A stretch of DNA of 34,875 bases from Cellulomonas algicola (GTDB taxonomy: Bacteria; Actinomycetota; Actinomycetes; Actinomycetales; Cellulomonadaceae): positions 1 to 34,875 of the forward strand of contig NZ_BHYL01000067.1 of NCBI RefSeq assembly GCF_003851725.1. The letters are read 5' to 3'. This document shows, piece by piece, positions 1-34,875 of this stretch. A program made the position numbers and the translations under genes. The notes under the pieces were generated by a model. That model did not search any database and was not told the origin of the DNA. It saw nothing but the letters and a program-made list of their open reading frames with translations. The first letter of the stretch is position 1. The number at the start of each line of letters is the position of its first letter.

Positions 1-267
1 GGCGGGTGCGGTCGCCTCGCTCGGGAGCGGGCGGCCCGCGCTCGTGCGCGGCTCGCGGTCCGCGGTCGGGTCGTCCGCCGCCGGGACCGGCTCGCGGTCC
101 GCAGCCCGTTGGTCCGCCGCGGTGAGCGGCTCGTGCGTCGCGGTCGCGTCGGGGGCGTCCGTGTCGGGGGCGTCCGCGTCGGAGGCGGCCGGCGGGTGCT
201 CCTGCTCCGGGGGCGCGTCGTCGTCGGGCCCGTCGCTGCGCGCGGGCTCTGCTCGGCCGTCGGTCAT
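1..267 (-). CDS. N-terminus of an acidic low-complexity protein, runs off the window
   Basis: An open frame on the minus strand starts with ATG at 265-267 and continues without a stop to the window edge, about 89 codons. A G-rich ribosome site (GGGGGGCGGG) lies directly upstream. The visible part is rich in Asp, Ala, Pro, Glu and Thr (it begins MTDGRAEPARSDGPDDDAPP), with no hydrophobic segment, so it looks like a disordered N-terminal tail. The function is not recognisable from this part; such tails precede many actinobacterial membrane or cell-division proteins, but that is only a possibility. The start call rests on the ribosome site and on the minus-strand neighbour ending about 100 bases upstream. 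Confidence 0.5.
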   Translation of the reverse strand, partial: MTDGRAEPARSDGPDDDAPPEQEHPPAASDADAPDTDAPDATATHEPLTAADQRAADREPVPAADDPTADREPRTSAGRPLPSEATAPA

Positions 268-366
268 CCCGCCCCCCAGCGTCGGATGTCGCACCCGGGG
301 TCAGCCAAGCACGGACGCGACGCCGCCGCGCGCGACGCACCCGTCCCCGCGCGACGTCGTCCGTCG

Positions 367-3300
367 TCAGGCGGTCCGGCGGCGGACGACCAGACGCAGC
401 GCGGCGCCGCCGACGAGGAGCGCGAGGGCGAGCGCGAGGAACGCGGCCGCGGACGTACCGGTCGTGGCGAGGGCGGCGTCGCTGCCCCCGGCGCCCGCGT
501 CCGGCACCGTCGGGTCGACGGGCACCGGCGGCTGGGGCGGGTCGGGCGGGTCGACCGGGGGCGCGTAGACGTTGAGCGCGGCGCACGTGACGTCCGCCCC
601 CTCGTCGACGATCACGACGTCGCCCAGCACGGTCGCGCTGTCGCAGGTCCAGCTGGCGAACCGGTAGTCGGCGGGACCGTCGAGCCCTTCGGCCAGCCGG
701 TACACGCCCGGCACGACGGGGATCGAGCGGACCGCGGCGCTGCCTCCCGGACCCCGCCACGTGCCCGTCGGGCCGGTCGCGACGAGCGTGAAGTCCGCCG
801 GCTGCGCGGTGCCGCCGACGACGACCTTCTGGAGCGTGAGCGTCCCGCCGATCCACGTGTTGGTCGCGGTGCAGGTGACCTCGTCGTTGGCGGCGAGGTC
901 GACGGTCCGGTCGACGACGGGATGGTCGGGCCCGCAGTCCCACGCGTCGAGGTCGTACCCGCGGCCGGCGACGTCGGTCCGTGCGACCTCCGCGAGCGTG
1001 TACGTGCCCGGCGCGACGACGCCCGTCGCCCCGGCGCTGCCGGACGTGCCGCTGAACGACGAGCCACCCGGCGACGACGCGACCAGCGTCCAGTCCTGCG
1101 CCGCGGCCGGTCCGCCGTCGACGGACTTCGCGAGCGTGAGCTGCGCACCCGCCCAGCGGTTCGTGACGGTGCAGGTCACGTCGTCGCCGAGGGCGAGCGT
1201 GATCGACCCGTCGGCGGCGACGGGCACGGTCCCGCCGGACGCGTCGACGCACGTCCACCCCTGCGAGACGTAGTTCGTCAGCCCGATCTCGGTGAGCCGG
1301 TACGTGCCGGCGCCGACGGGCACGTCGGTGACGGTCACGCTGCCGGTGCTGCCGACGAGCAGGCCCCCGCTGCCGATGGCGAGCAGCACGAACGCGGACG
1401 GCTGCGCGGGACCGCCGCCGCGGTTGTCCAGGGTCTTGACGAGCGTGAGCTCCGGGGCCACGTCGGAGTTGACGATCGCGCACCGCACGTCGTCGGTGAA
1501 CGGCGACCCGTCGGCACCCGTCGCGGGGACGACGAGCACGCCGTCGGGCGCGTCGACGAACGCGCCGCCGGCCTGGCAGATCCAGTCGGACGCCTCGTAG
1601 CCGGGTGTCGTCGCGGGCGACTCCGCGAGCTGGTAGGTGCCCGGGGTGATCGCGACGCGCGTGACCGCGGGCGTGCCGGTGGTGCCGCTGAACGACGTGG
1701 GCCCGGTCGCCGAGAGGGTCCACTGCGACGCGGTCGCGGTGCCGCCCGCGTCGTTGGCGACGAGCTTGGTGAGCGTGAGGTGCGGCTGCGTGGCGACGTT
1801 GGTGACGGTGCACGTGACGTCGTCCCCGGCGGCGAGGGTCACGACGTCGCCCGCGATCGGGGCGGCGCCGCACGTCCAGCCGGACGCGGTGAACCCGGCG
1901 ATCGTGGACTCCCCCAGCGTGTAGGCGCCGGCGGGCACCGGCACGCGGGTGGCGGCGGGAGACCCGCTGACGCCCGAGACGGTCGCCTCCGGACCCGTGG
2001 CGGTGAGCGTCCACGCCGCGGGCGGGGCGCTGCTGCCCTCGACCTCCTTGACGAGGGTCAGGAACGCGCCGGACCACGTGTTCACGACGGTGCAGACGAC
2101 GTCGGCGGGCTGGTCGACGGTCACGACGTCGGCCGCGACGGTGGCGCCGTCGCAGGTCCACGGGCCTGCGGTGTACCCGGGCGGCCCGTCCTCGGACAGC
2201 GCCCACGACGAGCCCACGTCGACGGCCTGCCGCGTGACGGCGGGCGAGCCTGCGGGCCCGCTGAGGACGACGCCGTCCGGCGCGTCCACGGCGGTCAGCG
2301 TGAAGTCGCCGGGGAGCGCGGTGCCGCCGGCACGGTTGTCGACGACCTTGGCGAGCGTGAGGCTGCCGCGCTCGATGGTGTTGGTGATCGTGCAGGTGAC
2401 GTCCGCGCCGGCGGTGATCTCGACCGTGCCGGTCGCACCGCCGCCCCCGCCGTCGCACACCCACCCCGACGCGGTGTAGTTGGTCGGCCCGGACTCGGCG
2501 AGCGCGTACGTCCCGGCGGGCACCTGCGCGCCGGTCACCGCGGGACCGCCCGAGACGCCCGACACCGTGACGGGTCCTGTCGCGCTGAGGGTCCACGCCT
2601 GCGGGATCAACGACCCGCCCACGGCCTGCTTGACCAGCGTGAGCGTCCCGCCGGTCCACGTGTTGGTGACGGTGCAGACCGCGTCGCCGTCGCCGTCGGC
2701 GAGCGTGAGCGTGCTGCCGCTGACGGTCCCCGCGGTGCACGACCACGCCGACGCCGTGTACCCGGCCTGGGCGGCGGGCGTCGTGGGCGTCTCCGCGAGC
2801 GTGTACGTGCCGGACGGGACGGGCACCTCGGTGACGGTCGGCGAGCCGGACACGCCCTCGACGGTGCCGGGCGGGCCCGTCCCGGACAGCAGGAAGTCCG
2901 CGGTCGTGGCCGGGCCGCCGACGACCTCCTTGCGCAGGGTGACGAGGTGCGGCGTCGGCTGCGACCGCGAGTTGGTGATCACGCACTCGACGTCCTGGGC
3001 GAGCGACACCACGACGCTCGACGGGCCGGTCTGCGTGCCGCCGGTGCAGACCCAGTCGCCCGCGGTGTACCCCGACGGGCCGCCGGTCTCGGAGAGCTGG
3101 TACTCGCCGATCCGCACGGGTCCGCTCGCGGCGCCCGGGCCGGTCACGGTCGTGGGGCCCTGGGCGGTGAGGTTCCACGCGCTGGGCGACGCCGGACCGC
3201 CCGTCACGACCTTGCGGAGCGTGAGGCTCGGCTGGATCGCGTCGTTGCGGACCGTGCACGTGAGCGTGCCGTCGGCGGGGACGGTGACGGTCGGCGTGGG

Positions 3301-3651
3301 GTCGGTGAACGTGCCCGCCGCCCCGCAGTCCCAGCTCACGAACGCGTACCCGGGCACACCGCCGGACTCGCTGATCGTGTAGTCGCCCGCGGGCACGACG
3401 AGCGACTGGACCCCGTTGAGGCCGTTGCCGGTGAACGTGTACGCGGGGTCCTCGGTGTTCACCGCGGTCATCGTCCACAGCTCGCGGCGCCCCTCGCTCG
3501 CGCCCGTGTCGAGGTTCTCGATGCGCTTGAACAGCGACAGCCGTCCGGTGACGTCGGGGTCGACCGCGGCCGCGGCGGGGGCGACCGCGCCCAGCACCGC
3601 GAGGACCGCGAGCAGCACGGTGGACGCGACGGGAACGGCAGGGCGACGCAC
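367..3651 (-). CDS. Wall-anchored surface protein with ten prealbumin/SpaA-like repeats and LATTG sorting signal
   Basis: A secreted 1094-residue protein expected to be linked to peptidoglycan. The start is GTG, chosen because GGGGGAGGA lies about 5 bases upstream. Residues 1-29 form a signal peptide (MRRPAVPVAS, a hydrophobic core, then APAAAA). From about residue 35 to 1030 there are ten repeats of roughly 95 residues. Each runs LTLxK, a G-x-Y-x-L-x-E strand, a W-x-C motif and a final C-x-(V/I/A)-x-N. The spacing matches SpaA/CnaB-like prealbumin folds, where Lys, Glu and Asn form an internal isopeptide bond. All ten units keep Lys, Glu, Asn and two Cys. A Pro/Asp-rich linker precedes LATTG (near residue 1061), a hydrophobic helix and RRR, which is a class E-type sortase signal. 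The role is probably adhesion or a surface stalk; the ligand is unknown. A transporter terminator lies upstream, so it probably has its own promoter. Confidence 0.9.
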   Translation of the reverse strand: MRRPAVPVASTVLLAVLAVLGAVAPAAAAVDPDVTGRLSLFKRIENLDTGASEGRRELWTMTAVNTEDPAYTFTGNGLNGVQSLVVPAGDYTISESGGVPGYAFVSWDCGAAGTFTDPTPTVTVPADGTLTCTVRNDAIQPSLTLRKVVTGGPASPSAWNLTAQGPTTVTGPGAASGPVRIGEYQLSETGGPSGYTAGDWVCTGGTQTGPSSVVVSLAQDVECVITNSRSQPTPHLVTLRKEVVGGPATTADFLLSGTGPPGTVEGVSGSPTVTEVPVPSGTYTLAETPTTPAAQAGYTASAWSCTAGTVSGSTLTLADGDGDAVCTVTNTWTGGTLTLVKQAVGGSLIPQAWTLSATGPVTVSGVSGGPAVTGAQVPAGTYALAESGPTNYTASGWVCDGGGGGATGTVEITAGADVTCTITNTIERGSLTLAKVVDNRAGGTALPGDFTLTAVDAPDGVVLSGPAGSPAVTRQAVDVGSSWALSEDGPPGYTAGPWTCDGATVAADVVTVDQPADVVCTVVNTWSGAFLTLVKEVEGSSAPPAAWTLTATGPEATVSGVSGSPAATRVPVPAGAYTLGESTIAGFTASGWTCGAAPIAGDVVTLAAGDDVTCTVTNVATQPHLTLTKLVANDAGGTATASQWTLSATGPTSFSGTTGTPAVTRVAITPGTYQLAESPATTPGYEASDWICQAGGAFVDAPDGVLVVPATGADGSPFTDDVRCAIVNSDVAPELTLVKTLDNRGGGPAQPSAFVLLAIGSGGLLVGSTGSVTVTDVPVGAGTYRLTEIGLTNYVSQGWTCVDASGGTVPVAADGSITLALGDDVTCTVTNRWAGAQLTLAKSVDGGPAAAQDWTLVASSPGGSSFSGTSGSAGATGVVAPGTYTLAEVARTDVAGRGYDLDAWDCGPDHPVVDRTVDLAANDEVTCTATNTWIGGTLTLQKVVVGGTAQPADFTLVATGPTGTWRGPGGSAAVRSIPVVPGVYRLAEGLDGPADYRFASWTCDSATVLGDVVIVDEGADVTCAALNVYAPPVDPPDPPQPPVPVDPTVPDAGAGGSDAALATTGTSAAAFLALALALLVGGAALRLVVRRRTA

Positions 3652-3784
3652 GGTTCCTCCCCCGCGGGCCGTGGCCGGCGCCGGACCCGCCCGTGCCCCA
3701 TGCCGGACACGTCCCGTCGACTGTCACACGGCCGGGCGATCTTCACGACCCGAGGCGCGCGACGTGCGTGCGGCCCCGGCAGCA

Positions 3785-3823
3785 CGACGCGGACCGCGCG
3801 AGGCGTCCGCACGGTCCGCGTCG
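3785..3823 (-). terminator. Terminator of the ABC transporter operon
   Basis: A perfect 12-bp inverted repeat (CGACGCGGACCG at 3785-3796 and CGGTCCGCGTCG at 3812-3823) with a 15-nt loop lies just after the permease stop codon. There is no clear U-tract, as is usual for actinobacterial hairpin terminators. Confidence 0.7.
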
Positions 3824-3831
3824 CGGGGCCG

Positions 3832-6384
3832 TCACTCGTACGCGACGGCGTCCAGCACCTTGAGCCGGGCGGCGCGGATCCCGGGCCACAGCGCGGCCAG
3901 CACGCCGACGACGACGGCCAGCGCGACCATCCCGCCGAGGTTCGCCCACGGCACGGCGAGCTCCGACAGCCCGTCGTCCGCGTACACGGTCGGCATCGTC
4001 GCGGCCAGCGCGACGCCGACCGCGAGGCCGAGCACGGTCCCGAACACCGCGGTCAGCACCGACTCGATCGTCACCGTCCCGGCGAGCTGCAGGCGCCCGA
4101 GCCCGACGGCCCGCAGCAGCCCGATCTCCCGCGTCCGCTCGATCACGGACAGCGCGAGGGTGTTGACGATGCCGAGGACCGCGATGACGACGGACAGGCC
4201 GAGCAGCGCGTAGAGGATCACGAGCAGCTGGTCGACCTGGGCCGCGAGGTTCGACACGAACTCGTCGCGCGTCAGCACGGACACGACGACATAGGGCGCG
4301 ACGACGTCGGCGACGGCGTCCTGCAGCTCGGTCGCGGTCACCCCGGCGGCCGCGGTCACGAGGATCGTGTCGACCTGCTGCTGCTCGCGCGGGACGAGCG
4401 TGTCGAGGACGTCCTGCCCGACGACGAGCGGCGCCCCGAGGACGTTCGTCGTGAAGACCGCCACGACGGACAGGTCCTGCGGCCCCGCGGCGCCGGCGAC
4501 GGTCAGGTCGTCGCCGACCTGCCAGCCGTGCTGGTCCGCGGCGGCCTCCGTGACGGCGACCTGCCCCGCGTCGAGCGCCTCGAGCGCGGCGAGCGACCCG
4601 TCGACGAGCTCGACCTCGACGGACCGGCCGAGCGTGCCGTCGGCGAGGCCGATCACGTAGTCGACCGCGGGCTCCTCGCCCGGCCCGGAGACGGCGAGCG
4701 GCGCGAACGCGACCGCGTCCGAGGTGCCGGCCTCGGGCAGCGCGGCGACCTCGTCGACGGCCCCGGACGGGATGACCATGGTCGCCGAGCGGACCACGAC
4801 GTCGGCGTTCGTCTGCGCCTCGACGACGCCCGTGACGGACTGCTGCGCGGACACCGCGATGACGGACACCGCCCCCACGAGCGCCATGCCGATCATGAGC
4901 GCGCCCGCGGTGTTCGCGGTGCGGCGCGGGTTGCGCACGACGTTGCCGCGCGCGAGCCGGCCGACGGGCCGCAGCAGCCGCACGAACGGCCACGCGAGGA
5001 CGCCCACGGCGGCGCGCGCGACGACGGGCGACAGCATGAGCACCCCGACGAGCACGGCGCCCGCGCCGACGCCGAGCAGCGTCTCGGCCGCGTCCTCCTC
5101 CGGCCGGGTCAGGGCCAGGGCGAGGGCGGTGACGCCGAGCGCGCCGATCGCGAGGCCGCCGACGGCACGCCAGCGCAGCGACCGCTCGGGCACCGCGACG
5201 TCGTCGCGCATGGCCTCGACGGGCGGCACGAGCGCGGCCCGGCGGGCGGGCAGCGCGGCCGCGAGCACGCTCACGGCGGTCCCGACGACGAGCGACACGA
5301 CCACCGTCGTCGCGTCGACGGGGATGTCGCCGACCAGGTCCATGCCGATCGACCCGAGCACGACGCGCAGCCCCGACACCAGGGCCAGACCGCCCGCGAC
5401 GCCGAGCGCCGACCCCAGCAGCCCGACGACGGCCGCCTGCACGAGCACCGACGCGAACACCTGCAGCGGGGACGCCCCGACGGCCCGCAGCAGCGCGAGC
5501 TCGCGCATGCGCTGCCGGACGGACATCGCGAACGTGTTGGAGATGATGAACGCGCCGACGAACAGCGCGATGCCCGCGAAGACCAGCAGGAACGTCGTGA
5601 TGAAGCCGAGCTGGGACGCGATGTCGGCCTTGCTGTCGGCGCGCAGCGCGTCGCCCGTGACGACCTCGAGGCCGTCGCCCGCGAAGGGTGCGAGACGCTC
5701 GGCGAGCTGCTCGGGCGTCGTGCCGTCGGCCGCGTACACGGCGATCTCGTTCACGCCGCCGCCGTCGGGCGACAGCACGTCGAGCGCGGTCTGCTGGTCG
5801 ACCAGCACGATCGTCGCGCCGGCCATCGGCCCGCCGAGGTCGACGCGTCCGACGATCTCGACCTCGGTCACCTCACCGCCGAGCACGGCCGTCGTGGTGT
5901 CGCCGACGGACAGCCCGGACGACTCGAGCGTCGCCGTCTCGAGCGCCACCTCGCCCGTGCGCTCCGGCCCGCGCCCCTCCACGACGTGGAGCGACGGGTC
6001 GTCGGGCACGTAGTTGAGGGCGAGGCTGGGCGCCTGCGTGGACTGCACCGCGGTCCCGTCGGCGCCGACCAGGACGATCGTGCCTGACAGGCCGCCGATC
6101 GCGTGCGCGACGCCGTCGACCGCGGCGACCTCGTCGACGAGCTCGAGCGGCACGCTCTGCGCGGTCGTGGTGCCCATGACGACGGACGCGTCGTCGGGCT
6201 GGTCGACGCGCACGTACGCGTCGGCGGGCGCGGCGGCGTCGACGATCCCGTCGAAGGTGCCCGACAGCATGGTCCGCAGCGCGAACGTGCCCGCGACGAA
6301 CGCGACCCCGAGCGCGACGGCGAGCAGCGAGAGCAGGAACCGCACGAGGTGCGCGCGGATCCCGCGGAGCGCGACGCGGCCCAT
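3832..6384 (-). CDS. ABC transporter permease with two FtsX domains (MacB/LolC-like)
   Basis: An 850-residue inner-membrane protein, partner of the ATPase directly upstream; its ATG (6382-6384) overlaps the ATPase stop in TGATG, so the two are translationally coupled. It begins with a short cytoplasmic stretch and a transmembrane helix (about residues 15-36), then an extracytoplasmic MacB-type core domain (about 40-260) and a first FtsX block of three helices containing RQRMRELALLRAVGAS. Two more central helices follow, then a second helix, a second core domain (about 520-710) and a second FtsX block with IERTREIGLLRAVG. This tandem layout is known for MacB-type mechanotransmission and lipoprotein/peptide export permeases of Gram-positive bacteria. 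The substrate cannot be told from sequence. No histidine kinase/regulator pair of the bacitracin-sensing type is adjacent. Confidence 0.93.
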   Translation of the reverse strand: MGRVALRGIRAHLVRFLLSLLAVALGVAFVAGTFALRTMLSGTFDGIVDAAAPADAYVRVDQPDDASVVMGTTTAQSVPLELVDEVAAVDGVAHAIGGLSGTIVLVGADGTAVQSTQAPSLALNYVPDDPSLHVVEGRGPERTGEVALETATLESSGLSVGDTTTAVLGGEVTEVEIVGRVDLGGPMAGATIVLVDQQTALDVLSPDGGGVNEIAVYAADGTTPEQLAERLAPFAGDGLEVVTGDALRADSKADIASQLGFITTFLLVFAGIALFVGAFIISNTFAMSVRQRMRELALLRAVGASPLQVFASVLVQAAVVGLLGSALGVAGGLALVSGLRVVLGSIGMDLVGDIPVDATTVVVSLVVGTAVSVLAAALPARRAALVPPVEAMRDDVAVPERSLRWRAVGGLAIGALGVTALALALTRPEEDAAETLLGVGAGAVLVGVLMLSPVVARAAVGVLAWPFVRLLRPVGRLARGNVVRNPRRTANTAGALMIGMALVGAVSVIAVSAQQSVTGVVEAQTNADVVVRSATMVIPSGAVDEVAALPEAGTSDAVAFAPLAVSGPGEEPAVDYVIGLADGTLGRSVEVELVDGSLAALEALDAGQVAVTEAAADQHGWQVGDDLTVAGAAGPQDLSVVAVFTTNVLGAPLVVGQDVLDTLVPREQQQVDTILVTAAAGVTATELQDAVADVVAPYVVVSVLTRDEFVSNLAAQVDQLLVILYALLGLSVVIAVLGIVNTLALSVIERTREIGLLRAVGLGRLQLAGTVTIESVLTAVFGTVLGLAVGVALAATMPTVYADDGLSELAVPWANLGGMVALAVVVGVLAALWPGIRAARLKVLDAVAYE

Positions 6385-7202
6385 CAGAGCGCGGCGGGGG
6401 ACGACGTCGCCACGGGAGCGGCGGACGCGGCGGACGCGGCGGGAGCGGCGGGCTCGGTCGACCGTGCCGGGCGGAGCGCCGCGAGAGCGGCGAGCACCGA
6501 CTCGGTCGTGGGGTCGACGACCTCGCCGACCAGGCGCCCGTCGGCCAGGAACAGCACGCGGTGCGCGTACGACGCGGCCGTCGGGTCGTGCGTGACCATG
6601 ACGACGGACTGCCCGAGCTCGTCGACGGACCGGCGCAGGAAGCCGAGCACCTCGGCGGACGACGTGGAGTCGAGGTTGCCCGTGGGCTCGTCGGCGAACA
6701 CGACGGCGGGCCGCGTGACGAGGGCGCGCGCGCACGCCACGCGCTGCTGCTGCCCGCCCGAGAGCTCGGACGGCTTGTGGTCGAGGCGGTCCTCGAGCCC
6801 GACGGCGCGCACGACGGTGTCGAGGTGCGCGCGGTCGACGGGACGCCGCGCGATGTCGAGCGGCAGCGTGATGTTCTCGAGCGCCGTCAGGGTGGGGACC
6901 AGGTTGAACGCCTGGAAGACGAACCCGAGGCGGTCGCGGCGCAGCCGGGTGAGCTTCCGCTCGTTCATGCCGGAGACCTCGAGGCCGTCGACGACGACCG
7001 TCCCCGCGTCGGTGCGGTCGAGCCCCGCCATGCAGTGCATGAGCGTCGACTTGCCCGACCCGGAGGGGCCCATGATCGCGGTCAGCTCGCCGCGGCCGAA
7101 GTCGACGTCGACGCCCGCGAGCGCGTGCACCGCCGTGTCGCCCCTGCCGTACGTCTTGACCAGCCCGCGCGCGCTCGCGATCGGGGTCGTGTCCCTCGCC
7201 AT
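6384..7202 (-). CDS. ABC transporter ATP-binding protein (MacB/LolD family)
   Basis: A 272-residue ATPase that powers the neighbouring FtsX permease. ATG at 7200-7202 follows GGAGG at a good distance. Visible motifs are Walker A GPSGSGKST (45-53), the Q-loop in FVFQAFNLVPTLTALEN (about 94-110), the signature LSGGQQQRV (147-155), Walker B VVFADE followed by PTGNLDS (167-178), and the H-loop in VMVTHD near residue 205. The sequence around the Q-loop and PTGNLD is the usual form for the LolD/MacB/FtsE branch. A C-terminal extension rich in Ala and Pro (about residues 235-272) has no known domain and differs from the compact family ending. It is first in a two-gene operon with the permease. Confidence 0.95.
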   Translation of the reverse strand: MARDTTPIASARGLVKTYGRGDTAVHALAGVDVDFGRGELTAIMGPSGSGKSTLMHCMAGLDRTDAGTVVVDGLEVSGMNERKLTRLRRDRLGFVFQAFNLVPTLTALENITLPLDIARRPVDRAHLDTVVRAVGLEDRLDHKPSELSGGQQQRVACARALVTRPAVVFADEPTGNLDSTSSAEVLGFLRRSVDELGQSVVMVTHDPTAASYAHRVLFLADGRLVGEVVDPTTESVLAALAALRPARSTEPAAPAASAASAAPVATSSPAAL

Positions 7203-7324
7203 GTCCTCCGCCTCTCACCGCACGTCGTCCGACGTCCGTGCTCACCTCACGGCACGCCGACGCGTGCCCGCCACGGACGATGGTCCTCGTGCGGCGGGGT
7301 CGGGGACATCGGTGACGTCCCTGG

Positions 7325-8014
7325 TCAGGCCCTGGTCGGACCCTGAGCGGCGTCGGGCGTGCCCCCGGGGGCGGACCCCGGGCCGACGTCGCCGGTGCGC
7401 GCGGCCGGCCGGTACGGCTCCTCCCGGACGGCGTGCGCGACGACGAGCTTCAGCACCATCACAGGTCCGAACCACGCGAGGCCCTCGGGCGTTCCCGCGA
7501 TGGGGGCCGCGACGAGCGCGACGGTCGCGAACCCGAGCGCGACGGGCCGCTCGAGGTAGGCGGGGACGGACCGGACGACGACGACGCCCGCGACCGGCAC
7601 GAGGTACCACCACAGAGCCCACACCCAGGTCACGTCGGGCACGACCACGGCGAGGACGAACGGGTGGACGTGCAGCGCGGTGAAGGCGACAGGGTCGTGC
7701 AGCACGCGGTCGAGCCGGGTCACGGGCGGCGCGAGCGGGGAGTGGTACAGCCGCTTGGCGGAGCCGAGGGCGTTGGCCGCGACGCCGCCGGTCACGTCGA
7801 CCGCGACGAGCAGCACGACGACCCACGTGAGCCAGGGCCAGTCGTCGGGTGCGGTGAGCACCAGGACGCCGACCGCGAGCGCCGTCGTCGCCCACACGAC
7901 TCCGCGCTCGGCGCGCGTCGCACCGGTGCCGAACAGCCAGTCGCGCGGGCCCGGCGGGACCACCCAGTCGACGGGTGCGGCGCGGGTGGCGCGCGCCGAG
8001 GTCGCCTCGTCCAT
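7325..8014 (-). CDS. Multi-spanning membrane protein of unknown function
   Basis: A 229-residue integral membrane protein. I start it at ATG 8012-8014 (MDEATSARATRA) because GGGGGAGAGGA precedes it; a frame open 27 codons further upstream lacks a comparable site. After a short N-terminal tail and the sequence WVVPPGPRDWLFGTG there are about six hydrophobic segments, with a charged loop between the second and third containing SAKRLYHSPLAPPVTRLDRV and a histidine pair in LHVHPF. The C-terminal 35 residues are Pro/Gly/Ala-rich and look disordered. I do not recognise the family. It is transcribed toward the ABC operon but 122 bases separate them, and it is divergent from the large surface protein gene. 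Confidence 0.8.
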   Translation of the reverse strand: MDEATSARATRAAPVDWVVPPGPRDWLFGTGATRAERGVVWATTALAVGVLVLTAPDDWPWLTWVVVLLVAVDVTGGVAANALGSAKRLYHSPLAPPVTRLDRVLHDPVAFTALHVHPFVLAVVVPDVTWVWALWWYLVPVAGVVVVRSVPAYLERPVALGFATVALVAAPIAGTPEGLAWFGPVMVLKLVVAHAVREEPYRPAARTGDVGPGSAPGGTPDAAQGPTRA

Positions 8015-8153
8015 CCGTCCGTCCTCTCCCCCTGTCCGTCCACCCTGCGCCGTCGTGGGCCGGTCGTCCACGTGTGGGCCGTTGGCGCAGGTCACGCCGG
8101 TTCGTCGCGGTTGTCCTCGGCCGGACGGGTGGCGCGGCGTGTGACGTGGGTCG

Positions 8154-8165
8154 TTGAAGGTTCAA
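8154..8165. promoter_or_regulatory. Short inverted repeat in the divergent intergenic region, possible operator
   Basis: TTGAA-GG-TTCAA followed by AAA is an AT-richer island in very GC-rich DNA, 83 bases before the surface-protein start and 140 bases before the divergent membrane-protein start. It could be an operator or part of a promoter. No promoter hexamers can be assigned with confidence in the 233-base gap. Confidence 0.3.
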
Positions 8166-8247
8166 AATCCGCGCGCGAGACCGGACGCTTGTCCAGGTCC
8201 CCGAAGAAATCGAGGGTCTGATCCCCGACGAAAGCTGTGGCCCCCTC

Positions 8248-11200
8248 ATGCCCACCGGCCCCCTGGCCCCGTCCGCGCCCCCCACCGGGGCCCGCCGGCC
8301 GGCCCGACGCACGACCGCCCTCGCGGTGCTCGTCGCGCTCCTCCTCGCCCCCCTCACGGCCCTCGGCCTCGCGAGCCCTGCGGCCGCCGCGACGGTGCGC
8401 GCCTTCACGCCCGTGTTCTCCGCGAACACCAACGGCGACATCCTCATGGCGGCCAACACGCTCATGACGTGCAACGCCACCTCGGGCACCAACTACACGA
8501 ACTGCGCCGCCGCGCGCGCGTCGAGCGTCAACCAGGCGTACTCCAACAACGACTTCACCGCGCAGTTCGTCAACGACGACGCGGACGCCTCGACGTTCAA
8601 CGCGTCGAGCGCGACGCTCACCGTGCCGGAGAACGGCTCGGTGCTGTTCGCGGCCCTCGTCTGGGGCGGGCGCACCGAGACCGCGAACGCGACCTGGTCG
8701 AACTCGGCCCTCCGCGGGAACGTCAAGCTCAAGGTCCCGGGCTCCGCGACGTACCGTGACCTCACGGCGAGCCAGGTCGACGTCAACACGTCGGACAACG
8801 GATACCAGTCGTACCTCGACGTCACGGGCCTCGTCGCGACCGCGGGCAGCGGCGTGTACACGGTCGCGAACGTCCAGTCGACGACGGGCACGACCGACGA
8901 CTACGCCGGCTGGTCGCTCGTCGTCGCAGTCGCGGACCCGGCCGCGCCGGCCCGCAACCTCACGGTGTTCACCGGCTTCGGCTCCGTCGCGTCGGGCAAC
9001 GGCATGCCGACGTTCACCGTGAGCGGCTTCCTCACGCCGCCGAGCGGGCCCGTGAAGACGACGCTCGGGGCCGTGACCTACGAGGGCGACATGGGCCTCA
9101 CCGGTGACGCGTTCCGCCTCAACTCGACGACGATCTCCGACGCGCTGAACCCCGCCACGAACCCGTTCAACTCGTCGATCAGCCGCCACGGCGTGGCCGT
9201 GCCCGGGCGTTCCCCGTCGTACAGCAACCAGCTCGGCTTCGACGCCGACCTGTTCAACGCCGACGGCATCCTGCCGAACGGCGCGACGAGCGCGAACCTC
9301 ACGCTCACCACGGGCGGCGAGACGTTCTACCCGGGCGTCGTCACGTTCGCGACCGAACTGTACGACCCGAAGCTGCTCGGCGTGAAGAGCGTCGAGGACG
9401 TCAACGGCGGGCTCGTCGAGCCCGGCGACGTGCTGCGCTACACGGTCCCCGTGCAGAACATCGGCCTCGACACCGCGTCCGACTCGCGCTTCTTCGACGC
9501 GATCCCGACGGGCACCACCTACGTGCCGGGCTCGCTCGTCGTCGACACCGTCCGGCAGACCGACGCGGCGGGCGACGGCGACGTCGGCCACTACGACGGC
9601 TCGCAGAACGGCCACGTGATCGCCTACCTCGGCTCGGGCGCGACCTCCGTGCACGGCGGCGACGTCCCCGTCTCGGCGTCCGGGTCCACCGCGCAGCACA
9701 CCGTCGTCTTCGACGTCCGGGTGAACGCCGACGCGCGCGACACCCAGAAGATCGTCAACTCGGCGGCCATGACGTACCGCGGCGCGACCACGTACGCCGC
9801 GGCGGCGTCCGCGTCCAACGTCCTGCTGAACCCGGTCGTCACGACGCCGCTGCCGGGCGTCAACCGGCCCCCGGTCGCCCAGCCGCACGTCCTGACGTTC
9901 ACGCCCGGGCCCTCGCAGCGCCGGCTCGACATCGACGTGCTCGCGAACGACAGCGACCCCGACGGGGACGTGCTGACGGTCGTCGCCGTCACCGACACCG
10001 CGGGCGGCACCGCCGAGATCCTGCCCGACGGCCGGATCCGCTACACGCCGCGCGACGACTTCGCCGGTCGTGACGTGTTCACCTACACGATCCAGGACCC
10101 GGGCGGCTACCGCGCGACCACGTCGGTGCAGATCGAGGTGCTCAACACCGCGCCGAACGCCGTCGCCGACACCGCGACCACGCGCGGCGCCACGCCCGTG
10201 GACGTCGACGTGCTCGTCAACGACACCGACCCCAACGGCGACACGCTGCGCCTGCGGTCCGCCGGACCGACGAGCGCCAACGGCGGCACGGTCACCGTCC
10301 TCGACGGCGACACCGTGACCTACACACCGCGCGCCGGCTTCAAGGGCACGGACACGTTCGAGTACGTCGTCGAGGACTCGCGCGGCCTGACCGACACGGC
10401 CGTCGTGACCGTCACGGTCACGAACAACGCGCCCGTCGCGGTCGCGGACTCCTACACCGTCAACACGGGCGCCACGCGGTCGATCTCGGTGCTGGCCAAC
10501 GACACCGACGCCGACGGCGACCCGCTCACCGCGGTCCTCGTCACCGGTCCGGCGCACGGCACGCTGACGCTCAACCCGAACGGCACCGGCACGTACACGC
10601 CGAGCGGCTCGTACCGCGGGACGGACTCGTTCACCTACCGGGTGTCCGACGGCACCGCGCAGTCGACCGTCGTCACGGTCACCTTCACCGTCAACGGCGC
10701 ACCGACAGCCGGCGACGACACCGCGACGGTCGCGGCCGGGCAGACGTCGGTCGACGTCGACGTCCTGACGAACGACGCGGACGCCGAGGGCGACCTCACG
10801 GTCACCGTGACCGGCGCGCCCGCGCACGGCACGACCGCCGTCCAGGCCGACGGCACCGTCCGGTACACGCCGAGCACCGGCTGGGCCGGCACCGACCGGT
10901 TCACCTACACGGTGACCGACGAGGGCGGGCTCACGGACACCGCGGAGGTCGTCGTGACCGTCGCGAACACCCCGCCGGTCGCCGTCGACGACACCGCCAG
11001 CACCGCGACGAACACGTCGGCGAGCCACGTCGCCGTGCTCGCCAACGACACCGACGTGAACGTCACCGCCGGGGTCCCCGGGCAGTCGCTGCGCATCGTC
11101 TCCGCGACCGCGGACCGCGGCACGGTCGACGTCGAGACCGACGGGACGCTGAGCGTCCACCCGCCGACCGGCTTCTCCGGCACGATCGTCGTGACCTACA

Positions 11201-12534
11201 CGGTCGGCGACGGCGCGGGCGGCACCGACGTCGGCGAGCTCCGCGTGACCGTCGCCAACGGCTCGCCGTCCGCGGTCGCCGACGGCCCCGTCACCACGCC
11301 GACCGACCGGTCCGTGCTGGTCGACGTGCTCGACAACGACACCGACCCGAACACGGCCGACGTGCTGTCGATCGTCCCGGGCTCGGTCACGACGCCCCGC
11401 GACTCCGGCGGCACCGCCCGCGGCACGGCCGCGATCGAGAACGGCGAGGTCCGCTACACGCCGCCGACCGGCTGGGCCGGCACCGTGACGTTCACCTACG
11501 ACGTCACCGACGGCGACGTGACGGCCACCGGCACGGTCACCGTGACCGTCGCCAACGCCGCGCCCGTCGCGGTCGACGACACCGCCTCCACGGCGTCCGG
11601 CACGCCCGTCACCGTGGACGTGCTCGGCGACGACACCGACGCGAACATCCCGGGCACCGACCAGGTGCTCGTCGTCACCGGTGCCACCGCCGACAACGGT
11701 GCGACCGTCGTCGTCGAGACCGACGGCCGCCTGACCGTCACGCCGGCCGCGGGCTTCGCGGGCGACGTCACCGTCACCTACACCGTGTCCGACGGTGCGG
11801 GCGGCACGGACACCGGGACGCTCGTCGTCACCGTCGCCAACGCGGCACCCGTCGCTCCCGCGGTCACCGGGACGACCCCGTACGCGACGCCCGTCGAGCT
11901 GGACCTGCTGGACGGCGTCACCGACGCCAACGGCGACCCGCTCACCGTGACGGTCGGCACCCCCACCGGCGCCGACGGCACCACGCGCGGCACCGTGACC
12001 GTCACGAACGGCGTCGCGACCTACACCCCGCCCGCCGGGTTCTCCGGCACCGTGACCTTCACCTACACCGTCGACGACGGGACCGACACGACCACCGCCA
12101 CGGTGACCGTCACCGTCGGGAACGCCGCACCGGTCGTCGTGAAGGCCCCCTCGGGCGGCACGAAGGTCACGACCGGCACGGGCACCTCGGTGACGATCGA
12201 CGTCCTCGCCGACGTCACCGACCCCGACGGCGGCACGGTCACCGTCGTCGACGTCACGCAGCCGTCGTCCGGCGTCGTGGCGATCGTCGACGGCAAGCTC
12301 GTCTACACCCCGGCGCCCGGCTTCACGGGCACCGTGACCTTCACCTACACGGTGGTCGACGACCAGGGCGCCCGCACCACGGGCACCGTCACGGTCGAGG
12401 TGGTCGACGGGCGGGCGGCGCTCGCCACGACCGGCGCGGAGGTCGCGACCGTCGGCGGGGCCGCGCTCCTGCTCCTCGCCCTCGGCGCGACGCTGGTCGC
12501 CGTGCGGCGTCGCCGGGCGGTCACGACCGCCTGA
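8248..12534 (+). CDS. Large wall-anchored surface protein with DUF11-like region, nine cadherin-like repeats and LATTG signal
   Basis: A secreted 1428-residue protein. Residues 1-48 are a long signal peptide (ARRPARR, hydrophobic core, SPAAAA). Residues about 50-370 form a globular head with a Cys pair in LMTCNATSGTNYTNC and many Asn/Thr/Ser residues. About 373-530 resembles a DUF11 (isopeptide/beta-sandwich) domain beginning DPKLLGVKSVEDVNG. From about 539 to 1385 come nine tandem repeats of the Big_9/cadherin-like type, each opening with N-x-x-P-V-A-x-x-D, carrying ND-D-x-x-G-D-x-L and YTP motifs and closing with FTYTV-x-D-x-x-G. LATTG at 1392, a hydrophobic helix and RRRR finish the protein, a sortase signal of the LAxTG class. 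ATG at 8248 has only a weak ribosome site. The acidic loops suggest calcium-rigidified stalk repeats displaying the head domain; the binding target is unknown. Confidence 0.92.
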   Translation: MPTGPLAPSAPPTGARRPARRTTALAVLVALLLAPLTALGLASPAAAATVRAFTPVFSANTNGDILMAANTLMTCNATSGTNYTNCAAARASSVNQAYSNNDFTAQFVNDDADASTFNASSATLTVPENGSVLFAALVWGGRTETANATWSNSALRGNVKLKVPGSATYRDLTASQVDVNTSDNGYQSYLDVTGLVATAGSGVYTVANVQSTTGTTDDYAGWSLVVAVADPAAPARNLTVFTGFGSVASGNGMPTFTVSGFLTPPSGPVKTTLGAVTYEGDMGLTGDAFRLNSTTISDALNPATNPFNSSISRHGVAVPGRSPSYSNQLGFDADLFNADGILPNGATSANLTLTTGGETFYPGVVTFATELYDPKLLGVKSVEDVNGGLVEPGDVLRYTVPVQNIGLDTASDSRFFDAIPTGTTYVPGSLVVDTVRQTDAAGDGDVGHYDGSQNGHVIAYLGSGATSVHGGDVPVSASGSTAQHTVVFDVRVNADARDTQKIVNSAAMTYRGATTYAAAASASNVLLNPVVTTPLPGVNRPPVAQPHVLTFTPGPSQRRLDIDVLANDSDPDGDVLTVVAVTDTAGGTAEILPDGRIRYTPRDDFAGRDVFTYTIQDPGGYRATTSVQIEVLNTAPNAVADTATTRGATPVDVDVLVNDTDPNGDTLRLRSAGPTSANGGTVTVLDGDTVTYTPRAGFKGTDTFEYVVEDSRGLTDTAVVTVTVTNNAPVAVADSYTVNTGATRSISVLANDTDADGDPLTAVLVTGPAHGTLTLNPNGTGTYTPSGSYRGTDSFTYRVSDGTAQSTVVTVTFTVNGAPTAGDDTATVAAGQTSVDVDVLTNDADAEGDLTVTVTGAPAHGTTAVQADGTVRYTPSTGWAGTDRFTYTVTDEGGLTDTAEVVVTVANTPPVAVDDTASTATNTSASHVAVLANDTDVNVTAGVPGQSLRIVSATADRGTVDVETDGTLSVHPPTGFSGTIVVTYTVGDGAGGTDVGELRVTVANGSPSAVADGPVTTPTDRSVLVDVLDNDTDPNTADVLSIVPGSVTTPRDSGGTARGTAAIENGEVRYTPPTGWAGTVTFTYDVTDGDVTATGTVTVTVANAAPVAVDDTASTASGTPVTVDVLGDDTDANIPGTDQVLVVTGATADNGATVVVETDGRLTVTPAAGFAGDVTVTYTVSDGAGGTDTGTLVVTVANAAPVAPAVTGTTPYATPVELDLLDGVTDANGDPLTVTVGTPTGADGTTRGTVTVTNGVATYTPPAGFSGTVTFTYTVDDGTDTTTATVTVTVGNAAPVVVKAPSGGTKVTTGTGTSVTIDVLADVTDPDGGTVTVVDVTQPSSGVVAIVDGKLVYTPAPGFTGTVTFTYTVVDDQGARTTGTVTVEVVDGRAALATTGAEVATVGGAALLLLALGATLVAVRRRRAVTTA

Positions 12535-12555
12535 CGCCTCGACGCCGACACCATC

Positions 12556-12585
12556 GGAGCCCGGTCCCCCAGGGGGCCGGGCTCC
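12556..12585. terminator. Bidirectional terminator between the surface protein and SanA-like genes
   Basis: GGAGCCCGG (12556-12564) pairs perfectly with CCGGGCTCC (12577-12585); the intervening TCCCCCAGGGGG can extend the stem. It lies between two convergent genes and can serve both. Confidence 0.75.
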
Positions 12586-12620
12586 GGTGCGTCGGGCCGC
12601 CGGCGGTCGCGGCGGTGCGG

Positions 12621-13283
12621 TCAGCCGTCGGCCGTCGCGAGCGCGTCGTCGACGCCGGTCTCGCGCGGGCCGCCGAGCGCGGGCGGGCGGGACGTCGCGG
12701 CGTCCCACGCCGCACGCAGCGACGCCGGCACCTCCCGGACCCGGTACACGACGGCCTTCGCGGGCTCGACGCTCGCCGCCGACACCCCGACCCCCGTCAC
12801 GTCGATCCCCGCCTCGCGGCAGGAGAAGAGCATGCGGCGCAGGTGGTAGCTCTGCGTGACGACGACGGCCTGCTCGACGCCGAACACGTCGTGCGCGCGC
12901 ACGCACGTGTCGTGCGTGTCGAGCCCGGCGTGATCCCGCACGATGCGACCCGCGGGGACGCCCCGGTCGACGAGCCAGTCGCGCATCGCGGTCGGCTCGT
13001 CGTGCCAGCGCGTGCTGTTGTCGCCGCTCACGAGCACCACCTGGACCGTGCCGCGCGCGTAGAGGTCCGCGGCCGCGTCGAGGCGACGCCGCAGGTACGT
13101 CGACGGGCTGCCGTCGGGCCGCAGCCCCGCCCCCGGGACGATGACGACGGGCGTGTCCGCGACGTCATCGACCGACGCGCGGACGGCCGACTGCCCGACG
13201 CCCTGCACGACGAGGAACGTCCCGAGCACGGCCGCGCCGAGCACGCCCGCGCCCACCGTCACCAGCCTCCGCACCCTCGCCAC
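12621..13283 (-). CDS. SanA/YdcF-like (DUF218) envelope protein
   Basis: About 220 residues. The N-terminus has basic residues and one hydrophobic helix (LVTVGAGVLGAAVLGTFLVV), then a DUF218 domain with VVIVPGAGL, a Tyr/Leu/Arg-rich helix (STYLRRRLDAAADLY), VVLVSGDN, a Met/Arg helix, DHAGLDTHDTCVRA and VVVTQSYHLRRMLF. These match E. coli SanA (vancomycin high-temperature exclusion) motif by motif. SanA affects envelope barrier function, but its biochemical activity is not known. The start is uncertain: GTG at 13281-13283 puts the helix at the normal distance, yet no clear ribosome site is visible; a frame open further upstream would add about 34 atypical residues. Convergent with the surface-protein gene. 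Confidence 0.82.
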   Translation of the reverse strand: MARVRRLVTVGAGVLGAAVLGTFLVVQGVGQSAVRASVDDVADTPVVIVPGAGLRPDGSPSTYLRRRLDAAADLYARGTVQVVLVSGDNSTRWHDEPTAMRDWLVDRGVPAGRIVRDHAGLDTHDTCVRAHDVFGVEQAVVVTQSYHLRRMLFSCREAGIDVTGVGVSAASVEPAKAVVYRVREVPASLRAAWDAATSRPPALGGPRETGVDDALATADG

Positions 13284-13421
13284 GGCGGCGATGCTAAGCC
13301 GGGCGCCGTCGCCGCGTCGGCGAAACCCGCGACATCGCCACGAGATCGCGACATCCGGGTCACTCCCCGTGGCGAGAGCGTCCACTCGCGACCGGTCCTG
13401 CGCGGGCGCGTCCGGCGGCCG

Positions 13422-13515
13422 GGCGCGCGGGGCCGTCGAGCGGGAGCGACCAGACGTCAGGTCATCGGGGCGCGCGGGGCCGTCGAGCGGAAGCGACCGG
13501 ACGTCAGGTCAGCGG
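13422..13515. repeat. 47-bp tandem direct repeat covering the end of the GH35 gene
   Basis: Two copies of 47 bp (13422-13468 and 13469-13515) differ at three positions, and a third begins for about 8 bases after 13516. The copy nearer the gene contains the GH35 stop codon and the codons before it. The outer copy repeats the same gene end, including an in-phase TGA preceded by codons for A-P-M-T instead of A-P-L-T. Confidence 0.85.
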
Positions 13516-15909
13516 GGCGCGCCAGGTCCTCGAGCGGGTCAGGGCGACCGCGTCCAGCGAGCCGAGCGGGCCCTCGACCGAGCGGCGACGGTCCGCCGCC
13601 TCCGCGGGCAGCCACACCGCGGCGTCCGGGTGCAGCGGGAGCACGCGCACCGACACGCGGTCCCCCTCGGCACCGGGCAGCACGTCGAGGTCGACGTCCC
13701 ACGGCGTCCCGTCCCAGAACCGGTCGGCCACGACGCGACCGTCGACGAGCAGCTGCGCGACGTCCCCCGCCCACGCGACGTGCAGGTGCCGGACGGTCCC
13801 GTCGACGGGCACGCCGACGTCGGCGAGCCGGTGCTCGGCGGAGAGCTCCGCGACCCGGTCCGCCGAGGGCGCCGACGCCCGACCCTCGTGCGCGCCGTAC
13901 GACACCGCGGGCTCGCCTGCGGCGCGCACCGGCGTCGTCACGACCGCGACGGCCCCGACGGCCCCCGCCGCGACGTCACCGACAGCATCCGCGGACCCGT
14001 CGTCGGCGGCCCGGCCCGTCCCCGCACGCACGTCGAGCCGCTGCCAGCCGTCCGGGGTCCACCGCTGCACGAGGGGCAGCGACGACGCACGCACGACGAC
14101 CTCGTCGTCCTCGAGCCACAGCGGGTCGGCGCTGCGCAGCAGCACCCGACCGTCGGGCCCGTCGAGCACCCACACGCGATCGGCGTCGGCGGCACCGAGG
14201 ACGAGCACCCGTCCGCCCGCGGCGCCCGCGTGAGCCGCGCGGTCCGCGTCGTCCGCGTGGGCCGCGCGCCCCCGAGGCGCGTGCAGCACGACGACGCCCC
14301 CCGTCCTCTCGTCGAGCGCACGGACACCGGGCGCGACGGTCCAGCCGTCGCCGGACACGCGCACGTCGGGGTCGACGACGACCTCGACCGGCACCCCGGC
14401 CGACGCGAGGAGCACGAGCGTCCCGTCGGGCAGCGTCGTGAGCGCGGAGGCCGTGGCCCAGCGCAGCCGCACCGGCACGCCGCCGGCCGCCGTGACGTCG
14501 AGCCCGAACGGCCAGCGCGCGAGCGTGCCCGCGGGCACGTCGGTCGGCCGCGACGGCAGCACGACCGGCCCGGACGGCAGGTCGACCTGCACCTGCACGC
14601 CGCGCAGCGTGGGCAGCGGGACGTGCGGCTGGTGCCAGACGACGAAGACGAACCCGGTGCCGTCGGCCTCGCGCACCGACCAGCGCAGCGTCGCGCTGTC
14701 GTCGACGCCCGACGGCAGCGCGTCGGGCAGCGTCGAGGGCATGGTCGCGAGCACCGGCCCGAACGCCGCGAGGAACGCGTGCTGCGTGCGCAGGGCCGCG
14801 TGCGAGGGCGCGAGGAGCCCGGCGGCGCCGACCGGGGCGTGGAAGTCGTAGTCGTACGACGGCAGGTCGTTCGGGTAGCCGGTCGCGTGCGACTCCTGCA
14901 GGTCCGGGCCGGGGTTCGAGCCGCCCGCGTACATGTAGTAGCCCTGCCACGCGGACCCGGACGCGACCTTGCCGTGCGCGACGGCCGCCACGTCGAGCGC
15001 CGACGGCACGGGACGCCGGTGGTACGTCGTGGCCATGCCACCGCCGAGCTCGCACGTCGCGGGCGGGAACGCGGTGTCGCGGTCGACGGTCGGCGCGCCC
15101 TCCTCGCCGCGGACGTCGGCGCCGATCCCGGGGTCGTCCCACGTGTGCGACACCTGGTAGTGCGCGCGGAAGGTGTCGTGCCACCCGGCGTCGGCGTCCA
15201 CCCAGAACCCGTCGCCGTACCCGCCGTACAGCGGCAGCACCTCGCCCGCGGGCAGCTGTGCGCCGCCCCACGCCGTCGCGGTCCACAGCGGCGCGCTCAG
15301 CCCGGCCTCCCGGGCCAGCCGCTTGAGCGTCGCGAGGTGACCGGGCTGGTCGTAGAGCTCGTTGTCGAGCTGGATGCCGAGCACCGGACCGTCCGGCCCG
15401 CACAGCGCGCCGAGCTCGACGCCGAGCCGCCCGAACCACCCGCGCACCAGGTCGAGGTAGCCGGGGTCGTCGGTGCGGTGCCGCACGGGCGCGTCCTGCA
15501 CCCAGTCGGGGAACCCGCCGTTGCGCACCTCGCCGTGGCACCACGGCCCGATCCGCAGCACGACGCGCAGCCCCTCCTCCGCGCACGTGCGCACGAATGC
15601 CGCGACGTCGAGGCCGTCGTCGAACCGCGCCGCGCCGCGCACGGGCTCGTGGTGGGCCCAGATCACGTACGTCGCGACGACGTCGACGCCGCCCGACCGC
15701 ACGAGCCGCAGCGTCTCGCGCCACCGCGACCGCGGGACGCGGGAGTAGTGGACCTCGCCCGACACGGGGATCCAGGGCGTGCCGTCGCGCTCGAGCCACC
15801 GCGACGTCAGCGCGAGCCCGGGCCGCACGTCCTCGTCGTTCGCCATCGCCGGCCGGGTGAGCGGCTCCGACCAGCCGGTGGGGCGCACGCGCGGGAGGTG
15901 GTCGGGCAC
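13504..15909 (-). CDS. Glycoside hydrolase family 35 beta-galactosidase, cytoplasmic
   Basis: An 801-residue enzyme predicted to remove terminal beta-galactose from oligosaccharides inside the cell; there is no signal peptide. The start is GTG at 15907-15909, with GAGGAG about 7 bases upstream; an in-frame ATG 21 codons later is the alternative. The TIM barrel shows family signatures: SGEVHYSRVPRSRW (about 50-62), YVIWAHHEP, GPWCHGEVRNGGFPDW, and VLGIQLDNELYD with the acid/base Glu near residue 184. The nucleophile is probably the Glu in TCELGGGM near 287, although this context differs from the TEYWTGW of well-studied members. The C-terminal 400 residues form beta-sandwich and jelly-roll domains. 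It lies downstream of nrdI with a 190-base gap and has no sugar transporter or regulator next to it. The 3' end is duplicated (47-bp repeat). Confidence 0.9.
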   Translation of the reverse strand: MPDHLPRVRPTGWSEPLTRPAMANDEDVRPGLALTSRWLERDGTPWIPVSGEVHYSRVPRSRWRETLRLVRSGGVDVVATYVIWAHHEPVRGAARFDDGLDVAAFVRTCAEEGLRVVLRIGPWCHGEVRNGGFPDWVQDAPVRHRTDDPGYLDLVRGWFGRLGVELGALCGPDGPVLGIQLDNELYDQPGHLATLKRLAREAGLSAPLWTATAWGGAQLPAGEVLPLYGGYGDGFWVDADAGWHDTFRAHYQVSHTWDDPGIGADVRGEEGAPTVDRDTAFPPATCELGGGMATTYHRRPVPSALDVAAVAHGKVASGSAWQGYYMYAGGSNPGPDLQESHATGYPNDLPSYDYDFHAPVGAAGLLAPSHAALRTQHAFLAAFGPVLATMPSTLPDALPSGVDDSATLRWSVREADGTGFVFVVWHQPHVPLPTLRGVQVQVDLPSGPVVLPSRPTDVPAGTLARWPFGLDVTAAGGVPVRLRWATASALTTLPDGTLVLLASAGVPVEVVVDPDVRVSGDGWTVAPGVRALDERTGGVVVLHAPRGRAAHADDADRAAHAGAAGGRVLVLGAADADRVWVLDGPDGRVLLRSADPLWLEDDEVVVRASSLPLVQRWTPDGWQRLDVRAGTGRAADDGSADAVGDVAAGAVGAVAVVTTPVRAAGEPAVSYGAHEGRASAPSADRVAELSAEHRLADVGVPVDGTVRHLHVAWAGDVAQLLVDGRVVADRFWDGTPWDVDLDVLPGAEGDRVSVRVLPLHPDAAVWLPAEAADRRRSVEGPLGSLDAVALTRSRTWRAPLT

Positions 15910-16099
15910 GGAGAGGCTCCTCGTCGTCGGGGGTCGCCGGCCTGTCGGGCGTCCGCCGGCGCCCCACTCTCGCACGTTCCGACGCCCGACTGTGCACGGT
16001 CCCACACCGGTCGGCCCGCGTGTCCTCCGCGCCTGCCCGGCCGGTCCGGCGCGAGCGACGCCGTCCGCAGGGCCCGGTCGTCCGCCGCCCGCGCGCAGG

Positions 16100-16573
16100 T
16101 CAGCCGGCGACCGTGCTCGCGTGCGCGCCCGCGAGCGCACGGTCGAGGTCCGCGAGGATCTCCCGGCACCGCGCGACGTCCCACGGCGTCCCGGCGAGCT
16201 CGAACTCGAACAGCACCGGCCGCCCGGACCGTGCCGCGATCTCGCGGCAGGCCATCTGGTAGTGCGTGCCGAAGTTGCGGTTGCCCGACCCCATGACGCC
16301 GACCAGCGCACGACGGTTGACGGGCGAGCGCAGGAACCGCCGCACCCCCTCGGGGATCGTGTCGTTCGCCGGGTTGCCCGTCTTGTAGGACGGGGTGAGG
16401 AGCACCCACGGCCCGTCGACCTCGGACAGCCGGTGCTGCCGCTCCGCGAGGTTGCGCACGGGCCGGTCCAGCCGCTCGGCGAACGTCCGCACGAGGCCCG
16501 ACGTCGACGAGTAGTAGTAGACGGGCGTCTGCCGCGCGCCCTCGTCCTGCGTCGCACCCGGGTCCGTCGTCAC
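16100..16573 (-). CDS. nrdI: NrdI flavodoxin, class Ib ribonucleotide reductase activator (isolated gene)
   Basis: About 157 residues. NrdI is a small FMN protein that supplies oxidant to build the dimanganese-tyrosyl radical cofactor of NrdF. Visible are the phosphate-binding loop YYSSTSGLVRTF, VLLTPSYKTGN, VGVMGSGNRNFGTHY and FEFELAGTPWDV, all matching NrdI in order and spacing. The normal neighbours nrdH, nrdE and nrdF are absent here: GH35 lies downstream and a divergent kinase upstream. The start is probably GTG at 16571-16573, which has no good ribosome site. A three-codon ORF (ATG ACG ACG TGA, 16570-16581) overlaps it so that TGA and GTG share bases, which could allow coupling. The first dozen residues are a non-conserved tail. 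Confidence 0.9.
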   Translation of the reverse strand: MTTDPGATQDEGARQTPVYYYSSTSGLVRTFAERLDRPVRNLAERQHRLSEVDGPWVLLTPSYKTGNPANDTIPEGVRRFLRSPVNRRALVGVMGSGNRNFGTHYQMACREIAARSGRPVLFEFELAGTPWDVARCREILADLDRALAGAHASTVAG

Positions 16574-16723
16574 GTCGTCATGCTCGCCCGCACAGCGGCG
16601 CGGGACGTAGGACCCAGGGCCCGGGCACCCACCGCCGAGACCGGCTGCAGGCGACGGCGACGCGCCGCGAGACGGCGGGTATTCGACTGGCCCCCCGCGT
16701 CGCGACGTGCCCACGATGCGAAC

Positions 16724-17731
16724 GTGCTCACCCTGAACCAGATCCGCGCGCTGCGCCGGACGGTCGACGACGCGTGGCGCTCGCCCGTCGCCGACGCGGT
16801 CGCGGCCGCGTGGGGAGCGCCCGCCGGGTCGGCGCTGCTCTGGCGGTCGTCGGCGTCGCACGTCGTCGTGGTCCCGGGTGGGGTGCGGGGCGTCGACCGG
16901 CCCGTCTACCTGCGGTTCGTGCCCGAGTCCGCCGACGGCGCCCGCGGCTTCGCACGCGGCACCCTGCTGCACGCCCGCCTGTCCGCCGACCACGCCGACG
17001 TCGCCGCGCTCGTCCCGTCGTCGTCCGGCCGCCTGCTCGAGCGCGTCGCGACCCCGCTGGGCGACGTCCTCGCCGCCGCGGTGCGCCGGGTCGACGGGGA
17101 CGAGACGGACGTCGACGACCTCACGCCCGACCTCGCCGCCGCATGGGGCCGGGGGCTCGCCCGCTTCCACGCCGCGGCCGCCCGGCACGCCGACGTCGTC
17201 GACACCGCACCCGCTCCCCCGCTCGCCGCGCTGCTCGACGACGCCGACGACGCGCTCGCCACCGCCGCGGCCGCGCTCACCCGCACCCTGCGCGACGTGC
17301 CACCGGCGCCGCTCGTCGTCGGGCACGGCGACCACGAGCTCGACAACCTGCGCTGGCGCGACTGGCGGCCCGTGTGCTTCGACCTCGACGAAGCCGCCCG
17401 ACGACCGGCCGCCGCCGACGTCGCCTCCGCGGTCCGCGACCTGCTCGGCGCCGACCCGACCACGCCCGCGCACCCCGACCTGCTCGACGCGTTCCTCGAC
17501 GGGTTCGCCCGGACGTCAGGGACCGTCGTCACGCCGCACGCGCTGCTGCCGCACGTCGCCGCCCTGGCCGCGTCCCATGTCGTCGACGTGCGACGCGTGC
17601 TCGACCTCCCGCCCGACGACCTCGTCGACCCCGCCGACTCCCCCTGGCTGCCCGACCTCGCCGACCGCCTCCGCGCCCACGCGGCGACGCAGCGCGGGAT
17701 CCTCCTCGCCGCGACCCGCGCCCTCGCCTGA
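16724..17731 (+). CDS. APH-fold small-molecule phosphotransferase
   Basis: A 335-residue protein with the aminoglycoside phosphotransferase/choline kinase fold. The catalytic loop HGDHELDN has H201, D203 and N208, and the metal-binding segment FDLDEA has D220 and D222. The N-lobe is divergent but contains RPVYLRFVPES, where the ATP Lys is not obvious. Family members phosphorylate antibiotics, sugars or other small molecules; the substrate cannot be read from the sequence and resistance should not be assumed. GTG at 16724 is the likeliest start although its ribosome site is weak. It is divergent from nrdI (150-base gap) and convergent with the DUF2200 gene. Its last codons form half of a terminator stem. 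Confidence 0.8.
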   Translation: MLTLNQIRALRRTVDDAWRSPVADAVAAAWGAPAGSALLWRSSASHVVVVPGGVRGVDRPVYLRFVPESADGARGFARGTLLHARLSADHADVAALVPSSSGRLLERVATPLGDVLAAAVRRVDGDETDVDDLTPDLAAAWGRGLARFHAAAARHADVVDTAPAPPLAALLDDADDALATAAAALTRTLRDVPPAPLVVGHGDHELDNLRWRDWRPVCFDLDEAARRPAAADVASAVRDLLGADPTTPAHPDLLDAFLDGFARTSGTVVTPHALLPHVAALAASHVVDVRRVLDLPPDDLVDPADSPWLPDLADRLRAHAATQRGILLAATRALA

Positions 17732-17745
17732 CCCTCCGGCGAGGG
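17721..17745. terminator. Terminator stem built from the last codons of the APH-fold gene
   Basis: CCCTCGCC (17721-17728) and GGCGAGGG (17738-17745) form an 8-bp perfect stem with the TGA stop in its 9-nt loop. It lies between convergent genes and can act in both directions. Confidence 0.6.
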
Positions 17746-17782
17746 ACTTCGGCACCCGCGCAGGAGTCGAACGGAGAGGTCG

Positions 17783-18151
17783 CTAGACCGCCGCCGGGGT
17801 GCTGCCGCGCAGGATCGACGTCATCTTCTTGCCGCGCGCGACCTCGTCCACGAGCTTGTCCATGTACCGGATCTTCTGCATGAGCGGGTCCTCGATCTCC
17901 TCGACCCGGTACCCGCAGATCAGGCCCGTGATGAGCGACGCGTTCGGGTTGAGCCCGGGCGCCCGCGCGAAGAACTCCTCCAGGGTCCGCTCGTCGGCGA
18001 CCGCCTCCCGCAGCCCGGCGTCGTCGTACCCCGTGAGCCACGTGACGACCTGGTCGACGTCCTCGCGGGACCGGCCCTTGCGCTCGACCTTCTCCACGTA
18101 CAGCGGGTAGATGCTCGCGAAGCTCATCCCGAAGATCCGGTGCCCGGCCAT
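17783..18151 (-). CDS. DUF2200 family protein
   Basis: 122 residues, full length for the family. It shows the conserved order FGMSFASIYPLYVEKVERKG, VVTWLTGYD, FFARAPGLNPNASLITGLICGYRVEEIEDPLMQKIRYMDKLVDE and a terminal RGKKM. ATG at 18149-18151 has GGAGGG 9 bases upstream. DUF2200 proteins are small cytoplasmic proteins of unknown function found across many bacteria. It lies 83 bases after a small hypothetical gene on the same strand, and convergent with the APH-fold gene. Confidence 0.92.
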   Translation of the reverse strand: MAGHRIFGMSFASIYPLYVEKVERKGRSREDVDQVVTWLTGYDDAGLREAVADERTLEEFFARAPGLNPNASLITGLICGYRVEEIEDPLMQKIRYMDKLVDEVARGKKMTSILRGSTPAAV

Positions 18152-18234
18152 GTCGCTCGCCCTCCGTCGTCACGCGCGGCGCCGTGCCGGCCCCGTCGTC
18201 CCTGCGGCCAGTATCCCGCCCGCGCCCGCCGCGG

Positions 18235-18585
18235 TCAGGAGCGTCGTCGCGGCCAGTCGAGCATGACGAACAGGTCCCGCTCACCCGGGCGCCCTTCGAG
18301 CAGCGCCCGCGCGAGCGCCGGCTCGCCCGCCTGCTCGCAGGACCACAGCTCGAAGTCGACGACCTGCGACCACGCGGGCGGCAGATAGCCGAGCACCGTC
18401 GTGCCGCGCACGACCTTCACGACGTCGTGCTCGGTGCGCGCGAGCACCACGGCGAACCCGCGGTCCGGGGTGCGCGACGGTGCCCGCGTCGGCTCCTCGA
18501 CGAACCCGCGGACCCGCACGGGCACGCGGCCACCGCTCGACGGCACGAGGCGGCCGGGCAGGTCGGTCGGGGGCGACCAGTGCAT
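18235..18585 (-). CDS. Small hypothetical protein
   Basis: 116 residues, no signal peptide or membrane segment, family not recognised. It begins MHWSPPTDLPGRLVP, has a basic stretch VRVRGFVEEP, and a Trp-containing centre (YLPPAWSQVVDFELWSCEQAGEP), ending with basic residues WPRRRS. GGAGTAGG precedes the ATG, which supports translation. Its start follows within about 10 bases of the stop codon of the truncated gene remnant upstream, so it was probably the next gene of the same operon before the deletion, and may now lack its original promoter. Confidence 0.65.
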   Translation of the reverse strand: MHWSPPTDLPGRLVPSSGGRVPVRVRGFVEEPTRAPSRTPDRGFAVVLARTEHDVVKVVRGTTVLGYLPPAWSQVVDFELWSCEQAGEPALARALLEGRPGERDLFVMLDWPRRRS

Positions 18586-18594
18586 GGCGGGAAC

Positions 18595-18867
18595 CTACTC
18601 CTCGACGCCGTCGCCGTCGCCGGGGACCGTCGGGACGGTCGCGGAGCACGTGGTCAGGCGGGTGCCGTCGACCAGCACGTCGACGTCGACGGTCCCGGCG
18701 CTCGCGCCCTCGAGGGGGATCCTCGTCCACCCCGACGTCACGTCGACGCCGCTCTCCGCCGTCCCACCGGCCGTCGTGGTGCGGACCGCCAGCTGGCGCG
18801 ACGGGTCCGCCGACGACGCGACGTCCCGCCACGACAGCTCGAGCGCGACGGTCGTGGGCCCGTCGTC
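18595..18867 (-). pseudogene. C-terminal remnant of a beta-rich protein, 5' end lost
   Basis: The minus frame ending in TAG at 18595-18597 reads as a plausible protein for about 90 residues (ALELSWRDVASSADPSRQ, then VDVTSGWTRIPLEG, and ending PGDGDGVEE). It has one Cys, alternating hydrophobic residues like a beta-sandwich, and normal codon bias. Just upstream of about 18,868 the frame turns into Arg/Gly-rich nonsense and no start codon with a ribosome site is present. The remnant meets the opposite-strand DUF4241 fragment exactly there. The parent family is not recognised. Confidence 0.6.
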
Positions 18868-18869
18868 GC

Positions 18870-19052
18870 GACCACATCGAGCACGGCGTCGACGCGGTCG
18901 TCTTCAGCGCCGGGTACGGCGACGGCGGCTACCCGACCTTCCTCGGGTACGACGCCGACGGCGTCGTCGTGAGCGCCGTGTCATACGGCGGCGTCCTGCC
19001 GTGGGCGCTGAGCGGTCTGCCGGGGACACCGCCGGACGAGCCCGGCATCTGA
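18870..19052 (+). pseudogene. C-terminal remnant of a DUF4241 protein, 5' end lost
   Basis: The plus frame from 18870 encodes about 60 residues starting DHIEHGVDAVVFSAGYGDGG and containing YPTFLGYDADGVVVSAVSYGGVLPW, then a stop at 19050-19052. The SxGxGDGGYPTxxGxDADG motif is the characteristic C-terminal part of DUF4241 proteins, which are normally about 200 residues or more. The N-terminal two thirds is missing and no start codon or ribosome site fits. The family function is unknown; some members are found near toxin-immunity loci, which is not evident here. Confidence 0.65.
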
Positions 19053-19104
19053 CATCCGCCGCGGGCACGGCACCCTCCGGGGACGACGACGTCCCGGAAC
19101 GACG

Positions 19105-19137
19105 AAGCCCGCCCCACCGTGGCGGTGGAGCGGGCTT
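19105..19137 (-). terminator. Terminator of tRNA-Arg
   Basis: AAGCCCGC/GCGGGCTT (8 bp), one C/A mismatch, then CCACC/GGTGG (5 bp), with a 5-nt loop. It begins 4 bases after the tRNA 3' end on the minus strand and is followed by a T-richer stretch. It could also end transcription through the DUF4241 remnant. Confidence 0.75.
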
Positions 19138-19141
19138 GCTG

Positions 19142-19214
19142 TGCGCCCGGAGGGACTCGAACCCCCAACCTTCTGATCCGTAGTCAGATGCTCTATCCAT
19201 TGAGCTACGGGCGC
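19142..19214 (-). tRNA. tRNA-Arg (anticodon ACG)
   Basis: A 73-nt cloverleaf on the minus strand. The acceptor GCGCCCG pairs with CGGGCGC, the D-arm is GCTC...GAGC, the anticodon stem is TCTGA/TCAGA with loop CTACGGA (anticodon ACG, read as ICG for CGN codons), and the T-loop is in GGGGGTTCGAGTCCC. The discriminator is A. The CCA is not encoded. Confidence 0.97.
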
Positions 19215-19321
19215 GTGACCCTCGCGGGCCGTCCTGAACGATACAGGGACGACCGGCCAGTCCCCAAACCGGAAACACGTGACCCTCGGCACGCCGCGTC
19301 GTGGCTGGCAGGATCGCGGCC

Positions 19322-20572
19322 ATGACGAGCACCGGACGGCTGGGCACGGGCGGCGGGCGGGTCGGGATGCGGGCCGACGTGCTGCGGCACGGTGACGGCC
19401 ACGACGGCAGCCGCGTCGGGTACGTGGAGCTGTTCTTCGACCTCGTGTTCGTGTTCGCGGTGACGCAGCTGTCGCACCTGCTGATCGCGCACCCCGACGG
19501 CGAGCACCTGCTGCAGACGCTGATCCTCGGCTGGGCGATCTGGTGGCTGTGGACCGACACGACGTGGGTGACGAACTGGCTGGACCCCGAGCGGCTGCCG
19601 GTGCGGGCGATGCTCATCGTGCTGATGCTGCTGGGCCTGCTGATGTCGAGCGCGATCCCCGAGGCGTTCGGGGACAAAGCGCTGCTGTTCGCGGTGCCCT
19701 ACGTGACGATCCAGGTCGGGCGGACGCTGTTCACGGCGTGGGCGATGGGCCGGCACTGGCCGGTCAACGCGGTGAACTTCGTGCGGATCACGATCTGGCT
19801 GTCGGTGTCGGGCGTGTTCTGGGTCGCGGGTGCGCTGCTGGAGGAGCAGCGGCTGCTGCTGTGGGCGGTCGCGGCCGTGATCGACATCGCGGGGCCACGG
19901 TCGATGTTCTGGGTGCCGGGCATGCGCGGGACGCACGCGTCGACGTGGGAGGTGCGCGGCGACCACATGGCCGAGCGCGTGGCGCTCTTCATGATCATCA
20001 GCCTGGGCGAGTCGATCATCGTGACCGGGACGGCGTTCGGGGACCTCGCGGTGACGCCCGTGACGGTCGTGGCGTTCCTCGCGGCGTTCGCGTCGACGGT
20101 CCTCATGTGGCTGCTGTTCTTCGACCGGTCGGAGCGGAAGGCCGCGGAGTACTTCGCGTCGCGCGACGAGACGGGGATGGTCGCGCAGACCGCGTACACC
20201 TACGTGCCGTTCCTGCTGGTCATGGGCATCGTGGCGACCGCCGTCGCGGACGAGCTCGTGCTCGCGCACCCCGAGGGGCACCACGGCGCGACCGACGGGT
20301 GGACGGCGTGGATCATGTGCGGCGCGGTGGCCGTCTACCTGCTCGGCAACGCGCTGTTCCGGCGGGCGACCGGCGGGCGCTGGTCCGTCTGGCACCTGGG
20401 CGGCGTGGCCGCGGCGCTCGCGCTCGTGCTGCTCGCGCCCGTCGTCACGCCGCTGACGCTGTCGTGGCTCGCGAACGCCGTGCTGCTGGCCGTCATCCTC
20501 GGCGACGTCCGCGCCGCCCGACGTGCGAAGGCCGCAGCCCGAGCCCGCGAGGGGGACCGGGCTGCGGCCTAG
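19322..20572 (+). CDS. Low temperature requirement protein A (LtrA) family membrane protein
   Basis: 416 residues with about twelve hydrophobic segments. ATG at 19322 follows a CAGGAT ribosome site. The family signature is clear: VGYVELFFDLVFVFAVTQLSHLL near the N-terminus, WWLWTDTTWVTNWLDPE, and HMAERVALFMIISLGESIIVTG in the middle. LtrA was named from a Listeria mutant that grows poorly at low temperature; the transported substrate or activity is not known. The C-terminal tail (RAAARRAKAAARAREGDRAAA-like, Ala/Arg-rich) is encoded by the left and right arms of a terminator hairpin. It is divergent from tRNA-Arg and convergent with the CNNM genes. Confidence 0.92.
   Translation: MTSTGRLGTGGGRVGMRADVLRHGDGHDGSRVGYVELFFDLVFVFAVTQLSHLLIAHPDGEHLLQTLILGWAIWWLWTDTTWVTNWLDPERLPVRAMLIVLMLLGLLMSSAIPEAFGDKALLFAVPYVTIQVGRTLFTAWAMGRHWPVNAVNFVRITIWLSVSGVFWVAGALLEEQRLLLWAVAAVIDIAGPRSMFWVPGMRGTHASTWEVRGDHMAERVALFMIISLGESIIVTGTAFGDLAVTPVTVVAFLAAFASTVLMWLLFFDRSERKAAEYFASRDETGMVAQTAYTYVPFLLVMGIVATAVADELVLAHPEGHHGATDGWTAWIMCGAVAVYLLGNALFRRATGGRWSVWHLGGVAAALALVLLAPVVTPLTLSWLANAVLLAVILGDVRAARRAKAAARAREGDRAAA
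20529..20570. terminator. Terminator stem formed within the last codons of the LtrA gene
   Basis: AGGCCGCAGCCC (20529-20540) and GGGCTGCGGCCT (20559-20570) are a perfect 12-bp inverted repeat with an 18-nt loop. The right arm ends on the first base of the TAG stop. It lies between convergent genes, so it can end both transcripts. Confidence 0.8.
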
Positions 20573-20627
20573 TCGTCGGGCCCGGGCGTGGCTGCCGACC
20601 GATGGCACCGACCGCCGAGCCGACCCG

Positions 20628-21638
20628 TCAGACCGCGTCGGCGAGCCTCGGGAACAGCCGCGCGACGAGGTCGTCGAGCGTCACGACGCCCGCGAACCGC
20701 GCGTCGTCCCGCAGCACGGCGAGGTGCTGCCGCTCCTCGCGCATCTGCGCGAGCGCCTCGTAGACGGGCGTCCCCGCGTCGAGCGTGAGCACCGGCCGGA
20801 CGAGGTCGTCGACGGGCTCGTCGTCGCCGCGCACGAGGGTGTCGCGCACGTGCACGACGCCGGTGAGGGCGTCGCGCGCACCGACGAGCACGCGCAGGTG
20901 CCCGGTCTCCCGGGTCGCCGCGCGCACGTCCGCGGCGCTCGCGCCCGACGGCACGGCGGTGGGGTCGCGGTCGGAGCGCGCGAGGTCGCCGACCGTGAGC
21001 GTCTGCAGGTCCAGCGCGCCGGTGACCTGCGCGGAGTAGGCCGCGTCGAGCGCGCCGACGTTCGCGGAGTGCTCGACCAGGTGCCGCAGGTCGTCCGGGT
21101 TCTGCCCGCTCGCGACCGTGTCGGTCGGCTCCACGCCCACGCGACGCAGGCACCAGTTCGCGGCCTCGTTGAGCCCGCGCAGCAGCGGCCGCGTGAGCCA
21201 CATGAACCCGCGCATGGGCAGGGCGAGCAGCGTCGCCGACGACTCAGGGTGCGCGATGGCCCACGACTTCGGCGCCATCTCCCCGACGACGAGGTGCAGG
21301 AACGTCACGACGACGAGCGCGAGCACGAACCCCGCGACGTCCGACGCCCACGCGGCCAGGCCCCACGACTCGAACAGCGGGGTCAGCCAGTGGTGCACGG
21401 CGGGCTTGGTGATCGCACCGAGCGCCAGGGTGCACGCGGTGATGCCGAGCTGCGCACCCGCGAGCAGGACCGTGAGCTCACCGGACGAGCGCAGCGCGGC
21501 GCGCGCCGAGCGGCTCGTCGGGGCGTCGTCCTCGAGGCGGTGCCGCTTGGCGGCGAGCGACGCGAACTCGACCGCGACGAAGAACGCCGACAGCGCGATG
21601 AGCGCGACGGTCACGACGGCGACGACGAGCGGGCTCAT
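20628..21638 (-). CDS. CNNM/CBS domain transporter, short form (HlyC/CorC family)
   Basis: 336 residues. The N-terminal CNNM domain (about 1-190) has a first helix followed by FFVAVEFASLAAKRHRLE, GAQLGITACTLALGA and HLVVGEMAPKSWAIAHPE; then a CBS pair (about 200-336) containing VPSGASAADVRAATRE and GVVTLDDLVARLFP. CNNM proteins are linked to magnesium (or sodium/cobalt) export and homeostasis. The protein stops after the CBS pair and lacks the C-terminal CorC_HlyC transporter-associated domain that its neighbour has. GGAGGAGG precedes the ATG, and the ATGA overlap with the upstream gene shows coupling. It is the second gene of a two-gene operon. Confidence 0.92.
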   Translation of the reverse strand: MSPLVVAVVTVALIALSAFFVAVEFASLAAKRHRLEDDAPTSRSARAALRSSGELTVLLAGAQLGITACTLALGAITKPAVHHWLTPLFESWGLAAWASDVAGFVLALVVVTFLHLVVGEMAPKSWAIAHPESSATLLALPMRGFMWLTRPLLRGLNEAANWCLRRVGVEPTDTVASGQNPDDLRHLVEHSANVGALDAAYSAQVTGALDLQTLTVGDLARSDRDPTAVPSGASAADVRAATRETGHLRVLVGARDALTGVVHVRDTLVRGDDEPVDDLVRPVLTLDAGTPVYEALAQMREERQHLAVLRDDARFAGVVTLDDLVARLFPRLADAV

Positions 21639-23038
21639 CGGGCCTCCTCCGACGTGGCGGCCGCGATCTCCGCGGCGGTGGGCGGCGGCTCGGCGGGCAC
21701 GGTGACCCGGACCGTCGCGGGGACGTGGCGGTCGACCTCGAGCACGTCGACGCGCATCCACACCTCCTCGGCCCGGTCGGCGTGCGCGAGCTCGGCCGGG
21801 TCGGCGGGCAGCAGCACGAGGACGCTCGTGCCGACGGGCGGGAGCGCGCCGTGCGCCTCGATGACGAGGCCCGCGATGGTCTCGACGTCGCCGCGCGGCA
21901 GGTCGCGGCCGATCGCGCGCTCGACCTCGTCGAGGTGCACGTCGCCCGGCATGACCCAGGCGCCGTCGTCGAGGACGGGCGCGGCGCCCGTCTCCGGGTC
22001 GTGCTCGTCGGTGATCTCCCCGACGAGCTCCTCGGCGAGGTCCTCGACGGTGACGACGCCCGCGAGGCCGCCGTACTCGTCGAGCACGCACGCGAGCTGG
22101 TTGGTGCCGGTCAGCGCGCGCAGCGCGTCGGGCAGGGCCATGGACGTGGGCACGAGGACGGGCGGGCGCAGCAGCGTCGCGACGGGGGTGTCGTCGGGCT
22201 CGGTCGTCGCCAGGACGTCCTGGAGGTGCACGACGCCGAGGACGTCCTCGTCGTCGGACACGACGGGGTAGCGCGAGTGTCCGGTGCTCATGCGCAGGCG
22301 CAGGTCGCCGACGGTGTCGTCGGGACGCACGACGTCGACGCGCGAGCGCGGGATCATCGCGTGCTCCACGTCGCGCTCGGGGAAGTCGAGGATGCGGTCG
22401 AGCAGCACCGACAGCTCGGCCGGCAGGTCACCCGACTGCGCGGACTCGGCGACGATGTGCTCGAGGTCGCGGACGGTCGCGGAGTGCTCGACGTCGTGGA
22501 CGGGCTCGATGCGCAGGACGCGCAGGAGCGCGTTCGACGCGGAGTCGAACACGCGGATCAGCCAGCCCATGACGCCCAGGTACAGCGTGGTCGACGCGGC
22601 GAGCGCGATCGCGACGGGCTCGGGGCGGGCGATCGCGAGGTTCTTCGGGAACAGCTCGCCGAACACCATCTGCACGAGCGTCGAGAACAGGAGCGCCAGC
22701 ACGGTGCCGACCGCGATGCCGACGCCGGTGGGGATGCCGACGCCGCCCAGGGCCTCGCCGAGCGACTCACCGATCAAGGGCTCCGCGACGTACCCGACGA
22801 GCAGGCCCGTCACGGTGATGCCGAGCTGCGCGCCCGACAGCATGAACGACGTGCGCTTCGTGACCGCGAGCGCACGACGAGCGGCGGGGTCGCCGGCCGC
22901 GGTCCGCGCACCGAGGCGCGACCGGTCCACGGCCATGTACGCGAACTCCTGCGCCACGAACCAGCCCGTCGCCGCGGTGATCGCGAGCACCACGAGCATG
23001 CCGACGAGCAGGGACAGCACCCACATCTCAGCGCTCAC
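21635..23038 (-). CDS. CNNM/CBS/CorC domain transporter, long form (HlyC/CorC family)
   Basis: 467 residues, first gene of the two-gene operon. The CNNM membrane domain (about 1-195) has FVAQEFAYMAVDRSRL, SGAQLGITVTGLLVGY and MVFGELFPKNLAIARPE; the CBS pair (about 205-340) has HAMIPRSRVDVVRPDD and LDEYGGLAGVVTVEDLAEELVGEI; the CorC_HlyC domain (about 355-445) follows. The family is connected with divalent-cation, chiefly magnesium, efflux. The start is ambiguous: GTG at 23036-23038 with GAGGG a few bases upstream, or ATG four codons later. The 5' leader can fold into a 12-bp stem that covers this ribosome site, so translation may be regulated. No classical M-box riboswitch is recognisable. 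Confidence 0.93.
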   Translation of the reverse strand: MSAEMWVLSLLVGMLVVLAITAATGWFVAQEFAYMAVDRSRLGARTAAGDPAARRALAVTKRTSFMLSGAQLGITVTGLLVGYVAEPLIGESLGEALGGVGIPTGVGIAVGTVLALLFSTLVQMVFGELFPKNLAIARPEPVAIALAASTTLYLGVMGWLIRVFDSASNALLRVLRIEPVHDVEHSATVRDLEHIVAESAQSGDLPAELSVLLDRILDFPERDVEHAMIPRSRVDVVRPDDTVGDLRLRMSTGHSRYPVVSDDEDVLGVVHLQDVLATTEPDDTPVATLLRPPVLVPTSMALPDALRALTGTNQLACVLDEYGGLAGVVTVEDLAEELVGEITDEHDPETGAAPVLDDGAWVMPGDVHLDEVERAIGRDLPRGDVETIAGLVIEAHGALPPVGTSVLVLLPADPAELAHADRAEEVWMRVDVLEVDRHVPATVRVTVPAEPPPTAAEIAAATSEEAR

Positions 23039-23073
23039 CCACCCTCACCGGTCGTCGTCGTCGGTGGGGTGGG
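23038..23073 (-). promoter_or_regulatory. Leader stem-loop that would cover the ribosome site of the long CNNM gene
   Basis: On the transcript CCCACCC+CACCG pairs with CGGTG+GGGTGGG (12 bp, one bulged A, 11-nt loop of ACG repeats). The 3' arm contains the GAGGGTGG ribosome site and reaches the first base of the GTG start. The regulatory role is inferred. Confidence 0.45.
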
Positions 23074-23156
23074 TAGGGACTACAGCCGCCGTCCATCTCT
23101 CTCCAGGTAGGGAACGTTCGCCTCGGCTCAACGATGCCGCAGCCCGGCGAGTTCCG

Positions 23157-23190
23157 CCGCACGGCCGTGACGCCCGCCACGGACGTGCGG
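23157..23190 (-). terminator. Terminator of the DUF2510 gene
   Basis: CCGCACG/CGTGCGG (7 bp), one mismatch, then CCGTG/CACGG (5 bp), around an 8-nt loop, about 20 bases after the stop codon of the minus-strand gene. Confidence 0.7.
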
Positions 23191-23209
23191 CACGCGCGAC
23201 GACCAGTGC

Positions 23210-23893
23210 TCAGTAGACGGCGGTGCTCTCCTCCTGGAGCCGCTGCTCCAGGTCGCGCGCCGCGGCCACGGGCCCGGCGACGACCGGCACGAGCGCGACG
23301 AGGAACGCCACGACGACCACGAGCCACCCCGCGGCTCCCAGCGCGGGCGCGCCCCGGAAGAGCGCACGCCGGTAGTCGCGCACCGCACGCGACGCGAGCG
23401 CGACCGCGGCCAGCACGAGCAGCACCGAGAAGGTGTTGACGACCGACCGCATCCAGAGGCTGACGAGACCCGACAGGGCCAGCACGCCGAGCGCGAACCC
23501 GAGGAACCAGAACGCGGTGCGGCGCACGGCACGCGCCTCGTCCAGCCGGTTGAGCTGGTAGGCCGCGCCCTGCGAGACGGTGTCGGCGAGGTTGAGCGAG
23601 TCGCCGAGGCGCGCCGGCACGTAGCCGAAGGTGGACGCCGGCGCGGCCGACGTGGCGACCGCCGGCGCGGCCGACGTCGCAACCGCCGGAGCGGCTGACG
23701 TCGCGACGGCCGGCGACCACGACGTCGACGCCACCGCCGGGCCGGGGGTTGCGACCGGTACCACGGTCGCGTGCGCGCGGTCCGGGTCGGGCGTCGTCTG
23801 CTCCGTCCACCGCGCGCCGTCGAACCACCGGCGCACCCCCGGCGTCACGCCGTCGGGACACCAGCCGGGTGGGGCGAGCTCAGCGTCGGTCAC
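23210..23893 (-). CDS. DUF2510 domain membrane protein
   Basis: About 227 residues. The DUF2510 motif [25 protein letters not shown] sits at the N-terminus; this short Trp-rich module is common in actinobacterial membrane proteins and its function is unknown. A linker with three tandem APAVATSA copies follows, then a helix region ([31 protein letters not shown]) and three or four membrane segments. GTG at 23891-23893 is preferred because GAGGA lies about 7 bases upstream and it places DUF2510 at the usual position; a GTG 12 codons upstream is the alternative. It ends with its own terminator and has a 209-base gap upstream. Confidence 0.82.
23643..23714. repeat. Three tandem copies of a 24-bp coding repeat
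   Basis: Three near-identical 24-bp units (23643-23666, 23667-23690, 23691-23714) encode APAVATSA three times in the linker of the DUF2510 protein. The period is a multiple of three, so copy number changes would keep the frame. Confidence 0.9.
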
Positions 23894-24102
23894 CGCACGA
23901 TCCTCGGTCCGCGCCGCGACGCGCGACACCGCCCTCCGGGCGAATCACCCGGTCAGCCGCCCCGCTGCCGGTCTGGCCCGACGGCTTGGCCGCCGCGGCA
24001 CGCGCCACCGCGTCGGTGATGGGCTGCTGCTGGGCTCACACCCGTCGAATCCGCACCGAGCGGTCGAGGTGAAGGGCTCGATCGGGCGACCGGTCGTCCC
24101 TG

Positions 24103-25725
24103 TCATCGCCCGAAGACGAGGTACTCCTGCCGGTCGCCGTTGCCGGTCATGACACCGAGAGCGAGCCGGCCGGTCGGGGAGGCGATCCACTGGACCTGGT
24201 CGCCGGTGAGCCCCTCGGCGCCCGTGGGCGCCGGGGTCGGGGCCGGGCCCGGCACGACGACGTGCTCGTCGCCCGCGTCCCGCACGTGCACCGACCAGAG
24301 ACGTTCGCCGCGGTAGGACAGGGCGTCCAGCTGCGTCCCGCCGGCCACGAGGATCACGCGCCCGTCCGTGAGAAGGCCGTTGATCGAGCTTCCGTCACCC
24401 GACGTCGCCACGCGCCACCGGACCCGGCCCGTGCGGGCGTCGACCGCCGCGACCTCGTCCGACGTCCGGACGACGACCAGGCCGTCGACGGCGATCGCGA
24501 CCAGCACGTCCAGACCCGGCACCTCCCACCGGACGGTGCCGTCCGATTCCCGGAGCCGCGCGACGGACCCGTCCGGCTCGGCGGAGGGCACGGCCGTGCC
24601 GCCACGGGTGCGCACGTAGCCGGGCGCGGCAGCCGAGCCCGTGAGCAGCGCGTCGCCGAGCGTCCCGTCGTCGAGGCCGACCCACTCGACGTGGTCGCCG
24701 TCGAACGGCACCTCGGACCCGTCCGGCCGCACGAGCATCGCCGGGACGTCGCCGCGGGGCTCGTCGCTCGCGAGCTCCGGGTCGTCGACCACGACGGCAC
24801 CGCTGCTCAGCAGCCGCGTCATCCCCCACCCTGTCCCGTCGTCGAGCGTCCGGAGCAGCGTCCCGTCGGTCGTCGACAGGAGCCACCCGGCATCGCCCAC
24901 GGTGTCGGACACCAGCAGGCGCTCCTCGACGACCATGAGGTCGAGGAACGTCTGGTCGTCGGCGGGGCGGCGCGGCATCTCGAGCGTGCGCGTCCACAGG
25001 TGCGACCCGTCCCACCGCGAGGCGTCCAGCGTCAGGCGTGACCCGTCGAGGGTCCCGACCACCATGCCCCACGCGCCGGTGCCGAGCGCCGCCCCCACCG
25101 GCAGGTCGGTCCGTCGCACGACGTCCCCGTCGGAGGCGTCGACCTCCACCACGGCGGCGAGGTCCTGCCAGAGGCCGCTGTCGTCGGCGGTGGGGCGCTG
25201 CCAGCGGACCACGCACCGGGCGGTCGTGGCCTCCGGCACCTCCGGCTCCCAGCACCACCCGCCGGCGTCGGTCGCGCCCCCGACGGGCGCGGCGAACGCC
25301 GTGTCCCACACGACCTCCGCCGTCGCCGGGTCGATCGCGACCAGGTGCGCCTCCCGGCTCTGGGACGAGCCGGAGGTGCCGGTGACGAGGACGTCGGCCA
25401 CGGGCGCTCCGCCGCGGAAGAAGGCGGACACGACCGGCGGGGCGCCGCCGTCCTCCCACGAGTACGAGCCCCGCACGAACACGGGGAACGACGGGTCGAC
25501 GGGGTCGAGAACGTACGGGACGTCCGCGAGCGCGGCCGCACGCGCGTCGTCCGCCGCCTGCACCCGCCGGTCGCTGACGACCTGGAAGCTCACCAGCCCG
25601 ACGACGACCGCCGCGCCCGCGGCCAGCCAGCGCGGCCGGCGACGGACCCGGTCGAGGAGCGACGGCTCGGACGGCGACGCGGCCGCGGGCGCGTCGTCCG
25701 GCTCGACCAGCTCGACGGCGTCCAT
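24103..25725 (-). CDS. Membrane-anchored PQQ-type beta-propeller protein
   Basis: About 540 residues. An acidic N-terminus and basic LLDRVRRRPRW precede one transmembrane helix (about residues 33-51), after which the protein lies outside the membrane. The rest carries repeated propeller strands of the PQQ-like type: AHLVAIDPATAEVVWDTAF, VVEVDASDGDVVRRTDL, LRESDGTVRWEVPGL, VAAVDARTGRVRWRVA and ALSYRGERLWSV. These folds bind PQQ or act as scaffolds; no dehydrogenase active site is visible. ATG 25723-25725 is chosen over an upstream start; neither has a strong ribosome site. It is last in a minus-strand cluster with a lipoprotein and a small membrane protein, so a joint envelope role is likely but unspecified. 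Confidence 0.8.
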   Translation of the reverse strand: MDAVELVEPDDAPAAASPSEPSLLDRVRRRPRWLAAGAAVVVGLVSFQVVSDRRVQAADDARAAALADVPYVLDPVDPSFPVFVRGSYSWEDGGAPPVVSAFFRGGAPVADVLVTGTSGSSQSREAHLVAIDPATAEVVWDTAFAAPVGGATDAGGWCWEPEVPEATTARCVVRWQRPTADDSGLWQDLAAVVEVDASDGDVVRRTDLPVGAALGTGAWGMVVGTLDGSRLTLDASRWDGSHLWTRTLEMPRRPADDQTFLDLMVVEERLLVSDTVGDAGWLLSTTDGTLLRTLDDGTGWGMTRLLSSGAVVVDDPELASDEPRGDVPAMLVRPDGSEVPFDGDHVEWVGLDDGTLGDALLTGSAAAPGYVRTRGGTAVPSAEPDGSVARLRESDGTVRWEVPGLDVLVAIAVDGLVVVRTSDEVAAVDARTGRVRWRVATSGDGSSINGLLTDGRVILVAGGTQLDALSYRGERLWSVHVRDAGDEHVVVPGPAPTPAPTGAEGLTGDQVQWIASPTGRLALGVMTGNGDRQEYLVFGR

Positions 25726-25792
25726 CGTCACGCGCCGGACGCTACCCGCCGGCCGCACGCCCGCGCTGGCCTTCGGCCGACCGGTCGTCGGT

Positions 25793-26179
25793 TCAGGGCG
25801 CGACGTAGAACGCGAGGTCGAACTCGCAGCCGTCGGGGGCGTAGTCGGTGCTGTCGGTGCTGCCGCTCCCGCCGCCGCCGAGCCGGATGTGGCCGCCGTC
25901 CGTGTAGCTCGTGCCGTCGTACGTGAGCGTCGTCCCGTCCCACGTCGTCCGCGGACGCTGGAAGACCGGCAACCATCGCTGGCCGAGCTCGTCGACGACC
26001 GTCAGACACACGTCGGTGACGGACACCGTCCCCTCGAGGAGCGCCGCGTCACCACCGTCGGAGCTCGGCGTCACGTACGCGACCGGACCGCCCTCGACGA
26101 CCCCGCTGCCACCCTCCTGCCCCGCGCACCCGCCGAGGGCGAGAAGCGCGGCGGCCGCGAGGGCCGGGCGTCGTCGCAC
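25793..26179 (-). CDS. Small lipoprotein of unknown function
   Basis: 128 residues. A short signal peptide (MRRRPALAAAALL) ends in the lipobox ALGGC at about 15-18, so the mature protein is probably lipid-anchored. The mature part is Gly/Ser/Thr/Asp-rich with two further Cys (VCLTVVDE and DGCEFDLAFY) that could form a disulfide, and a Trp/Tyr/Thr-rich centre. The family is not recognised. The start is GTG, with no clear ribosome site; it lies 22 bases after the preceding gene and may rely on translation from it. It sits between a membrane protein and the PQQ-type propeller gene. Confidence 0.78.
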   Translation of the reverse strand: MRRRPALAAAALLALGGCAGQEGGSGVVEGGPVAYVTPSSDGGDAALLEGTVSVTDVCLTVVDELGQRWLPVFQRPRTTWDGTTLTYDGTSYTDGGHIRLGGGGSGSTDSTDYAPDGCEFDLAFYVAP

Positions 26180-26201
26180 CGGGGAGGCTGCGGAGCCCGC
26201 G

Positions 26202-26756
26202 TCAGGCCTGCGGGCCGGGCGCGGTCGGGGCGTCGGCCGGCGGCGTCGGGGAGGGCGCCTCGGGGGCCGTGGTCGTCCACGCGCCGCGCAGCGTCGCGAA
26301 CGACCCGAGCGCGCCGAAGCCGACCGCCCACGCGAGGTCGCCGCCGTACTCGGGCAGGACCTCGGGCAGGACCGGCCAGAACCACGACCAGAAGTTCGGC
26401 TCGGTGAGGGCGTCCCATGTGCTGACGCCGCCCTCCTCGGCGACCGCGACCGCGGCGTCCCACGCGATGCCGCCGACGAACGCGAGCGCGAGGGTCACGA
26501 CGGTGATCGCGAGGACGACGAGCGCGCCCGGGCGGCTCAGCCGGCCCGCGCCGAGCACGTACAGCTTGACGGCGACGAACGCGACGGCCGCGGCGACGAT
26601 CGACGCGATGAAGCCGAAGCCCCAGATCACGACCCACGCGGCGATGCCGAGGGGGATCGTCGCGAGCGCGAAGAGGGCGCCGCGGCCGACGTTGCCGACG
26701 GGCGCGACGGCCGGCGGCTGGACGGGCGGGGCGGACGGGACGACGTGGTCGGACAT
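26202..26756 (-). CDS. Small multi-spanning membrane protein of unknown function
   Basis: 184 residues. AAGGAGA precedes the ATG at 26754-26756, a strong site. A short Pro-rich tail is followed by three hydrophobic helices (VGRGALFALATIPLG..., IASIVAAAVAFVAVKLYVL, LVVLAITVVTLALAFVGGI), a Trp/Glu/Pro-rich loop (LTEPNFWSWFWPVLPEVLPEY), one more hydrophobic stretch and a disordered Pro/Ala tail. No family is recognised. It heads a three-gene minus-strand cluster (spacing 22 and 67 bases) and is divergent from the dehydrogenase gene. Confidence 0.82.
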   Translation of the reverse strand: MSDHVVPSAPPVQPPAVAPVGNVGRGALFALATIPLGIAAWVVIWGFGFIASIVAAAVAFVAVKLYVLGAGRLSRPGALVVLAITVVTLALAFVGGIAWDAAVAVAEEGGVSTWDALTEPNFWSWFWPVLPEVLPEYGGDLAWAVGFGALGSFATLRGAWTTTAPEAPSPTPPADAPTAPGPQA

Positions 26757-27018
26757 GCCGGTCTCCTTGCTCGAGCCCGGGCTGTCCGGGGTGGTCGGCG
26801 CACAACGTAGTGGCGCGCGGCGCGCGGGCGAGGCCAGATCCGTGCGGGGTCACCCGTCCGGATGACAGCGGGGTCGGTCCGGGCGGTCGCGGCCACGGCG
26901 GAACCCGTGCCCGCCGGATGCGGGGCGTCCCGGCCGGGGTGAGCATGGCCGGGACGGTCCAGCCACGCGCCGTGCCCACGGGCACCGCCCCCGGCGCCCG
27001 TCGACCTGAAGGAGCGCC

Positions 27019-28161
27019 ATGCGCGCCGTCGTCTACGAAGGACCCCGCAAGGTCACCGTCCGGGACGTCCCCGACGCCCGCGTCGAGCAGCCCACCGACG
27101 CCGTGATCCGCCTGACCACGACCAACGTCTGCGGCTCCGACCTGCACATGTACGAGGGCCGGACGAGCGTCGAGGAGGGGACGGTCCTCGGGCACGAGAA
27201 CATGGGCGTGGTCGAGGAGGTCGGCCCCGCGGTGACGCGCATCAAGGCCGGCGACCGCGTGAGCGTCCCGTTCAACATCGCGTGCGGCACGTGCCGGAAC
27301 TGCCTGCACGGGTGGACGTCCTACTGCCTGCGGACCAACCCGACGGAGGGTGTCGACGGCGCCGCGTACGGCTACGCGAACATGGGCCCCTACCCGGGCG
27401 GGCAGGCCGAGTACCTGCGCGTCCCGTACGCGGACGCCAACCTGCTCGAGCTGCCGCAGGGCCGCGACCACGAGGACGACTTCGCGATGCTCAGCGACAT
27501 CTTCCCGACGGGCTGGCACGGCACCGCGCTCGCGGGCGTGACCGCGGGCGACGACGTCGCGGTGTTCGGCGCGGGTCCCGTCGGGCTCATGGCGGCGCAC
27601 GCGGCGCTCATCCAGGGGGCGGCGCGGGTGTTCGTCGTCGACAAGGAGCTCGACCGGCTGCGGCTCGCCGAGGAGATCGGTGCGCAGGCCGTCGACCTGA
27701 CCGCGGGCGGCCCCGTCGAGCAGATCATGGACGCGACGCTCGGCCGCGGGGTCGACTGCGGCGTCGAGGCCGTCGGCTACCAGGCGCACGACGCCTCGGG
27801 GCAGGAGCACCCCGAGCTCGTCCTCGACAACCTCGTCGAGGTCGTCCGCTCGACCGGCGGGATCGGCGTCGTCGGCGTGTACGTGCCGGAGGACCCGGGC
27901 GCCACCACCGAGCTCGCGCAGCAGGGCCGCATCCCGTTCCAGTTCGGGGCCGCGTTCACCAAGGGCCTGCACATCGGGACCGGCCAGGCGCCCGTCGCCC
28001 GGTACAACCGGCAGCTGCGCGACCTGATCGTCGCCGGGCGCGCGCGGCCGTCGTTCCTGGTCTCGCACCACCTGGGTCTCGACGAGGCGCCCGACGCCTA
28101 CGCGCACTTCGACGCGCGCGACGACGGCTGGACGAAGGTGCTGCTCAACCCCGGCGCCTGA
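27019..28161 (+). CDS. Zinc-dependent dehydrogenase, glutathione-independent formaldehyde dehydrogenase-like
   Basis: 380 residues, NAD-linked medium-chain dehydrogenase. Catalytic zinc ligands are C38 and the HE pair of LGHE (H59, E60), with GSD after C38. The structural zinc site is C89, C92, C95 and C103 (CGTCRNC...C). The NAD fold has GAGPVGLMAAHAALIQGA and ends its second strand in VVD. The inserted segment YPGGQAEYLRVPYADANLLELP and SDIFPTGWHG are typical of the Pseudomonas formaldehyde dehydrogenase-like branch, which needs no thiol cofactor. It may oxidise formaldehyde or other short aldehydes or alcohols; a mycothiol-linked role cannot be excluded. GAAGGAG precedes the ATG. The gene stands alone. 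Confidence 0.9.
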   Translation: MRAVVYEGPRKVTVRDVPDARVEQPTDAVIRLTTTNVCGSDLHMYEGRTSVEEGTVLGHENMGVVEEVGPAVTRIKAGDRVSVPFNIACGTCRNCLHGWTSYCLRTNPTEGVDGAAYGYANMGPYPGGQAEYLRVPYADANLLELPQGRDHEDDFAMLSDIFPTGWHGTALAGVTAGDDVAVFGAGPVGLMAAHAALIQGAARVFVVDKELDRLRLAEEIGAQAVDLTAGGPVEQIMDATLGRGVDCGVEAVGYQAHDASGQEHPELVLDNLVEVVRSTGGIGVVGVYVPEDPGATTELAQQGRIPFQFGAAFTKGLHIGTGQAPVARYNRQLRDLIVAGRARPSFLVSHHLGLDEAPDAYAHFDARDDGWTKVLLNPGA

Positions 28162-28165
28162 CACC

Positions 28166-28237
28166 GGTGACGCCGGTCACCTCGTCGCTACGGAGTCGTG
28201 CCGTCGTCCTCCCCCGCCCGCGCCGGCGCGGGCGGGG
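28166..28237. terminator. Terminator region between convergent genes, including a 26-bp palindrome
   Basis: A weak hairpin (GGTGAC/GTCACC, 28166-28181) is followed by a perfect palindrome with two 13-bp arms at 28212-28237 (left arm CCCCGCCCGCGCC). The palindrome lies inside the 3' coding end of the minus-strand gene, encoding its Gly/Arg-rich tail, and is expected to end the plus-strand dehydrogenase transcript. Confidence 0.65.
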
Positions 28238-28833
28238 ACGAGGTCCCGGGCGCAGACCGCCGGCTCCCGTGGGGCCGCGGTCGTGTCCGGCGCGGTGCGG
28301 CGCGCGAGCGCCCGGCACGTGTCGACGGCGTCCTCGAGGAGTGCGACGAGCGCGTCGTCCGCGTCGGGCAGCGCGGCGACGGTGGCGACCGAGACCTCGA
28401 CGACCCGGCGCGCCAGCCCGCGGACGCGCCGCGGCGCACCCATCGCGCGCGTGAACCGCTCGGCCCACGCGACGTCCCCCGCGGGCACGGTCGCGAGCAG
28501 CGCGGTGGTCGCGGGACGGCGACGCGCGGGCGGTCGAGCGTCGGGTGCCGCGAGCAGGTGGTCGAGGGTGAGCACGGCGACGACCAGGTCACGCCGGTCG
28601 GCCGGGCGCGCCCGCCGCAGCGCGTGGCGCACGGCGACGGACGCGACCTCCAGCGCCCAGGTCGCGTCGTCGCCACGCACGCCCACGAGCGTCGGCACGA
28701 GGTGCGCGAGCGCCGTCCGGGCGCGGTCACCCACCAGGTCGTTGACCGACCGGGTCAGGTGCGCGAGGAGCGGGTCGGTGCACGCCGGGTGGTCGCTCCA
28801 CCGTTCACCGGCGAGCAGGCTCGCCCACTCCAT
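28177..28833 (-). CDS. Conserved hypothetical helical protein of actinobacterial type
   Basis: About 218 residues. It begins MEWASLLAGERWSDHPACTDPLLAHL, followed by VNDLVGDRARTALAHLVPTLVG, a His/Arg-rich helical region and a tail rich in Ala, Arg and Gly. This N-terminal pattern (SDHP-C-x-P-L-L-x-x-L then VND) recurs in actinobacterial hypothetical proteins; no function is known to me. ATG 28831-28833 is chosen on the protein start; a GTG start near 28926 with an open frame would add 31 residues. No signal peptide or membrane segment is seen. It is convergent with the dehydrogenase and divergent from the aldo/keto reductase. Confidence 0.68.
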   Translation of the reverse strand: MEWASLLAGERWSDHPACTDPLLAHLTRSVNDLVGDRARTALAHLVPTLVGVRGDDATWALEVASVAVRHALRRARPADRRDLVVAVLTLDHLLAAPDARPPARRRPATTALLATVPAGDVAWAERFTRAMGAPRRVRGLARRVVEVSVATVAALPDADDALVALLEDAVDTCRALARRTAPDTTAAPREPAVCARDLVPARAGAGGGGRRHDSVATR

Positions 28834-29086
28834 GGCGCAGCCGCCGTCGCGCGGGTGCCGATGACGTCCGGCGGACAGGACCGGCAGGGCGTCAGGGAAC
28901 GCGGACGAGTCCACCACGCCGACCACCTCCGAGCGAGCGGGATCCCGTCAGTGTCCGTCCGCCCGCTGCGCGTGGCAAGGACACCCGAGGTGCCCGACGG
29001 ACCGGCGGCGGCCGCCGGCCCGACCTACGCTCGGGATCCGGGCGATCCGCTCGACCACGACGTCGGACCAGAGGAAGACAGCATCC

Positions 29087-29959
29087 ATGCAGACTCGCAG
29101 CATCGGCGACCGCCAGGTCAGCGCGCTCGGCCTCGGCGGCATGCCCATGTCGATCGAGGGCCGCCCCGACGAGGAGCGCTCGATCGCCACGATCCACGCG
29201 GCGCTCGACGCCGGCGTGACGCTGATCGACACGGCGGACGCCTACCACCGCGACGCGGACGAGGTCGGGCACAACGAGGAGCTCATCGCGCGCGCCCTGC
29301 GCGCCTGGGGCGGTGACGCGTCGGAGGTCCTGGTCGCGACCAAGGGCGGCCACCTGCGTCCCGGGGACGGCACGTGGACGAAGAACGGCGACCCCGACTA
29401 CCTGAAGTCGGCCGCGAAGGAGTCCGCGCGGCGGCTCGGCGTCGAGGCGATCGGCCTGTACCAGTTCCACCGCCCCGACCCCGCGGTGCCCTACGCCGAC
29501 TCGGTCGGCGCGATCCGCGACCTGCTCGACGCAGGCGTCATCCAGATGGCCGGCATCTCGAACGCCGACCCGGCACAGATCCGGGAGGCGGACGAGATCC
29601 TCGGCGGTCGGCTGGTCAGCGTGCAGAACCAGTTCTCGCCGCGGTTCCGCTCGTCGCTCCCCGAGCTCGAGCTGTGCGCGGAGCTCGGCATCGCGTTCCT
29701 GCCGTGGAGCCCGCTCGGCGGCATCTCCCTCGCGCGGTCCGGCGAGCTCGGCGCGGAGTACACCGCGTTCCTCGACGTCGCGGCCGACCACGGGGTCTCG
29801 CCGTTCCAGGTGACGCTCGCGTGGGAGCTCGCGCTCGCGCCGGTCGTCATCCCCATCCCGGGGGCGTCGCGTCCGGAGTCGATCCGGGACTCGGCCGCCG
29901 CGGCCGCGCTGACCCTCACGCCCGACGAGGTCGCGCGGCTCTCCGCCGCGGGCGCCTGA
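29087..29959 (+). CDS. Aldo/keto reductase
   Basis: 290 residues, a cytoplasmic NADPH-dependent reductase of carbonyl compounds with a TIM-barrel. The catalytic tetrad is visible: D48 and Y53 in LIDTADAY, K86 in VATKGG and H128 in QFHRPD. The start SIGDRQVSALGLGGMPM and the ending VTLAWELALAPVVIPIPGAS with RPESI match the general AKR pattern. The natural substrate is unknown. ATG 29087 follows AGAGGAAG about 10 bases upstream. Two terminator hairpins follow, then the convergent tRNA-Ser. Confidence 0.93.
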   Translation: MQTRSIGDRQVSALGLGGMPMSIEGRPDEERSIATIHAALDAGVTLIDTADAYHRDADEVGHNEELIARALRAWGGDASEVLVATKGGHLRPGDGTWTKNGDPDYLKSAAKESARRLGVEAIGLYQFHRPDPAVPYADSVGAIRDLLDAGVIQMAGISNADPAQIREADEILGGRLVSVQNQFSPRFRSSLPELELCAELGIAFLPWSPLGGISLARSGELGAEYTAFLDVAADHGVSPFQVTLAWELALAPVVIPIPGASRPESIRDSAAAAALTLTPDEVARLSAAGA

Positions 29960-30007
29960 CCCGCGACCACCAGCCGGCGACCGCGACCGGCACGGCGCTC
30001 GACCTCG

Positions 30008-30041
30008 GGCGACGTGCCGGTCGGTCGCCAGGCACGTCGCC
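30008..30041 (+). terminator. First hairpin after the aldo/keto reductase
   Basis: GGCGACGTGCC (30008-30018) and GGCACGTCGCC (30031-30041) form a perfect 11-bp stem with a 12-nt loop. Confidence 0.65.
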
Positions 30042-30051
30042 GGCAACAGCG

Positions 30052-30081
30052 ACGCCCGCCCGGAGAGACCCGGACGGGCGT
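30052..30081. terminator. Second hairpin, between aldo/keto reductase and tRNA-Ser
   Basis: ACGCCCG/CGGGCGT (7 bp), one mismatch, CCGG/CCGG (4 bp), loop of 6 nt. It lies between the reductase and the convergent tRNA-Ser, so it can end both transcripts. Confidence 0.7.
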
Positions 30082-30122
30082 TCGGAACGACCGCTGACGG
30101 CAGCGACGGGCACTGCCTGGAG

Positions 30123-30211
30123 CGGAGACGGTGGGATTTGAACCCACGGAAGGGTTGCCCCTTCACGACCTTAGCAGGGTCGCGCACTAGACCTGGCTAT
30201 GCGACGTCTCC
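30123..30211 (-). tRNA. tRNA-Ser (anticodon GCT)
   Basis: An 89-nt class II tRNA on the minus strand. The acceptor GGAGACG pairs with CGTCTCC, the anticodon stem is CGACC/GGTCG with loop CTGCTAA (anticodon GCT for AGC/AGT codons), the long variable arm is present (AAGGGGCAACCCTT), the T-loop is TTCAAAT, and the discriminator is G as expected for tRNA-Ser. Confidence 0.97.
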
Positions 30212-30331
30212 AAGTGCAGCACAGGGTACCTGCCGTGCTGACCGGGCGGCAAAGCGTGCGCTGACCAGCACCGGGACCGACCGTCGGACCGCTGCTCACG
30301 GGTGTCGGTGGCTGTGCCGATACTCCTCCTC

Positions 30332-31387
30332 GTGAGCCTCACCTCCGGAACCCGGGGTCGACGCCGGACCCTCGTCGCCCTGCTCGGCGCCGCCCTCCTC
30401 GCCGCGACCGCGGCTTGCGAGCCGCTCGACGCGACCAGTCCCGCGGCGGGCTCGGTCGAGGACGACGAAGGGCTCCACGCCGACGCGGCCGCCGGGCTCG
30501 CCGCACCGGAGTCCGCGCCGACGACCGACACGACGGCGACGCTCGACGCGGCCCGCGGGCAGTCGGCGCTCGTCGCGCTCGGGCTGCTCGAGGTCAAGGG
30601 TCGCGCGCCGAAGACCGGGTACGACCGCGACCTGTTCGCGTACCGGGGCGTCGACCTCGACGGCAACGGCTGCGACACCCGCAACGACGTGCTGCGGCGC
30701 GACCTCACGGCCGTGACGCTCAAGCCCGGGACGCAGGACTGCGTCGTGCTGTCGGGCACGCTCGCGGACCCGTACTCGGGCACGTCGATCCCGTTCGTGC
30801 GCGGGGAGTCGACGTCGGCGGACGTGCAGATCGACCACGTCGTCGCGCTGTCCGACGCGTGGCAGAAGGGCGCCCAGCGGCTCGACGACGCCGCCCGGCA
30901 GCGGCTCGGGAACGACCCGCTCAACCTGCTCGCGGTCTCGGGGCCGCTGAACACGCAGAAGGGCGACGGCGACGCGGCGACGTGGCTGCCGCCGAACACG
31001 GCCTACCGGTGCGCGTACGTCGCGCGCCAGGTGGCCGTGAAGTACGCGTACGGCTTGTGGGTCACGGCCGCCGAGCGGGACGCGATCGCGGGAGTGCTCG
31101 CGTCGTGCCCGGACGAGCCGCTGCCCGCGGGGTCGACGCTGCCGCCCGAGCGCGTGGCCCCGGCGCCCGTCGACCCGGCGCCCGTCGACCCGGCCCCCGT
31201 CCCCGCTCCGGCGCCCGGCGGCGGCGTCCCGGCGAACCCGGGCAACGCGGTGAACTGCGGGGACTTCGCGACGTGGTCCGAGGCGCAGGCATGGTTCGAG
31301 ACGTACCTGCCCCACTTCGGCGACGTCGCGGAGCTCGACGGGGACGACAACGGCGTCGCGTGCGAGCGGCTGCCCGGCGCGCCCTGA
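30332..31387 (+). CDS. Secreted HNH endonuclease with excalibur calcium-binding domain
   Basis: 351 residues. A signal peptide (about 1-29, GRRRTLVALLGAALLAATAA, then Cys) suggests secretion; the cysteine is not in a standard lipobox. The HNH-type nuclease region (about 80-265) contains the metal/catalytic segment VQIDHVVALSDAWQKGA (D168, H169) and NDPLNLLAVSGPLNTQKGDGDAATWLPP, the order known for GmrSD/DUF1524-like extracellular HNH proteins. A Pro/Ala/Asp linker with the repeated VDPAP follows. The last about 44 residues (NCGDFATWSEAQAWF ... LDGDDNGVACE) are an excalibur domain with a calcium loop. It probably digests extracellular DNA. GTG at 30332 is chosen; a GTG at 30302 is the alternative, and neither has a clear ribosome site. 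Confidence 0.88.
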   Translation: MSLTSGTRGRRRTLVALLGAALLAATAACEPLDATSPAAGSVEDDEGLHADAAAGLAAPESAPTTDTTATLDAARGQSALVALGLLEVKGRAPKTGYDRDLFAYRGVDLDGNGCDTRNDVLRRDLTAVTLKPGTQDCVVLSGTLADPYSGTSIPFVRGESTSADVQIDHVVALSDAWQKGAQRLDDAARQRLGNDPLNLLAVSGPLNTQKGDGDAATWLPPNTAYRCAYVARQVAVKYAYGLWVTAAERDAIAGVLASCPDEPLPAGSTLPPERVAPAPVDPAPVDPAPVPAPAPGGGVPANPGNAVNCGDFATWSEAQAWFETYLPHFGDVAELDGDDNGVACERLPGAP

Positions 31388-31408
31388 CGACGCGGCTCGA
31401 CCGTGCCC

Positions 31409-31431
31409 GCCGCGCGCTGACGACGCGCGGC
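31409..31431. terminator. Terminator between convergent nuclease and exporter genes
   Basis: GCCGCGCG (31409-31416) and CGCGCGGC (31424-31431) form an 8-bp perfect stem with a 7-nt loop, placed between the two convergent genes. Confidence 0.6.
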
Positions 31432-31513
31432 TCCCAGGTGCGCGGACGCCGACGGCATCCGGCTCGAGGCGCCTGCCGGGCACCGGCGGCCCGCGCGACC
31501 GGCCGTGCGCGGG

Positions 31514-32794
31514 TCAGCGCTCGAAGGCCCACACGCGGTCGGTGAGCATGCGCGCGACGGCGAGGCCGATCGACAGGGCGACGACGACCAGCGCGGCCTG
31601 CACGCCGTACGCGAGCGCGGACGTCGTCTGCCCGTCGGACAGGTGGAACACGGCGCGGTAGGCGGTGACACCGGGGACCATGATCACGACGGCGGGCACG
31701 GAGATCGTGATGCGCGGGACACCCAGCCGCGGTGCGACGACGGCCGCGAGCAGCCCGACCAGGAGCGCGACGAGCGCGGCGGCGGCCTGCACGACGACGC
31801 CCGCGTCGACGAGCTCGAGCCGGACGACGTTGGCGACCATGCCGACGGTCGCGGCACCCACGGCCATGCGCCACGGGCTGTTGAACATGAGCGCGAACCC
31901 GAGCACGCCGAGGAACGACGCGACGAACCGCAGCGCGAGCAGCAGGCCGCTGTCGAGTCCGAGCGGGGGCGGCGGGTCGGGCTGGAGACCGACGATGCTC
32001 GACACGCCCCAGACCGCGAGCGCGGCCGACGTGAGGATCATGAGCGCGTAGACGAGCCGCGCGACACCGGCCGAGAAGTCGAGCTTCGCGAGGTCCAGCG
32101 CACCCGTGACCAGCGCGAACCCGGGGATGAGGAAGAGGACCGCGGAGACGTACCCGGCCTCGTGCCGCACGCCGATCGCGCCGACCCCGTGCAGCACGGT
32201 GACGAACCCCAGGTACGTGAACGCACCGAGCGCGGCCGCGAGCATCGTCACGCCGAACTGGTTGTAGCCGCGGTGCAGGAGCGCCCGTCGCAGCGCCTGT
32301 CCGAGCGACGCCCCGACGAAGACCCCGATCACCTCGACCGGGCCGCCGTTGTTGAGGAACGCGAAGGCCGCGCACGCGATCCCGGACCACAGCGCGTTGA
32401 GCAGCGCCGGGTAGAGGGGCGCGCGGGCGGCGATGTCGTCGAGCGCGGCGGTGGCCTCCTCGACGGTCGTCTCGACGCCGTCGCGCAGCTTGCGGTCCTC
32501 CAGGCGGGACACGAGCGCCTCGAGCCGCGACAGCCGGTCGGCGTTGATGCCGACGGACCGCACCTCGGTGACCTCGGTGCGGAACGACCGGCCCCGGTGC
32601 GACGTCGCCGTGATCTCGGTGAGCGTCACGTGCGCCTCGTGCCGGTCGATCCCGAGCGCGCGGGCCATGCGGGCCATCGACGCCTTGACGCGGTATGACC
32701 CAGTGCCCGCCGACAGGCTCAGCCGGCCGACGCGCAGCGCGACGCCCGAGCGGCGGATGAGCTCGAGCTCGTCGTCGTCGGGTTCCGTGGGCAC
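31514..32794 (-). CDS. ThrE-family threonine/serine exporter
   Basis: About 426 residues. The family exports threonine and serine. The cytoplasmic N-terminal domain (about 15-150) has the pattern GVALRVGRLSLSAGTGSYRVKASMARMARALGID, then ten predicted membrane helices in two blocks (the ThrE and ThrE_2 halves), with conserved NNGG and FVGASLGQALR in the first and VSSIVGL-like and ITISVPAVVIMVPG in the second. The start is taken as GTG at 32792-32794, with weak ribosome site. Its start lies 8 bases downstream of the rhomboid-like gene's stop, so the two are one operon. No amino-acid regulator is nearby. Confidence 0.88.
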   Translation of the reverse strand: MPTEPDDDELELIRRSGVALRVGRLSLSAGTGSYRVKASMARMARALGIDRHEAHVTLTEITATSHRGRSFRTEVTEVRSVGINADRLSRLEALVSRLEDRKLRDGVETTVEEATAALDDIAARAPLYPALLNALWSGIACAAFAFLNNGGPVEVIGVFVGASLGQALRRALLHRGYNQFGVTMLAAALGAFTYLGFVTVLHGVGAIGVRHEAGYVSAVLFLIPGFALVTGALDLAKLDFSAGVARLVYALMILTSAALAVWGVSSIVGLQPDPPPPLGLDSGLLLALRFVASFLGVLGFALMFNSPWRMAVGAATVGMVANVVRLELVDAGVVVQAAAALVALLVGLLAAVVAPRLGVPRITISVPAVVIMVPGVTAYRAVFHLSDGQTTSALAYGVQAALVVVALSIGLAVARMLTDRVWAFER

Positions 32795-32801
32795 GAGGCC
32801 A

Positions 32802-33620
32802 TCATGGCCGGTCAGGGGCCCCCGGTCGCCCGGGACCGTCGTCCCGGTCGAGGGTCCCGGGCGTGTGCCGCTCGTCACCGTGCGGCCGGTCGCCGGCCCG
32901 GCGCCGCCGCCAGCCGTGCGGCCGGTCGTCGGCCCGTCGCGGCCGCCAGCCGTCCGGGGTCGCCGCCGCCTCGACGCCACGGCTCACGACGAGGGCCACG
33001 GCCAGGCCGACGGCGAGCGCGCTCGCGTGGCCGACGTCGGTGAAGGTCCGCAACCACACGCCGGGCAGCACCCACATGGCGACCAGCAGGGCGAGGTACC
33101 ACCACCGCCAGCGGCGCGGGACCCGCGCGACCAGCACGCCCGTGACGCACGCGACCACGTAGCTCACCCCGACGTCGTCGGCGCCGGCGAGCGCGGGCGA
33201 CAGCCACCCGCGCGCGATGCCCGTCGTGAGCACCGCCCCGACCACCAACGACGGGACGACCTGGCCTGCCGCGATCACCAGGAGCGTCGCGACGCGGCCC
33301 AGCCACCGCTGCGTGTACGCGACCGCCACGACCAGCGACACCACGAGCACGAGGTTCGACGGGTGCGGCAGCACGAGGCCGCTCAGGACGAGCGACTCGA
33401 CCGGCCGCGCACGCATGTTGTCGAGGTTGCCGCTCGCGTGCGCGGTGATGGCGTCGACCGTCTCGTCGGGCAGGAACACCATGACGAGCGCACCGAGCGC
33501 CACGAGCCCGCCGTAGACGAGCGCGACGTCCGACCGGCCGACGGTCCCCCCGACGTCCCGCAGCACCGGCCGGGCGAGGTCGCGCGTCATGGCCGGCTCG
33601 TCACGACCGGGCGCGCTCAC
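32802..33620 (-). CDS. Rhomboid-like membrane protein
   Basis: 272 residues, with an Asp/Arg-rich disordered tail (about 215-272). Six or seven membrane segments; the fourth carries GVSY (S153) and the sixth carries VGHASALAVG (H198). This is the position of the Ser/His dyad of rhomboid intramembrane proteases, so it may be catalytically active, but the full GxSG motif is not present and an inactive member cannot be excluded. The start is GTG 33618-33620, which has AAGG 9 bases upstream and overlaps the end of the YdeI-like gene by 20 bases; an in-frame ATG at 33588-33590 is the alternative. Confidence 0.75.
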   Translation of the reverse strand: MSAPGRDEPAMTRDLARPVLRDVGGTVGRSDVALVYGGLVALGALVMVFLPDETVDAITAHASGNLDNMRARPVESLVLSGLVLPHPSNLVLVVSLVVAVAYTQRWLGRVATLLVIAAGQVVPSLVVGAVLTTGIARGWLSPALAGADDVGVSYVVACVTGVLVARVPRRWRWWYLALLVAMWVLPGVWLRTFTDVGHASALAVGLAVALVVSRGVEAAATPDGWRPRRADDRPHGWRRRRAGDRPHGDERHTPGTLDRDDGPGRPGAPDRP

Positions 33621-34179
33621 CGGCCGCGGCCTTCACGGCGACCTCCTCGACGCGCGCCGCGCGGGTCGCGGGCCGCTTCGCGTCGACCAGCCACACCAGG
33701 TGCAGCCGCTTCACCGAGCGCGGATAGCCGTCCCACGTCTCCCGGGCGCCCGGGTGCGCGTCGAACGCGGCGGCCAGGTCCGGCGGGACGACGAGCGCCT
33801 CCACGTCGTCGAGCAGCGTCCACGACCCGTCGGCCTTCGCGGCGTCGACGACGGCCGTGCCCGCGGGGAGCATCCGCCCCTCGGCCTCGAGCCGGACCAG
33901 CCGCTCCTTGTTGGTGCGCGCCCACCCGGAGCCGGGCTTGCGGCGTGCGAACCACTGCGCCGTCCGCTCCTCGTCGAGGGACCGCTGCGTCGCGTCGATC
34001 CAGCCGACCGTGAGCGCCTCCTCGACGGCGGCCTCGTACGGGACGGACGGCCGGCCCGTGGACCGGCGCCACGACACGAGCCACACGCCCGTCTCCGTCG
34101 CGTGGTGCGCGACCAGCCAGTCCCGCCACTCCTCGACCGTCTCGACGTGCAGCTGCGGCGCGTCCTTCTGACCCGTCAT
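33601..34179 (-). CDS. YdeI/OmdA-family protein
   Basis: 192 residues, cytoplasmic. Conserved segments are the start with WRDWLVAHHATETGVWLVSWRRSTG, VPYEAAVEEALTVGWIDATQRSLDEERTAQWFARRKPGSGWARTNKERL, and a C-terminal part PPDLAAAFDAHPGARETWDGYPRSVKRLHLVWLVDAKRPATRAARVEE. These are typical of YdeI/OmpD-associated proteins, whose function is unsettled. GGGAGGGG precedes the ATG. It heads a minus-strand cluster with the rhomboid-like and ThrE genes and is divergent from the GPP34 gene. Confidence 0.88.
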   Translation of the reverse strand: MTGQKDAPQLHVETVEEWRDWLVAHHATETGVWLVSWRRSTGRPSVPYEAAVEEALTVGWIDATQRSLDEERTAQWFARRKPGSGWARTNKERLVRLEAEGRMLPAGTAVVDAAKADGSWTLLDDVEALVVPPDLAAAFDAHPGARETWDGYPRSVKRLHLVWLVDAKRPATRAARVEEVAVKAAAGERARS

Positions 34180-34231
34180 GGGCCTGATTGTCCCCTCCCG
34201 GTCTGGCACCGGCGCGACTACGGTGACGGGC

Positions 34232-34875
34232 ATGCTGCTGCTGGCCGAGGAGACGTCGCTGCTGCTCACCGACCCGGTCACCGGGCGGCCCCTCACCTCG
34301 GGCGAGCGGGTGGGCCTCGCGGCGGCCGGCGCGGTCCTCGTCGAGCTCGTGCTGTCCGGCCACGTCGACATCGCCGGACCGGGCCACCCGCTCGTCGCCC
34401 CGGGCCGCGTCGCAGTGCGGCCCGTCCCCGCGACCGGCGACCCCGTCCTCGACGAGGCGCTGCACCGGCTCGCGCTCGACGCGCGGCCCCGCAGGCCCCA
34501 GGAGGTCCTGCCGCGGCTCGCGAAGGGGCTGCGCGACGCGCTGCACGACCGGCTCGCCGCCTCCGGCATCCTGCGCGCCGAGCCCGTGCGGGCTCTCGGC
34601 ATCACCTGGACGACCCGCTGGCCGGCCGTCGACCCGGCCGGGCCGAGCGCCGCACTGCGCCTTCGACTCCGCGAGGTGGTCGTCGGGTCCCGCGCGCCCG
34701 ACGCCCGCGACGCGACGCTCGTCGCGGTCGTCCACGCGGTCGGCCGGGTGCCGGACGTCGTGGGCGACGTCGGGCTCTCCCGCGGCGAGGTCCGGCGGCG
34801 GGCCGCGGCGGTCGCGGACGGCCAGGTCGGCGGCGAGGCGGTGCGTCGCGCCATCGCCGCCGCGGAGGCCGTGAC
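34232..34875 (+). CDS. GPP34 (Golgi phosphoprotein 3) family protein, incomplete
   Basis: At least 214 residues, cut by the window edge. The sequence begins MLLLAEETSLLLTDPVTGRPL, then LAAAGAVLVELVLSGHVDI, DPVLDEALHRLA, RLAKGLRDALHDRLAASGILR, ITWTTRWP and a C-terminal block ATLVAVVHAVGRVPDVVG. This order matches GPP34 proteins. In eukaryotes GOLPH3 binds PI4P at the Golgi; in actinobacteria the family is widespread and its role is not established. ATG 34232 has GGTGACGG just upstream. Confidence 0.9.
   Translation, partial: MLLLAEETSLLLTDPVTGRPLTSGERVGLAAAGAVLVELVLSGHVDIAGPGHPLVAPGRVAVRPVPATGDPVLDEALHRLALDARPRRPQEVLPRLAKGLRDALHDRLAASGILRAEPVRALGITWTTRWPAVDPAGPSAALRLRLREVVVGSRAPDARDATLVAVVHAVGRVPDVVGDVGLSRGEVRRRAAAVADGQVGGEAVRRAIAAAEAV

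Follow-up and report, generated by a model that had tools for sequence, protein, structure and literature searches.

A predicted wall-anchored SpaA_2 stalk protein of Cellulomonas algicola with isopeptide and disulfide residue sets in each of ten domains

The gene at positions 367..3651 (minus strand, as for all features below) of the Cellulomonas algicola window, the whole 34,875-nucleotide stretch of DNA analyzed, most likely encodes a wall-anchored stalk of SpaA_2 (CnaB-like) domains, in which an isopeptide bond would bear the load, a disulfide would act as a staple, and the outermost domain (domain 1) is a probable tip. This reading is based on the sequence pattern, the family, the predicted fold, the sorting motif, the sortase and thiol-oxidation genes of the genome, and the conservation of domain 1. 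Cellulomonas is a cellulose-degrading genus (PMC3544764).

The gene has a GTG start preceded by GGAGGA and a TGA stop, and encodes 1094 residues, with ten repeat units at residues 36–1030. A putative signal peptide (residues 1 to ∼29; 3565..3651) was recognized by eye from RRP, a hydrophobic core and AAAA. The outermost repeat and candidate tip, domain 1, is 107 residues long (3226..3546; K42, E95, C109, C132 and N136). It is followed by stalk domains 2 (2944..3225; K147, E188, C202, C223 and N227), 3 (2644..2943; K241, E287, C305, C326 and N330), 4 (2362..2643; K341, E386, C399, C420 and N424), 5 (2062..2361; K435, E487, C500, C520 and N524), 6 (1780..2061; K535, E581, C594, C614 and N618), 7 (1450..1779; K629, E677, C692, C724 and N728), 8 (1141..1449; K739, E788, C801, C827 and N831), 9 (841..1140; K842, E888, C906, C927 and N931) and 10 (562..840; K942, E988, C1003, C1023 and N1027). 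A proline-rich linker, read from the sequence (residues 1031–1060; 472..561), probably spans the cell wall, and the sorting region (370..471) consists of LATTG (457..471), a hydrophobic segment and an RRRTA tail.

All ten repeats contain Lys, Glu, the Cys of W-x-C, a further Cys and the C-x-x-x-N Asn, always in the order K, E, C, C, N. The original prediction of a Lys/Glu/Asn set with a W-x-C and a second Cys before the Asn in every unit was borne out, though the strings LTLxK and YxLxE are each exact in eight of ten repeats (variants LSLFK and VTLRK, and YTISE and WALSE, respectively), with the Lys and the Glu kept throughout. The spacing from K to N is 80–99, that between the two Cys is 20–32 (widest, 32, in domain 7), and that from the second Cys to N is constant at 4. 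The 1094-residue protein contains 10 Lys, vs. 31 Arg, and 20 Cys, and all 30 of these Lys and Cys occupy motif positions. Random scatter over the 1094 positions would give such placement with a probability of ∼10^-24 (Lys) and ∼10^-42 (Cys); because the repeats share a common ancestry, these figures show non-randomness only.

The SpaA_2 profile (PF19403) matched the whole protein in ten stretches (581.7 bits, cut-off 25, E 6.2e-179), and each single repeat scored above the cut-off (52.1–82.8 bits). Ten tandem repeats, a LATTG anchor and a signal peptide judged by eye make up the layout of a SpaA_2 tandem-repeat surface protein. The family was built as one of stalk domains (PMC8286594); a 2025 survey places it among the CnaB-like isopeptide families, notes that disulfides are prevalent in it, and finds a substantial share of its isopeptides to be predicted at low confidence (PMC12617251). 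A second SpaA_2 protein was sought in the same genome, and the ten matches at E ≤ 0.001 all fell within the gene at 367..3651.

The model of domain 6 was confident (mean pLDDT 96.3, pTM 0.86), its first strand (2–10) carrying the Lys and its last (83–92) both the second Cys and the Asn. The CnaB-like layout, first-strand Lys, middle Glu and last-strand Asn, is found by sequence in 10 of 10 repeats, the strands being those of this model. The best solved match of domain 6 in VIA was residues 169–292 of 5u6f (90 aligned, rmsd 2.5) at Z 8.7, which is barely above the 7 to 8 that is the tool's typical best for models lacking a clear match; unrelated glucosyltransferases came next at Z 6. Domain 1 also matched 5u6f best (Z 10.5, rmsd 3.3, 102 aligned). 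These two matches, with many Gram-positive pilins and some unrelated entries below them, point to a CnaB (transthyretin-like) fold, and fold families missing from the VIA lists were not counted as evidence. Residues 169–292 of 5u6f are one of the construct's two domains, the one with an isopeptide and a disulfide (PMC10619420). Foldseek of domain 6 against the PDB returned nothing at E ≤ 0.001 (best 1.7e-2) and a phmmer search of solved chains with the full-length protein had no match up to E 1; a profile search of solved chains aligned Lys to Lys and Glu to Glu in two repeats of 6fwv. The assignment to SpaA/CnaB domains is upheld by the PF19403 match, by the confident model and by a best VIA match to a Mobiluncus domain that has both bonds. 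The two computational checks proposed at the outset, structure prediction of one repeat and a family profile search, placed the Lys and Asn on the first and last strands and identified all ten repeats as SpaA_2.

Among SpaA_2-like domains, 333 of 385 distinct ones were kept, 52 being dropped for not covering both ends, and most survey loci were cut to ∼3.3 kb around the match. K-E-C-C-N occupies the aligned columns in 314 of these 333 domains, a count in which the same pattern is favoured because the profile was seeded with the Cellulomonas algicola repeats, and in which near-identical orthologues recur, exact duplicates only having been removed. By column, Lys and Glu are each kept in 330 domains and Asn in 331. 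Two Cys are present in 326 domains, none in six and one in a single domain; both Cys are accompanied by loss of Lys, Glu or Asn in four. All six Cys-less domains retain Lys, Glu and Asn, so the disulfide is not universally required for the isopeptide. Each residue set can thus disappear while the other stays. The number of Cys is twice that of domains in 11 of 11 orthologues, one of which has 11 domains and 22 Cys. Strains that carry the gene include C. fimi HM71 (L015) and C. biazotea NBRC 12680 (L016). Alignment A1 holds 44 of 86 candidate rows (10 from the Cellulomonas algicola protein and 76 from L014–L023), and its invariance, which owes something to the selection of rows, is not used as evidence, the omitted rows including one from L023 in which Lys replaces Glu; alignment A2 has 20 rows. 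The functional constraint originally proposed is well supported by the PF19403 match and by five positions that are near-invariant across the family.

Both cross-links are apparently present in each of the ten domains, as judged from the residues. In the chain both Cys fall between Lys and Asn. With the isopeptide formed, an end-to-end force would therefore bypass the disulfide, which, nested in the isopeptide loop, should be a staple and not a second load-bearing bond. The original picture of doubly cross-linked, very rigid units therefore stands in part: both residue sets are in 10 of 10 repeats, but the Cys lie within the K–N loop, off the force path. That the two bonds jointly bear load and give an exceptionally rigid rod would fit this retention of both sets, yet it is unlikely, because the force would pass via the isopeptide and rigidity between domains depends on the linkers. 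It is improbable, too, that the Lys/Glu/Asn set is retained to build a buried core of hydrogen bonds or salt bridges, with no covalent bond in most repeats. In SpaA_2, isopeptides are often predicted at low confidence (PMC12617251), and one FimP domain has all the residues and yet lacks the bond in the crystal; against this, the three columns are almost invariant among the 333 domains, and an ion pair would be expected to allow an occasional Arg or Asp, whereas the protein has 31 Arg and no other Lys.

The Cys could instead be free, bind metal or bridge neighbouring chains, a reading that we consider very improbable. Two or no Cys are found in 332 of 333 domains, which argues for pairing within the domain. 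Seven domains have a single Cys at the aligned columns, and in six of these the first Cys is slightly displaced; eight have no Cys there, and two of them contain two Cys at other positions. Matches to the VKOR and Thioredoxin_4 families, whose proteins are linked to disulfide formation, were found in the same genome and also speak against unpaired Cys.

Contrary to the original view that the combination of isopeptide and disulfide was undescribed, disulfides are already reported as prevalent in SpaA_2 (PMC12617251), so the residue combination itself is not new, and domains of SpaD, SpaA, FimP and a Mobiluncus adhesin have both bonds. The Lys/Glu/Asn set and the Cys of all ten repeats are as that survey describes the family, and by its sequence the protein is a member of this already known family and breaks none of its features. 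What this analysis adds is (i) the ten-domain layout, (ii) the conserved outermost domain, and (iii) the lack of any Lys or Cys beyond the motif positions. Domain 47I of the Mobiluncus mulieris adhesin (PDB 5u6f, 5u5o; PMC10619420) likewise has a first-to-last-strand isopeptide and a disulfide, the bonds being predicted in our case. The 47I disulfide joins strands 2 and 5 (Cys6887, Cys6895 and Asn6955), with the Cys 8 apart and 60 before the Asn (PMC10619420); in contrast, those of the Cellulomonas algicola repeats are separated by 20–32, with the second invariably four before the Asn. The pilins SpaA/SpaD (Corynebacterium) and FimP/FimA (Actinomyces) have Ig-like isopeptide domains, with a disulfide in some; they are sortase-polymerised via a further Lys and combine the two bonds in only part of their domains, whereas the protein studied here has both residue sets in every repeat and no further Lys.

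The C-terminus has the predicted features of a class E sortase substrate: LATTG at residues 1061–1065, a hydrophobic stretch and RRRTA, with a class E sortase in the genome (NF033747, 257.7 bits, cut-off 160). The match to the NCBIfam LAXTG model NF058583 was weak (17.3 bits vs. a cut-off of 65). Class E sortases act on LAXTG substrates (PMC5148588), examples of which include Streptomyces chaplins, in contrast to the long stalk described here. A genome search revealed two sortases, this class E enzyme and another, class F-like, that scored under its cut-off, both on other contigs. Repeated CnaB-like domains with a sorting signal would also suit a pilus backbone subunit polymerised by sortase, for which an extra Lys and a class C sortase are expected. 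That role is extremely improbable and was rejected on the Lys positions and the sortase classes found: all ten Lys are at isopeptide positions, so none is spare for polymerisation, and no sortase was among the ten flanking ORFs scanned in L017, L018 and L131.

The mean pairwise identity among nine genomes, which exclude L014 and L015 (closest to the Cellulomonas algicola protein) and L130 (11 domains), was 75.0% for domain 1 vs. 47.9–58.1% for domains 2–10. The well-conserved domain 1 of the more distant orthologues suggests a functional tip on the stalk. For a fibrillar adhesin, in which a stalk is combined with an adhesive domain, domain 1 would be the candidate for the latter. Its conservation might otherwise reflect first folding, first contact with the export machinery or homogenisation by recombination, and not ligand binding, a possible reading that we do not favour. 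Domain 1 stands immediately after the signal peptide, is not conspicuous in the two closest relatives, and is part of a protein whose Pfam matches, domain 1 included, contain no known adhesive or ligand-binding family; conservation also tends to fall along the later domains, being 58% in domain 2 and 50% in domain 10. However, the drop from domain 1 (75%) to domain 2 (58%) exceeds the entire later slope, and the signal peptide is less conserved (40% identity in L018, 40% in L108, 43% in L017 and 57% in L107). A tblastn search of domain 1 against plasmids gave no match.

For the stalk with a binding tip, we infer the bond formation, the order of events and the tip function as follows. The chain would be exported by its signal peptide, and each domain would fold and form a Lys-Asn isopeptide between its first and last strands, with the Glu as catalyst. 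The Cys would pair with the help of thiol-oxidising enzymes, so that the last strand is tied, near the Asn, to the segment with W-x-C. The class E sortase would then cut LATTG and anchor the protein in the wall. The isopeptide would be the load-bearing lock and the nested disulfide a staple for folding or against proteases, or a fallback, and domains 2–10 would keep domain 1, the probable binding tip, at a distance from the cell.

A bolder version, which we put forward tentatively and hold to be rather unlikely in full, is that every Lys is in an isopeptide and every Cys in a disulfide, leaving the N-terminus as the only free amine; that the nested disulfide positions the last strand for quick and correct isopeptide formation; and that the outermost CnaB-like domain is a new binding head derived from a stalk module, its sequence kept while the nine stalk copies drift. 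With both residue sets in every unit of a single stalk, the protein is a clean, testable case. Its sole lysines are the cross-linking ones, so labelling of free amines would read isopeptide completion directly, and a Cys-less version would reveal whether isopeptides form faster with the nested disulfide. The analysis also singles out a specific 107-residue domain that probably forms the tip of a surface fibre.

A conserved operon partner was looked for and rejected: none of the four neighbour proteins was found in L017 or L018 (∼6 kb on either side), and the ten flanking ORFs of L017, L018 and L131 were either unmatched or assigned to other families. The upstream ABC/FtsX genes are conserved in L015, and the short contig of L014 includes part of the FtsX gene (377 residues).

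The stalk gene (367–3651, minus strand) encodes a protein of 1094 aa that, by eye, begins with a signal-peptide-like segment at its N-terminus, followed by ten repeats (residues 36–1030) and, C-terminal to these, a proline-rich linker and an LATTG-hydrophobic-RRRTA tail. When the sequence was re-read, the coordinates and the five positions of the original prediction proved correct: Lys, Glu, the Cys of W-x-C, a second Cys and an Asn were present in 10/10 repeats, always in the order K, E, C, C, N, with four residues from the second Cys to the Asn. The exact strings LTLxK and YxLxE, claimed for all repeats, are each found in only eight of the ten, although the key Lys and Glu are invariant. The whole protein contains 10 Lys and 20 Cys, all at the repeat motif positions.

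A profile search for the family matched ten SpaA_2 domains (Pfam PF19403, E 6.2e-179), and the ten matches found in the genome at E <= 0.001 all belong to the stalk gene. The nearest named relatives were from Cellulomonas septica (96% identity in the best segment), C. fimi (89%) and C. biazotea (75%), with further relatives in a Chloroflexi MAG, a Pseudoxanthomonas and a gammaproteobacterial MAG. Of 81 genomes of the genus, 25 carried the family; evenly drawn samples gave 45 of 297 genomes for the order and 26 of 396 for the phylum. These counts include the genome under study.

A profile seeded with the window repeats gathered 385 distinct domains, 333 of which covered both ends. K-E-C-C-N was in the aligned columns in 314 of these 333; seven had one Cys there, eight had none, and four had both Cys with Lys, Glu or Asn missing. 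When the exceptions were read row by row, six of the seven domains that seemed to have a single Cys proved to carry the first Cys slightly displaced, and two Cys stood at other places in two of the eight. Over the whole domain, 326 domains had two Cys, six had none and one had a single Cys. This two-or-none pattern provides the strongest sequence evidence for the predicted disulfide. The Lys, Glu and Asn columns were occupied in 330, 330 and 331 domains, and the six Cys-less domains retained all three residues. At the sequence level the isopeptide set and the Cys set are separable, either being lost without the other, so the predicted disulfide cannot be a strict requirement for the isopeptide across the family. 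The two domains with both Cys off the usual columns (in L093 and L096, from about frame residue 793) possibly form a different disulfide within the same fold.

Structure prediction of one repeat, which the original prediction had called for, gave a confident model of domain 6 (44 rows, mean pLDDT 96.3, pTM 0.86) that carries the Lys on its first strand and has both the second Cys and the Asn on its last. Its top solved match by VIA-align was the Mobiluncus mulieris adhesin construct 5u6f (rmsd 2.5, 90 aligned) at Z 8.7, barely more than the 7 to 8 that the tool typically reaches at best for models lacking a clear match; unrelated glucosyltransferases were listed at Z 6. The aligned region (residues 169–292) is one of the construct's two domains, the one described as having an isopeptide and a disulfide (PMC10619420). 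The domain 1 model (20 rows, mean pLDDT 85.2) matched 5u6f at Z 10.5 (rmsd 3.3, 102 aligned); unrelated rows followed at 7.8. For domain 6, the one domain searched with Foldseek, the best match was a streptococcal pilin (E 1.7e-2), and a profile search of solved chains placed Lys on Lys and Glu on Glu in two repeats of 6fwv.

PF19403 was built as a stalk-domain family (PMC8286594), and SpaA_2 is among the isopeptide families listed as CnaB-like, with Lys, Glu and Asn (PMC12617251). The latter source reports that disulfides are prevalent in SpaA_2, SpaA_3, SpaA_4 and DUF7933, so the residue combination had already been described; it also gives a substantial fraction of SpaA_2 isopeptides as low-confidence predictions. 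An isopeptide and a disulfide in one domain are reported for SpaD and SpaA (PMC4014117), FimP (PMC3485203) and the Mobiluncus adhesin, whose Cys, as described, are placed otherwise than in the stalk repeats (PMC10619420). The stalk protein is a well-behaved new SpaA_2 member with residues for a known pairing of bonds; new here are the two-or-none Cys rule, the predicted nested bond order, the conserved outermost domain and a protein without any further Lys or Cys.

The Lys-to-Asn distance in the stalk repeats is 80–99 residues, and both Cys lie between them. A Lys-Asn isopeptide would close a loop of this span around both Cys, and an end-to-end pull would enter through the first strand, cross the isopeptide and exit through the last strand. 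Because both Cys are inside the loop, we infer that the disulfide would be unloaded once the isopeptide exists. Residues four apart on a regular strand lie on the same face. With no load to bear and its second Cys four before the Asn, the predicted disulfide can be read as a staple: it would hold the Asn strand in place, shut the C-C loop against proteases and act as a fallback. The proposal of doubly cross-linked, very rigid units may apply to the stability of each unit, but the K-E-C-C-N order argues against two load-bearing bonds. The original observation is confirmed, and its interpretation partly supported.

In all 11 orthologues analyzed (L014–L018 and L130–L135) the Cys count was twice the domain count. 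Lys equaled the domain count in six, while four had one Lys more and one had three more; ten orthologues had ten domains and one had 11. In more distant orthologues, domain 1 is much better conserved relative to the window than the other domains: 90% vs. 66–79% in L016 (C. biazotea), 86% vs. 48–68% in L017, 87% vs. 53–66% in L018, 97% vs. 48–92% in L106, 79% vs. 48–70% in L107 and 86% vs. 45–63% in L108. In the two closest relatives domain 1 did not stand out (L014, 97% vs. 88–99%; L015, from C. fimi, 96% vs. 81–98%). Mean pairwise identity across nine genomes was 75.0% for domain 1, and 58.1, 56.3, 54.7, 54.6, 54.3, 47.9, 53.3, 50.0 and 50.2% for domains 2–10 in order; domain 1 of three orthologues from other genera was 58–67% identical.

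This conservation suggests that domain 1 is probably a functional tip, with domains 2–10 as a spacer. It is not merely nearness to the start, since identity is lower in the signal peptides (40% in L018 and L108, 43% in L017, 57% in L107). Folding or export may instead explain why domain 1 is conserved, a serious alternative, and the Pfam matches of the stalk protein revealed no ligand or known adhesive family for domain 1.

The LATTG, hydrophobic segment and basic tail fit the LAXTG pattern of class E sortase signals (PMC5148588). Two sortases turned up in a search of the genome: a class E enzyme that passes the curated cut-off and a class F-like one that falls short of it. The lack of a class C enzyme among these, together with a stalk protein that has no Lys to spare, argues against a polymerised pilus. 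The class E sortase gene is on another contig (L012, 979–1953, plus strand) and is followed by an apparent amidotransferase gene (by eye). The genome also has one VKOR and two Thioredoxin_4 matches, families that we take to have a role in disulfide formation, making disulfide formation outside the cell plausible. By eye, the sorting motifs of orthologues L015–L018 and L130–L135 read LATTG, LAATG, LSATG, LGATG, IAATG, LASTG, MASTG or LAGTG, natural variation on which the specificity of class E sortases could be tested.

Another surface protein with an LATTG anchor (1428 aa; nine Big_9/cadherin-like repeats plus an N-terminal part) is encoded at 8248–12534 (plus strand), some 4.6 kb away from the stalk gene; its anchor, too, would be suited to the class E sortase. 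Upstream of the stalk gene and likewise on the minus strand, the genes for an FtsX-like permease and an ABC ATPase (3832–7202) are 96–98% identical in C. fimi L015; a search of loci L017 and L018 did not find them. Very long open frames run antisense to real genes, one of 2028 aa facing the stalk and FtsX genes (1–6087, plus strand) and others elsewhere, as expected at ~75% G+C. The window also carries tRNA-Arg (acg; 19141–19214) and tRNA-Ser (gct; 30122–30211), both on the minus strand.
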